Shown here: one piece after another, positions 1 to 64,000 of the stretch
How positions within the stretch are numbered: position 1 is the first letter of the stretch
Layout: every line of letters starts with the position of its first letter
Source of the DNA: Gamsiella multidivaricata
Taxonomy: Eukaryota > Mortierellomycota > Mortierellomycetes > Mortierellales > Mortierellaceae
Assembly: GCF_025024155.1 (NCBI RefSeq)
Contig: NW_026251742.1
Location: forward strand, 62,001 to 126,000
DNA: 64,000 nucleotides
Reading direction: 5' to 3'
The notes under the pieces: model-generated
Seen by the model: the letters and a program-made list of their open reading frames with translations, nothing else
Databases searched by the model: none
What the model was told of the DNA's origin: nothing
Position numbers and translations under genes: made by a program

Positions 1-1160
1 CTCTCCTCACTCAATGATCGTTTCCCTCTCTTCACGCCCTGTGTTTATGAACTAGCTATTCATTCAGAACATAGCCCCTTAGTTGCGCCAAGGCACGCAA
101 CTCCATTAGAGAATAGAAAGGAGGAGCGAGGCATCAACGAATAATAGACCTTTGATTAATTCGCATAATCACCTTGATCTCGATAATGTTTGACCATTAC
201 ATTGCTGTGTCATTTGGTGTAGCATGGCCCCTAGATCTCTCCGACACTCCCGACCATCAGGTCTTCAGGTGCCAGGAAGTAAAGAACAAAAAAAAAAACA
301 AGCCGTCCAGATACCGTGTTTAAATGTAATGAATGCGTATAGGGATTTAGGCGCTCAACAGGGACATACTAAACTCAGCAACGTTTGCAAAGCACTGCCC
401 TCTGCGGCAGTCAGTTCACAATCGGCACCGTTTCTTTGGTGTATCGCACTGAATGGTTTCCATCAGATGATAAATATTAAATATAATAGATTATCAAAAT
501 TCAAAATAGACGGGTGACGTCGTTCTGAATGAATGAAGGGCGACCAAGGGACAGCAAAAGGGGTCGTTCTGTCCTGCCCTGCCCTGCTCTTGTCCTGTTC
601 TTGTAATTCGCTACTTTTAATCCCATCGTTCATCTTGCACTCCTTTGTTTTATCCTCACCTGTTTGCCTACTCGCTTGCTCTCTTTTCAGCCAAACATAC
701 AGTTCTTCATTCCGCCTCATCCTCTGCTCGTGTTTCTCCAGCCTTCTTTCTTTGCACCCCGCTCTCCTCTTTGTCCTCGAACCAAATCAACCCACAAGTG
801 TTCCCTTGACTGCTGCCATCACACTAGGTACTGCACGCCCAATCAATCGCATCAACACCAACCATCTGATCTCATCAATCAATCGATCCCTACAGGCTAC
901 TTCGACCCCTTGCTCAACCATCGCCCCTAGGCATCAACTCCCCTTGAAACAATACAGCACACAGAAAGGCTCATCTATCTCTCTTTTGCTGATCCTCTCT
1001 CTCAAGTGGATGGCCCGTGAGGCTCTTCTTAACTGGCCTTTTGAACCAGTGTACTCATCTTCGTGTTTGTGTTCACATCCCGACTACTCACACACACTCT
1101 CTCGTTCTCTTTCTCTCTATCTTATTTACTCTAGAAGAAACCGCTCTTCAGCTGGAACCC
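1..1160. other. 5' flank and leader of the 4E-T-like gene
   Basis: No convincing coding sequence. The last ~500 bases before the ATG at 1161 are strongly pyrimidine-rich (many TCTC and CTTT runs), as in many fungal promoters and leaders. The open frames here have low-complexity Ser/Leu composition and no recognisable domain. Confidence 0.5.
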
Positions 1161-4100
1161 ATGACCTCTAAATCATCCGTGCCCCAGGCTGCTGGGGCCC
1201 GAGATGGCTCCGCCCCTGAGGGTGACTCGGTCATTCGGTATTCTCGTGAGTTCCTTTTGGAATGTGCCAAAAGCCCTCTTGTCGAACGGCCTGCTGCTCT
1301 TCCGCCAATACCAATAAGCATTCGGTTCAGGTATGTCTGGATATCATTGGCTGTGTATGCCTCGCGAGTATATCTTGGACCGAATATCTTATTATCCCTA
1401 TGATGTTCTACGTTTTCTTATTAGCGAGGTCACAAAAGAAGAACCAGAACCAAACAACGGCACGCGCAAGGTATTAAGGTAACAACCAGCAAGAGTCGAG
1501 GGAAAGAGCAGTCTAACATAGACGTTTTTCTACTTGTGCAACGCACGCCATCACTTCTCATCCTCATTGCACTAGGAAGCGATTGTTGATACAGTTGTCA
1601 TCTAATCCCTGTCTTTACTTTCTCTTTTGTTCACGTTATGCTTTGGTGCGATGCGAAATGGCATTGAAGGAATGACGGTAAACCCCCTATGTCAGGTATG
1701 GGATATGCTCTTTAGTTTTTTTTTAATCATGATCTGTCTCATATAACAGTTGAAGCACGTACACTAACCGGGCTCGTTGTTGCTTGACTTGATCAGATCG
1801 TATTGTCCTGGGACCTCCCAAAATGAGTTTTGCGTCGTCATCCCTTGGCGGACTAAAACGATCGGAGGACAGCCTCTCTGGACTCAAGAAATCGCTCGAG
1901 GTACATGCTTTTTTTTTTTTTGTTGATCTAGCTGTCGAGGCTTTTGTTAAGATATTATTATTGCTGTATACATTGTGTATAATGCTGACCACGATCCTCT
2001 GACAATTCAATAGACTCCAAGGGAAAATCGCACTCCACGCGGACCACCAAGCGCTCTGGAGCAGGGATTTGGACGTGAAACGATCGAGAAACTTTCATCT
2101 CATAAGCTTCCCAAGGTCACTCCTAAGGATATCACTGGACTCTTGAGTGGCATGGACAGACGGCGGTTGGATCCCTCAAGGAATAGCTCTTCTTTGACAG
2201 GTAAGTAACTCAGTAGGCAAACAAGCCCTGTTTATGAACCCCTGCTAGCGAATAGGCCACTAATGGTCATCCCTCGCCTTCTTCCTTTTTCACCAACAGG
2301 ATCGAGGACATCTACCAACTCAACTACCTCCAGGGTCGGCAGCTTGACAAGGTCCTCAGGACAGCCTCTGTCTTCATCCGCCACCTCCCTCAGCAGTAGC
2401 ACCAATAACAGTAATATCAACAACAGTAATGGCATTGGCCTTAGCTACAGAACCCAGCGCTCTGATGCTCCAGAGTGGATGAGCTATAACCCAGAATCAG
2501 AGAGCATGACCAAAGAGTCCGAAAGCGGCGGTGAGCCTCAGGTGTTTGTAGATGACATTCAAGCTTGGAAGGCCCGCATGAAGGAGCACGAGAGACGTGA
2601 GAAGGAAAAGGAGACATCCACTCTAATTCAGCGCGACAATAAGCAGGATCCCAGATTACCCTCGAGAGCTGATAGCAGCTCATCATGGCGATCCAGCGTT
2701 TCCATTACGGCTCAGAGCACTGAAGCTATCGCTGAAGCCAAGCAACCAGTCGAGGCGAAGGCGCTTCCTGCATTGGATAAACCCCTCGGAAGAGCGCTGC
2801 TGTCAGGCGAACCCATACAGGACATCGACATTTTCTTCAGTCCAGGAGGAATCGATCTCAGCAAGCCTTTCGATTCTTCATCTGCATTCGACAAATTTCT
2901 CTCCCAGCACGCCGTCGCGGTGTCGTCCTTTGACGACTCAGCATTACAGAAACCTGCCCGGAAGGCAGATGGGTCGCGCTTTGCCCGCTTCTTTGCTGAG
3001 GATGAGCCTGAGCCTGTGAAGGAATCCGAACAACCCGCACCCATGACTCGCGATATGCCAGGAAAGCAGCTATCGCTGGACCAGCTGTTTCAGGCGCATG
3101 CACCGACCTCTGCCTCTGTTGCCCCTCCACCTCCACCACCATTGGGACGTATGCCATCGGAAGCCGAGATTTTAGAATCTTTGAAGGTCAACAAGTCGCC
3201 TGTCCCGGCTAAGCCTGCGGAGACGAACGAGCAGTCTGAGGACGCTTTCGCCTTCAGTAAGATCATGGCTGCTCTCTCAAAGGTAAGGACTTTTTTTTTC
3301 TTGTCAGTATTGGCGTCTACTTTGGATGGGCCGTCAGCCTAACTATCGTCCTTTAATACCCCCTTTCTTTTTTAGCCGCCAGTCAGCGACACCGAGACAG
3401 CGTTTGGCGTACAGGCGCTATCTAATGGATCTCCTTCATCCTCGGCATCCATGCATTCGTCAGGAACGACACCAACTCTTCATGACCCGTCTATTGTCAC
3501 GTTTCAGTCAAAGCCAACATTGCTGGATGCGCTAAGGAAGCCAGCAAGCGAAAGTTCAATGCCACAAGAACCTGTCAGGACCACTTCCTCGTCAGCACCC
3601 TCTGAGAATTCGCAATCTCAGGGTTCGAATGTCCCCACAGTGTCGGCTCCGCTCTCCACCACATCATCGGAAACTATTCGACCGGCATCTCGCCCTGTGC
3701 AGGTGGCATTTGGTGGTGGAATCCCCACATCGGTGTACCGTCAACTGAGTGGTAAAACTGACGGACAAAAGTCAGCGTCACCTCTGATCCGACCTCTAAG
3801 CTCTACAAATGGCAGCAGTATGAACGGTAGTGGGGCAAGCCCATCTCTTTCTTCACCTTCCATGAGTAGCCCACACCAATTCAGCACCCAAGCTGGTATC
3901 TCGACACCACAGCTTGGTTCTCAGCAGCAAAGGCCTCAGACGCAATCAGCAAATATGCAGCAGCCATCACAGCCGGTCATTCAGCAACAGCCGCCGCAAC
4001 AACAGCAGCCTATGAACAAGAACTTCGGGCCGTACAACCAAGGACCCGGAGCTGTCCTTCAGTCACCTGTGATGGATCCTCGGCTAAGCGGCATGTATGG

Positions 4101-4756
4101 CAGTGGAGGACCATCTCCTATGGGTGGACATGGCCACGGGATGGAGAATGACCCCCCAGGATTCTTCAATGGGATGCCTATACAGCGACCAGGCCAAGGA
4201 GTGCCGCCTCAGTTCGCTCAGCAGATGCCGCCGTTCAGCCAACAGATGCATGTGAGCGGGCCGGGGGATTTTATGGCCCCACATCCGTCGCAGTTTGTTG
4301 GGATGCCTCCGTTTGGAGCGCCCATGCATCCGGGGATGTTTCCAATGAACCCTGTGGAGATGTTGATGCATCGCGGGCCGGGTGGACCACCCCCACCGCG
4401 TCCTATGCCAGGACTGGGACCAGGACCAGGACCTAACCATTTCGTCCCCAATAACTTTGGCCATCCCATGAATGGTATGCCGCATCCTGGTAGGGCCCAA
4501 GCTTCATTATTTTTTTTTTATTTTTTTTATTTTTTTTGTGGCACCAATGGTTTTTTATGGCTGTCGATGATTTTTGTGGGTGTCAGTGCGTTCATCAAGT
4601 GAAGGGATGTCTAATGGCTTTTTATTAATTCCTGGACCACTCTTGACTGTGTTTTTTATGATAGGGCTCCCAATGAACCCTCCTCCTTTCTTCCCGCCTC
4701 AGGTTTCGAAGCCGATGATGACACGGGAGGAATTTGAGCGCAGAAATAGACAGTGA
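1161..4756 (+). CDS. eIF4E-binding protein, 4E-T (eIF4E transporter)-like
   Basis: Eight exons fit in phase: 1161-1330, 1425-1478, 1670-1695, 1797-1900, 2014-2200, 2300-3282, 3376-4489, 4665-4756, giving about 909 residues. The first exon carries YSREFLL, the Y-x4-L-phi motif that docks on the dorsal face of cap-binding eIF4E, followed by CAKSPLVERP. The rest is typical of 4E-T/Eap1-like repressors: low-complexity Ser/Thr/Pro/Gln sequence, then a Met/Pro/Gly-rich tail with a short charged end (TREEFERRNRQ). By family knowledge such proteins bind eIF4E and P-body factors and repress translation or promote decay of mRNA in the cytoplasm. Exon 3 is a 26-nt microexon, inferred because it is what keeps the frame between exons 2 and 4. 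No catalytic domain is seen. The 4E-binding motif is direct; the 4E-T assignment is inference from overall architecture. Confidence 0.72.
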
Positions 4757-5489
4757 TGCTCTAATAAACCAGGAACAAGGGAGGAAGGAAGGGTGTTTGT
4801 GGGCGTTATTTTGGAGCCCCTACACCTTTTCGATCGAACTATAACTAAACTGTACGTGTTTGAAGTCTGATCGCCGGCTGAATTGGAGGAAGAAGAACGA
4901 TCGCTTTGCTCTGTTCTGTTGTGGATCACTAGGGGGTGTTTTCTGCGGTGCAGTCTTTTGGCGTATGATTGCACATCGATACGAGGATCGCAGGGCGGGG
5001 GTTTTTTTATGATGGTGCAACCGCGCCGTTGATGTGAGCCCCCTCTCTTTCGACACGATCTAACTCGACTTGGGTTGACTGGAGTCGTCTCTAGGCAGCG
5101 GATTGATCTGGAGGCGAGGGGAAGAGTTTTTTATTTAATCATTAGGATGGTGTTTATGTATGTTTGTTTGTATGAATACAGCTTAGCAAGCAACAAAACA
5201 GGTAATTAAATGAAAGTGCAGTAGAAAGCAAAAGTTGGAACACAAGCAGGAACACGAGGGCCTAGGGCATGGCCCATGGCCTTTCAGTCCAAGGCGACAT
5301 TGTCCACTGGAGCAGGTTTAGTGTGTCGGGACCAGGGAGTAAAATTAGGGTGTGTGTGTGGTGGCGATTGTTGGTGCGATTGTTGGTGCTGCTGTTGGTG
5401 CTGCTGTTGGTGTTTGTGGATTGTGGGTGGGGGGAGGGAGGCGGCTGTTGTGTTGTTTGAGGGCGTGAGCGGAAAGGGAAAAAAGAGAG

Positions 5490-5545
5490 TTGCGAGCGAG
5501 AGAGAGAGAGAGAGAGAGGGGGGGAGAGAGAGAGAGAAGGCGAGA
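5490..5545. repeat. (GA)n microsatellite
   Basis: Nearly uninterrupted GA dinucleotides broken by a short run of G. Confidence 0.85.
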
Positions 5546-5869
5546 GAGCTGCGAGAGAGAGGGAAAAGAAACAAGAGAGCCCAGTGCAAGCATATATGCT
5601 CAGGTAGCTCAGGTACCACTGGACTTGGCTTGATTCCTCGGAACGCGGCTTTGCATGAGCTCCACTGCAGACTATGGCCAGCCAGGTCGAAGCGAGCATT
5701 ATCCATCCCCTATTGATTCGCACTCATTCGCATTCATTCATCCAGTCTGTCTATGCAGTCTACTCGGGCCCGGTCTTTTGGTGCGGCGCCCTCTCTCCAC
5801 TATCGCGCTCTCTCTCTCATTCACGCTCACTCGCTCACACTCTCTTTCTCTCCCCTGCTCCTTCTTCTT

Positions 5870-5938
5870 TCTCTTCCCTCTCTTCCCTCTCTTCCCTCTC
5901 TTCCCTCTCTTCCCTCCCTTCCCTCTCTTCCCTCTCTT
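5870..5938. repeat. CCCTCTCTT-type tandem repeat
   Basis: Roughly eight head-to-tail copies of a 9- to 10-base pyrimidine unit (CCCTCTCTT), one imperfect. Confidence 0.85.
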
Positions 5939-6202
5939 TGCCACACCCCTCTGCATCCATTTGCACCCGGTGGCCCCCTTGCCTACACCCTCTAGCGTGC
6001 CATCTGTACTGGGCCACTGCTTCGGCCTGCGCTACATCTCCACCCTTCCCCACACTCGCACCCCCAACTGACATCGCCTACCATCTCCTTATGGCAGTGC
6101 ACAGCACCCTCGCCATCCCCAGTTAGACTTTATCAAACGCCCCCACTCACCCCCACCACCCCTGCACATATACCCTCCCTCTCCACCTCCCTCTCCCTCC
6201 TA

Positions 6203-6763
6203 ATGACTTCCCTACCATCCTTCTCCTCCCCCTGCATCGCTCCTGACAGCACCGGTCAACTCCCCTACCTCTTCGGAGTCTCCTCCTCCAGCAGTGGCAA
6301 TCGTCTGGAAGCATACTCGCTCGACATATCCAACCCTCTCGCACCCACCTCCACCTTCATCTCTGCAACAACAACCCCCGGGTGGGATCCACAGTACAGT
6401 CTAGGGTGCTACGCCTACCTGGGCGATCGTCCACCGCCAGATAGTCCCATTAGCCTCATTCAGTTCGGCGAGACCGTCCAGACCTTGTTTTTTCCGAACG
6501 GGACTTGGCTCACCTCGATCGGCCAAGGTGCAGAAGGGGCGACGGTGGATTATGTCAGTCCAAAGTATTTTAGCATTGTGGCATCGACAAATGGTTGGAA
6601 TTGGTTCTTGGCCAGGATGGCAGGGGGTTCCTGGAGAGATCTTCGCATTGGAGCCAACTCTGCGGCGGTATCAACAGAGTGAGTGCAAACCCTTCTTTCT
6701 TTCTTTTCTCCTTTCGCTCTTGTGCCTCAGCATTATCTACACTTGTCTTTTTCTCATCTTGTT

Positions 6764-6816
<53 letters not shown>

Positions 6817-9306
6817 CTCTTCCTCTCTCTTCCTCTCTCTTTTTTTCTTGCCAGTCCGACGATAGCGGGCTCAGATCCACTTCTGACGGTGGGAGCGATT
6901 GCGCAGGATATTGGCAACTTTGGAAATGGTCTGCTCTTCGTCTTTGAACAATCCGGAGCTGCCGGAACGGTCTTTCGGGCGACGGGAAATAAACAACCTG
7001 ACCAGAACCTGACCACCACAACCGGAACCGAATCCTTGGTGACGTTGTCCAGGATTAGTGCTGTAAATATGAATAATACCGTACTTACAGCCGATGCTAT
7101 ACCTGTCAGCTCTGCCTTTGCGGCGTTTATCCTCGATAAGGTATTGTTGAAGGGCGGGGGGATAAAATGGGGTAGAGGGTGGGGGGGGGGGGGGGGGGGG
7201 GGGGTGGATAAAGGGAAACCATCATTGAAAAAAAAAGACCGGTTCGATGAACTGTGCTACAAGGTTTCTTTTTTATGCGAGACTAATTTGCTGTGCTATG
7301 AAACGTGCGACGCGTTTGGGTACGAACCTTAGGGACCTGGTGGCACGATCTCGGTATTTTCAATCGACCCTCGCTCCTCAACCTCCAGACTGGCCCGCGC
7401 ATCCATTAACTCCTCATCGCCGCCCTTCCTCTCCAATCAATCGGTTGCTACGCTCAACAGCAAAATCGTCGTCTATGGAGGACTCCTGCAGGATGGAAAA
7501 GGATCATCCACTGATGTACATGTGTTCGACGTGATCTCAGGAAGCTGGTCAGGCCCCAGCTTGATCAGCCCCTCCCACTCAAAGGCCGGAAAGATGAGTC
7601 CGGGTGTCATCGGTGGAATAGCAGCTGCCGTAGTCCTTGTTCTGATTGCGTTGATCGGCCTCTTCGTTTGGCGGATACGACGCAGGAAGGCTCAGACGAG
7701 TGTCCGGAGTCATAGCAGTAATGAGCAACGGGACCGCAATTCGCAAGATAATAAGAACGCGATGATCAATTTGATGAACATGGAGAATAGAGCTATTTCC
7801 GCGCCCGGACGGAGCGACCAGCAACGGCAGGATCAGCAGCATATGGATGTAGATTATGAGAGTAGCGTGACCCTTGCAGATGGAGCAGGTATATCCCCTA
7901 GAACGACCGCACCGAACACACCCAAAAGTTCAAAAGGACAGGCGGACGGAAAACAGTATCGGACACACTCATCGCGGTCGCGACAGCCCTCGAAACAGCC
8001 CTCGAGACAGAATTCAGCACGGTCGACCGAGACGAGTGCCACCCATATCTCGCTCTTCCCAGCGAGCTCGAACGTCTATTTGGTGGATTCACCTTCAATA
8101 TTACCGCCAATACCGATGATCCCTATGGCATATACGACCAACAACATGCCTCCCCTTCAACTGGTCCAACAATACTCATACAACAATACTTCTGGACAAC
8201 CTAATGCTTCGCCCTCGAATAGCAGCAAGAAAATGTCGGCCTACAAGGCCCTGGTGCCAGATGACTATGATGATCGCCAGCCTTTTCATCGGACGACAGA
8301 CAGCGCGTCGGAGGAACGGTTTCTATACCAGCGAATGTCGACGACGGCAGGATCTTCAGGTTCTCCGGATAGCATCAACACTCCTTGGACAGGTGGTGGT
8401 GGCAATGGGCAGGAGCCTTCGGAGCGGTCTCGACCGTCACCATCATCGTCGAAATCCAGGATCTATGGCAAGAGTAGCAATAGCAGGAACCTGAACTCTT
8501 CAGGATATAATGGCATGGGATCTCCATCTTCCTCACCAAGAACTGCTGCGCAGCGGTATCCTGCAGGTGAGACTATGCTCTTCTCAACATCGGCCTCCTC
8601 GCCATCCTCACCTGCGCTCTCGGAGGGCGATCCAAGAAGAACGTCTAAACGGTCGAGCACGACGAAATCAAAGAGGAAGCATATGCCATCGTATCTCCGG
8701 TCCAAGACGGATCCATTGCTGAACACAATGTCTGGTCTCGGTTCCGGCTCAGACGCACTAGCGGCAGCAGGCGGCCGTGCGAGTAACAATCCCAAAAGGC
8801 GAGACTCAGCAACATACAAAGTTGAGTATAAGGAATCGCGATCCCCCCGACAACAGGCCTCGAATATCTTCTCACATAATGGGTCTGCGTTTCCGGGATC
8901 AGCCTCGACGACGCCGACTTTGAAGCCGTCAGAAGCGGATGCAAGGTTCACAGAGGGATTCCCGATGCCCCCGACCCCGACTTTCAAGGATTCTTATTTT
9001 TCGGACGGGACCACGGTGTTGCCTTCATTATCGTCGCCGTCGAGTCCGAGACATTCGACGTCGGCGCAGAGACAAAAACAGCATCAGCAGTATCTAGATT
9101 GGTATCAGCAACAGCAGCAGATCCAGATAGAGCAGGAACGTGCTGCGGCGATTGCGGCTGCTGCTGCTGCTGCTGTTGCACAGACTCAGCCTCAGACTCA
9201 GGTGGTACCAGGGGGAAAGAAAAGGAGTTCGAGCGCACTGCAAAGTCCGAGGACGCCGAAGCTAGGGCTCTTGCCGAGGCTGGCTGCGAAGGATGATAAG
9301 GAGTGA
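6203..9306 (+). CDS. Kelch-like extracellular domain, single-pass membrane protein
   Basis: Three exons fit in phase: 6203-6678, 6855-7140, 7333-9306, about 911 residues. Residues 1 to ~340 form a secreted-type beta domain with a late blade-like segment (KIVVYGGLLQDG, VHVFDVISGSW), resembling the kelch/galactose-oxidase-like proteins common in Mortierellomycotina. A transmembrane helix follows at about 345-366 (GVIGGIAAAVVLVLIALIGL) with a stop-transfer WRIRRRK. The long cytoplasmic tail is disordered, rich in Ser, Pro and Gln with an Ala run. The ATG at 6203 gives no obvious signal peptide, so an upstream exon carrying one is likely. The first intron contains a CT microsatellite and the second a run of about 23 G. 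A role as a surface sensor or adhesin is only inference. Confidence 0.75.
6766..6850. repeat. (CT)n microsatellite in intron 1
   Basis: CT repeats with T runs occupy the pyrimidine tract just before the 3' splice site at 6854. Confidence 0.85.
7181..7204. repeat. Poly(G) tract in intron 2
   Basis: A run of about 23 G interrupts intron 2 of the kelch-like gene. Confidence 0.9.
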
Positions 9307-9540
9307 CAGAATAATAAAAAAAAAAGAGCATCCCCTCTCTCTGTCTCTCATTAACCTTGTCGTGCCTTGACTTTTTTTTTTTCTGGTTATTTGCTACGTT
9401 AACCTTGTGCTGACAACAGAAAGACAAGTAGAAAACACCCGCCCCTTTCTCCCCTCCCCCCTTATCATCCCGAAAATCCTTGAGGAGCAGAGTCATTTTC
9501 TTGGTCCGTGACAATGGCCTCTTTTCAGTAAATCTCCTAG

Positions 9541-10042
9541 ACCAAACTAGCACAGGTCCGCGTAATTTTCTCTCGGGTCGATTGACCCCGCGAATCTATC
9601 AGACCGAACTAGCAATGCTCTACTACAGTCGTCCCTTCCTTCTACCAAAGCAGAACCGATCCAGAGAGGCCAAAAGGTAGGTCACATTCCCGGGCTTGTC
9701 GCAACAATTGCCATACCTCATCAGTGTGTTAAAAGCTGAAGACTACGCGTTACAAAAACGGTATCTTCCCCCATTCCTTCCATGGTTGTCAACTGCCTCC
9801 TCCCTTGCAGGCAGTCCAGCAGCGTCCGATCCGCAGCACCAGGAGCCAGCGCGGGGGCCAGAGCCAGAGCAGCCTCTGTTTGCATGATCGGCGAGCAATG
9901 CACCACAAGGACAGTGGTTGGCGTCGCAAATGTGTCCACTGCCCTCATTCCAGTCTCCCCGAGGACCCTTGCATGGCGCGCGTTTCATCTTTTCATCTTC
10001 GCTCCCGAGCAAAAGTCGCGTCGCAGCGTGGTTTCCAGATCT
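9541..10042 (-). mobile_element. LINE 3'-end relic, copy 1
   Basis: This block matches the block at 10196-10732 along its length with many substitutions (shared stretches such as ACAATTGCCA, CTCATCAGTGTGTTAAAAGCTGAA, split here only by small changes). On the minus strand it encodes fragments related to the tail of the reverse-transcriptase protein in copy 2 (CPCGALLADH is present in both). It lacks everything upstream, so it is best read as an independent, strongly 5'-truncated LINE insertion that has decayed. Confidence 0.6.
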
Positions 10043-10195
10043 TTTTTTTTTTAATTTTTTTAATTTTTTATTATTGACAAGGATCTTCAACGATATGGGA
10101 TTTGTAGTCCACAGAGGCTGTGTCCCATAACGTCTCCTACAAGCAGCATATTCACATCCATCCCCGCCTATACCGACACAGACGCCCAAGCTCAA
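10043..10195. other. A/T-rich junction between LINE relics
   Basis: Contains T-rich runs at 10041-10075, then unassigned sequence. No gene seen. Confidence 0.4.
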
Positions 10196-11222
10196 ACGGC
10201 CCAGCAGGACCGCGTAACTTTTTTTTTTTTTTTTTTATAACAACTTGTCTCTCGAGTCAATTGACTCTGCGAATCTATAAGACTAACTAGCAAAGATCTA
10301 CTATCGCTGTCCTCACCACCAAAGCGGAACCGATCCACAGTCGCCAAAAGACAGGTCACATTCCCCGGGCCTGCCCCTAGGGCCTGCGCAACAATTGCCA
10401 CACCTCATCAGTGTGTTAAAAGCTGAAAACACCTTGTTACAAGAAGGGTATCTTCCCCATCCCCTCCATAGTTGTCAACCGCCTCCTCCCTTGCAGGCAA
10501 TCCAGCAGCGTCCGATCCGCTGCGTCTGGGTCAAGCACGGGGCCAGGGCAGCTCCCGTTTACATGGTCAGCGAGTAATGCACCACACGGACATTGGTCAT
10601 CGTCGCTAATATATCCATACCCATCACTCCAGTCCCCTCTCGGTCCCTTGTATGGAGTTCGTTTCATCTTGGCTGTGATCCCCCATTCTCGCTCTCGAGC
10701 AATGGTGGCCTTGCAGCGTGGTTTCCAGATCAGCTCCGTAGCTTTCTCCTCAATAAAGCCGACGAACTTGTGAATGACCTGGCGCGCAATCGACGATGGC
10801 GAGGTAAATAGACTGCCCCACTCCTTGATAAGGCTGACGGGTGTGATGCCACGGCATAAATCGCTGATGCTCCAGGTCAGATCCGGAGAGCGGTCATAAT
10901 ACTCGTCGCCTTTGAGCATTGATCGGGTCCCGGCGATACAGGATAGACCTCGGATGTGGGTCTCGTTGTTAGGACAAACCCATCGAATGGGTTTCGGTGC
11001 AGCAGCGGCGGCTCCAGCGCGGATCCTATCACGCTCTTGCTGCTTCTTGCTGTTCTTGTTGTATGCGGTCGTTGCAGCTCGTCCCCATTTATCAATCTGC
11101 TGCAGCCCTTCGCGCCAGATCTCCTTGTGGACATCTCTAGTAGCACTGCACGTCCACAGGTGATGGTTGTCCTCGTCCTGAACATCGCAGACGCAGCAGA
11201 CACGGTCAGGATATAGACTCGG
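10196..11222 (-). mobile_element. LINE 3'-end relic, copy 2, cut by the Ty3/Gypsy element
   Basis: Read on the minus strand from 11220, the frame gives a Cys/His cluster (CCVCDVQDEDNHHLWTC) typical of the C-terminus of non-LTR reverse transcriptases, then a conserved-looking stretch with FIEEKATELIWKPRC and GITAKMKRT. The same C-terminal organisation is seen in LINEs of early-diverging fungi (family knowledge). No polymerase or endonuclease domain is left. The right edge is exactly the Gypsy LTR, so the LTR element inserted into or recombined with this copy. Left of the coding end lies a poly(T) run on the plus strand (10217-10237), that is poly(A) on the element strand. Confidence 0.65.
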
Positions 11223-11410
11223 TGTAATAGCTCTAGGCAGTCGAGGGCAGGGGTAAGGATGGAAAGGGTTGGAATGCGTGCTGTATTAAGATGGCAACTA
11301 GCTGGTCTATATATCTATGTCTACGGTCCGGTTCCGGCCCGGTCGGTTGTCTATAGCCGGGGCCCCAGTCCTTTCGGAGTCGGGGCTATAAGCGGGGTTA
11401 TCCTGTTACA
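11223..11410 (-). repeat. 3' LTR of the Ty3/Gypsy element
   Basis: 188 bp beginning TGTAATAGC and ending CTGTTACA, with TG...CA ends. It differs from the other LTR at two sites. The polypurine tract is just outside it at 11411-11420 on the minus strand. Confidence 0.95.
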
Positions 11411-11432
11411 CCTTCCCATTAAAAAAATAATT

Positions 11433-14400
11433 TTACAGTCTATGCTGTTTCTTGTACTGCCGTAAAAGTCGCGCACAGTTGGTCATATTGCTCTCTGGTT
11501 CCCATGTGGAGTCCTCCCTTGCATATCCTTGCCACTTGACCAGGTACTCCACGCGATTGTTGTTGTTTCGATGCTCCATGATCGTCTCAGCCTCGTATTC
11601 TTCCTCGCCATCAATGATCTCTGGTGCTGGCCTCGCATGTGCACGTCGGCCGAATGTCACCGGTGAAGGTAAGTAGGGTCGAAAGCGGTCAACGTGGAAT
11701 ATATCGTGTATCTTCATGGCCGGGGGTAGCTCAATGCGGAAAGAGACCGGTGAGTGCTGTTCCAGGATGGTATAAGGTCCGATGAAGCGTGCCTGCAACT
11801 TCTTGGTGGGGCGATTCCTGTCAGCAGCAACAGTGATGTCTTCTGTACTCAGCAGCACCTGGTCTCCAACTTTGAAATCGTGATCACGGCGACGAGAATC
11901 CGCATTCTTGGTCTGCCGTTCCTGAGCATCTGCGATGGCCTCTTGCGCGAGGACTAATGCTGTGCTCTGTGCCTCTACGAATTCCATGACACTGGGATTG
12001 GGACTGGGCTGAGGTTGTAGCAGAGACGACGGTACGCGTGGGTGAAATCCCAGGTTCAAAAAAAATGGGGACTGGCCAGTGGTGGCATTGCTGGAGTTGT
12101 TGTAGGCGAACTCAGCGGCGGATAGGAGTAGATCCCAGTTTGTCTGTCGCTGGTCCACGAAGGCGCGTAAAATGGACTCCAGTGTCTGGTTGGCACGCTC
12201 GGTCTGTCCATCGGTCTGAGGGTGGAAGGCGGTCGACATGGCCAGCTTGACGTCCATGAGGCGGTGTAGCTCCTTCCAAAAACGACTGGTGAACTTAGTG
12301 TCGCGATCAGAGACGATCGAGGTCGGCATGCCGTGCAAGCGAAAGACGTTGTCAAAGAACTGTCGAGCTACGTCGGATGCTGTGTCGGTGGTGTGGGCTG
12401 GGACGAAGTGGACCTGCTTTGACAGTTTGTCGACGAAGACCGTGATGGAGTCATAGCCGCGAGGAGTCTTGGGTAGCTTGACAATAAAATCCATCGTCAC
12501 CGTCTCCCATCGCTGAGTAGGGATCTCGAGGGGCTGGAGTAGACCGGCAGGTCGCTGGTGGCTGGGCTTGTTCCGTTGGCAACTCTCACAGGTTTGCACG
12601 TACTGCCGGGTGTCACGTGCGATGTGAGGCCAGTACACAGTGCGACGGAGTGCATCGTATGTCTTGTCGAAACCAAGGTGACCGGCGATGGCGGAGTCGT
12701 GGGCATCGTGAAGAAGAGAGAGACGAATGTCAGATTTCTGGGGGATGCAGACAAGGTTGTCTCCTCTGCGATCAACACAAAGAAGACCATCAATCAAGCG
12801 GTAACGCGGTGGTGTACTTCCCTCGAGGCAGCTTTCATAGATGGGACCGAGCTTGGGGTCGTCCCGGTAGCTGTCTACAAGGCGCTGCCTCAAACCTGAA
12901 TCCAGCTGAACGGTCATTGAGTTGATGTTGACTGCAGGGGGGTCTTGGTCATGATGGTCCGGTCGTCGCGATAGAGCGTCGGGAACGATATTGTCGACTC
13001 CACGCTTGTACTTGAAGTCGAAGTCGTACTCCTGCAGCAACTCCATCCATCGTGCCTGGCGTCTAGTTAACTTGGGTTGGGTTGGGAAGTGCTGAAGAGT
13101 AGCATGGTCGGTGTAAACGACAAAATGTGTCCCGTCCAGATAGTATCGCCATGTCCGAAGTGCGTGCACAACCGCCAATAGTTCCTGTTCGTGGGTGGGA
13201 TAATTGCGTTCGGCGCTGTTCAGTTTGCGGGACGTGAACGCCACGGGTCTTGACTCACCATGTTCATCAGTCTGGAACAAGACAGCGCCTAGCGCGAATC
13301 CAGACGCGTCGGTTTCAACTGTGGTTGGTAGATCGGGATCGAATATTCGCAGCACAGGTGCTTTGCTGATCGCCTCCTTCAGGGTGGTGAAAGCGCGTTC
13401 TTTGTCCGTGTCCCAGGAAAATTCCACGCCTTCACCTAACAGAGCCGTGAGAGGGAGAGCGATGTTAGCAAAGTTGTTGATGTATGTGTGGTAGAACTGT
13501 GCGAGGCCAATGAATTGTTGCACGTCCTTCTGCTTCGATGGGCGAGGCCATTCCCTGATAGCCTTGACGTGGCCGGCGCTGGTGTGGATGCCATCCTTTG
13601 AGATGACATGTCCGAGGAATTCAGTTTCTTCTTGCATGAAGGAGCACTTGCTCAACTTCGCATAGAGGCCGTTCTTGCGGAGGAGCGCCAGCACACTTCG
13701 GATGTGGGCAATGTGCTCTTGTTTCGTCTTGGAGTAAATAAGAATGTCATCAAGATAAACAACAACCCATTTGTCTAAAACCGGATCCAAAACCTTGAAC
13801 ATCATGTTGGAGAAAGATGCAGGAGCATTAGTGAGACCAAAGGGTACCACATTGAACTCGTAGTGTCCGTACCGACAGCGAAATGCTGTCTTGTGCGTAT
13901 GAGGCTCAAATATCCGTTGCTGATGGTATCCTGACAGCAAGTCCAGTTTCGAAAAGTATCGTGCCCCTCGGAACCTGTCGATGAGCTCGTCGATGCGAGG
14001 GAGCGGGTGGCGGTTCTTCCTTGTGATTCGGTTGAGTCCACGGTAGTCAACGCACATTCGGAGCGCACCATCCTTTTTTCTGACGAAAAGGACGGGCGCG
14101 CCATAAGGCGATGTGCTGGGCTTAATGAATCCTTTGGCGAGGAGGTCGTCGAGCTGTCTCCTGAGCTCGTCCAGTTCCGCAATAGAGAGGCGGATCACAG
14201 GGCGGAATGGCGGGTCTGCGTTGGGGTCAGTCTCGATTTTCATAGCATCCCCTCGGTCTGGTGGTAGACCGGCGGGGAGTGAGTTGGGGAAGACGTCTGC
14301 AAACTCCTGAAGTACAATGGGTCGGACTTCGGGCGGAAGATCAGGTGTGGAAGGTTTGGTATCGTCGTCGTTTTCATCATCGCCGTCGTTGTCATTGTCG

Positions 14401-15290
14401 TTGTCGCCGCCGATTTTCACCAGAGCCATGAACACTTCCGCGTCAGGCTGAGCTGCAAGAGTATGAAAGTGCAAGTGACTCATCAAGAGGCCACGGGACT
14501 TAGCTGTAATGGATGAGGGTGCGAAGCCTCGACACGTCCAATGAACGGTGTTGCCATTATGTGTGAAATGAAGGTCGTTGGTACGCCAGTCGATGTTGGG
14601 GTTGATGTGTGTGAGCCATGGTTTACCGAGGATAAGGTCGTATTTTTTAAGGGGGTAAAGAAGGGTGTTGATGGTGTCGGAATAGGAATCTCGTTCGAGT
14701 GTGATGGAGGCGGAGTGATTGGTGATGGAAAAAGTACCGTCGGGGAGAACAATAGGAATGGGGGAACAGGAATGGAGAGGAAGTGAATGTCGTTTTTGAA
14801 AAGAAGAGCTAATGACGTTTCCTTCTGCTCCTCCATCAATCAAGATGTGGGCGGGGCGACCGTTAATAGAACCAATAAAAGTCAGGAGGGTGCGCTCGGC
14901 CTCAGCCGTTGTGAAGGACTGCAGCCGAACGGTACGCTTACGAAGGCGCTTCAGCTGGGTCTTGGAGAGGGCTGGTGCTAGAGTAGCGAGAGAGGCAAGT
15001 GGGTCCAGGTCCACTGCCTCAGACGACCTAGACACCACGGACGGGTCGTACGTGGGTTGTGGTTTGTCTGAGACGGTTGGCAGGACATCAGGGGCATGGT
15101 GAGATTCGATGGTTGTTTTTGTTGTCTTTGCTTTTCTTGGAGCATTTTTGTACGATTGGAAGGGAGCGAGCATAGGCACAGTGGAATTGTTTTTATTTTT
15201 TGAGGAATAATTACTTAACTCTGAGTGGTGCTCACTCCCCTTGTCCAGAAGAGAAGGGGAGGGAACTTCAGCGACCAAGTCCTGGACTAA
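11433..15290 (-). CDS. pol: Pol polyprotein of Ty3/Gypsy chromovirus
   Basis: Open from about 15413 to 11433 with no ATG at its start; the first ~125 bases overlap the end of gag in the -1 frame, so Pol is probably made by -1 frameshifting as Gag-Pol. Domains in order: aspartic protease (HILIDGGAEGN near 14850, with DGG where most relatives have DSG/DTG), reverse transcriptase with YLDDILIYS near 13750, RNase H (VVYTDHATLQHF near 13110), integrase with an HHCC zinc finger (HLGF, CESC, near 12600-12690) and the D-D-E core (TMDFIVKLP, SDRDTKF, TDGQTERANQTLE), and a C-terminal chromodomain (EYLVKWQGY, DSTWEPESN). The chromodomain places it in the chromovirus clade, whose integrases target modified chromatin. 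No internal stop is seen. The given right end is set just past the gag stop; the true junction depends on the slip site. Confidence 0.93.
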   Translation of the reverse strand, partial: LVQDLVAEVPSPSLLDKGSEHHSELSNYSSKNKNNSTVPMLAPFQSYKNAPRKAKTTKTTIESHHAPDVLPTVSDKPQPTYDPSVVSRSSEAVDLDPLASLATLAPALSKTQLKRLRKRTVRLQSFTTAEAERTLLTFIGSINGRPAHILIDGGAEGNVISSSFQKRHSLPLHSCSPIPIVLPDGTFSITNHSASITLERDSYSDTINTLLYPLKKYDLILGKPWLTHINPNIDWRTNDLHFTHNGNTVHWTCRGFAPSSITAKSRGLLMSHLHFHTLAAQPDAEVFMALVKIGGDNDNDNDGDDENDDDTKPSTPDLPPEVRPIVLQEFADVFPNSLPAGLPPDRGDAMKIETDPNADPPFRPVIRLSIAELDELRRQLDDLLAKGFIKPSTSPYGAPVLFVRKKDGALRMCVDYRGLNRITRKNRHPLPRIDELIDRFRGARYFSKLDLLSGYHQQRIFEPHTHKTAFRCRYGHYEFNVVPFGLTNAPASFSNMMFKVLDPVLDKWVVVYLDDILIYSKTKQEHIAHIRSVLALLRKNGLYAKLSKCSFMQEETEFLGHVISKDGIHTSAGHVKAIREWPRPSKQKDVQQFIGLAQFYHTYINNFANIALPLTALLGEGVEFSWDTDKERAFTTLKEAISKAPVLRIFDPDLPTTVETDASGFALGAVLFQTDEHGESRPVAFTSRKLNSAERNYPTHEQELLAVVHALRTWRYYLDGTHFVVYTDHATLQHFPTQPKLTRRQARWMELLQEYDFDFKYKRGVDNIVPDALSRRPDHHDQDPPAVNINSMTVQLDSGLRQRLVDSYRDDPKLGPIYESCLEGSTPPRYRLIDGLLCVDRRGDNLVCIPQKSDIRLSLLHDAHDSAIAGHLGFDKTYDALRRTVYWPHIARDTRQYVQTCESCQRNKPSHQRPAGLLQPLEIPTQRWETVTMDFIVKLPKTPRGYDSITVFVDKLSKQVHFVPAHTTDTASDVARQFFDNVFRLHGMPTSIVSDRDTKFTSRFWKELHRLMDVKLAMSTAFHPQTDGQTERANQTLESILRAFVDQRQTNWDLLLSAAEFAYNNSSNATTGQSPFFLNLGFHPRVPSSLLQPQPSPNPSVMEFVEAQSTALVLAQEAIADAQERQTKNADSRRRDHDFKVGDQVLLSTEDITVAADRNRPTKKLQARFIGPYTILEQHSPVSFRIELPPAMKIHDIFHVDRFRPYLPSPVTFGRRAHARPAPEIIDGEEEYEAETIMEHRNNNNRVEYLVKWQGYAREDSTWEPESNMTNCARLLRQYKKQHRL

Positions 15291-16222
15291 GCCTGATCGC
15301 TGGAGGCGTTTCCCGCCGAAGCAGAACCAACACCCGCGGCAACCGAGAGGTTGTTCATATTGCTGCCACGGCAGTCTCGTGCCATATGGCCGTCTTGTCG
15401 GCACTTGTAGCAAGCACCCCGGGCTCGAAGGCGGGCGCGTTCGGTGTCGTTGAGTGGGGCGAGGTTGTGGCGGCCGTTATTGTTGTTGACCTGGCGGCGG
15501 AGTGCATTGAGCTCCAGTCGCAGGTTATCCAACTCCATGGCCATCGGGTCGGGTAGACTGGCTGTGTGGGCGGTGAGGAAGGCATGTGCAGGGGTAGGAG
15601 TGGCATGGTTGGCGTTAGTGGGAGTGCGATTGGGTAAGGAGAAATTATAAATGGTGTCAAACTGCTCGGCAGCCTGACACATCTCGTGGATAGACACCGG
15701 GCTGCGGCTGTTGATGGCGAGGCTCATCAACATCTGGCGCAGGGCTAACGGGGCGCCTGCCAAGAAGCATGACTTGGCAGAGTCCTCGAGCATAATACGA
15801 GCCTCAGGGTGGGTCTCGTTCGTGCACAAAATGGCCAGGTAGCGACGAGTGCGACTGACATAGTCAGCAACAGTGCTAGACATTTTGATTCCGAAGAGGA
15901 GGGTTCGGACATGATCATAAAATCCAGCGGGGCGGAACTCCGCTCGAAAAAGCTCCTCGAACTGGAACCAGGGTGTCGTGTCCGGCGCTTGCAAGCCGTC
16001 CCACCAGAGGAGGCCAGTGGGGCCGAGGTACGCAACAGCTGTGACCGTGCGCGAGTCTTCGCTGATGCGAGCACCAATGAAAAAACGGCGGACAGTGGTA
16101 AGCCATGCTTCGCAAGCGAAGCCATCCCGCACTCCGTTGAAGGCAGTGGGAGACGGGTACCTGTAGGAGGGTAACAGGACCTGGACGGGGGCAGGGGCGG
16201 GGGCAGGGGTGGATTCATTCAT
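15287..16222 (-). CDS. gag: Gag capsid/nucleocapsid protein of Ty3/Gypsy element
   Basis: About 311 residues from the first in-frame ATG at 16222 (an upstream stop lies just before 16261). The middle has the retrotransposon gag fold signature (WFQFEELFRAEFRP, with AEQFDTIY further on) and the C-terminus has one CCHC zinc knuckle, CYKCRQDGHMARDC, for RNA binding. It forms the particle that packages element RNA. Its stop at 15287 lies inside the start of the pol frame. Confidence 0.92.
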   Translation of the reverse strand: MNESTPAPAPAPVQVLLPSYRYPSPTAFNGVRDGFACEAWLTTVRRFFIGARISEDSRTVTAVAYLGPTGLLWWDGLQAPDTTPWFQFEELFRAEFRPAGFYDHVRTLLFGIKMSSTVADYVSRTRRYLAILCTNETHPEARIMLEDSAKSCFLAGAPLALRQMLMSLAINSRSPVSIHEMCQAAEQFDTIYNFSLPNRTPTNANHATPTPAHAFLTAHTASLPDPMAMELDNLRLELNALRRQVNNNNGRHNLAPLNDTERARLRARGACYKCRQDGHMARDCRGSNMNNLSVAAGVGSASAGNASSDQA

Positions 16223-16358
16223 GGTTAGGGAGGAAAAAAGGGATGACAGTTGGTCGGCCAAGGTTTAATTTAATTGGTGGATCAGGGTAAAAATTTAGCA
16301 GAGTTTCGTGGTACAGGGGGATCGTGGTTCAGGGACAGAGGTGCAGGGGATCGAAGAA

Positions 16359-16370
16359 CCTTTGCTACCA
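16359..16370 (-). promoter_or_regulatory. Primer-binding site of the Ty3/Gypsy element
   Basis: Directly inside the 5' LTR, the element strand reads TGGTAGCAAAGG. The TGG matches the CCA end of a tRNA, as expected for a minus-strand primer site. The tRNA was not identified. Confidence 0.6.
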
Positions 16371-16558
16371 TGTAATAGCTCTAGGCAGTCGAGGGCAGGG
16401 GTAAGGATGGAAAGGGTTGGAATGCGTGCTGTATTAAGATGGCAACTAGCTGGTCTATATATCTATGTCTACGGTCCGGTTCCGGCCCGGCCGGTTGTCT
16501 ATAGCCGAGGCCCCAGTCCTTTCGGAGTCGGGGCTATAAGCGGGGTTATCCTGTTACA
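16371..16558 (-). repeat. 5' LTR of the Ty3/Gypsy element
   Basis: 188 bp, same termini as the copy at 11223-11410, two substitutions. The LTR would carry the element promoter and polyadenylation signal. Confidence 0.95.
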
Positions 16559-17044
16559 CTTGTGCACAAGATCACGCGATTTGTTAATGTTGAAACATCA
16601 TGCAGTCCTCCTGAGAGTTCAATCATTTTGTTTACGCACAGAAACACAAATCCGAAAGTCGATCGATCCTTTTTTGTTGACACGCAATTTGTTTACGCCG
16701 CACACTCCTCACTCTTTTTTCGAGGTTACCCGCACACTCCTCACTCTTTTTTCGAGGTTACCCGCACATGCTCAGACAGTTTGTTAATGCACGTCGTTTT
16801 GGCACTCACAGTGCTCATGCAAGTCCTTTTTTTAATTCGCGTAGGGCAATGTCCTACTCCTGTTCGTGCGGATGGGTGAATACAACAATTCCCATCTGTG
16901 GTTGTACCATGTAAACAATCATCGGGTGGGCGAAAACAGCAATTTGCTTCTCATGTTCGTTCCATGTAATCAACAGAAAATGTAGATATAAAATCGTTCT
17001 TTGCTTGACTTTTGAGCCAAAACGAACAACAATCAATCATTACC
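16559..17044. other. Repeat-derived spacer
   Basis: No gene is seen. Short phrases recur (TTTGTTAATG, TTGTTTACGC), suggesting an old repeat. A TATAAAATC box at about 16985 could serve the small ORF at 17045. Confidence 0.4.
16699..16762. repeat. 32-bp tandem duplication
   Basis: Two perfect head-to-tail copies of a 32-bp unit (start CGCACACTCC, end CGAGGTTACC), at 16699-16730 and 16731-16762. A partial third start, CGCACA, follows. Confidence 0.95.
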
Positions 17045-17345
17045 ATGACTTGCGACCTGTCAATTCCTTTGAATATTTGTGGGATTCGTGATTCTCTCAA
17101 CATTGTCGTTCCACCATCCATGACAGTTCAAGAATCCATGGACGCTATTCGAAAGTCACACCCCGGTTTGTCTGGATAAGTTTGATCCAGTTTCTCTGCA
17201 AGCAACTTGGAAGCACACCGTCTTCAAACATGGCCGGCGAACGCATGTTTTTACCGAACTTTCCCAACAAGATGACTTTGCGGAGCTTTACTCATTAGGG
17301 ATCGTCTTTGGAGGCAGCGTGATAATTTCCGGAAGCCCCTGGTAG
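17045..17345 (+). pseudogene. Small unknown ORF with a single-frame break
   Basis: From the ATG at 17045 a frame runs 44 codons (starts MTCDLSIPLNICGIRDSLNI) to a stop at 17177. In the +1 frame, sequence of similar quality continues from about 17160 to a stop at 17343, ending FGGSVIISGSPW. The break lies at a CCCC run (17161-17164), so a one-base indel is the simplest reading. A TATAAAATC box lies 60 bases upstream. The protein is not recognised. It could be a recent pseudogene, a sequencing error in the C run, or a gene with a tiny intron. Confidence 0.4.
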
Positions 17346-17572
17346 CAATCGCTGGCATAACCAGGTTGTTTTATTTCGAAATAAAATTTATTTCAATTGA
17401 ACAGAGTCCATAATGTATTGAATTGAAATGCATAATAAAGCTCTAAACAGCCACGAAATAGTAATCGCAGATGATAGGCGATTGAATTGAAATGAACGGC
17501 AATACAAGGCTCTCATCGACGCGTCGCAACATGCAAGTCCTTATGAAGCAGGCATGATGCCCACTGTTAGCC

Positions 17573-17614
17573 TATCCCTTCGTTTGTTTTCTCACTCTGG
17601 AGTGAGGAATTTTT
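17573..17614. repeat. Left terminal inverted repeat of piggyBac element
   Basis: Outer TATCCCTTCGT, then the perfect inverted 24-mer from 17591. The core CTCACTCTGGAGTGAG is itself nearly palindromic. Confidence 0.85.
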
Positions 17615-17764
17615 AAAAAAAACTACATAAATGAGAAATTCTCTAAAATGGGCTAGCTTACCCCCCTAATTGCTTATCTGAATCTGATTCAGATCGAAAT
17701 TCCACGTACGGGGGCCAGCTCCCATAAAACTGTTTCATTATGATTCCTGCCTTCGAAATTGCAG

Positions 17765-20244
17765 ATGAAAAGTGCCCTCCACCAACATTTGCGATTCTTT
17801 ACCATTACCATCAAGCTAATTCTAGCCATGAATCCCCCCAACAATTCTTCATCGGGAACACCTTCTGATCAGGCGCCATCTGGTGGCCAGGCTGCTAGTT
17901 TGAGGCAGGTGGCTGCCCTGTTGTCCCAAGTAACAACCATCCTTGGCCAGACTGAGCCTTCTAGCCACGCTGCAGCTTTCGTAACACAAGCTGCAAACCT
18001 CATGCAACAGCTTGCTCCACTCTTTGACCAACCCGTGCCTGTGCCTGGTCAACCTGGGGCTCTGCCTAACCCAGCTACCCAGGGGCTTAACGCTTCTGTA
18101 CCTGGATCCAGTCAGACTTCGTCTCATGCTCCAGTTATGCCCATCGCTGTCCAAGTTGCACCTGTAATCATCCACGGCACCTCACCCCTCGGGCCAGTGA
18201 TGCCTTTGACCATCCAGACCGCTCCTACCACCATCCAAACTGTGCCTGTCGCCACCCAAGATGCATCTCCACTTGCTAAAGGAGCCAGTGGAGCCCACTC
18301 AGGTGTGGAGGAGGGGCATTCGGCGACAATTGTTCGCTCCCGTCCACTCCTCAATGCTGAGGAACAGTTTGATGGTCTGGAGAACGAACCTGGTAAGCAA
18401 TGTGCCCAATGCTTTTTGTTTTTTTATTTTATTTTTTATTTTTTATTTTTTTTTATTTTTTTTTATTTTTTTTTATTAACCACGTAACCATTCAAAAGTC
18501 GCTAGCATGGATACTGCCGACAGTGTCAGCAGCAACACCAATTGCAATAATAAACGCAGGCGCAATCTTCCCCCCGTCCTCTTCTCAACTGTCTTCCGCC
18601 TCTTCCTGCATTTCATGCTTTTACTCATCCACATCATCATCCTCACCATGGCTATATCAACCTCCCTGCGCCTATGCGTCTGGACGGGTCCCTTGAGCCT
18701 ATCCACATATTTTCACTTTTTTTTACGGATGATATCTTGGCTGAACTAACATGGAACACAAACGCATATGCTACAAAGAGGAAGCCGGAATGAAAGTTGG
18801 GGCTCGTACATGGATGTGCACCTCCTCAAAGGAACTTAGTCTTTTCTTGGGTATCCTCATCTACATGGGCATTTTCCATCAGCCTCGTGTTGAGGATTAT
18901 TGGTCTCTGTCATCACAATACCCATCACATCCATTCAAGCGCTTCATGTCACTCACTCGATTTCAACAACTCAAGCGATCCTTTCATGTTTCCAACCCGT
19001 ATGCCCATCCTGAACCTTTGGTATTTCATTCTGGAGCCACTTTCTACCAAGCTTCAGGAATTGTTCCACAAATTCTACACCCCTTCGACAAATGTCTCTA
19101 TTGATGAGATGATGGTTCGGTTCTCAGGTCGAAGTATGCATACTGTTCGGATAAAGAACAAGCCAACGCCTCAAGGATACAAGATCTTTTCACTTTGCGA
19201 CTCTGGATACACCTATTCTTTTCTGTACACCTCGAGGGTTCATCCTTTCAATGTTATTGAGGAAGTCCCTGGCTTGAGCAAAACCTCGTCTGTAGCCTAC
19301 CAACTTGTCAAACACTTCCTTATCGAAATTTGTCCTACAATGTCTTCATGGACAACTATTTCTCCAACATCCCTCTTTTCATTGCTCTTCGGGACCTCAA
19401 TATTGGAGCATGCGGCACAGTACGGAGTTCATCGTCGCGATTCCAAAAGAACTCAGGGTTAACAAAGGCGATAAGCTTGACTGGAATACTTTGTCTGGTG
19501 TTGTGGTTGATGATAAGGTCATTGCCATACTTTGGATGGATAATGGGCCGGTTACAATGCTGTCTACAATCCATGAGATCGTGGGTGATATCTCATTTCG
19601 TCATGCGCAATAGACGCCGCCCTCGAGAAACGAGTACAAATGGCAGAACTGTCCGTGCAGTTTTCCAGGACATCCCCGAGCTGACCTCAAGATCCCCAAG
19701 GTTATCGATGATTATAACCATTACATGAATGGCGTGGATGTCAGTGATCAGTGTCGCATGTACTATCACACACAACTATCAGTTGTCCGAAATTGGATGC
19801 CTCTTTTCTTCTGGCTATTTGACACAACTATTGTCAACGCATACCACATTTACAAACGGAACAATGGGTCTCTTTCTCATCGCGATTTTCGAGTTCAGCT
19901 GGCATGGTCTCTGATGATGAATGGCATTCGAGAGGAGCAAGCTTTAACAAGGAGCCGCCATGGCCAACCACTTGTGTCGCGCAAGGTCAATAACCCCTAA
20001 CATTTCTAAATTGAAACCCACGCTCTCTGAAGAACGTTTCGTTATTGGGAACCACTTTCCTGAATATTCAGATAACCGTTCCGAGTGTGTACTCTGTCGC
20101 TACAAGTCAAGCATACATGGGCCTGGCCTCACAAGCTTTCATCACAAGATTACACATTGGAGCTGCACCCATTGTGCCCTTCCTTTGTGTATCATCAAAG
20201 AGCGGAATTGTTTCCAAGAGTATCACAGATCTCAGGATATTTAA
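17765..20244 (+). pseudogene. piggyBac transposase, frameshifted
   Basis: The first ATG is at 17765. An N-terminal low-complexity exon (to 18392) ends at a GTAAGC donor followed by a T/A-rich intron. The DDE_Tnp_1_7 core then appears in changing frames: LFFTDDILAELTW near 18720, LFLGILIYMGIFHQPRVEDY near 18845, VSIDEMMVRFSGRSMHTVRI near 19100, VFMDNYFSNIPLFIALRDLN near 19345, and YMNGVDVSDQCRMYYHTQLS near 19730. The three catalytic Asp (IDEMM, MDNYF, GVDVSD) are all still present. A Cys-rich C-terminus with CVLCRYKS and HWSCTHCALPLC (about 20090-20190) matches the zinc-binding tail of the family. At least four frame changes (around 19010, 19340, 19430, 19610) show it is dead. Confidence 0.85.
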
Positions 20245-20453
20245 TTATCAATGGTTTTCCCTCTCTTACGATAACAGAATGATGGCACCAACGCCTGTTT
20301 TCCCTTTGCGCTCCGGTGAGGTGATGAGACCAGTGTGCCAGGTTGTTGTTCATGCCGGTTCGGGAACCGGATGTTGAACGCAGTGAAAGATGTAAAAAGA
20401 AGACGGAGACCTTTTTACTTTGATATAATTTTTCGTTACACGCGTTTGCACGG

Positions 20454-20520
20454 AAAATTCCTCACTCCAGAAAAAAATTCCTCACTCCAGAGTGAGAAAT
20501 TTGTGACAGACGAAGGGATA
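20454..20520. repeat. Right terminal inverted repeat of piggyBac element
   Basis: Contains the inverted 24-mer at 20473-20496 and ends CGAAGGGATA, the complement of the left start. The motif ATTCCTCACTCCAG occurs twice in tandem here, once on the left. Confidence 0.85.
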
Positions 20521-20681
20521 ATAGCATCATTCACTTAGACTTTCACGTTGATATTTATTGAGGCCGTGCCTTCTGAAGCCCCTTCTCTGCTGCGATACCG
20601 CGGCTAAGCTGTAAATAGTACTGATTGAAGGAACCAGCCCGCGCGATTTTTGTTTAACGACCAGCAATCCAGCCTCCTTTC

Positions 20682-22702
20682 TCAGATCCAACGTTGGCTC
20701 TGCGCCTCCGAGATAGCCTTCAATGCTGACTCAATGACCAGCCGATTGAAAGCCATAATGCTTTCGTACCGCAGCGCTGGCGTTCTTGCGCCACTTGTAG
20801 TACTTGTTCATTTGCCAGATCGAGGGTTCCCCGTCAACACCATGAAACCATTCTTGCCAAATTGGATCGATGGTACGTGGACGGTTCTTCATGGTAATGA
20901 GGAAATGACGGGCTTGTCCCGAGCCATGCCAGTTACTCTGCCAAGGCCACCAAGTCGTCCTTGACTGGCTCGGCCTCCATTGAGGGTAACTAGGGCTGTG
21001 AAACTGATGGCGGAGAACGTGGCGGTGGAGAACGTGGTGGTGGGAATGTGGTAGTGGAGAATGTGGTGGTGGAGAATGTGATTCATTCTCTGTAAATGGC
21101 AACCGAGATAGCAGTGGCGACCACGGTTGATCCTGAACAGATGGCGGCAATGGCTGTGGCTGCAGTTGTTGTTGCGTTGGCTCTTGTAGTGTTGAAGGTA
21201 ACATCTCTGACGCAAAGGCATTTCTGGCATCTGTGCTATCTTAAGCTCTGTTCTAGCCATAGTATCAGCTGCAGTGGCCATGATCTGCTTTAAGACGTTG
21301 TGAATTGAGATCAAGCTGTTGCCTATATTATTGTTCACTGTTATTATGCCGCTGTGCATAGTGACCATGTCGCTCTTCATGTGGTTCATTTTGTCGTGCT
21401 ATTGATGCTGACCAAACGTTCCTGTCGCGCTGCATGTCGGTTGTAGTGGGTATTGTTTTAAGCAAGCTTGTCGCGGATGCCACCTTCTCTGAAATGTCCC
21501 GCAGCCCATGTTGAATGGCGGAGGCTATCTAAGATAGGCGATTTGACGTAGCCATCTTTTCGCGCAAAGCGGCCCGGAACTCGCTGAACATGGTAGCCTG
21601 AAGACTGGCTCATGAAAATCCGGTGGAAGTCGTACTGACACTGTGGGTCACCGTTAATTTCCATGAGAGCTGCAGCATCCTGCAAGATGACCTTGCGCAA
21701 ATGGGCTAGAAGGATAAATACATGTAGTTTAGTAGTTGAACAATAGCATGGCCACAAGCATATGCAGCAATATATCAGCTTACCGATCTTTCTTTTGTAC
21801 GCCTCCATGAATGGCCTAGCTATTTGCGCGGGGATGTCTCTGCTCCCTGCCACACTCCATTTGGTGCCGAAGCTGCCTGTTCTGTCCATAGATCAACAAC
21901 AGCCTTGATGTAGAAATCAGCCGTCTCGGGCATGTAGTAGTCCTTCAGCGCATCGGTCCGCGGTTTCTTTTTGCGCAAAGGTTGAACATCAGGGCTCCGT
22001 GGGTCGCCTTCGCCAAAACGTTCCTTAAAGTATCGTGTAGCGCGTGAATTTTTTACAGAGTCGTCCCTGTAGTGATGGCGCGCACACCAGGCCTAAGGCA
22101 GAGTGAGTGGAGGTAAATCGGACAAAAATTAAGGACAGAACCAACAGCATCCTGACTTGAATTAAAGATCATCTCTTACTTTCTAATGCTCTCGGTATTT
22201 GTCGTATGATTTTTGGGTGGATTGGTGTAAGTTGGCGCGGCGCACTTGTTGGGCAATGAAGACAGCATCTACCTCCTCTCTGTTATTGATCCCGGCCCAC
22301 TCCAGTTCCGACTTAGGCATTCCTACTTGTTGGACAATAGGCCGAGCCTCTTCGTCGCTAACGCCCTGGTCGATGGTCTCGCTGGTCGTTCCATTGGTGT
22401 TGTCTGCCAGCAGCAGCAGCCTCGCTTTTCTTTTTCGTAACATTAGTTCTGGCATGAGTCCCATTTGCAAGAGCGGAGCGGACAGCATTTGAGGTTGATG
22501 CAGTGGCAAGGAGGGAGACTCGACAGCATGCTGGTACTGGTGCTGTTGTATGTTGTGTCTCCTGCACCATGTGTGCCGTTATTGCGGTACCACCTTCACC
22601 CTCTGTCCATGCACTCTCGTACAGCGCGCTCTCCTCGTCTACTACGTCGTCCTTATCGTCCTTATCGTCGTAATAATGATTTTGCACTTCGGCTACGTAC
22701 AA
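20682..22702 (-). pseudogene. Crypton/GCR1_C-type recombinase-like gene, decayed
   Basis: Minus-strand coding pieces in several frames. From the 5' side: an acidic N-terminus (HYYDDKDDKDDV, 22690), then GTTSETIDQGVSDEEARP and STQKSYDKYREH (about 22200-22400), the kind of N-terminal DNA-binding segment found before Crypton/Ndc10-type tyrosine recombinases. After a possible intron come ATRYFKERFGEGDPRSPDVQ and AYKRKI|AHLRKVILQDAAA across a GT-AG intron (about 21700-21785). A coiled-coil-like stretch follows, then a C-terminal GCR1_C-like domain (TIDPIWQEWFHGVDGEPSIW and YYKWRKNASAAVRKHY, ending ALKAISEAQSQRWI at 20682). Frames change at least three times and a stop sits before the first donor. 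The central catalytic recombinase region was not recognised. It is probably a dead mobile-element gene. Confidence 0.5.
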
Positions 22703-24465
22703 GCAAGAGAGTCAAGCAACAGAGAGAATTAAAGAGGCCGCATTGAAGTGCAGACTATTACGCTATCAAGAATCTCAGAATAAAAAGTATGAGCCATCAC
22801 CTTCGATCCGATCCAGAGTGGGAAATCGCAGACTGAGTCTGACTGCTTTCGCCGACCTTGTCTAAAAAGTGCGAAGAGTAAGGGTATGACATATGGCGCC
22901 GCTGCTTTGTCGCTGGGTTATGAGTTCCGCTTGAGGCACTACTGCCTGGCTACTGGCAGGGCGCGAGAAGGAGATGAGAGATGGCAAGAAGATACAATAC
23001 AAATGGACGGCACATCGTGATGCACATTTTTTTTTTAGTATTCTCGGTCATCCAAAAATTCAGAAATTTGTGAACTGGTTTACAGGAAATACCCTCAGGG
23101 ACGTGGTGCGTTTTGACCCTACCCATGGTGATGTGGGCCTTAGTTTTTGTCGCCTATGGCCGGTTCATATGCAACAGTAGCACCCGTGCATGCGACAGGG
23201 TGCGGTGGGGTTTTGCTAGCTTGCACAAGCATCATCTGCTGGAGGGAGAAAGCATAAGTCAGACTGTCGTGCACGACTCCGATGGATGTGCTCATTTTGC
23301 ACCTTACAACTCTGCAATGTCTATAGGAACGGGCACTTGATTTCCTCCTCGCAACCAAGGCCCACCAATACATCATTGAATCAGCGCAACCATAACGGAT
23401 CATGCGAAAAATGCGATGAGGACGACGACTAGGCCTCGGTGGGGCATTTCATCTATTTATCTGTGGACTTGTTAATGGCCCTTGTTCTTTTCTTGCCTTT
23501 TGCTTTTTTTTTTTTTTTTTTTTTTTTGCTGTCTACGTATTCATATCTCCATGGAGCAATGCAGCATTAAACTTCCTTCGGTTTTCAAGAAGTCTGCTTA
23601 GATACCGCGGCTATCTGCATCGTAATAGAAATGTGTAGTGGATCGTGATGACGCGAACTGCGGCTTCTGTTTTTTGTTGGCAGAGAATCTCGATTCCCCA
23701 CCTTCTTGGCTCCTGGCTCACTATAACATGCATACGTAAAGGATTTGTCCAAGGGATTAGGACAATACAGCTTGTGGTGGTTATCCGGCTGCAGCTCTGG
23801 ATTCAGCAGAGAGATTATGCTGAACCTATACTAGTGAGGAGATTATACCGTTTACGCGACTTGCTCTACTGAGAAGACTTATCGGGCGCTGAATTCAGCA
23901 CAGATGCGGTCCATTCTGGCGAGTCTGACGAAACAGGATGTAGTAAACGAATTGCGCGCACAGATCGAAGTAGCGATGCCGGTGAGGAATATTGAGGTTG
24001 CTATGTTCATTTGTGATATGACGGTAGGGCTGGTACAATCATTCCATGGACTGTTCTTTGCTCGGGTTACAGGGGCTTTTGGCGATGGGTTTAGTGGACT
24101 TCATATCCGAGGGGTCTTTTAAGATGATCGTTCACTTCCATCCATTTCGTCTCCTCTCTCATTTTTTCATGTAGACGCTCATCTCACTACCTTTATGCTC
24201 TTATATAAGTCCGTATCATAAAGGCCCTGTTTTCTTTATTACGCATTTTCTCTAAATCCCACCACACCCTCTCGCAAGGTCACCAGTTTCCTCCTGCCCG
24301 GTTCCTCTGTACCACTTCGAAAGCCGGACGACGCAACTTCCCAGGCTGTCATGCCTACAACGCCTCTAAGCACGCAGCTGAGTCATTATGGACACCCTTC
24401 TGATAAAAATCGCGTCTTAAAAGATTGATATCTCGGTTATTGAACTCGTCGGAGCTAAGGTTCCC
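22703..24465. other. Spacer with weak ORFs
   Basis: Apart from the weak ORF at 23904-24122, nothing is recognised. There is a poly(T) run at 23503-23527 and a TATATAAG box at about 24202. The region is probably repeat-derived. Confidence 0.35.
23904..24122 (+). CDS. Hypothetical 72-residue ORF
   Basis: Starts MRSILASLTKQDVVNELRAQ and ends in a hydrophobic/Gly-rich part (LFFARVTGAFGDGFSG). There is no family match and no introns are needed. Amphipathic helix-like spacing in the first half makes chance less certain, but it could be an exon of a lost gene. Confidence 0.25.
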   Translation: MRSILASLTKQDVVNELRAQIEVAMPVRNIEVAMFICDMTVGLVQSFHGLFFARVTGAFGDGFSGLHIRGVF

Positions 24466-24864
24466 ATGGCTGCATCCTTGCCCTCAGTGTATGAAGTCGT
24501 CTGGCGGAAAACGGCGTCAAAGATCCGTGAGATATATGGTCAAAAGTTTATTGAGGGGCTGATGAAGCATAACGAAAACGGAGCAATGTCGGCGAGGACA
24601 GTGGTGGAGGGATCGGTAAGGGTATTTTGCGAGAGAAGTGGAGCGAAGGGGGCTAGGGTGATTGTGGGAGTCTGGTGGGCGGGAATAGCGATAGGAGCTC
24701 AGGAAAAACTGCTAGAGTTGGGAGATCGATGGGGCGATGCGATGGTGTGTGAAGTACGTGTGAAGTTGGCCAGAGGGCCCTTTCCCTCAGAATACTATCA
24801 AGGAGCAGTAATGGCAGTGGGCGGAGTCATGATATCTTTTGGTGTAGTGATCATCAGCAATTAG
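24466..24864 (+). CDS. Orphan 132-residue protein with C-terminal membrane helix
   Basis: An intronless ORF from ATG 24466, 132 residues. The first 90 residues are helix-prone and charged (VVWRKTASKIREIYGQKFIE, then QEKLLELGDRWGD). The C-terminus is a hydrophobic, probably membrane-spanning segment (AVMAVGGVMISFGVVIISN) that runs to the stop, as in tail-anchored proteins. A TATATAAG box lies about 260 bases upstream. In-frame sequence extends 16 codons 5' of the ATG to a stop, so an earlier exon is possible. No family was recognised. Confidence 0.45.
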   Translation: MAASLPSVYEVVWRKTASKIREIYGQKFIEGLMKHNENGAMSARTVVEGSVRVFCERSGAKGARVIVGVWWAGIAIGAQEKLLELGDRWGDAMVCEVRVKLARGPFPSEYYQGAVMAVGGVMISFGVVIISN

Positions 24865-25276
24865 CGTTAATAATAATAAAGGAGAGGATAGCTTGTAATC
24901 TAATTTGAAGGAGAAAGTGCTGCGCCCAAATACAGCCGTGTACGATTTCGTTGTGCTTTTTGAACGCATTCACTGTAAAAATGTGAAACCGAATATTTAT
25001 GTCCCACAGACTGAACGTCAACAGCACCACAGCAGGATCTTGCCTGGTTTGGTTTGTTTCCTTACCATGCACGAAGTATATATACACGGGACATATATCC
25101 TTGCATATGCATGGCGTAAGCGTATACTCCAATATCATCAGACACCACTCAAGGGTCAAGAACGAAATTGAGCATCAAGATGCTTTCTAGGATGCCGTGG
25201 ATGTCCTTCATGGCGCTATACGCGCTCAGATTCCTTTTAATCATATACTCCATGCGAGTGTGAATTTGCCCTCCGC

Positions 25277-25307
<31 letters not shown>

Positions 25308-25985
25308 AAAACTGGGTTCTATTGCCTGGTGTATGCAAATGAGTAACATGTCCCAGGGCTGACGCGGGGCAGTCGGACCTACTACAATACCAATATCGAT
25401 TGGATATCCACGGAGGCTGGCCAGTATTTATTACACTGCCTGATGTTCTCAGTAGGGGACATCATTGGTTGTTTTTCATTATGGGGGCTAGCGGGGGTGA
25501 ATGGGCATGAGGAGAGGAGGCGGATGCAGTGAGCATTTCCTCGGCGGAGGTTTTGGCGGAGAATGGTCTTGCAGAAAGGGCTTTTGGCTGTGGCCCGTTT
25601 AATCTAATTTTCTTCGCACTCAGCATCGCAGGAAAGATGTAAAAGACAAGAGCTAGACCTTTGGAAGTAAACGAGAATGTCCCTGTCCATCGGAAATCCG
25701 TTTATGTTAGAATGACTTTGCGGATCTGATGCTAATCCACATGGATACACCTGAAAGTGGAATGGAGCAAAGTGGGGAATGGCAGAAAAAGGAGGGAGCA
25801 GGCTCCACGCAAAGGGCTTACTCAACGTTCATTCTTGACTTAAAATTTTTCTTAACGGTTGAATGTCCATCCTCTTCTGAAAACTTTTTTCTTCGTCACA
25901 CCTTCTCCTCCTTTAGCTTCCTCATCTCATTCCTCTTTCTTCATTCCTCCGCTCCCCCATTTCTTCATTCCTCAAAAGGGTTACT
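24865..25985. other. Intergenic spacer
   Basis: No gene is seen. It holds a run of about 27 A at 25277-25303 and, just before 25986, the pyrimidine-rich leader of the next gene. Confidence 0.5.
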
Positions 25986-28951
25986 ATGCCAGACGGCCAT
26001 CCGCATTCCCATGCTATCCAGATGGATGACCCTCTCGACAGCAACAGTACCGACACCGCATCAATCAGCACTGTAACGACTGCCGGCCATGGCGCTGTAG
26101 TCCCCGCCCTAATCCTTGCTAATATTACCAGTGCTTCCCCTACTCTGATCGACACCATCAGCCCCGGCTCTGCAGTCATTTCCCCGCGAACCACCTTACC
26201 TACAACTGCGAACAATACTCATGGGAACACTGGCCTCTCCTCCGGATTCGCACTCCCTACCGCCAATCCCTTCACAGAAAGAGGCGAGCCCGTCAACCCC
26301 TTCAGTCCTGCAGGAACACCCCAGGAGACCCCGATGGTCACCCCTCTCGGATCACCCACACAGGAGCTGCAGAAACTCAGTCTTGGTGTTGAACGATACG
26401 CACGAGCAATTGAGGATCCTGGCCCCATGGGTTCCTTCTCAGGGACGGTGCCCTTGCCCTCGCTCTCGCAAGCAGATCATTATGCATCAAGGAGGAGACC
26501 CTCTCGTATTCTGCTGGATGCGATCGTTTCGTCCTCACCGTCCACAGGCAAAGCGGCCGAATGTTCGGGCGTCAATAATTCGTCACAAGAGGGCGGATCT
26601 GTAGAGTCACCCACGGGCAAGAGCAGCAAAGGGCTAAACCTTAACACCATCAAAAGAGCTCTCTCTGGAAGGCGTCGTATGCAGGACGCAACTATGGTTG
26701 ATCTGGAGACCAACCATACGGGTGACAGCAGTAACACAAGCAACAACAGGGATGGAAGGAAGAACAGCGTCATGATTAACGATCTCGGAAACCCCTTTAG
26801 TAGTCCGATGCTCTCTGCCAATAGTGATGCTCAGGTCGCTCTGTTGAATAGTCTGTCGTTCTCACCTCAACCACTGCTGTTGCCGTCAACGCTCTCGAAT
26901 CATCCGCTGCAGGAGGCCGCGAACGAGAGTCGACCGAATGAAAACGACGAGATCAGGAGACGATTGGAACAGAGTAATAGTCAGGTTACTGCCACGGCCA
27001 CCGTCGATAGATCATCGCCCGATATGCAAGCGGACTCTACGGCTGCCACAGGAATGCGCCACAGAAAGCCCAAGGGGGGCATTCTTAGTCAACTGCTGAA
27101 ACTGCAGAGGAACGAGGCTGCAGCGGCGGCGGCGGCGTCTGGATCTTCGGGTGCCAGGAAACCACATGGGAGCCCACAGCATCCTCAGGTGAAGAAGACA
27201 AAGAAAGGGTTTTATTATCGATCCTCGTCCAAGAACAACTCGTTCACAGATCTCAATTCGCCCTCGGCCACGACCACACCGCGTGTGTCCCCCAGGAACT
27301 CGAGGATCTTTGAGCTAGACTCGTCAAATGCCTCGACCACAACCACACGTCTTCCCACACAACCGCCGACGTCGATCAACAATGCCTCCTCACCCTTCAA
27401 CAGACCTGACCCACATGAACACATCGAAGAGATGGAGGCCATCAGCGCGGCGGCCACGGCGGCGGCCACGGCGGCGACACTCTCGACCAGTTTGGGAATC
27501 CAGCGGGATATCGCTGAAATCCTGACGCGGCAGTCGTTCCTGATCATGATTGCCAAGGCTCTGATTCTCTACGGAGCACCGTCGCATAGGATTGAGGAGA
27601 CCTGCGCGTTGTTGGCAAGAAAAATGGATGTGGACGCTTCATTCGCGTTGCTGCCTGGGTTAATGACCATCTCGTTCAGCGATCCCGAGACACATACCAG
27701 TGATACAAGGCATCTGCGGTGCACGCAGGGCATGGATATGTACAAGCTCTCGAAGGTCTACACAATCGCATGGGGTGTCCTGCATGGCGAAGGTATCGAG
27801 GAGGCAAACAAGAAACTCGAGAAAGTCACTATTGAACCTGGATATTATCCCGTCTGGGTCACGGTCATGTCCTGGATGTTCGCTGCGGCGTTCGTGGCGC
27901 CCTTGGCGTTCAACGGCAGTTGGCTCGACACAGTGTTGGCGGGATTCTGTGGTTTGTTGGTGGGATTGCTCGGAGTCGTCGCGGCCAAGTTCCCGGTGTA
28001 TGGAAATGTGTTTGAGGTGACCTCGAGCATTTTGGTCGGGTTCATTGCGAAGGCGTTTGGAGACCGAGTGTGCTTCTCGGCCGTAGCACTCGCGGGTGTG
28101 GTGGTGTTGTTACCAGGGTTGTTGTTGACGCAGTCGATTATGGAATTGGCATCGAGGAATATCGTGTCGGGCGCGGTGAGGATGTTCTATGCGCTGATGT
28201 ATGCCTTCTTCCTCGGCTTCGGACTCTCCCTCGGCGCTGAGATCTGGGACTCTGTAAGTACTATTGCTCTTTGCAATGTTATAGTTGCAATGCTGTCTTT
28301 GTCAACCTATTGGCGCATAATAATTGACATGAGATATTGCATTGCGCTGATGCTTAGATTGGTGGGGAATCGACGGCCCCTGCGTCGGCATGCGAGAAGG
28401 GCGTGAACCATTGGTGGCTCTTTTTGATCTTCCCTGCGGTGTCGACTTCGATCAACATTGTCTTCAACGCGCATCCAAGCCAGTGGCTCGGTATGACCGT
28501 AGTCACCGCCGTCGGCTTCACGGTCTCGTACTTTATGACGGCCGGTCCACAGGTTACGCCCGCGGTTGCGGCGTTTGCGGTCGGCGTTGCAGGGCAGGCC
28601 TACGGTCGGATAACGGGCAAGCTAAGCTATGTGCCTCTGCTGAGCGGAGTTCTTTTGCTGGTTCCAGGAAGTGTCGGCGTGAGAGGAGTGCTGGCCATCA
28701 TTGGAAGTGACCCGGGTCAGGGCTTTCAGTTTGCGCTGCGGATGGTCAATATCTCTGTGAGCATCACGGTAAGCATTTGATTGTATCTTTCGTTTGGTCG
28801 TATACGGCACTTTCGATCCCGTCTGTCCTTTGGCAGACTCTAATTGCTTCTTTTTTTTATTTTATTTTTTATGACAATTCAGCTCGGCGTGTTCTGTTCT
28901 GCATTGGTCTGGTACCCATTCTGGCGCAAGAGTACATTTATGAACTTTTAA
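25986..28951 (+). CDS. PRM10/ThrE-family membrane protein
   Basis: Three exons in phase: 25986-28253, 28358-28768, 28883-28951, 915 residues. The first ~500 residues are disordered, Ser/Thr/Pro-rich with Ala runs. The ThrE (DUF1212) domain follows: FLIMIAKALILYGAPSHRIE, GLMTISFSDPETHTSD, then a predicted set of about ten membrane helices over the last ~370 residues, including the second, ThrE_2-like half in exon 2. The C-terminus LVWYPFWRKSTF is spread over the last small exon. Relatives are yeast Prm10 (pheromone-regulated) and bacterial threonine/serine exporters. Substrate and membrane in this fungus are unknown. The long N-terminal extension is usual in fungal members. Confidence 0.9.
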
Positions 28952-29258
28952 TGTGTCTAATTCGACCTCTCTATAATGGCCATCTGATTTCGCTATCTTT
29001 GGCAGGCGGCCATGCATTTTCAACCAATTATTCTTAGACATATACCCTCTCTCCCCTCCTCCTATTTTCGCAATAATCTTGTAGAATATATCCTTAGCTG
29101 GTTAAAATAGATATAGTATTTTGCGTCCAGATAGAACAACAAAGTTCATCTGATATGCGTTGATTTCCAGTGGTTTATTATGAATTCTCGGTGGTGTTGA
29201 GTGTATGATGAGTGTGCTAGTGTTGGTGTTGAAAGGGAGGAATGGATGGAGCCCTCGT
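28952..29258. other. Spacer between convergent genes
   Basis: Short A/T-rich convergent 3' ends of the ThrE-like gene (+) and RPB8 (-). No gene is seen. Confidence 0.6.
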
Positions 29259-30196
29259 CTACTTGCGCATCAACAGGTACAAGTTCTCGCCCAAGCTGAT
29301 GTTCTGCAAGTGTCTGAAATCGCCTTCCAAGCACATCAAAAGACCACCATATGAAATGTAAACCGAGCTAATTTGAGAAAGGAGATGATGCGTTTGTTAG
29401 AAGATCGAAGTAGCGGATGTTTGATCGATAGTTCCTGAACACGTCCGCAATCCTTGGCTGTGATATACGTGCGCTCCCGCACAGTTTGCTGCTCAATGGT
29501 TCCATATAGCCCAGATTCCTACGTCCGATCGATCTGCTCTGCCGTTACTAGGTCCCAGCTTGAGAGAAGGTCCAAATCCTGCCAGGTCCACGTCCCTTGA
29601 TCCTAAAACTCTACCAGCCTCGTATACTTTTTCATGAATTGGCACGGTTTCAACGAAAACAAAACTTACACTTTGCTTCCCTGACCCTCATCGTACTTGT
29701 AGACCTTTCCATACATGACATATTCATAGTCATCGGCCAAGGTTCTCTCGCCACCGACCTTCTCACGCCAGCTCTCCTGAGTTCCTGAGGTATCGTTTCC
29801 GACCGTAGTGGTCAAGGACAAGGAAGTAGCAAGGACAAGTGAGAACTTCTCGCCAATTTCGAGAGGGTAGAGCTCGTTGTTGATATCGAGCGTTAATTCC
29901 ATCTCGTAGTTCTCACTGCGGGCATTGATACGCGAGACTAGATACGATACGATGTTTGATAGTATTTGGTTAGTTCGGCCCCCTATGGTTTGTTACAAAG
30001 AGCAGTGTTGATCTACCAGGAGCAAATGCATCGCTGCCAATGAGGCCTGGAGAGGTATGTTGGATGGAAGTAGGGAGGGGGGAGTTTTTTTTGGCATTGA
30101 GCGAGGATGCGTACCCTTGTCGAACTTTTTTCCTGCACCATCGACGTCCTTGATATCGAAGATGTCGGAGAAGAGGACGTTGTCTTTGCTGGCCAT
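29259..30196 (-). CDS. RPB8: RNA polymerases I, II and III common subunit RPABC3 (RPB8)
   Basis: Three exons in phase: 30115-30196, 29670-29937, 29259-29367, 152 residues, close to the usual ~146-150. Family signatures run through the whole length: VLFSDIFDIKDVDGAGKKFD at the start, INARSENYEMELTLDINNEL with YPLEIGEKFSLVLATSLSL in the middle, then DDYEYVMYGKVYKYDEG, and VYISYGGLLMCLEGD with the end ENLYLLMRK. RPB8 is a beta-barrel (OB-fold) subunit shared by all three nuclear RNA polymerases and is essential in yeast. Exon 1 ends in AAGG|GTACGC and exon 2 starts after TCTAG, joining as Lys-Val-Ser-Arg as in other eukaryotes. Exon 3 joins as Lys-Val-Ser-Val. A single-copy housekeeping gene is expected. 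Confidence 0.96.
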
Positions 30197-30562
30197 GATG
30201 TCCGAAGGATCTGTTTTGGGACTCGAAGAGGTATTGCTGGAGTGAAGAAAGGTGTATTCTTTTTGCCTGAACCACGCATGCAGAGTGTTTCTGTTTACAA
30301 CTGTGCAGGACGAGCGAGCAGACAGTCACTGATATCAGTTTTTTTGAACCAAAGCAATTCAGCAGCTCCTCCACGACGTGAAAGAATAAAATGCCGATAG
30401 CGGCCTTTATTATTCTGATATGAAAGTGCGCCTGGCTATGTTGGCTATCAAATCGAAGATAGATCGATCCTGAGTTCCTGCTTGCCATACGATCACTACC
30501 GCCTTGACTATGAAAGCCTTTGTATAGTCGAAACAGCGGTTAGTCTTCTATGTGTTCTATGT
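30197..30562. other. RPB8 5' flank
   Basis: Probably the promoter and leader of RPB8. No other gene is seen. Confidence 0.5.
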
Positions 30563-31298
30563 GAAAAAAAGGAGCACGAATTTCTGCTTTTCTATCACGT
30601 GCTGGAGGAACAACAGGCATGAGCTGCATGCAAAACAGGCACAAACCTTTTGAGAAACAGCACAAACCTATTGGGAAGCAGCACAAACCTGTTGGTGAAC
30701 CAGCACAAACCTATTGTGGAAGCAGCACGGACCTCTTGATAAAGAGCACTAGCCGCTTGTAAAAAGCAGCATAGCACACATGCTGGTCCACATTACTTGC
30801 TAACACTTCATCGACTCACCATTCCTCTCATCTTTCCACTGTCAACCATTACACTGCAACTTAACGATCAGTTTTGTCATCCCCGTCTTCGTCCTTGCTG
30901 ACCATTAAGTGTTCGTCCATGGCCTTTTGATTAGTGCAGTCCTCGTCATGGTAATCATCGTCGACATCATCGGCATTGTCTTCAAAAGGGATATGTGTGT
31001 TCTGTGGAAAAAGGCGGCACAAAGAGTTTTATTGAGAATGGACAAAAGACAAGGAGACTCTGCTATGTAAACCAGCATAGTCTACGCCTATGCTGCTTTT
31101 TACAAGCGGCTAGTGCTCTTTACCGAGAGGTCCGTGCTGCTTCCACAATAGGTTTGCGCTGCTTCCCAACAGGTTCGTGCTGGTTCACCAACAGGTTTGT
31201 GCTGCTTCCCAATAGGTTTGTGCTGTTTCTCAAAAGGTTTGTGCCTGTTTTTCCTCCAGCACGTGCTGGAAAAGCAGAAATTCGTGCACCTTTTTTTT
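30563..31298. mobile_element. Foldback-type element with internally repeated arms
   Basis: Two arms of about 210-230 bp (30563-30790 and 31070-31298) are inverted copies of each other; for example GAGCACGAATTTCTGCTTTT on the left against AAAAGCAGAAATTCGTGCAC on the right. Each arm is built from five or six imperfect head-to-tail units of about 21 bp of the form CAGCACAAACCTATTGGGAA. The ~280-bp centre is unique and, on the minus strand, has an acidic open stretch (EDNADDVDDDYHDEDC, then KDEDGDDKTDR and a stop). Long arms made of short direct repeats are the classic structure of foldback (FB/TU-type) elements. No transposase is present, so it would be non-autonomous. Confidence 0.7.
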
Positions 31299-31625
31299 CA
31301 GCTTAGATTTTCAGATCTCTGCTTTCACAGAACACGTTGTTGGCAGGGGTGGTTATCGGCCATTTTACTTCAAGTAGACCCCTCAATGTTCATGTATTGT
31401 ACGGAATTCACTTTGGTAACTACATGGATGACCCCAGCTCGTTGTTGAATCCTAGAGCTTGGAGGCTGGTATACATCATGTTTTGTCGGGCAAGAAGCGA
31501 TAGGCGATACCTTTGTACATTGGCTTAAAGCTCAGCAATTTATTTTTTGAGTTTTATAAAAAAAAGACTTCTTTTGACTGGCTTTAGACTAGACAAATGG
31601 CTGGAACAGAGAGCCGGATGGCAGG
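31299..31625. other. Spacer
   Basis: No gene is recognised. It includes an A-rich stretch at 31557-31566 near the 3' end of the Cys-rich gene. Confidence 0.4.
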
Positions 31626-31880
31626 CTAGGGGGTTGGTGCGCATCCGGCAGCAACACAGCCGACCATGTATGTGCCTAGTGCTGCGTTACAACCAGCGAT
31701 GACAGCTGGAACTGCAGCACCCGCGGTAATAGTTCCAAAAGTAAAGCCGGCGGCTGCGTAGCATGCGACAACGAGAGCGTTGCATCCCGACTGACATATC
31801 CCATAGGCCAATGGACCTGCGTTCGACACACCGAGGATTGTACAGACGACGGCAAGATGGCGCAACATAGTGTATTTCAT
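31626..31880 (-). CDS. Small secreted Cys-rich protein, Zys3-like
   Basis: An intronless ORF of 84 residues. A signal peptide (MKYTMLRHLAVVCTILGVSN, cut at about residue 21) is followed by a mature part starting GPLAYGICQSGCNALVVACY and continuing with AAGFTFGTITAGAAVPAVI, then CNAALGTYMVGCVAAGCAPT. The pattern GP-x-AYG-x-CQ-x-GCN...CYxAAGFTFGT matches a widespread family of tiny secreted proteins often annotated after the Chlamydomonas zygote-specific protein Zys3 and found in fungi, algae and protists. The mature protein has six Cys. Function is unknown; a role in the wall or in interaction with other organisms is inference. Confidence 0.8.
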   Translation of the reverse strand: MKYTMLRHLAVVCTILGVSNAGPLAYGICQSGCNALVVACYAAAGFTFGTITAGAAVPAVIAGCNAALGTYMVGCVAAGCAPTP

Positions 31881-32527
31881 AGATGGGCGGTTTGATGGGT
31901 GAGAAATAGAGAGAAGTAAGTGATAGAGCAGTGCATGATTTTTTTAGTCACCTGCTGCACACACGAAGCACAGCAGCACAGCAGCACTCACGGGTTCTTT
32001 TCGCATGGCTCCAATATCCCTCGCGTCAAAAGGTTAGAGGAAACAAAGCTACAAGACACTTGGCAACGCCCTGTTCAATAAAAGTCGTCTACGGCGGATT
32101 TATTCCCTTCCCTTGTTAAAATTAACACTGGCCCGTTGGTAAATATGTTAACAGAGGGATCTTTATTCTCGTGGCAGACGGTAACCTATATACTTGGTGA
32201 TGGATGCTCTTCTCTACTCGTACGTGCTACATTGGTCAATATAGCGCAGGAGTGAAGCATTAGGAAAGAGCAAGGCAAGGCCACTTGCCATGACGAGTGT
32301 GCGAAGCAATGCTACTATAGCCCATGGTATCGATCCTCGACTTTAGGAGGGGTGAATAAGACAAGGGATGCACTGCCCTCTTCACAAAAATAACATGTGG
32401 CAATCCAAACCGAGGCCTTGTAGCATTGTGTAAATATGAATACATTAATCCGTTTCTTTCTTCTCTCCACCCGCAACTTGTTCCTCTCCATACCATCTAC
32501 CCTAACCCACCTCACTTGCTTCCCATC
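31881..32527. other. Intergenic region between divergent genes
   Basis: The Cys-rich gene (-) and the ubiquitin-RING gene (+) diverge from here, so both promoters should lie in this region. No further gene is seen. Confidence 0.5.
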
Positions 32528-33583
32528 ATGGCTGCAGAGCTCGACGTGCTCATTGCCGGTGAGCCTGGCATGTCCGTCAGAGCGCCCTACAAAGATGACG
32601 AACCCGTTTACTTCCTAATACAACGAGTCTCCAACAAGCTTGGCGAGAATGAGAGCGAGATCCGATGGCGTGGCCTTTATATCAACGGCATCCATGCTAA
32701 AGATCAACGACAGTCTATTACAACCTATCGAATCTTTGGCAACAGTTTGACCTATCGTTCTCAAAAAAAGGGCGAAATGGCAATTGCAATGAGAACACTT
32801 ACTGGCAAGACTATTCATTTGACCTGCAACCGTCAAGACATCATCATGGACATCAAGACCATGGTTCAGGAGATGGAAGGGATCCCTCCGGACCAGCAAA
32901 GACTTATCTTCGCAGGAGAGCGGCTTGAGGACGAGGATACGTTGGAAGATTACAATATCGCCGATGGCTCGATATTGCACTTGGTGTTGCGTCTGCGCGG
33001 TGGAGGTCACGCCCCAGGTATAGGGCTCAAGTTCTCGGATGTCTCCGAACTATCTGGTGTGCGCAGGTACGAATTTTCCTTGTCAGTTCCTCCTGGACGC
33101 ACTGTCTTACCAGGAACGAACGTCGAATGCAAGTGCAAGTGCTCTTCAAGCTACCGAGTGATCTGTCCAAAGCGGTTTGGAGCAATTGAGTTGTCTAAAG
33201 AGCAGTTCACATGCCCTAACTGCAAGTCGAGCAAAAGGATTACCCCTGTCACGGTTGGATTCGTGAGATGCAAGTACCGTTTTCATGGAATCAAGGCAAC
33301 TGGCGAGCAGTACACATCTGATTGGAAAGACGTAACTGACGAGGATTGCTACCAGCTATTCAGTCCAGACAATCAAGCCCTTTGGAAACGCTTGGTAATC
33401 GAGTCGGCCGATATCTATAAACGCGAAGACTGTACGATCTGCCTGAAGCCCATGGACACCATGCAGAAACTTAGCTGTGGCCATTGCTTCCATGAAGCTT
33501 GTTATCCTCAATGGAATTCTTCCTGCCCCAAATGCCTCTTCAGCCAACACTTAATCACCGGCAGAGCACCGCAGCAGTGGTAG
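32528..33583 (+). CDS. Ubiquitin-like/ubiquitin/RING-H2 fusion protein
   Basis: An intronless protein of 351 residues from the ATG at 32528 (an in-frame ATG at 32426 adds 34 unlikely residues). Residues ~1-82 are a divergent ubiquitin-like segment. Residues ~84-159 are a clear ubiquitin domain ending [10 protein letters not shown], but followed by further protein. Residues ~195-260 have a Cys cluster ([17 protein letters not shown]). Residues ~309-345 form a RING-H2 finger: [26 protein letters not shown] fingers recruit E2 enzymes, so it is probably an E3 ligase carrying its own ubiquitin-like module. Against ubiquitin, the hydrophobic patch (L8, I44, V70) is kept, K11 and K27 are kept, but positions of K6, K29, K33, K48 and K63 are R, M, M, E and D. 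Confidence 0.85.
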
Positions 33584-34573
33584 AATCTTTACCACTTAGT
33601 GCTATGGACAACGTGGAGTATATATCTTTTTGAAGATGCATGTGTCGGCAAGACCTATTGGACTTACCGGTTCTGTTCAAATATTTTTTTCTACACTTTT
33701 GAGGAGTGGTACAAAAATAAAATATAATATAATAAAAGCTGTGCATGACGACCAGTCCTGCTTCACTTACATTATTAGACCATCACCCTAGGATTGGATA
33801 TCACTGCGTAACTTGTACATTTAAAGCAGAGATGGATTCATGCTAGTGCACTCTGTTGAATTCTGTGTTGATGCATGTCTTTCTAATCTTGCTGGTACCG
33901 TAATTACCTGGATTATTTCATGTGTTGGACATGTTGGGGTGCAGAAGAGGAAGAAAGCCAGTAGTGCAATGTTAGAGGTTGGCGACGGATGGAGCTGAAA
34001 GGCAGAAAGTGTCATCATCACACATTCATAGGATTTTCTACAAAAGAAATAATTTCCCTCCGCAATGCTTCTTCGGATAGATGGTGAACAATCCAATGTA
34101 TATCTGGAAACGCGTATAAAAAGTTCGGTTACTATAGTTCTATATATTGGGCTCAATTCCTCGTCAAAAGTAAAAGAGGTCGGTTTGATCCCGGTTACTG
34201 ACGCGTTTAATTGCTGTCGGAAAATGTGAAGATCTACCGGAAGCTATTTGTTTAAAGCATGCCAAAAAAAAATGAGAAGAACTAACAACTAACACAATTA
34301 CGGTTCAACATAATGTAAGGGCAGTTGAAGACGAGCAAGATGTCTCCAGACGATTACCTATTCGTGATAATGAAGTAGCCGTGACGCCAATTCTACACAG
34401 CTGCGAGATCTCAAGATAATATCGTAACGATATACATCTGTTTATGCTCATGATCTAGCTCTTAAAACAAAGACCTATCGCATCCACCGCTGCACGACAG
34501 AGACCATAACTTAGCCGACAGAGATCACGGCGTTCTCAAACAGAAGTTCGAACATCAGCAAGCATCAAGTCCC
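33584..34573. other. Intergenic spacer
   Basis: The 3' end of the ubiquitin-RING gene is A/T-rich (TAATATAATAAAAG near 33728). The rest holds no ORF of quality and no RNA gene. Confidence 0.5.
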
Positions 34574-34850
34574 TCAGTACTCAAACGTCCCCGAACCCCT
34601 TCCCCCCTCAGAAGGAGGCCAAAGAGCTGGATACACAAGCCCAGAAGCGGGGTGAGCCATCCTTGTCATTACCTCATCCAAGTAGCTGTATATATTGTAA
34701 GTGAATAATACCGAGGCTTTCAACCTCATATCTCACCTTGATTTCGCGTTCTTGCGCTTCTACTTTCTCCACGATCTCGCATATGATTGTCTCGCTCTGC
34801 TTATGGTATGTCTTTTGTCTGACTTGGCATGGCAGTTGGAGTGTGGACAT
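34574..34850 (-). CDS. Small two-exon gene, unknown function
   Basis: Exon 1, 34737-34850, starts MSTLQLPCQVRQKTYHKQSE and contains a coiled-coil-like run (IICEIVEKVEAQEREIK) up to a good GTGAGA donor. A 3' splice at 34673 gives exon 2 34574-34672 in phase, reading VMTRMAHPASGLVYPALWPP and ending GSGTFEY. An alternative acceptor at TATACAG (34686) is better by sequence but breaks the frame. Both pieces look like real coding sequence. The product would be about 70 residues; the family is not recognised. Upstream exons cannot be excluded. Confidence 0.35.
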
Positions 34851-36070
34851 ACTGCCAGCCACTAGTGACGTGGAGCCAGTTCTCCTTGGACCGACAGTGT
34901 AAACTGAAAGAGGCAGCAGTGCTGAAGAGAAAGAAAAGGTCAGAGTCAAGGACTTTTAAAGACGCGTTGTAAGCCTTTATTTTGTTTCATTTCTTTCCAT
35001 TTCTTCTCAGTATCTGCTACCATAGGTTCTAGAACACCTATTCCCGACCAGGGAGCATATTTTTAGTCTCACAACAGCAGACATGGAACTCAAGATCCCC
35101 AAGGCAGTCTACAGACTAGATGTACGCGCGCATTCATTTGCTTAGTTCTACGTGGACGCGTCTGTATTGCTTTACATGTGAGGCTAGTGCTGCATAGGAG
35201 CCATTGGCGTTCCTAGACGGGGACAGCTGACCTTCAAAAAAAACGCGCAATGGAGTCCTCGTACCTGTTCTCGATGTGGTCCCAGATCCATTCGCCCTCG
35301 ATGCCAAGAGATATCAAATATCCGCACCCCATAGACGCGACCGACTTTACCCTCAGGACACGCGTATGTTGAACGCGTAAACTTTATTTTAGTGTTCAGA
35401 CCGAGAGCATTTGTGACTGAACGGTCCTGTGCGGACGGAGGGACAGGGCTCCTATTTGAGTCTGCCTGAATCTTATGCATTCGTATTAGACGTTAAGAGG
35501 TGATGGGGACTGACACGGAATGAGGATGGCGTTCCGACGGCAGTCTGTGCTGCTTGCTGCGATCCAGATAATCCTTTCAGGCGTGTTTTGTGTAAGCTTA
35601 CACGCTATAGGGTTTGTGCCAACCCAGGCTTGCTGGGTCGGCCGTGGTCTACACGTATGTCCCGTGCGCTGGCCAATAAGCACACGGATGAGACGGAGGG
35701 GGCGTGTGAATAAATATCGCCCTTCTTCTTCTCCATCGCCAGCTCCACCGGGCCCCTCATCTCCCACCGCTCGTCTTCCTAAGCTCCTTCTCGCAGTGCA
35801 TCCCCCATCCTTCGCTTGCTCGGTCGTCGTCTCTTTCTCCTCTTTTTTTTTCTTCCCATTCTTTTTCCCTCAGGGTTCCAAAAGGGGAATCACTAGGCAT
35901 CATTCTCTTTCGTTTATGCCTCATCCCCTCCTGTCCTTATTGCCTTCTTCGATCGTTGGATAAAGACTGCCAACCACGACAGGAAAACTGTCGGATACCA
36001 GGACTGCTTTAGATCACAAACCACTCGCCAGTCGCAGTTGCAGCAGCAGCAGCCGGCTTCCAGGACGACC
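34851..36070. other. Upstream region of the hexosaminidase gene
   Basis: A pyrimidine-rich leader occupies about 35770-35950. A coding-like fragment (VPDPFALDAKRYQISAPH on +, about 35270-35330) is not assigned. No complete gene is seen. Confidence 0.4.
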
Positions 36071-39000
36071 ATGCCACCACCAAAAATGAACGTGAAGCCT
36101 GCTTCGACCCACGCCTACAAGGCCCTGAAACTTCAGGATCCCGGTACTACGGATGTGTCCCAGGTATAATACTTAATACTTCATCAGAACCTATATCATA
36201 CCATCTCTCTCTCTCTTTTATTCCAACATCCCCCGAAGTATCACCCGTAAGAAGCAGTCTATTCATATCACAACATCAAGATACATCTTACTCGAGCCCT
36301 ATTCCGTCATTACTCTGCAATACCCTGCAATATCCACCTTGTCCTAAAAGAGAGTGAAAGGAACGAGTTCTAGTCTTTGAAACACACAGTGCTCATAAAC
36401 GACCTTCCGTTTGTGGATGTACGACAATAAACCCTTTCAGCACCCTGCACAACCACACGGACCCGATTCCAGCAACGGCAGCGGCAGCGACAGCGACACT
36501 TCCTCCTTGTGCGACCATGAGGTCTTCCATCTCCGGGGCACAAGCACCGACGGAAATGTTTCCCTCAAAGCTTCTTTGACAAAGGGCTTACAAGAACCAA
36601 CCCTGAAACCGAGTCAGGATCTCCGGATGCATATTCAAGGCGATGGCGATGACGACGATGACGATAACGGAAATGACTCTGATGACAACGAGCGTACACC
36701 CTTTGTCAAGAAAGATGCGGATTGGCAACGATATCGAACCCGGTGTCTGGCCGTGATGGTGTTCCTGCTTACTGTGAATGCTGTCTTGTTGATCTGGAAA
36801 CCTTGGCAGGGCAAGGACTGTAAGTTGGAAAACTATTTCTCTTTTTCTCCAGTAGTCAGTGTGTTCATTTTTTTTTTTTTTTTTTTTTTAATCTGTTTAT
36901 GCCCCTCAATGTCTTGCCCTCCTCCATATCATTATTGACCTTGTTCATGTAACGTTTTTTTTTTTTTGTTTAACCTCCCCCGGGTGGCACACCACAAGCG
37001 TTGGCCCCCGTCTACAACAGCGCCGTGAAAGACCTTCCGGAGGAACAACCGATCTGGCCCATCCCCCGCTCATTCACCTACGGGAACCAAACCGTCGTAC
37101 TCAGTCCCGGATTCCAGATCAAGCTACACTTCAACACCGGAGAGCCCCTGAGCCCGGGAACGTATCCGATTCTGGAAAAGGCCGTTGCCCGATGCATGGA
37201 CCGCCTGCAGTTCAAGCGCAATACCACGATTCCGGGAAGAATGCCGACGGAATTCGGAATTATCAACACCCCCGCCGCAGCAGCAGCAGCAGATCATGGG
37301 CCTGTGCTCTCGGAGTTGACCGTCATTGTGGGCAATCCGCAGGCGGCTCTGGAGTTCGGGATGAAGGAGGCGTATGCGATCGATGTTCATGTGCAGGACG
37401 ATAGCCCAGCGGCTGTGGTACTGCATCACTTGGTGAAGGGCTCGGTTCAGGAGCGAGCCCCTATCGGACAAACGGACAAAGTGAACGCTACGTTGACGGC
37501 GAGCACACAGTGGGGTGTGCTCCATGGTCTGGAGACGTTCTCGCAACTGGTTCAGGCCGTCAGAGCAGTGACGTCGAACGAACTCACGACAGCTCCGGAC
37601 CAGAAGACAGACAACCAGCTCGAGATTCCAAATACGCCCTGGTTAATCCAGGATGAACCGCGATACTCGCACCGGGGGATTCTTTTGGACACCTCAAGGA
37701 ATTATTACTTCGTGAAGGATATCCTGAGGACGTTGGATGCCATGTCGACAGTGAAGCTGAATGTGTTCCATTGGCATGTGCTGGACCAGCAGACGTATCC
37801 GCTCGTGTCAAAGACGTATCCGGAACTGACGGCCAAGAGAGCCGAGCGGCCGGATTATTTGTATACGCCGGATGATGTTGCCTTGATTGTGCAATATGGC
37901 GAAGAGGTACGGAGTACATGTAGTTTTTTTTTTTATGTCCATGTTTGTTTGGTTTGTGCAGTGCGATTTAGCCTTGAACACAATTTTTCTCTATTTCTTT
38001 CTTTCTATCTTTTTTTTTTAAAAAAAAAAAAAAAAAAAAAAGCGCGGCATTCGTGTGGTTCCAGAGTTCGATGCCCCGGGGCACACCGCCAGCTGGGGCC
38101 GTGCCTTCCCCAACATCACGGTTTGCCTCGACAAGCAGCCCCACTACAAATACGCAGCCGAACCTCCCCCAGGCCAACTCGATCCTCTCGAACCCTTCAC
38201 CTACACCGTCCTCAACAACCTGATCCAGGAATGGGCCGTCCAGTTCCCGGATAGGCAGGTCCACGCTGGAGGGGATGAGATCAACATGGCCTGCTGGAGG
38301 TCGGATGACCGATTGAGGGATTATATCAAACATCCAAAGAGCCGTGCAGGGTATGAGAAGAGGCTGATGCCGGTGGAGACGAGCTCCGGGATGGATGACA
38401 CGATAAGGCAGACGAACGCAAGATCTATCTTTGTACAGTCCGGGGAGGACCGGTTGTTGCAGGTTTACTTGGACAGGGCCTTTGGGATGTATACGAAGAA
38501 TGGGAAGAGGCCGATCGTGTGGGAGGAGATAGCGTTGGAACATGACGTGAGGTTACCGGATTCCGCCATCGTCCAGGTCTGGAAGAGTGCCGGCAATGCC
38601 AAGCGAGGTATCATGCGTCTCTTTGTCTCTGTCATTTGTCTTTGTCTTTGTCTTTGTTTCGTGTTCCTGTTGCTGGTTCACTTTTTTTTTCTACCATAGT
38701 ATAGTTACTCACTCACATTGCCAATACGACCCAATGTGTTGTAGTGATCAAACAGGGCCGACCCGTGATCCTGTCCAGCGCCGACTTTTGGTACCTGGAT
38801 TGTGGGTTCGGCCAGTGGCTCCTCGGGTCACAAAGGGAGAGCTGGTGCAAGTACCGGAGTTGGCAGAAAGGTACCTCCTCTTTTTTTTTTTTTTTTTTTC
38901 TTCATCCCAAGGACATGTTACTCTTTCGCAAAGATTGTACACCATCCATGTGGATCAACAACGTTACTACGTTGCTTAACTTCTTCCTCTTCCTCACATA

Positions 39001-39429
39001 TCGAATCTCCGCAGTGTATTCATACCGTCTGACGGACAAACTGAACACGGAGGAGCAAAAGCTGGTCTACGGAGGCGAAGTCTGTCTGTGGTCCGAGCAA
39101 TCCGACCCCTCGAACCTCGACTCCAACCTCTGGCCCCGTTCTGCAGCAGCAGCAGAGGTAAAAATGATAATAATAATAATAATAATAATAATAACCACCA
39201 CAGGAGCCTTCCATAACTTCACCCCAGCATAGTGAAATCTAACCCGTTTTCTATTGTTCATTAGATCCTGTGGAGCGGCTCTCAGGACGAGAAGGGCGAG
39301 TACCGCCCGCTGCTTCATGCAGCCAAGCGCCTGGTCGCTGTGCGGGAGCGGTTGCACCAGATGGGTGTCGCAGCCTCGCCCGTCTTCCCAGCCTGGTGTG
39401 GCAAGCACTTGGAAGCCTGTCTCGCCTAA
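36071..39429 (+). CDS. Beta-N-acetylhexosaminidase (GH20), membrane-anchored
   Basis: Preferred model: 36071-36163, 36441-36819, 36999-37906, 38043-38607, 38745-38870, 39015-39157, 39265-39429, all in phase, 792 residues. A second ATG at 36411 would instead read through the first 3' splice site (CCCTTTCAG|CAC). After a short cytoplasmic, Asp-rich N-terminus a signal-anchor helix follows (RCLAVMVFLLTVNAVLLIW, about residues 134-152), so this is a type II membrane protein. Then come the GH20b domain (ELTVIVGN, YAIDVHV) and the GH20 barrel: RGILLDTSRNYY, NVFHWHVLDQQTYPL, VPEFDAPGHTASW, and the catalytic Asp-Glu in HAGGDEINMACW. It releases terminal GlcNAc/GalNAc from chitin oligomers or glycans by substrate-assisted catalysis. 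Most relatives are secreted, so the membrane anchor is notable. Confidence 0.93.
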
Positions 39430-39721
39430 TTCCAATATTTTTAGCCTAGCCTATTTTTTTTTTTTTGCTCGTACTTGTATATAAATCTTTATTTTTTTTA
39501 CTGCCGTGTGTGTATACACGCGTTTGAGGATGCAAAAAGTTTGATACAGGATGTGTAGCGAAGGGAAGATGCGAGAAAGAAAAAAGAAAAAAAATCATCC
39601 TATACAGTCTCGAAGAAAAGTACGAGTGGAGCCTGTGTGCCAATGCACACGTCTTGTGGGTAGCGCGTTCACGTTTCTTTTCTTTTTTTTTTTTTTTTCT
39701 TCGATCCTTTGATTCCACGCG
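39430..39721. other. 3' ends of convergent genes
   Basis: The hexosaminidase and RFT1 genes converge here. It contains T-rich runs at 39461-39473 and 39681-39699, suitable for 3'-end formation. No gene is seen. Confidence 0.6.
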
Positions 39722-40733
39722 CTAGTTGCGTCGCTGCCGGACAAAGCTCTGAATTTCCCTCATGAAGGGCTTCTCAGCAACAAAGACCACCCCGGCCACC
39801 GCCAAGAACGTCGCCACGCCCGTGCCCAGATGCACAACCTTCTGCAACCACTGATCCCATCCAACATACAGCTCACTCGCCGCCGTGATCGCATACGCCG
39901 CTGTGAACGCTACCAACACAGACGGACGTGGCAGAATCATCCTCCACGGCACATTCGAGAACGTCGCCATTAGACTCTTCTTCTTCTGCTGCTGCTGCTG
40001 CTGCTGCTCCTCGCCCTCCGAGGTCGAAGCAGGGATATACCGCCCATAGTATCTTGACAAGAACCACATGGACCAGCCGATCCGCATCGATAGATTCACA
40101 CAGTTTGCCAGGACGATCCCTTTGGCGCCCATACCAAAGACCCCCATCAGAACCGCGCCCGTGCTACAGAACACGGCCGAGAAACCAATCATCCAATATG
40201 AGAGCACGCCCAGCTCGGTCTCGGACGCGACCGCCTGTACAACCGCCTCTGTGATCCCGTTGAGTCCCATGATGGGGACGTACCAGCAATAGAGACTCAG
40301 GACCTGAGGCGCAATGGTATCGCGAGACCAGTATTTTCCAACGACGAGGTCGATCAATGTGGCGGTGTAATGGGTCCCGAAGGAGATGAAGACTAGGCCG
40401 AGGAGGATGTGGAACTTCATGATGGTTAAAAGTAAATTGCGCGAGAGGATCAGGTTCGCGACCTGGCCTTCTGCCAGCGTGGTAGATCCAGACGACGTTG
40501 CTTTTGCTTCTGCTCCCGTTCTCGAAGAGGAAGAGGAGGAAGAGTAGGAGGAGGGGTTTTTTTCCTTGGTTGTGGTCGCAAGGGATTTGGAGGCGGGTCC
40601 GACATCGCTCAGGAGTCTGCTGAAGAGTGTCCTGCTCGTCTCCTCCATTGGCTGGAAAAGGATTCTCGCCACCAACGATCCTATACAATATACAAACATA
40701 CACACACACGCACACGCACACACACACACAAGC

Positions 40734-40781
<48 letters not shown>

Positions 40782-42339
40782 AGAGAGGCAAAACACGCGG
40801 CAAAAGTCAATACTTTGATCTGCAGGCAAAAAAAACAAAACTGATCATTCAAAAAAACTGCATATGGACCCCATCCAATCCATTCCATTTCTACGCACCA
40901 TAATTGACCACAAAAGCATAAACCCCCTGAGCTTCCTCATTTGTGAGTCCAGCCATGAGCATCTTGTCGCCCTCCGTCAGGATATGCTTCAGCAACGACT
41001 GGGCCGTCAAGGTCTTTGACAGCTTCAGCAGCTCCGGATCAAAGTAAAAGTACTCTGGCCTAGTAAGATCATCAAGCAGACCAAAATCAAAAAAAAAATA
41101 AAAATAAGAAAGAAAAAACTTGGCATTTCAACAAAACAGCATAAAAGTCAAAGCAAAGTGTCAAGCAAAAGCAAAAATCAACCCTCACCTGCCGCTGTTT
41201 CCCATCCTGACAAGTTTCTTCGGCAACAAGGCCCTCATCTCAATCAAGTCCTCCTCCCGCTCCTCCCTCATGTCCGGATGAGCATGATACTTCTTCGCCG
41301 CCGCCTCCATCCTCCGTCTCTCCTGCTCATGCCTCTCCCGACTCTTGCTCCAAAACGCCAACAGGAACCCTCCAAGCGTCAATAACCCATACACAAACTG
41401 GGCCACCGCAAACGCCAACACCCCCATCGTATTCCTATCCCCCTTTCCCGCTGCCACTACTGCTGCTGTTGTTTTCGGATCCAAGTGAAGCGCATGATGA
41501 TGCCCCGGCATGGCCTCGACGACCTCGGCCCTATTCCCATAGATCGTCAGTGCGCACGTCAACACACACCTCACAATCACCGCCGTCCCCTCGACCGACA
41601 CCCGGGTCTTGAACCAGAGCTTGTACTGTGCGACCATGAACATGGGTTCCGCAAGGAGCTCGATCAACGCCGAAAGACCGTACAGGTAGATCGAGAGCCG
41701 GTAATGCGGGAAGCGGGCTTCAGCAGAAGAATCAACATGGGAGAGGCAGTAGCCCACAGCGAGGACGGTCATGAGTGCACCGATGGGGATGGGCGCGTAC
41801 ACCATATTGACGAGTTTCTGGAGACGATATGCCTCTGATCCTGGACGTGGGGTCGAGGTGATCGACGACGACGATGATGATGATGATGATAATGACGATA
41901 CTGGCGCTGTCTCATCCTTGATATCACTGATCCCATGGCTACCGTCTCCGATCCGATCGGCGTCCGATGATAAAGATGATGATGCTGTAGTGGTAGTTGT
42001 AGTTGAACTGTCGTCGGAGACGCGGATGGCGGCACAGCGGACCCCTTCACGGGAGAGGAAGAGGATCGTGTTGAGGAGGAGTTCGAGCTGAACAGAGGCG
42101 ATCCCGAGGGTCTCGGCAGAGGTGAAGCGGAGGAGGACCTGGTTGAGGGTGAAGGTGAGCATGCGGGAGACGAACTGGAGGAGGACGAGGTAGCTGGCTC
42201 CCTGGACAGAGGAGGACAGGATCGAGGATGCTTCATCAGTCGTTGGGGTTGTCGTGGAGGACTCAGATGAGGACGCGGTGGTGGTGGAGGTGGCATGGGT
42301 CCGCTGCCGAAGTGTAGGGGATGAGTGCGGGTGCTCCAT
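39722..42339 (-). CDS. RFT1: Man5GlcNAc2-PP-dolichol translocation protein RFT1
   Basis: Three exons in phase: 41189-42339, 40899-41059, 39722-40680, 756 residues (family usually ~540-600). RFT1 signatures: SYLVLLQFVSRMLTFTLNQV, NTILFLSREGVRCAAIRV, LKHILTEGDKMLMAGLTN, GVYAFVVNYGSLVARILFQP followed by MEETSRTLFS. Many membrane helices are visible, ending in VVFVAEKPFM. RFT1 is an ER multi-pass protein needed for lumenal supply of the N-glycan precursor. The extra length is in three low-complexity inserts: a Ser/Thr N-terminus, a Ser/Asp-rich loop after the IRV helix, and a Ser-rich plus Gln-rich insertion later. Introns are tight; the second (40681-40898) holds a run of about 44 A. A start at 42417 is possible but adds only low-complexity residues. 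Confidence 0.93.
40736..40779. repeat. Poly(A) tract in RFT1 intron 2
   Basis: An uninterrupted run of about 44 A on the plus strand (poly(T)/U in the transcript), next to a CA-rich repeat at 40700-40730. Confidence 0.95.
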
Positions 42340-42765
42340 GGTGGATGGATGGAATGGGGAGCACTCGATGGAGGGGGGAATGAAGAAGGGGGAATGGGGG
42401 ACGAATGATGTCGACAATGTGCACGTACTTTATTTCTTTCATACACGCGAAAATAATTACCGCACCCCGCGCGTTTATGATGTCAACCGATACCGGCACA
42501 ACCCCTCCCCTCCCCTCCCCTCCCCTCCTGGCTTGATTCCACAGCGTGCTCATGGCTGCCGTCCAATCGAATCGCGCCGTTCCTTGGAGTGCTGTGCTCC
42601 GCACGCTGCTCCTGCCTGCCTCAGACCCCATGTCGACTTGACCCAGGGAGACACACCCACCCACACTTACTAGGCCTTGCGTGAGAGTGCAGGGCAATTA
42701 AACCGTGAAGTACAGGGTTCTCGAGCTGGAAAAGTGAGTGTGATAAGATACGTCGGAAGAAAAAG

Positions 42766-42798
<33 letters not shown>

Positions 42799-43007
42799 AG
42801 AAGGAAGCACGCGAAATAACCACAGCAGCACTGAGGTAGACCCTCAACCTATGCCACATACCCAATACCTAATACCCACTTGTTCATCCTCAGAATGTTG
42901 TTCACAGATATTCATAAAGAATAAAAAAAAAAAAGACACGGATTTATTTATTACAAATGTCCTGTTTGTTACTTCAGATAAAATCCATTCACTCCCTCCT
43001 CCCTTCC
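42340..43007. other. RFT1 upstream region
   Basis: Promoter side of RFT1 and 3' side of the repeat-protein gene. It contains the five CCCC blocks at 42502-42528, a poly(A) run at 42767-42795 and no gene. Confidence 0.5.
42502..42528 (-). promoter_or_regulatory. G-quadruplex-type GGGGA repeats upstream of RFT1
   Basis: Five runs of four C separated by single T on the plus strand, that is (GGGGA)n on the RFT1 strand, about 165 bases before the ATG. It fits the G-quadruplex rule and could influence transcription; the function is not shown. Confidence 0.5.
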
Positions 43008-46000
43008 TTACGAGCGCTCCTTGTCCTTGCCCTTGCCGTTATTATTTCCATGATGCAGCAATCGGTTAAAGAGCCCTCCTTTGTGATGCTCACTCTGTTG
43101 GTGCTGAGGAACGTTCGCGCCGTCGCTGGTGCGGCCGCCGTCGTTTCCGTGTCCCTGACTCTCATTGCCCGCATGCGCTCGATGATCGTCGGGATTCACA
43201 TTCGTAGCCGTGACCTCACTGGTACCGTCGTCATAATAAGTCGTCTTCATCCACACAACTTCCTCATCGGGCTTCGTCTGCGGAACCGGTCCCTTATAGC
43301 CCTCGGGCATGTTGTCCATGCGATCAGGCTTGGTCGCTGTGTTGCCCATGGTGGTTGGAGCAGCAGCAGTATCGCGTCCACCGTGCTGGTGGTGAGCAGC
43401 ATCAGCACCCAAGGCAGCACCAGTGGCACCAGCAGCAACAGGCTTGGCTGCGCTGTGCGTCGTCGCCGAAGGAGCATTCGTCATAGCACTGTTGTCGCCC
43501 ACGGGCCTAGCCGACGTTGACACTGGAGCATTCAGAGTGTTGTCCCTCGCGGCGTTGTAGCCAGTAGGGGAATTATCGCGCTCACCGTGGTGGCGGTGGG
43601 CAGCGTCAGCACCCAAGGCGGCACCAGTGGCACCAGCAGCGAGAGGCTTGGCTGCACTGTGCGTCGTCGTCGAAGGAGCATTCGTCGTAGTGTTGTCACC
43701 CATGGGCCTAGTTGGCAAAGGTGCATTCAGAGTGTTGTCCCTCGCGGTGTTGTAGCCAGTAGGGGAATTATCGCGTCCACCGTGGTGGCGGTGGGCAGCG
43801 TCAGCACCCAAGGCGGCACCAGTGGCACCAGCAGCGAAAGGCTTGGCTGCGCTGTGCGTCGTCGTCGAAGGAGCGGTCGCGTGCGCACTACGATAATTGG
43901 GAGCATCAGTACCCAAGATGGCACCAGTGCTACCAACACCCGCGATAGGCCTAGCAGTGTCGCGCACCGTTGTCGAAGGAGCATTCGTGGTGAGATTGTT
44001 GTCACCCACGGGCCTAGTCGACGTCGACAATGGAGCATTCGCAGTGTTGTCCCTCGCACCGTAGTTACCAGTAGGAGAGTTGTCGCGCGCACTGTGGTGG
44101 TGATGGAGAGGGTCAGCACCCAAGGCAGCACCGGTGGCACCAGCAGCAGCGAGAGGCTTGGCTGCGCTGTGCGTCGTCGCCGAAGGAGCATTCGTCGTAG
44201 TATTGTTGTCACCCATGGGTCTAGCCGACGTCGACAATGGTGCATTCACAGTGTTGTCCCTCGCGGCGTAGTTGCCAGTAGGAGAGTTGTCGCGCGCACC
44301 ATGGTGGTGGTGGTGGTGGGCAGCTTCAGCACCCAAGGCGACACCAGTGGCACCAGCAGCGAGAGGCTTGGCTGCGCTGTGCGTCGTCGTCGAAGGAGCA
44401 TTCGTCGTCGACGCAGGGTTCATCGTCGTAATCGTCGGAGTCGTGTATGTTGTAGTCGGCTTCGACGATGTAGCGCTCAAAGTGTTGGCCCTCGCGGTGT
44501 TATCCTCAGGATGAACAGAGTGAGTGCCCTTCGAGCCAATAAGTGGAGCAGACGTGCCGGTAGCAGTGGCACCAGCAGTGGCTGGCGCAGCGGACCTCTC
44601 ACCAAATGGACGGAGGGTCTTCGGGTCTGTCAGGCGCAAGTCCTTAGGATCCGCAGGTCCATATTCAGTTGGGAGATGCATCACTTCCTTGATCTTCTCC
44701 GTCAAAGGACGTTGCTGGGGCTCGGCAACAATAGGGAGTGTGCGGACACCAGTCAAGGGTTTGAGAGCCTTGGGGTCCGTGAACGCCAGCGTCTTCGACT
44801 CTGCTGGACCGCCGTGCATACCCAAAGTATCCATGATCTTCTCAGTCACAGGCCAGTGATCACCTGTCGATGTAGAGCTGGTGGTGGGCTGGGTAGAGTG
44901 ACGGTCGGACATGGCAGCAGCGGTACCAGCAGCAGCGGCACCTGTAGCAGCGGCACCTGCAGCACCCCTATGTCCCTGAGTCTTCGAGTCGGCTAAATGC
45001 AAATCCCTGGGATCCGCAGGTCCATACTCAGATGAGTCATGCATCGCTCTCTTAGTCTCCCCCGGCAAAGCGCGGTGCTGAGTATCCTCGGTAATGGGGA
45101 GCGTGCGGTTGCCAGTCAAAGGACGAAGACTGCTAGGATCCGTGAAAGCCAGATCCCTGGCGCCAGTTGCAGTAGTACCAGCGGTAGCAGGAGTAGTATT
45201 CATTGTCGATGGTGCATTAGTGGCATACTTGGACGTGTCGGCGGGGCCATGATGGCGATGAGCATCGACAGCAGCACCCAAACCAGCAGCGGTGCCAGCA
45301 GCGCCCAAACCGGCAGCAGTCGTGGGACCGATGCCACCAGTGTTGTCGTGATGGCGAGACTGAGGCTGGTTCTCAGGGCGAAGACTATAATCTGAACGCT
45401 CAGTGGGCCTGACCGAGGCCGTTTTGTCCTTATCTCCGAGGTAGGCATCGACACCAGCAGCGGTACCTGGAGCCGCAGCAGCTCTGGCAGTGGAGGGAGC
45501 AATGCCGCCAGTGTTGTCGTTTTGGCGGGACAGAGGTTGGTTCTCGGAGCGAGGGTTATACTCCGAGCGCTCAGTTGGCCTGGTCGAGGCTATGTTGTCG
45601 TATTGGCGGGACTGAGGTTGGTTCTCGGGGCGAAGACTGTAGTCCGAGCGCTCAGTGGGCCTGACCGAGGATGTGTTATTCTTATTTCTGAGGTAAGCGT
45701 CACCAGCAGCAGCGGTACCAGCAGCACCCAAAGCAGCAGCAGTCGTGGGACCGATGCCGCCAGCGTTGTCGTGATGGCGAGACAGAGGTTGGTTCTCGGA
45801 GCGAGGGTTATACTCTGAGCGTTCATCGGGCCTGAGCGAGGCCGTGTTGTCCTTATCCCCGAGATAGGCATCGACACCAGCAGCGGTACCTGGAGCCGCA
45901 GCAGCTCTGGCAGTGGAAGGGGCAATGCCGCCAGTGTTGTCGTATTGGCGGGACAGAGGCTGGTTCTCAGATTGGAGACTGTTGTCCGAGCGCTCACTGG

Positions 46001-48378
46001 GCCTGGCCGAACCCGTCGGGTTCTTGTTACCCAAATACGCAGCAACGCCGGCAGCAGTGCCCGCAGTATCCTTGTTCGTAGCGGGCTGATTAGCGGTAGA
46101 CGTGCCGCCCGACTGGGACTGAGAAGTGTTACCGCCCATGTACTTGGTGTTAAACACTGGCGCGGGGACCTCGGCACGAGCGTTCGTGGCTGGAGAATTG
46201 TCGACAGGCATAAAGACATGCTGCTTCAAATCTCCAGCACGGCTGGAATCCTTCACGGGCTCGGCAACCGTAACGGGCTGGTAAGGGGCCTTCTGTGCCT
46301 GTGCGGGCGCCAGGGGCACGGTTTGGGTAACAAAGCCTTCATGGGGAATCTCCCTCGATCCCAGGGAGGCAAGAGTAGCAGCAGCTCCAGCGGGTGCGAC
46401 CTTGGCGCCGATGTGGCGATCATGCTCCGGGAGGATGTGCTGATGATGCTGCTGATAATGGTGCACGTTTTCCTCAGGCTCATATTTCTTTTTGTGAAGG
46501 AATACCTCTGGCGGAGCCGAGGTCGTGGCAGCCGTCGAATTGCTCACTCTGGTCGGAACAGAGCTCTCGTCCAACGGACGGTGCGCCGCAGCATATTCTT
46601 GCTGCTGCTTCAAAACCTGGGCGCTCGTCAGTGCGTAGTTGTGAGTGTTGTCCTTGGGGACCCCGTGGTACGGCAGACCAATGGCTTCTTTGACGCGATC
46701 AGTCAAGGTCTTCTCTTCAACGCCAGGCTGTCCGTGATGAGTGGAGGCTTCAATGCGGGCAGCTACAGCACTAGCGCCGGCGGCGGCAGCTCCCGCAGTG
46801 GCAGCCGCGACCCTGGAGGCAGCTCCAGCGACCATGGAGGCAGCTCCCACAGTAGCAGTTGTGACCTTGGCCATGTTGCTCTCATGTGGCTGGGTTTCAA
46901 CCATGGAGGGCATGTTCGCGCTGGTTTGGACATAATCCTCGTTAGGTGGTCGAACCGACACTGGCTGCTCATGCTGATCCTTCAGAGTCTCGGCGCTCGT
47001 CAGTGCAGGGTTCTGAGTGCTGTCTCTGGGGACCTCATATCGCGGAGGGGTCTCATGGCGCGGGAGGTGCTCATGGCGCTGGGGGACCTCTTGGTGCGAG
47101 GAAACGTCTTGACGCTGAGGGGGCAGGTGAGGAACTTCATGGTGCTGGGGGGCGACAGGGTGCGGGGAGACATCAGGCTGGGACAGACCAAAGACATCCT
47201 TCATACGCTCAGTCATGGACTTCTTTTCAGTATCAGGCTGTTCGTGCCCAGTGGAAGTCTCATGGTGAGTAGCAGGGGCACCAGTGCCGGCAGTGGCAGT
47301 TCCTGTAGTGGGGCCCGCGAGCTTGGAGGCCGATTTGTCCTCTTGTGGGTAGGTGTTGGTTGTGGTTTGGATAGGGTTCTGCAGGTCTGACGGTGGCTGT
47401 GAGGAAATCAGGGTGCGCTTGACCTCAACCGTGGCAGTGGTGGGGCCGGTGGTGGTTGGGGCTGAGCCCGGCTGCCCTTGATGACGGTGGATCTCAAGAA
47501 TCGGAGCACCAAGACCTGTAGTCGCTGTACCAAGGGCAGCACCGGTACCCAAACGGCTGCGGATATCAGAAGGCGTAGAGCCCAGGGCGGTCTTGTTGGC
47601 ATCATAGTCATTCTATGATGTATATATAGCAAGCAAGCAAGCAAGCATAGCATTCAAAATAGAGTTTGTGCGTCAGTGCTTCTGGTCACACAAGGTTCAT
47701 TACAGCAAGATTGGCGCATACATTCAAAGACCAAAAATTCATGCATGAACTTACGTCGTGCAACGCTGAGCGAGAAGCGATTTTCTCAGGGAGACGCTCT
47801 TGAGAGCGCAGCGACAGGTTCCTATCCGGGGCCGCGTACTGGGATGTCTCGAGGTCGCGGTTAGGGATTTCGCTCCTGGGTTGGTTCGAGATCGGGAGGA
47901 TGCTCTGGTTGCCGTCATGATGATGACCATAGTCGGTATTTTCGTCATAGTCGCCCTCGTTGCGGTTGATCAGCCTCTTTGCGGCTGCGATCACATTGGT
48001 GCCAGCATTGGTTGCACCCGCGGCGGCGGCGGTGGCTCCTGCCTTGACAGTATCGGTGAGCGTGCTCCCGTGGGTGCCAGCGCCGGTGTACGCGCTGTTG
48101 CTCCAGCTCTCGGCCAGGTGCTCCTTGGCGGCCTCGATGTTGTGGCTGTCGTAGCGCGTGGGTGGTCCACCAACGGTGGGGCCAGCGACCTCGAAGGTGG
48201 AGCCGGTGGGGTTGGTGACGTTGCTGGCTCTCATGGCAGCCGCTGGTGGAGCGTTGTCGAGGACGGAGGACGTGGCATGGTAGTTGTTGTTGTTGTTGCC
48301 GGTGCTCTGGGGGATGTCAGAGATGCGGGGGCTCTTGAAGCCGCCGGGCATGTTGAGTTTACCGTCGTCGCGTTGCAT
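43008..48378 (-). CDS. Giant hydrophilic repeat protein, unknown function
   Basis: Two exons in phase: 47755-48378 and 43008-47612, 1,742 residues, with no signal peptide or membrane helix. It is rich in Ala, Thr, Gly, His, Asn and Asp. The N-terminus has AAAKRLINRNEGDYDENTDY. The middle has paired motifs (EYGPADPKDLRLTDPKTLRP, SLRPLTGNRTLPI) that recur three times. Two arrays follow: units around SENQPLSRQYDNTGGI, and about seven units of ~65 residues around TTTHSAAKPLAAGATGAALG plus HHHGARDNSPTG. The C-terminus has EEVVWMKTTYYDDGTSEVTA and ends GLFNRLLHHGNNNGKGKDK. The composition recalls dehydrin/LEA-like stress proteins, but this is only an analogy. Large reverse-strand frames here are shadows of the repeats. 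Confidence 0.8.
43380..44410. repeat. Coding tandem array of ~195-210 bp units
   Basis: About seven diverged units encoding the AAKPLAAGATGAALGAD block, each with a charged His-rich and an Asn/Pro-rich part. Some neighbouring units are nearly identical, indicating recent unequal exchange. Confidence 0.85.
45280..46080. repeat. Second coding tandem array
   Basis: Four to five diverged units encoding RPxERSDYSLRPENQPxSR and AAAxGTAAGVDAYLGDKD. Confidence 0.8.
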
Positions 48379-48436
48379 GTTTCGATGGCTGGGTCGGCAG
48401 ATATTACTGTGTAGACCGGAAAGAGTAGAAAAAAAG

Positions 48437-48438
48437 AT

Positions 48439-48477
<39 letters not shown>
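48437..48477. repeat. (GATA)n microsatellite
   Basis: About nine GATA units, 60 to 100 bases upstream of the repeat-protein ATG. Confidence 0.9.
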
Positions 48478-49116
48478 AGGAGATAGTGGCGGTTGGAGGT
48501 GGATATGTACAGATATTTACAGAAGGAGCCTTGAACGGTGTTGAACGGTGCAAAAAAAAGAAGACGAAGGAGGAGGGGGGTGGAAGAGAACAGAAGCGGT
48601 ACAGAGAAGAAGGAAAGAGAGAGAGAGCGCACGGGTGACGAAGCGGTTTATAACCGGACACCCCCACACCCCTCGGTCTCAAGGGTCCGTGGAGGGTGGA
48701 GGCGCGCAGAGTGCAGTCGCGGGAGCGGTGAGACAGCAGACGCGCTGTCTTGCAAAAGGGTTTTTTCCATTCGCTCATCAGCACGCATCATCACGGACAC
48801 GCACAGCCGGCCAGCCAGTCAGAGGCGCCGCTGGGCACGTACATGTGGGTGGGATACGTGGGGCGAAGGGCTCTGTCTGCTTTTGGCGGCAAGTCCTCCA
48901 TCCCTCCCTCTAGCAACACCCCCTCCCCGCTGCAGTGGCCAATGGGCAGCCAGGACACCCACCGCCTATTACATAGTCTATCACCACCATCGATCTTCAT
49001 GACGGCATTCCCTTGGGCTGCCTCGCGCTCGCATTGGCTAACTGGCACTACAGTGTCTCATTCGGGGCCTCCACATCATCGTTGCCACACCTTTTTTTTT
49101 AGTCTACAATCACATC

Positions 49117-49228
49117 CCTAACATCCCTGTCCATAGCACATCCCTTACATCCCTGTCCATAGCACATTCCTACATCTATCATCCTTAGAGTAAACCCTAC
49201 ATCCCTGTTCACAGCACATCCATACATC
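49117..49228. repeat. Imperfect ~28-bp tandem repeat
   Basis: Three to four copies of ACATCCCTGTCCATAGCACA with small changes. Confidence 0.75.
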
Positions 49229-49525
49229 TCATCTCTCTACAATGGACAACTGACGATTTCAGATTCGCAAAGACACATATAGAACTGTATTTGACGAAAT
49301 GACGCATTATAATGAAAATAGTATGTTACAGTGAATAGAAAAGCAAATGAAAAACTACAGTGGCAAAAGGGAAAACGAGCTAGGTCATTAAGAAATAATA
49401 GAAAAAAGTGTGCAACACAGATGTTGCCAACGTGCCATGTGTGTTTCCCTAGTAATGTCGATAAAGCGGTGAAAAAACATGAACTTGCGAGAAAAAGAAT
49501 ACCAAAGGAAAAAAAAAAAAAAAAA

Positions 49526-51170
49526 CTACTTTTTTGAAAAAGCAGCCAATCCTTTGATGCCGTCATTGTCTAGCGTCAATCGACTCGACAACAACGCCTT
49601 CACCAAAAGACCGCGGGCCACATCTCTGCGACCCTGCCGGAATTCTGTCACAATCTCCTGGATCACCAACGGGTGTAGACTGCTAATGTTGTCCTTGATG
49701 GTTCTCGAATGGGGAGCTGGCGGCCGTGGTAGGGGCCCTGTCCTATCATTAGACTGACGACTCAAGGAGAGCTGTCGGATAAAAGATAGGGCCGCCTGCT
49801 GCAGCTGCAGCTCCTGCGGATGACTCGATCGCGCTCCAGTCGAGGTCAAGAAAAGAGTCGAAAAGTTCAGCATCAGCTGCGGCAGGATGGTGGTCAGAAG
49901 AACCATCATCAAGGCCGTGGTGGCCAGCTGCCGAGCCGGTGGTCGCGTCGTCAGAAAAGAGACTGCTGCAGAGGAGGAGAGCGTCAAGGTCATGTTGCGA
50001 CTGTTGTAGCAATATGGCCGACAGCTGGTCTCCATCCAGTTCTGAGCTGCACTCGGATCCGACGAACGGGCTTCCCTGTTCTGATCCCTCTTGCTCATCA
50101 AGGTCTTCATCGTCATCGAATAGACTCGTCGGTGTTTGTTGGGCATTGGAGCCGTGGAGGTTGTGGTGTAAAGGTTTCTCTTGGGTGGAGCCAGCTTCTG
50201 CTGCGGAGAGTTGGTCAAGGCGTCCGTCTTACGGGATCTCTTGTCCTTCTTTGCCAGTACTGCAGACTATCAATAAAACAATCAAGCGAGAGAAAGGTTA
50301 GGACCACAAAAAGTCGATGGATGGATGGATACGAGACCATTGTGGATGTGGTGGAGCACCATGTTGTACCTGGCAAAAGCCGACTCCGGGTTGGTTGTGC
50401 TTTAAGGACTGGGATAGCAGTTGTTGCATCTGTGCGAACTGTGCGGTGAGGGTCTCGAGTCGTTGAGAGAGGGCGAGGTTGTCGCTCTCGACGGTCTTGA
50501 GTCGCTTCAGCAGCTGGGTGTTCTCTTGCTGGAGGTGCTCGTTCGAGGTCTCGATCTCTTCGACGTACTTTCTCTTCTTGTCCCTGGACTCCTGAGCGGC
50601 GGCGCGGTTCCGCAACACGCGCTCACGGGCCTTGGTCTCCTTGTCAGCAGGATCCGTGGATCTCTTCCGGTGGGTGGTGCTTGAGGAAGAGACGGCCTTG
50701 CTCTTGCCTTTGGGCTTGGCAGGGGTCTCTGAGGATGGGCCTGGGCTGGGGCTGAGCAGGGGCGACTCAAGCTTGAGAGCCATGGGACTGATGGAGGGTG
50801 AGCCGGTCCAAGAGGAAGTAGAGGTGGCGGCCAGAGCGATCACACTAGGGTCGGAGAGGAGATCGGTGGCATTGGCGGCACAGTTCTGGTGGAGGGTCGG
50901 GGTGGTTGCATCCAGAAGTTTAGTCAGCATGTCAATGTGCATGGCTTCCGTTGAGGATGAAGAGAATGCCGAGTGGGCGAGGATGGCGGTTGCGGTTGCT
51001 GTCGACGGTGAGGAGGAGGAGGAGGAGGGGGAGGGGGTGGCTGCAGAGGGGGTTGTCGCGGATGCCTCGCTGTCCAGGTCTGCGGTGGACACTTCGCTGT
51101 CAAAGGGAGCGCCAGCTGAAGAGGCATGGGCCATCATGTCTGGCAAGGAGAGAAGCGTTGTCGATAACAT
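49526..51170 (-). CDS. HAC1: HAC1/XBP1-type bZIP factor with IRE1-type intron
   Basis: Exon 1 (50370-51170, 267 residues) has a disordered Ser/Thr N-terminus and a bZIP at about residues 165-245. Its basic region, KARERVLRNRAAAQESRDKK, matches the NRAAAQ signature of fungal Hac1/HacA and XBP1, and a leucine zipper follows (LQQENTQLLKRLKTVESDNL). A spliceosomal intron with a CTAAC branch site (50267-50369) joins exon 2 at 50266. Unspliced, frame 1 runs to 49526 (513 residues in all) and includes a hydrophobic stretch (ALMMVLLTTILPQLMLNFST). If the 59 nt 50204-50262 are removed, frame 2 runs to 49749 (419 residues) and has an acidic domain (LFDDDEDLDEQEG, ELFDSFLDLDWSAIE). By family knowledge, IRE1 removes such an intron under ER stress and the product activates the unfolded-protein response. 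Confidence 0.88.
50204..50262 (-). other. Predicted IRE1-excised (non-spliceosomal) intron
   Basis: Both borders fit CNG|CNG: CTG|CAG at 50263/50262 and CCG|CAG at 50204/50203. Once the ordinary intron is gone, the 5' site sits in a 7-base loop CTGCAGT between the arms TTTTGCCAGT (nine bases from exon 1) and ACTGGCAAAG, ten consecutive pairs with one G-U. The 3' loop CCGCAGC has a weaker stem (TCT/AGA, then CCA/TGG). The length is 59, not a multiple of 3, so excision changes the frame. No GT-AG borders are present. Confidence 0.8.
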
Positions 51171-51259
51171 GACGGCCCGGACAGAGATACGAATTCAAAG
51201 AGGGGTTTATATACAGAGGAGGGAGAGGGGGTATGCAAGGCGACGAGGGCGAGGTGCGA

Positions 51260-51265
51260 TACGTG
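51260..51265. promoter_or_regulatory. UPRE-like TACGTG element
   Basis: TACGTG (the core of yeast UPRE-2) lies about 90 bases upstream of the bZIP ATG. A second ACGTGG sits at 51433-51438. Autoregulation of HAC1/XBP1 through such sites is known elsewhere; here it is inference and short motifs occur by chance. Confidence 0.3.
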
Positions 51266-52254
51266 TCAAGAAGAGAGGAGGCGAAGAGGAGGAGGAGTGT
51301 AGTCGTGGCAAGCGAAGAGAGGTGAAGGGAATAAAAAAAAAAAAAAAGGGAAGGAAAGGGCGGGGTGCTGGTTCTTTTATGGGTAGCCCATTAAGGGGCA
51401 GACACCCAGACCAGCAGCCGCAACATGCTGCAACGTGGCCAATTTGCTGCCAGTCGGCGCTAGATTATTTCCTATTTCCCTATTTTCAGGAAGCGCTCCG
51501 AAGCACACAGAAGCACTGCGGAACACACACCTCTTTCTTGCCAAGAGTCGCCCATCCCTAAAAACCTTATTTTCCTAGAAGCACACAGCACACCGCACAC
51601 AGCCCACTCCCCAACATCACTCTACCTCAACCGCCAATAGTCCATACAGCTGCCGTGCATGAACATGTCACTGCCACAGCCAAACTGGTACCATCCCCGG
51701 GTGCCCTACCCTAATGGGCCACATCTCTGCCCCCCTCGTCTTCTGCTTAATCTGCTTCGCCTGCAATCAAATAACCTACATACATATTGTGCTGACATCA
51801 TTTGCCCACAGCCGCCGCTGCTCCCCCCCCTCCCTCGCTCTCGCCCCCTGTACCACCCAACTACGTGGTCGAGTGCGGACCATCCCCTTCAAGAAAACCC
51901 CTAATAAACAGGCTCTGTATTTTGGGAACATTCCATGCTATCCTTGGGATTCGTTACACTACATAGTCTACATTTAGTATGAAAAAGAGCGATCATTCTG
52001 GGCTGAAGCATTTCATAGAATTAAACACACACACACACACACTTACACACACACTTACACACACACAAAACAAGGAACATTCGCATCGCACATCGCATAC
52101 AAAAGAAAAAAACAAGCCTCAAACAAACACACCACAGAGCAAAATAGTTTTAATGGTATACATTATATTCCAATGCAAAATGCTATGTCTGATGGGCGTT
52201 TCGAATGGTCAATATAGGAGGGGAGGGAGATAGGAGGTTCAATTAGATTAGGTT

Positions 52255-52298
52255 CTAAAATAAAATAAAATAAAATAAAATAAAATAAAATAAAATAA
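52255..52298. repeat. (AAAAT)n microsatellite
   Basis: About nine AAAAT units in the 3' flank of the GPI-protein gene. Confidence 0.9.
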
Positions 52299-52416
52299 AA
52301 AAAGATGCAAGCGTCTGCTTTCCTTGCCACAGGAGACAAGGGGAGATAAGGAGCGAAGGAAAAGGAATGGGCTCCGCCAGCCAGGCCAGAGAGAGAGAGA
52401 GAGAGAACTCTTTTGC

Positions 52417-53013
52417 TTAGAACGCCATCGCAAGGACCGCGCCTGCGCCGGCCACTGCCAATGCAACCGACTTGCCCACGGAGACCAAAGTAGTCGCACC
52501 ATTCGGATGACCGGCCGTACTGCTACTACCACCGTTGCTCCCATTCACACCCGCAGTCGCAACACTACTACCACCACTACCACCAGCGCCACCAGCAGTC
52601 GTCCCCGCAGCGACCGATCCTCCGGGAGCCGTGACATTGAACCGCCCCGAATACGCGTTGTTCGGCTGGAGAAGCAGCTGCAGCGCATACACACCGGGCT
52701 TCGTATCCGCAGGCACCGTCCAGACCAAGTTCCCGACAGACTTTGTACAATCGATCGTACCAACCTTCTTCACATAGAACGCGTTGTTAATATTGTTCGA
52801 GTCCATAAAGTCGACCTCGGTCGCGTTCGGCGTCGCAGACGTCAGCGTCGACGGCGTCGTGCAGGCCATCGTCCAGGAAAACGTCTGGGTCGATCCCGCA
52901 ACGTACGTGATACCATCACCCACGGGCTGCGTGAACGAGATATGGTTGAGGGGCGCTTGCGCAGAGACGGCAGCAACGGCAATCGCACCCAGGGCAATAA
53001 GCGACTTGATCAT
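52417..53013 (-). CDS. GPI-anchored cell-wall protein, KRE9/KNH1-like
   Basis: An intronless protein of 198 residues. A signal peptide (MIKSLIALGAIAVAAVSAQA) is followed by a beta-sandwich-like domain (ITYVAGSTQTFSWTMACTTP, YVKKVGTIDCTKSVGNLVWT, KPGVYALQLLLQPNNAYSGR) of the type found in the KRE9/KNH1 or Ser-Thr-rich GPI-anchored families. A Gly/Ser/Thr/Ala-rich spacer (about 130-175) leads to a hydrophobic C-terminus (SVALAVAGAGAVLAMAF), as in GPI anchor signals. It should be a wall or plasma-membrane surface protein; an enzyme activity is not expected. A (GT)n tract lies directly upstream of the ATG (53018-53040). Confidence 0.82.
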   Translation of the reverse strand: MIKSLIALGAIAVAAVSAQAPLNHISFTQPVGDGITYVAGSTQTFSWTMACTTPSTLTSATPNATEVDFMDSNNINNAFYVKKVGTIDCTKSVGNLVWTVPADTKPGVYALQLLLQPNNAYSGRFNVTAPGGSVAAGTTAGGAGGSGGSSVATAGVNGSNGGSSSTAGHPNGATTLVSVGKSVALAVAGAGAVLAMAF

Positions 53014-53946
53014 CTTTGTGTGTGTGTGTGTGTGTGTGTAAGTGTGTGGCTATGTAAAGAGGGAGTGCGTGGTGGAAGCCAGGATAAGCAAAGGCAGGTG
53101 AAGAAAAGTCCTTTTTTTGTATTTTCGCAATGAGGAAGAATGAAGAATGAAAAAGAAGAGAGAAAGCGAAAAGATAAAGAAGGACGAAAGAACGCGACTT
53201 GAAGAAGCCCTTATGAAGCTATGGCTCCCATCGTGTCCGTACCGTACCCAGATATAGGCCACCGTCATTATGGGGCAAAGAAATATTAGTACGGGGCCAT
53301 GTCCTGCACAAGGAGAAGCCCGATTACTTTAAAAAAAAAGAGGGAGGGGGGGGGGGGGGGAAGGAAAGGAGGCGATATAAATTATCGTCTCCTGGGGCCG
53401 CCAATTCTTTTGATCTGTATAACCAAGCTCAAGGAGATACAAGGACTCTATACCAAAGGGTCGGGCTGCCTATCATGCTACTACTGCATGAGCATGCCTG
53501 CAAGGAGAACCAGAGACACCACCCATCATGAGAAAATAACTAATGCGCTCGAGGACGAGGCTAGCGCTTTTGCAATGACTGATGAACATGAGCCGCCTTG
53601 AAAATGGCAATGCGGACCCCCTCTGGATGGTACAGAGTCCAGCAACCCCTTGGGCATTGGATTCCGGCAAGAAGTCCCAAGATATCACGGAGGTGCTGTT
53701 GCACGCAGAAGGTGGGGTAGTGAAGGGGGAGAGGAGAGGAGAAGCATGGTCTTTTGCAAGTACTCCGCGGTCGCAGCCGCCAACTCCTTTTCACGATGAC
53801 TCTACCGAACGTGTTATCCTGACTCTTTTTTTGGCCTAACAGGTCCAATGGTCCTTGTTATACTATAACCAGATGACACGCCTTGTTTTTTTTTTTTATT
53901 ATTATTATGTAACAAACAAAGTAACTGGATCTTGCTACCCATGCTT
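53014..53946. other. Spacer between minus-strand genes
   Basis: Promoter of the GPI-protein gene (GT repeat, then a GA-rich strand) plus a poly(G) run at 53347-53360. ORFs at 53473-53848 on both strands show no family features. No gene is called. Confidence 0.45.
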
Positions 53947-54114
53947 CTACGACGACGCAGGCTTGGGCGCCACGGGCTTGTTGCAGTCTTCCGGCAGAGG
54001 CGAATTTGGATCGATCGGATCCAACACAACAGTACCGACCTTGAAATACTTTGGATGGTTCCTGTAGAAATTGGCCCACCCTTCAATTTCCTAGAGTGGG
54101 TTCCCCCGCAGACC

Positions 54115-54147
<33 letters not shown>

Positions 54148-54853
54148 AGTAGAAGTTAAGGAATAAAAAAAAAAAAACTCATTTGTCGTTGTTTTATCTT
54201 TAAAAAAAAAAAAAAAAAAAAAACCACCGACGCACCTTCAATTGCTGTGGACCAAGTCCTCGCACATCATGCGTCAGATGTGTCTGGAAACATCCCGTCG
54301 TATACGCACGCGACGCATCCTTCCCAGAAAAGAACCCGTACCCACCGCCCCGGCTATAATACGGCCGGCCCGCGGACACATCAAACACCTCGCCCTTGAT
54401 CGCCAGGTAGATCGGTTTCGTCGGATCCGCTCCATCGTATTGCGCCAGCTCCTTCTGTGTCACCACAATCTGCTTTCTCTGCACATATATAAATACCAAA
54501 AATAAAAAAATTGAGTGTCCTTTGTGAGCACGCAGTTACGAAATTTCCGAACAAAAAACATTGTGTATGCGTATGGTGTATGTTGTCCAAGACGAACAAC
54601 GAACTGTCCCCCTTACCGGGACCCAATGCCTCCAATTAACGTATTTTCCGTTATACCCCCACAGCCATGTATCCGTGACCAGATACGAGGCCAGGAAGAA
54701 GAACAGGATCGAGAGCAAAATTCCTTGAAGGACTGAGGTCTTCTTTGTCTTGGCTGCTGCTCCATGCCTTGGTGATGCAGCCCCATCCTTCGGACCCGTC
54801 CTGTCATGCCCTCCGTGCTGCTTGCGCTGTTTGACATTCTGATGCTGGACCAT
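53947..54853 (-). CDS. MAPR/cytochrome b5-like haem-binding membrane protein
   Basis: Three exons in phase: 54617-54853, 54236-54478, 53947-54090, 207 residues. The N-terminus is basic and then has one membrane helix (VLQGILLSILFFFLASYLVT). The cytochrome b5-like domain of MAPR type follows: KELAQYDGADPTKPIYLAIK, then GEVFDVSAGRPYYSRGGGYG, FFSGKDASRAYTTGCF, and a tail FYRNHPKYFKVG. Relatives are yeast Dap1, PGRMC1 and neudesin, which bind haem through Tyr and support sterol-modifying P450s in the ER. An upstream ATG at 54946 would add a run of Ile/Leu/Val encoded by a GATGAG repeat and is less likely. Both introns contain long A/T homopolymers. Confidence 0.88.
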
Positions 54854-56402
54854 GGTCTCGATGAGGATGACGATGAGGATGAGGATGAGGATGACGATGG
54901 GATGAGAAGAATAAGATGGGAGCTCCTTTGGCGGGCGACTGTCCAAGGTGGGAGGAGGGAGGGTGGTAGAAAGATAACGCTACGACCACGCACCAATTGT
55001 CCGTGTACATGACTGTTCGTACGAAGGGCGAGCACAGGGGGGGATCATGTGAGACATGAACCTTCCCCCTTCGGAACGCGTTCGTAGTTTGGTCAGACTA
55101 TTTCCAAAAAAATAAATCGCGTAAACGCGAGGGGTGGTGGTGGGTGCATGCATACATATTCGACTGCTCTAACTCATCTACATTGATGATCACTAGACTA
55201 TTTGAGTGTGCTTGCTTTCTTTTTCTTTTTTTTTGGGGGGGGGAGGGACCCCATGCCATCTTTACAGCGTGATCCTCAACCGTGCTGTCCTTCCCTCCCC
55301 TCCTCTACTCGGTGCATCTAAATAGGAACGCGTCTCATCGCGTCGTATCACCTCATGTTCGTTACCCCTTCCCAAGGACGCGTCTTCGTGTACACACAAA
55401 CACATACATAGTAGATGCGCATGCGCAAAAAAAAATCAGAAAAAAAAAAAAGAAACGCACTATCATGCTTCGTGCTATCATGCTTCGTGCCCAACAAGAG
55501 TACATATCCATACCAACAGTTTGAAAAGTTATGTTATAATTATTTTTTTATTTTTATTATTATTATATATTTATTTTTCCTCAAAGATCGCCATCCTTCT
55601 CAATCGACGACCTCGATTAAGGACTTTTGGTAGACCAGCATATGAAGTAAAAAAAACGTCCGACCGTCCCGATTTCCATTCCCACCCCCCACCCCTCCTT
55701 CTTCGGGGGGGCTAAAAGGCGCTTTCTCAACGGGACCCAGTCCTCTTCCTGTTCTTCCTTCTGCCTACTGGGGATGCATTTTTCGTGAGTATCGATGAAT
55801 TGATCCTTTAGTCCGATCGGGGCGATTCGAGTCCTTTTCGCATTGAAAACTCCCTACAAGATCGCTTCGTCTTGGAAACGAGTCCCGCCTATGGGTAGTC
55901 AACGATCAAGAAGCGGCCCCGGGCTTTGATGTATTCACATCCCCCTTCGCCCTGTCCCTTTCGCTTATGAAGAAAGCGGAAGTGAGGCGGGGGCGCGGGG
56001 GGCGGAAGGGGGGACCGAAAGGCACTGTATGGTCCAGGGTACAGTGCCTTGTTCGATCAATACGACTTTTTTTACACGATAGAATGTTGTCGGTGTTGCT
56101 CGCGTTACAAAAGAACAAGGATGAAATGAGACCCCGGTGAGTGTATCTTTGGGGGAATTCGATTTCCCTTTCTACCCCTTCTGTGGACTTTGAGGTTTCT
56201 TTAGGAGGGATGGGTTGCTAGTACGTGTATGGTTGTATGGTTGTATAGTTGCTGAGTGTTATTTTTCATGCAAGGAAAAAAAAAAAGCTCTCCCCACAGG
56301 TAAAGCAAACACAAAGATACAAGGTACAAAAAAAGAGACATTGTACCGCACAAGTTCTTACCTGACAGTCCGCGGCGTTTACGACTGAATGGATGATGCC
56401 CT
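54854..56402. other. Intergenic spacer
   Basis: A GATGAG-type repeat (about 54862-54900) lies in the leader of the MAPR gene. The rest contains T/G runs at 55219-55246 and A-rich runs at 55430-55452 but no ORF of quality. Confidence 0.45.
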
Positions 56403-56734
56403 TCACAGGCCTGAGAACAACGAGTGTGAACGAATCCGTGATCCATCCTCCTCATCATCCTTCGAGTATTGGAACCGTTCCATAGGCGTGCGGGGTTCTC
56501 GATATCGTTGGAGTACCCACTTCAATGTCGTCTTCCGCCAGAAGAAACGATCAAGGTGCTGAAGAAGAAAGGAGAAAGAAGAAATAAAAGAAAGAGAAAA
56601 GAGTGTCAGTAACAGAAAAACTGGCTGCAGCATCGCGCAACTTCACCCATAGACTGAAGATGACAGACACTTACTGTATTGTTATAAAGGATCTCCGGGT
56701 GTGGTGGTATATAGGCGGAAAATAAGCAATACAT
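56403..56734 (-). CDS. Small two-exon gene, unknown function
   Basis: Exon 1 (56675-56734 from the first in-frame ATG) reads MYCLFSAYIPPHPEILYNNT to a GTAAGT donor. Exon 2 (56403-56558) follows CTTCTTCAG in phase and reads HLDRFFWRKTTLKWVLQRYR, EPRTPMERFQYSKDDEEDGS and a basic/Ser end. Total 71 residues. The frame stays open 5' of the ATG to about 56896, so the true start may be in an earlier exon. The balanced, charged composition and good splice signals suggest a real gene; the family is not recognised. Confidence 0.45.
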
Positions 56735-57326
56735 AGAAACACGCACGAGGCCCTGAGCGTACGTGGTTATGCGACCGCTTAGAAAGTGAAAATGAACAGC
56801 GGTAGAGGACAGTGAAGGGCGGGTGGATGAGGGGAGAAGGGCCTTGTGGACAAGGGAGGACGGACCTGGAGTTCCTGATTGCGGGCCAGATAGCACCCTT
56901 TAAATAGGGCTACCCCTTCCCCTACCCAAGCCCGATGCCTGTGGAAAACACATCCTTTCAAAGACCAAAATGGCATGGGGAGGTTCTCAAAATAACGTCC
57001 CGCGACTGACGGATGTGGTTTTGGGATGCTAGTTTTGGTTATTCGCCCTCTTTGTTTACATGCCAAGCTCAAACGAACAAAGAAAACGGAGCAAAGAGTA
57101 CTTCGCCATCCTGAGTGACTCTTTGACTGAAGACTATGCTGACTAGGGACGGGTACCCGCACCGCTTTTTTGTGAATTGCAATGTTTTTTTCTTTGCAGC
57201 TTTTGTTTTAGCTTTAGCTTTAGCTTTATTCTTATGCTCGCATGACGAGCTACAAAGATATGTAAGATATGTAAAGTACAGTAGATACCAAATTCGTCAA
57301 CCTGTCCCCCACAAGTGGTTCCCACA
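56735..57326. other. Upstream flank of the small gene and 3' flank of CDS1
   Basis: No further gene is seen. A (TTTAGC)-type hexamer repeat is present at about 57204-57228. Confidence 0.4.
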
Positions 57327-60300
57327 TCAAGAGATCCATGCCTCCTTGGGCGGTATAATCACACAGCTGTCCTCATCCAACAATCCTTGTCCAATCAAGT
57401 ACTGTCGCATGTGATCAAACAGCTCCAACTGCTCCTGCCCCTGCAAATTATTGACCGCGCTCTGCAGTACCACCCCGACTGACAACGCCGTCGTCTTGAT
57501 AAAGCTCTGGTAGTACATGTACGAGAATAAGCCCATCAAGAACTGACAGTCCATCCTGTCCGTGATGCCTCCATGACCAGGGATCGACTGTCCAAAGTCC
57601 TTGATCTTGAACGCACGCTTGAACCCGGACGCGAAGAATCCTCCAAAAGGTGCAATCAACGACGCAAAGCAAGCCATGACAATGGTGTGAAGCTGCAGGG
57701 GTGCAATCATCACATAGTGGTTGCGCATCCCCACATGGCGAACAAGCGCTACCATCCAGGGCTTGAGGTAGTACTTGACGGGGACAAAAACTGGGTTGGG
57801 TTCACATGTCAAGCCACTGAACGCAGTCGCACGCAAGTCCTTGACAGGGCAGATCATGTACGGATATCTCAGGAACAACGTCGCGAACTAGGAAAAGAGA
57901 GAAAAACAACAATAATACTCGTTAGCATGTAGTATAGACACCGCAGCTGATATCTGACCCATCCATGGAAATAGCCTCCTCGTTCACATACCATGATACC
58001 AAAGACAATGGTCATGACCCATCCGCCAACGAATCCCTCGACAGTCTTCTTGGGTGACAGCTTGATCAGGGGCGTCTTGCCCCAGAAGAATCCAAAGATG
58101 TATGCAAAGATGTCGTTCGTGATGACCAGGGACACGGGCAAAAAGAACCAAATCAGCCCCTCAAAGATGTTGTTGATAATGAAGTGACTCTGGCAGACGA
58201 CCAACAACAGCGTCATGTGGGTCCATGCGAACTGCGAGAACTGGAAGCGGTAGTGACCCTTCTTCAAGTTGGCAACAAAGAATACGAAGCCTATTTCAGA
58301 CGGTTGAGAGACGTTAGTCCATATACACATCCAAATGCATCTCGCAAATGTCCGTTAAAATCGCAAGGCTCCTTACCGATGACGTAGAGGGTGAACGAGA
58401 TGAAGCGATGGTGTGTCGCAAACGGCAACAGGAACGCGTCGACAAACACCACATGCTGGAAGTAGTGAATCAAACTCTCGCCATAAAAGAAGTAGTTGGT
58501 ACTGAACAAGAAATACCTATTGGACGGTGCAGATTGAGAATGAATACCAAGGCAAACATATGGATGTCAGTCACCTTCACATGTACTCGTTCAACACTCC
58601 TGTTGTCAGACCCCCTCCTTAGACACAAGCAAGGAATATACCAGTTCATGGTCCTGAACCAAGGCAGCCTCTTTTCCTTGCTTGGGATGTTCGCAAGATA
58701 GATGACCTCTTTGTAGACGAGTGCCTGAACCATGACCACCAGCAGAATTACAAATAAGGGACCGGCAGCGACACAGGCAAAGAAACCCCCGATCATGATC
58801 AACGTCCAGAGTGTGCGGACCGACCAATTGGCCCACTTGGCATTTGAGGACTCGGCTGCCAACAGCACGACCTGTTAAAGAAGAGATATAGTTTAGGAAG
58901 AGGGGAAAGTAGAGTCATGGAGATGTTAGTAGCGGATATTATTTTCATATGCCTCATATGCGCTGTTCCTCCACGCGCCAATTCAACCCTCACAAAAAGA
59001 AAAGTGTCTGTGACATATTTGGGGTGTAAGCAAGCAATCAAGTAAGATAGCCAGCATGTGTCCTTACATGCCGCCAAAAAAGAAAAAAAAAAAAAAAAAA
59101 AACGGCATATTCTCCGCATTCAGAGCAATCACACTGCGACAGACAGGAATGGCAGCGGAAGCAGGTTTTGGCTCCCCTCCCTCCCCGCTCTGAGAGTTTG
59201 GCTTTCATGCATGAGTCGGCGGCCGAGATATCCACAAGTGCTGTGGGTATTATAATTTCCGGTATGGCTCACCCTGGTAAACTTTGGTAAATTTCCATTT
59301 CCTTGTTGTCCTCCAAACAAAGGTGGCAAAAAAAAAAAAAAAAAAGCGAACCACAAGAGAGAGAGGGGGGGGGGGGCAAACACAAACACCTGATCCAACA
59401 CCTGCACTAGCAGCTCGCACTCAAATACGCTACCTCTTTATCGGAGGGTTTATCGTGGTCATGATGATGATGGCGATGGCGGTCGCGAGGGCTCGGCGGC
59501 AGAGGAGACGCGCGGGTAGGCGATCGCGGCTGTGCCTGCTGTTGCTGTTCTTGCTGCTGCTGCTGCACTTGCTGGATCCGCAACGCCTGTTTCGATTGCA
59601 ATTTTTTCTTCAGTCGTGGCGATCCATTCGTCGCCAACTGTTGCTGCCGCTGTTGTTGTTGTTGTTGCTGCTGCTGCTTTAGTGCTTGCCTCTGTTTCTG
59701 CTGCTTCTTTTTCTTCGCGGCCTTGTATCCATTACTCGCTCGGTTCTCGGCCGCCTTCTCATCCTCCTCTTCCTCTTCCTCTTCCTCATAATCGTCCTCC
59801 TCTTCAGATGCCTCATCCTCTGTCGAATGACTGCTGTTGCTGCTCTCACTATTACTGCTGCTGCTGTACTCCATTTCGCTGCCATCGCTGCTGCTCTCAC
59901 TGCTATCGCTCTCGTTGCCCTCATCTTTGTTGTCGGCGTCCTTTCGATCGGGCCGCAGGCTGTCGAACAAGTTGCTGCTCAGATATGACAGTGCTGATGG
60001 TCCCAGTCCAGATGATCTCCTTCCTCTGGTTTCTGCTCCTCCTGTCCGGCTCACACCCGTAGAGAATTCCGATCCAGATGTCGCCGTCATCTTTTCTGCC
60101 TCTGCCTCTGATTTGGCAGCGTTAACAGCTGCTGCTTCTGCCGGAGACTCCATACGTGTGAACTTTTTGTTCTCGACGACGGTTTCAAACTCATTGGCGG
60201 CCAATTGCATCACGTCCTTGACATCATTAATAGCTCCCATCACCTTGACCTTGGTTTCCTTGAGTAGACCGGAGGGCTCGATATTGTCTGATTTTGCATG

Positions 60301-60477
60301 ATTGGCCTGGTTGGGCGAAGACAATGGTGTGTTCAAGGTAGCAGCCTGCAATGCGGCAGAGGTGGTGCCGATGCCGTTAGAAGTTGACTTTGCGCTGCTA
60401 GTGCTGTTCTTGTTGGAAGATGGTGGCGGACTGTGGTTGTTGGTGCTGTTCTTGCGGGGAGATTTTGATTTGGCCAT
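57327..60477 (-). CDS. CDS1: Phosphatidate cytidylyltransferase (CDP-DAG synthase)
   Basis: Five exons in phase: 59434-60477, 58642-58871, 58377-58516, 57992-58290, 57327-57887, 757 residues. The first exon is a long disordered cytoplasmic extension with acidic ([16 protein letters not shown]), polyLys and polyGln runs that ordinary family members (about 450 residues) lack. The catalytic membrane part then begins: [60 protein letters not shown], and the CDP-alcohol synthase signature [20 protein letters not shown] followed by TDRMDCQF. It makes CDP-diacylglycerol from phosphatidate and CTP in the ER for PI, PS and cardiolipin synthesis. The 562-nt first intron could hide one more small exon. 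Confidence 0.95.
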
Positions 60478-61655
60478 GACGAGATTGATATAGGAGGGAA
60501 ACTAAAAAAAAAAAAAAAAAAAAAAAAAATAGAAAAGTCGTTGTATGCACGACGTGTTGCAGGACCAGTAACGGAAGGAGGGGAAGAGATGGGATGGGGA
60601 TGGTGCAGAATGGGATCCGAAATGAATGAAACAGGAAGGACGTCGTGAAGAAGAACACAAACCAAAAAATGTAAAGTGTAAAGTGTAAAATGAGAGGAAC
60701 GGATGAAGGGAGATAAGGAGAAAAGCAAAATAGGAAGAGGAGAGGAGGAAGCAGAAGATAAAGAGGAGGAACGCCATTCTACCTGGGGACCCATCCCACC
60801 GCATGCCTCTGCTCCACTGCACTCCATTCCATGTGAAGGGTGATGATGGACGCGCCCGTTAAAGATAACGAGGACCGAGTGGTGGGAGGGAAGACACAAG
60901 AGGATATGATTACATATGTCACTATTGCCAAAGTTCATTCCCCTCTCACTCCTTCTTCATATTCTCCCGCTCTCTCCCTTCCTCCTCGTCCTCACCCTCA
61001 TCGTCACTTGCATCCTCAACCTCATCCTCCGGGCAATGCTATCATCCGTTGTAATGGGATCACCAAAAGGTGGATTAATCTTCAATAATCTATGCATGCG
61101 CATGCTGCTGCAACCAGAGAGTACAAAAGAAAAAAAAAACCTGCACGAAATAGCGTTGTAAAGTGCACACACTCGCACACACATATACTCCACAAACACC
61201 CCCACATCGCATCCCCCACATGCACATCCACCCACACGCACACTCCCCTCGAGTGCCTGCTGCACTTCATTTCGTTCCAAGTGCTCGATAGAAACCATGT
61301 GAAAGGAGAAATGAACGCACGGAATGCCGATAGCACCCACCCACATAGCAGTGCGCACAGGTCAAATGGCTCCCCCCATGAGACAAAGAAAGATCAGAAG
61401 AGCAGCTTCCCAAGGCCCTTTCTTTTCCGGTTCACTCATCTTAAAGTAACTCACTCTGCATCTAGGTTACGCAACCCAGAAACCGGTTCTTTTCCTTCTC
61501 TGTCTTCCATCATTCCATGAGCACCTCCACAGTTAAGGTTAATATGCTAACTTCGCATGGTGCATTCATCTCCATCTTCAGCCTGCATTATATTACATCC
61601 ATATTCTTCTGGAGCTATACAACCTTCCTCATTCGCACACTTCGTTTCTGCTGTT
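60478..61655. other. Intergenic region between CDS1 and PIF1
   Basis: Holds the CDS1 promoter and leader (poly(A) run 60502-60529, GA-rich on +) and a CA-rich stretch at 61165-61245. No gene is seen. Confidence 0.5.
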
Positions 61656-64000
61656 CTATGGCTCCTCTGGCGCCTTATATACGCGTAGCTGTCTGTAGAA
61701 TTCCGTGACCTTAGGATGCACCATCACCTTCCGTGGATCAAAGTTCAGCACCTGCAGTCCATCCAGCGTCGTCGCTCGCGACAGTGCAACATATGCCTGG
61801 CCCTTCTCAAACACCTTCCCCAGGTCAACCTTCACTTTCGGTAATGTCTGTCCCTGACTCTTGTGGATACTCAACGACCATGCAAGTCCCAGCGGGATCT
61901 GGATCCGTGCCCCCTGCACATCGCCATTCGGCAGCTCAATAGTCCACTCTTCCCTGCCAACCACCATTTCTCTTGTACCACCTCCTTCCACCGTAAATCG
62001 GACCAGCGGCAATTCCTCACCAGGCGTATTGAGCGACCCTTTCCGCGCACCGTCGGATCCAGTCGGGTTCTCGTTATCAGCCTGTCTCGATACGAATCCA
62101 ATCAAAATGCCCAAACTGCCGTTGACAAGTCCACCTGAGCCGCCACCCTGGTTCCGCAACAGCATCACCTGCGCATTCATTTTGAGCTGCAGTGTCGTCG
62201 GTGCCAAACAGTTCTGCTCCATCTTCTCCTTCAGCGCACCACGATCCCTGGCCTGATAGACGACAGTCTTTCCTGGCAAGTTGTTCAACATCCGATTGTT
62301 CGCTTCCTCCACCTGGTTTCTGAGCGGGAATCTATCCACCATGTAGCCAAAAAGATAAAACGATTACACTCTGTGGTCTCAAAAGGACAATCTCACTCCA
62401 ACAAAGGTTTATCAGACCACTTACAATTCTGTCGGCCGCAGACCATCATTCGTCTTCAGGTCCCGAGTGAGGGTGCGGAAGCGATCTATTGTTGGAGGCG
62501 ACATCAGGCCCAGTCGCATCTCGTTCAACATATCCGCAAAGGCTATTAAAATAAAGTAAATAAAATAAATAAAAAAGCAAGACAGATCAGTCGCATGTAT
62601 TAGTACGCCATGAAACCCTCCATTCCTGACATCAACACAGTTATCAAGGTGAAAGCACTTACTCTGATCCTTCTGACGAAAGACTTGCTGCAGCTGGATT
62701 GTCGTATGGATCGTCCTTGACCAAGATTCGCACTCGAAACAAAACTTCACGTTCCCGCTTTTATTGACCGGCGGCAGCTGAAAGAAGTCGCCCGTCAGGA
62801 CCACCTGGATCCCCCCCCAGGGCCGATCGTCCTTACGAACAAACCTTGCCAACGCCTCCAGCTTGTCCATGAAATCCGCATCAATCATTGACACCTCATC
62901 AATAATTAGCACCTTCGTATCCTGCCATCGTCGCACCGTCGTCAGATTTTTCCGGATCTTGGCCTGCAAAGCCGGCAATGCCTCCAATCCCAACCCCACG
63001 CCCGCAAACGAATGTAATGTACATCCTCCAATATTGCAGGCCGCGATCCCTGTCGAGGCTGTGACCGCAACGGCATCATCAGTCGATCCCCAATGGTCTG
63101 AGCCACCTCGCCGGTTGCTATATCTACTCCGCAGCTGATAGATCAGTTCCCGGAGAAGGACCGATTTTCCTGTTCCTGCAGATCCTGTAAAGAAGACATT
63201 CTTCTTGTAGTCCATGACTTGCTTCAACACGTGCTGCTGTTCCGCCGAAAGTAACATTCCGTCCTTAGTCATGTTCTTGGGATAGTCTGTTGCGCCGTAA
63301 GCCGATGATGAATCAAACAGACGTGCTCCTGCTGACCCCGGTGAAGAAGGTTGAGGTGCTGTGCGGTCTGAATCCTGGGTCTTATGGAACGAAGTCGTCC
63401 GCGACAGAGACGCCATTGATACTTTTGACGATACGTGGACGCCAGTCTGGAAGGTCGATATAGGCTGATAGCCAGTAATTGTCGGTGGAAGGACTCGTTT
63501 CCTGGTTCCGCCAACACTATACGCCGCAAAGTCTCCAGAACGCTTCTGACTGTAGCTCTGAACCTTGGCATGGAGTGATTGCTGTTGTGATGACTGCTGT
63601 GATCCACCGTTTGAGCTGCCCTGAGAAAGTGGTGGTGTTATTTCTGGGTCGTAGCCACCAAATCGACCCTGCATTCTATTGTCCAGACTTGTTGCCGAGA
63701 CGAATCCATCGTCTGAGAGTATAGATCCGGAAGAAACCAAGAGCGGGCGACTGGACGACAGATTTGAGTTTGATCCTGCTGCTGCCAGCTTGGCTGCTGA
63801 GCGGTATCCGACATCGGCCTTGGGACTGATCAGCTCTGATGCACGCGGGATCGGTTTTGTTCCTTTGGGCGTAGCCATCTGTTCCAGAAGTGACAGTTTT
63901 GGAGCCACCGTTGCTGTTGCTGGTAGCGATCCAGGTATCCTGGAAGCTGATGGGGACGTCGTTTCTGAAGGCTTTGGCGCTGGTGCGGAGGTATGGAGCT
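61656..64000 (-). CDS. PIF1-family DNA helicase, 5' end beyond the window
   Basis: Exons in phase: 62663-64000 (continuing), 62425-62542, 61656-62331. The frame is open to the right edge; the first ATG inside the window is at 63878. A disordered N-terminus is followed by the helicase core: motif I FFTGSAGTGKSVLLRELIYQ, TASTGIAACNIGGCTLHSFA, motif II VLIIDEVSMIDADFMDKLEA, then GIQVVLTGDFFQLPPV, FRQKDQ, the last two exons with PLRNQVEEANNRMLNNL, LVNGSLGILIGF, and motifs V/VI SLSIHKSQGQTLPKVKVDL and AYVALSRATTLDGLQVLNF. PIF1 enzymes are 5'-to-3' helicases that resolve G-quadruplexes, act at telomeres and in mitochondria. No Helitron Rep domain is seen in this window, so a cellular PIF1 is most likely. 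Confidence 0.93.

Follow-up and report, generated by a model that had tools for sequence, protein, structure and literature searches.

In metazoan XBP1, the sites at which IRE1 cuts lie in twin CNGCNGN loops, and the intron removed between them is 26 nt long. The introns of the HAC1/XBP1 family were reportedly surveyed by Hooks and Griffiths-Jones in 2011. Two hairpins at the intron boundaries are described as a common feature of these introns, whose lengths in CTG-Ser1 yeasts run from 19 to 848 nt (PMC6222058, in the portion available); the corresponding intron measures 20 nt in A. fumigatus and 252 nt in S. cerevisiae (PMC6222058, PMC3154848). Cryptococcus HXL1 combines an IRE1 intron of 56 nt with a conventional intron of 55 nt that lies upstream of the bZIP, and in the available part of that report its authors describe HXL1 as lacking homology to Hac1/Xbp1 (PMC3154848).

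All homologues are stated to possess two overlapping frames, and the same paper cites a case for the vertebrate unspliced product being functional and suggests a functional unspliced product for A. fumigatus (excerpts of PMC7580959). Conservation of both XBP1 frames is credited to Nekrutenko and He 2006 in two of the papers available in part (PMC7580959, PMC2329644). In XBP1, the unspliced frame encodes a hydrophobic stretch that follows the bZIP, and XBP1u mRNA reaches the ER by means of this stretch of the nascent chain, unlike yeast HAC1 mRNA, which contains a cis-acting localisation element made of RNA and not of peptide (PMC9217131, available text).

The window analyzed here, a stretch of 64,000 nt of DNA from Gamsiella multidivaricata, carries on its minus strand a HAC1/XBP1-type bZIP gene of a Mortierellaceae fungus. 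The gene shares with XBP1 the bZIP, the frame switch, the twin CNGCNGN loops, and an unspliced (U) frame with a hydrophobic stretch behind the bZIP. It differs from XBP1 in a predicted IRE1 intron of 59 nt rather than 26 nt, in a U tail of 244 amino acids with a predicted C-terminal helical module, and in a 5' hairpin that spans a spliceosomal junction. With fungal HAC1/hacA it has in common an IRE1-target bZIP, an NRAAAQ-type basic region, and a Trl1-type ligase encoded in the genome, whereas its intron has neither the length found in A. fumigatus nor that found in S. cerevisiae. A medium-length IRE1 intron accompanied by a conventional one is shared with HXL1, but the conventional intron of HXL1 does not lie against the hairpin. 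In this reading, IRE1 splicing at the locus would be of a known kind, and the conserved hydrophobic U frame together with the spliceosomally split hairpin would be a variant of it. The open-licence literature, from which most subscription journals are missing, yielded neither the window gene, nor its intron, nor an XBP1u-like tail in a fungus.

The gene and its predicted IRE1 sites

The gene extends from an ATG at 51170 to the stop of the U frame (49526..51170; this and all window features below are on the minus strand) and encodes a U protein of 513 amino acids once its spliceosomal intron is removed. Exon 1 (50370..51170, 267 codons) contributes the N-terminal region and the bZIP (about 50642-50484, NRAAAQESRDKKRKY), which matched the Pfam families bZIP_2 (E 6.6e-10) and bZIP_1 (E 6.8e-9). 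The basic region is one that we take to be of the Hac1/XBP1 type (NRAAAQ), in agreement with the original prediction. A protein from G. multidivaricata, P0004, is 99-100% identical to the window gene, and no second copy of the bZIP was found in a search of the genome, where the next match showed 34% identity. Its sequence marks the gene as HAC1/XBP1 of a fungus of the Mortierellaceae; it would serve as the UPR master regulator of Gamsiella, with splicing presumably induced by stress.

Exon 1 is followed by a spliceosomal intron of 103 nt (50267..50369, GTACAA...TGATAG, GT-AG), and exon 2 begins at 50266. In two genomic-type read-throughs from relatives, P0023 and P0037, an intron begins at this very codon, and translation with the intron kept would yield a product of 290 amino acids. 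The CTGCAG in the IRE1 loop (50260-50266) constitutes a second AG acceptor located 7 nt past the ordinary one. A Lobosporangium gene model, P0020, reads as though this second acceptor had been used, and its use in vivo would break the hairpin.

In the pre-mRNA, this intron parts both arms of the 5' IRE1 hairpin. The portion within exon 2 (50249..50266) includes the loop CTGCAGT (50265-50259) and the right arm (50258-50249), and the left arm is made of 50378-50370 plus 50266, such that nine of its ten bases are the end of exon 1. Because one arm lies in each exon, with 103 nt between them in the pre-mRNA, the hairpin can close only after spliceosomal splicing. The 10-bp stem had been described as perfect and as forming upon intron removal; the stem and its split arms are present, but one of the ten pairs is U-G and the other nine are Watson-Crick, so the adjective was slightly generous. 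Among 20,000 length-matched first-order Markov mRNAs, 0.03% contained a CNGCNGN loop closed by 10 bp or more, and the next best such loop in the real mRNA sits on a 4-bp stem. When a 311-nt segment that retained the intron was folded, the inner pairs of the stem had probabilities of 0.20-0.43; with the intron removed, the four inner pairs reached 0.92-0.97. For the six outer pairs, the predicted probability in the mRNA was no more than 0.02-0.35, since a helix between the exons competes for the same left-arm bases.

The 3' IRE1 site (50197..50209) consists of the loop CCGCAGC (50206-50200) on a 3-bp TCT/AGA stem, and it lies 59 nt beyond CTGCAGT, as had been claimed. With both loops cut after the third base, the 5' cut falls between 50263 and 50262 (CTG|CAG) and the 3' cut between 50204 and 50203 (CCG|CAG), delimiting a predicted intron of 59 nt (50204..50262, CAG...CCG). 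The 5' loop has a stem of up to 10 bp. The 3' hairpin, with a contiguous stem of 3 bp, is weak, and in the MFE structure part of its loop bases is taken by the exon-exon helix. This helix pairs the last 40 nt before the 5' cut with the first 40 nt after the 3' cut over 15 bp, three of them G-U (left strand GGAGTCGGCTTTTGC, 50373..50387; right strand GCAGAAGCTGGCTCC, 50187..50201), a length reached in none of 5,000 Markov pairs of 40-mers. We liken it to the rearrangement of XBP1 RNA that is described, in the text available, as ejecting the intron and holding the exons (PMC6592678). A structure with the twin stem-loop on a 9-bp extended stem was calculated at -36.1 kcal/mol, about 3 kcal/mol from the MFE of -39.2 kcal/mol. 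A search of Rfam at a lax threshold with the genomic DNA of 49400-51300, in which the hairpin is split, returned seven matches, all below the gathering score and none overlapping the IRE1 sites.

The same genome encodes IRE1, as judged from an RNase domain (PF06479, E 5.5e-21) and from a best PDB match to the IRE1 chain 2rio_A (E 2.3e-71); by eye, a signal peptide, lumenal part, membrane span, kinase, and RNase could be recognized on one locus. A ligase of the Trl1 type (PF09511) is present, as is an RNA ligase of the RtcB type (G000:C169:8919-9719, L010) in a gene that is apparently broken by introns. The best PDB matches of the latter were 4dwr (E 2.4e-19) and PH1602 (E 2.8e-19), both archaeal, which ranked above the RtcB-homolog chains (E 1.7e-15). 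Trl1 is given as the joining enzyme in fungi (PMC6592678, in part).

The predicted spliced junction and implied intron length among relatives

Removal of the 59 nt leads into the spliced (S) frame, which provides an acidic tail of 150 amino acids with a net charge of -28 and ends at a TAA at 49751-49749 (49749..50203). This shift into an acidic frame had been foreseen for cutting at the two sites, and the tail is presumably an activation domain. Without the removal, 244 residues with a net charge of +23 follow. The S tail was matched in few relatives (four matches, at the protein level), P0002 among them with 66% identity over the whole searched stretch, and the U frame is conserved in 34 rows.

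One relative displays the predicted spliced junction. P0002, an M. alpina-like sequence on a contig of 1,697 nt in which the spliceosomal intron is absent, reads GFCQ-SAAEAGST without interruption. Its source code is 'lgn', which we take to denote the Logan assemblies. Five rows carry this code: P0023 and P0037 run into the spliceosomal intron, and P0002, P0039, and P0040 are without it. The two read-throughs indicate that this source does not itself remove introns, and P0002 should therefore derive from processed RNA; we infer that it is cDNA-derived, as it looks to be. A single conflict-free DNA of 24 codons can encode both the S frame of P0002 and the U frame of an M. alpina protein, either P0016 or P0018; this DNA starts with CAGCAGAAGCTGGCTCCAC, and its first 19 bases equal those of the window. 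Conflicts with P0002 arose for the closely related P0047 at base 62 and for P0015, from another species, at base 29. P0037 together with the Podila U proteins P0038, P0039, and P0041 gave a 5' site identical to that of the window over 23 bases. Two overlapping CAG candidates exist for the cut, and the first is favored because the SAAE of P0002 arises from that cut only.

Protein searches, the first of which scored just the 7,992 candidates sharing most words, yielded 55 relatives, 49 of them Mortierellaceae by name or likeness. The pattern of unspliced reading fits 41 of these proteins; the other 14 comprise P0002 as the S form, four proteins from Mucorales, one each from Calcarisporiella and Coemansia, and seven gene models or genomic read-throughs in which the junction is disrupted. 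The IRE1 intron implied by the 41 U-type rows is 59 nt in 28, 53 nt in five, 62 nt in three, 47 nt in three, 44 nt in one, and 41 nt in one, so 59 nt is the family norm. Directly before the 3' cut, a residue for which a CNG codon is possible occupies 40 of the 41 rows (P in 28, R in seven, Q in four, L in one), the last row, P0027, having M. Scans of viral_contigs and genome_contigs produced no match to DNA of the relatives, whose bases are therefore deduced from proteins. The length of the intron had been put forward as unusual. This point of interest was dropped, given the 56 nt of Cryptococcus HXL1 and the range known from CTG-Ser1 yeasts.

It might be proposed that no IRE1 splicing takes place, the hairpin being there by chance and the acidic frame being reached through ordinary alternative splicing. 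The gene models P0001, P0034, and P0036 do arrive at the S frame by other joins, apparently by way of invented introns, and the CTGCAG sequence can act as an AG acceptor in its own right. Ahead of the 3' cut, the window has TCT as its serine codon, and the codon could be TCN or AGY in M. alpina, where an AGY codon, holding an AG, would leave a spliceosomal route open. In the window, however, TC rather than AG stands ahead of TCCGCAG, and therefore no AG acceptor could yield the junction of P0002; moreover, coincidence would have to account for the loop, the stem, and the exon-exon helix as well as for the CNG rule that holds at the 3' cut. We judge ordinary alternative splicing very improbable and consider it highly probable, from the sequence evidence, that the window HAC1/XBP1 mRNA is spliced by IRE1 at CTG|CAG and CCG|CAG. 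The identity of the gene, the IRE1-type twin sites, and the frame switch of the original prediction all hold, and the protein of a relative contains the junction that it implied.

The Mortierellaceae gene models examined either represent the unspliced form or are hybrids in which the exons are joined differently. P0004, the entry for Gamsiella, belongs to the unspliced kind, and among the entries examined for the species there is no annotation of the active factor.

In Mucorales (Mucor, Parasitella, and Mycotypha), FCDSA... is found at the equivalent position. A junction resembling the one in P0002 occurs in the M. lusitanicus model P0051, which reads CDSAAEVAKHD, and P0050 and P0052 read CDSARIAKKESEVAKHD, a comparison which suggests the same IRE1 splice in Mucorales. 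The one apparent U form, P0049 from Mycotypha, read as protein, ends 24 residues after FCD and has no long U tail.

Conservation of the unspliced frame

The U tail continues for 244 residues behind the cut codon, making it longer than the S tail, and its last 73 residues lie beyond the S stop. Its conservation was assessed in an alignment of 34 rows, comprising the window and 33 of the 55 proteins; the 22 left out were broken or hybrid models, the S form, distant relatives, and near-duplicates. The most hydrophobic 19 residues of the protein fall within the same U stretch in all 34 rows (KD19 1.27-1.86). In the window, this stretch is a U-frame hydrophobic helix at U residues 378-409 (49841..49936) that overlaps the S frame. 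A 27-residue U segment contains no charge in 30 rows and one in four, and between 59 and 127 residues come after the hydrophobic stretch. Beyond the S stop lies a conserved U-only block of 40 residues (U residues 456-495, 49583..49702), with a mean identity to the window of 75%, and at least 37 residues are present from the block start onward in 32 of the 34 rows. AlphaFold2 predicts a helical hairpin here, with block pLDDT means of 79-94; the model of P0004 as a whole (mean pLDDT 60, pTM 0.32) is trustworthy for the bZIP and the C-terminal helices only. No Pfam family was matched by the last 92 residues of the U frame, and Foldseek of the P0004 model in PDB gave three matches, the best of which had a meaningless E value of 7.0. 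The unspliced frame had been treated as a mere precursor; its tail is nevertheless conserved across the family.

The tail of P0053, from Calcarisporiella thermophila, contains a hydrophobic ATLTLTFSILSWIWTG stretch that resembles the Mortierellaceae one by eye. In a profile comparison of the family with P0053 by hhalign, the alignment was confined to the bZIP and the segment that directly follows it; it gave no confirmation of the likeness, which was not counted.

The two frames are offset in the overlap such that the wobble base of an S codon serves as the middle base of a U codon. At eight S-wobble sites that are degenerate in the S frame of the window (U 391, 394, 395, 398-400, 405, and 406), T, the base to which the stretch owes its hydrophobicity, is found in 33 of 33 relatives, and many other S-wobble sites in the hydrophobic stretch vary. 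Since free wobble bases should drift, the retention of T at degenerate sites points to selection on the U reading. Under the hydrophobic stretch, 16 of 33 S codons end in T. The corresponding figures are 15 of 91 for the preceding part of the S tail (p 7e-4) and 33 of 267 for exon 1 (p 4e-6), where C occupies 126 of the 267 third positions. Four gene pieces pooled gave 417 of 1,932 codons ending in T, which is above the exon 1 rate.

Several other measurements are in keeping with real IRE1 splicing but a U tail that arises only passively, from the S frame and the long 3' region. When the S tail was synonymously recoded in 20,000 trials, the U frame was open in 27%, comparable hydrophobicity was reached in 4%, and both were obtained in 1%. 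The basic charge of the U frame would be a by-product of the acidic S frame, because the recoded mean was +17 and the observed value +13, and U-frame substitutions in the overlap were no more conservative than random missense. The T at all eight degenerate wobble positions, the identity and confident helical prediction of the block past the S stop, and the persistence of that block in nearly every aligned row are what such a passive tail would leave unexplained, and we regard it as quite unlikely. Over the whole overlap, S-wobble positions were less conserved than S second positions (0.745 versus 0.808), and substitutions in the whole U-only region were not conservative (BLOSUM62 -0.82 versus -0.67 expected). 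With these tests against it, the case that the U frame is under selection is carried by the hydrophobic core and by the block beyond the S stop.

Conservation of the U frame could also reflect an RNA element, such as a structure or a localisation signal, instead of a protein. The RNA of both stretches gives a somewhat better fold than shuffled sequence (z -2.43 for the hydrophobic stretch and -1.84 for the second stretch), and yeast HAC1, unlike XBP1, is described as relying on a cis-acting localisation element (PMC9217131, in part). Substitutions in the 40-residue U-only block, however, were more conservative than random missense (BLOSUM62 -0.18 versus -0.39), by a small margin and in the block rather than the whole U-only region, and upstream of LPQL the rows appear by eye to keep hydrophobicity over fixed sequence. 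An RNA element as the cause is, in our assessment, unlikely. Selection on protein remains the preferred reading of the U frame: both tails appear to be kept by selection, and the message appears to be dual-coding over 150 codons.

Possible delivery of the uncut message and sequence upstream of the gene

In the order of events that we propose, the spliceosomal intron of 103 nt would leave first, after which the 5' IRE1 hairpin could close. Upon ER stress, IRE1 would cut at CTG|CAG and CCG|CAG, the 15-bp exon-exon helix would hold the ends while the 59 nt leave, and a ligase, probably of the Trl1 type, would join the exon ends. Translation would thereby shift from the U tail (244 amino acids, basic, with one hydrophobic helix and a C-terminal helical module) to the S tail (150 amino acids, acidic). 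The hydrophobic helix makes the U tail a candidate for membrane targeting. Its likeliest role would be to guide the uncut mRNA, during translation, to IRE1 at the ER membrane in the manner of animal XBP1u, and we place such delivery just short of an even chance. The unspliced frame is accordingly read here as a putative fungal counterpart of XBP1u. A broader proposal, which we put forward more tentatively still, is that Mortierellaceae HAC1 is a dual-coding gene of the XBP1u kind, in which a membrane-seeking U protein carries its own mRNA to IRE1 and a cross-junction hairpin restricts cutting to the nuclear-spliced message.

The uncut message is described as meeting IRE1 in different ways, through an RNA element in yeast and through a nascent hydrophobic peptide in animals (PMC9217131, available text). 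The order in which these two delivery modes appeared becomes testable with a fungal lineage whose unspliced frame is hydrophobic and conserved. If the proposal is true, co-translational delivery either is not an animal invention or arose twice.

Upstream of the gene, a motif scan that used the ERSE-II consensus located ATTGGCCACG (51434..51443), an ERSE-II-like site that lacks the spacer and lies 264 bp upstream of the ATG. This may possibly, if weakly, represent a UPR element through which the gene regulates itself. TGACGTG, one of six patterns tried, lies no more than 1.5 kb upstream of the match in four of seven ER-type genes and in none of six other HSP70 genes, and it is absent upstream of the window HAC1/XBP1 gene and of IRE1. 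As a UPR promoter motif it was set aside, the genes being too few and the comparison post hoc. The neighboring gene (52417-53049) is secreted-protein-like (MIKSLIALGAIAVAAVSA...) and appears fused to the bZIP in the Entomortierella models P0001 and P0006, which suggests an error of modelling combined with conserved gene order.
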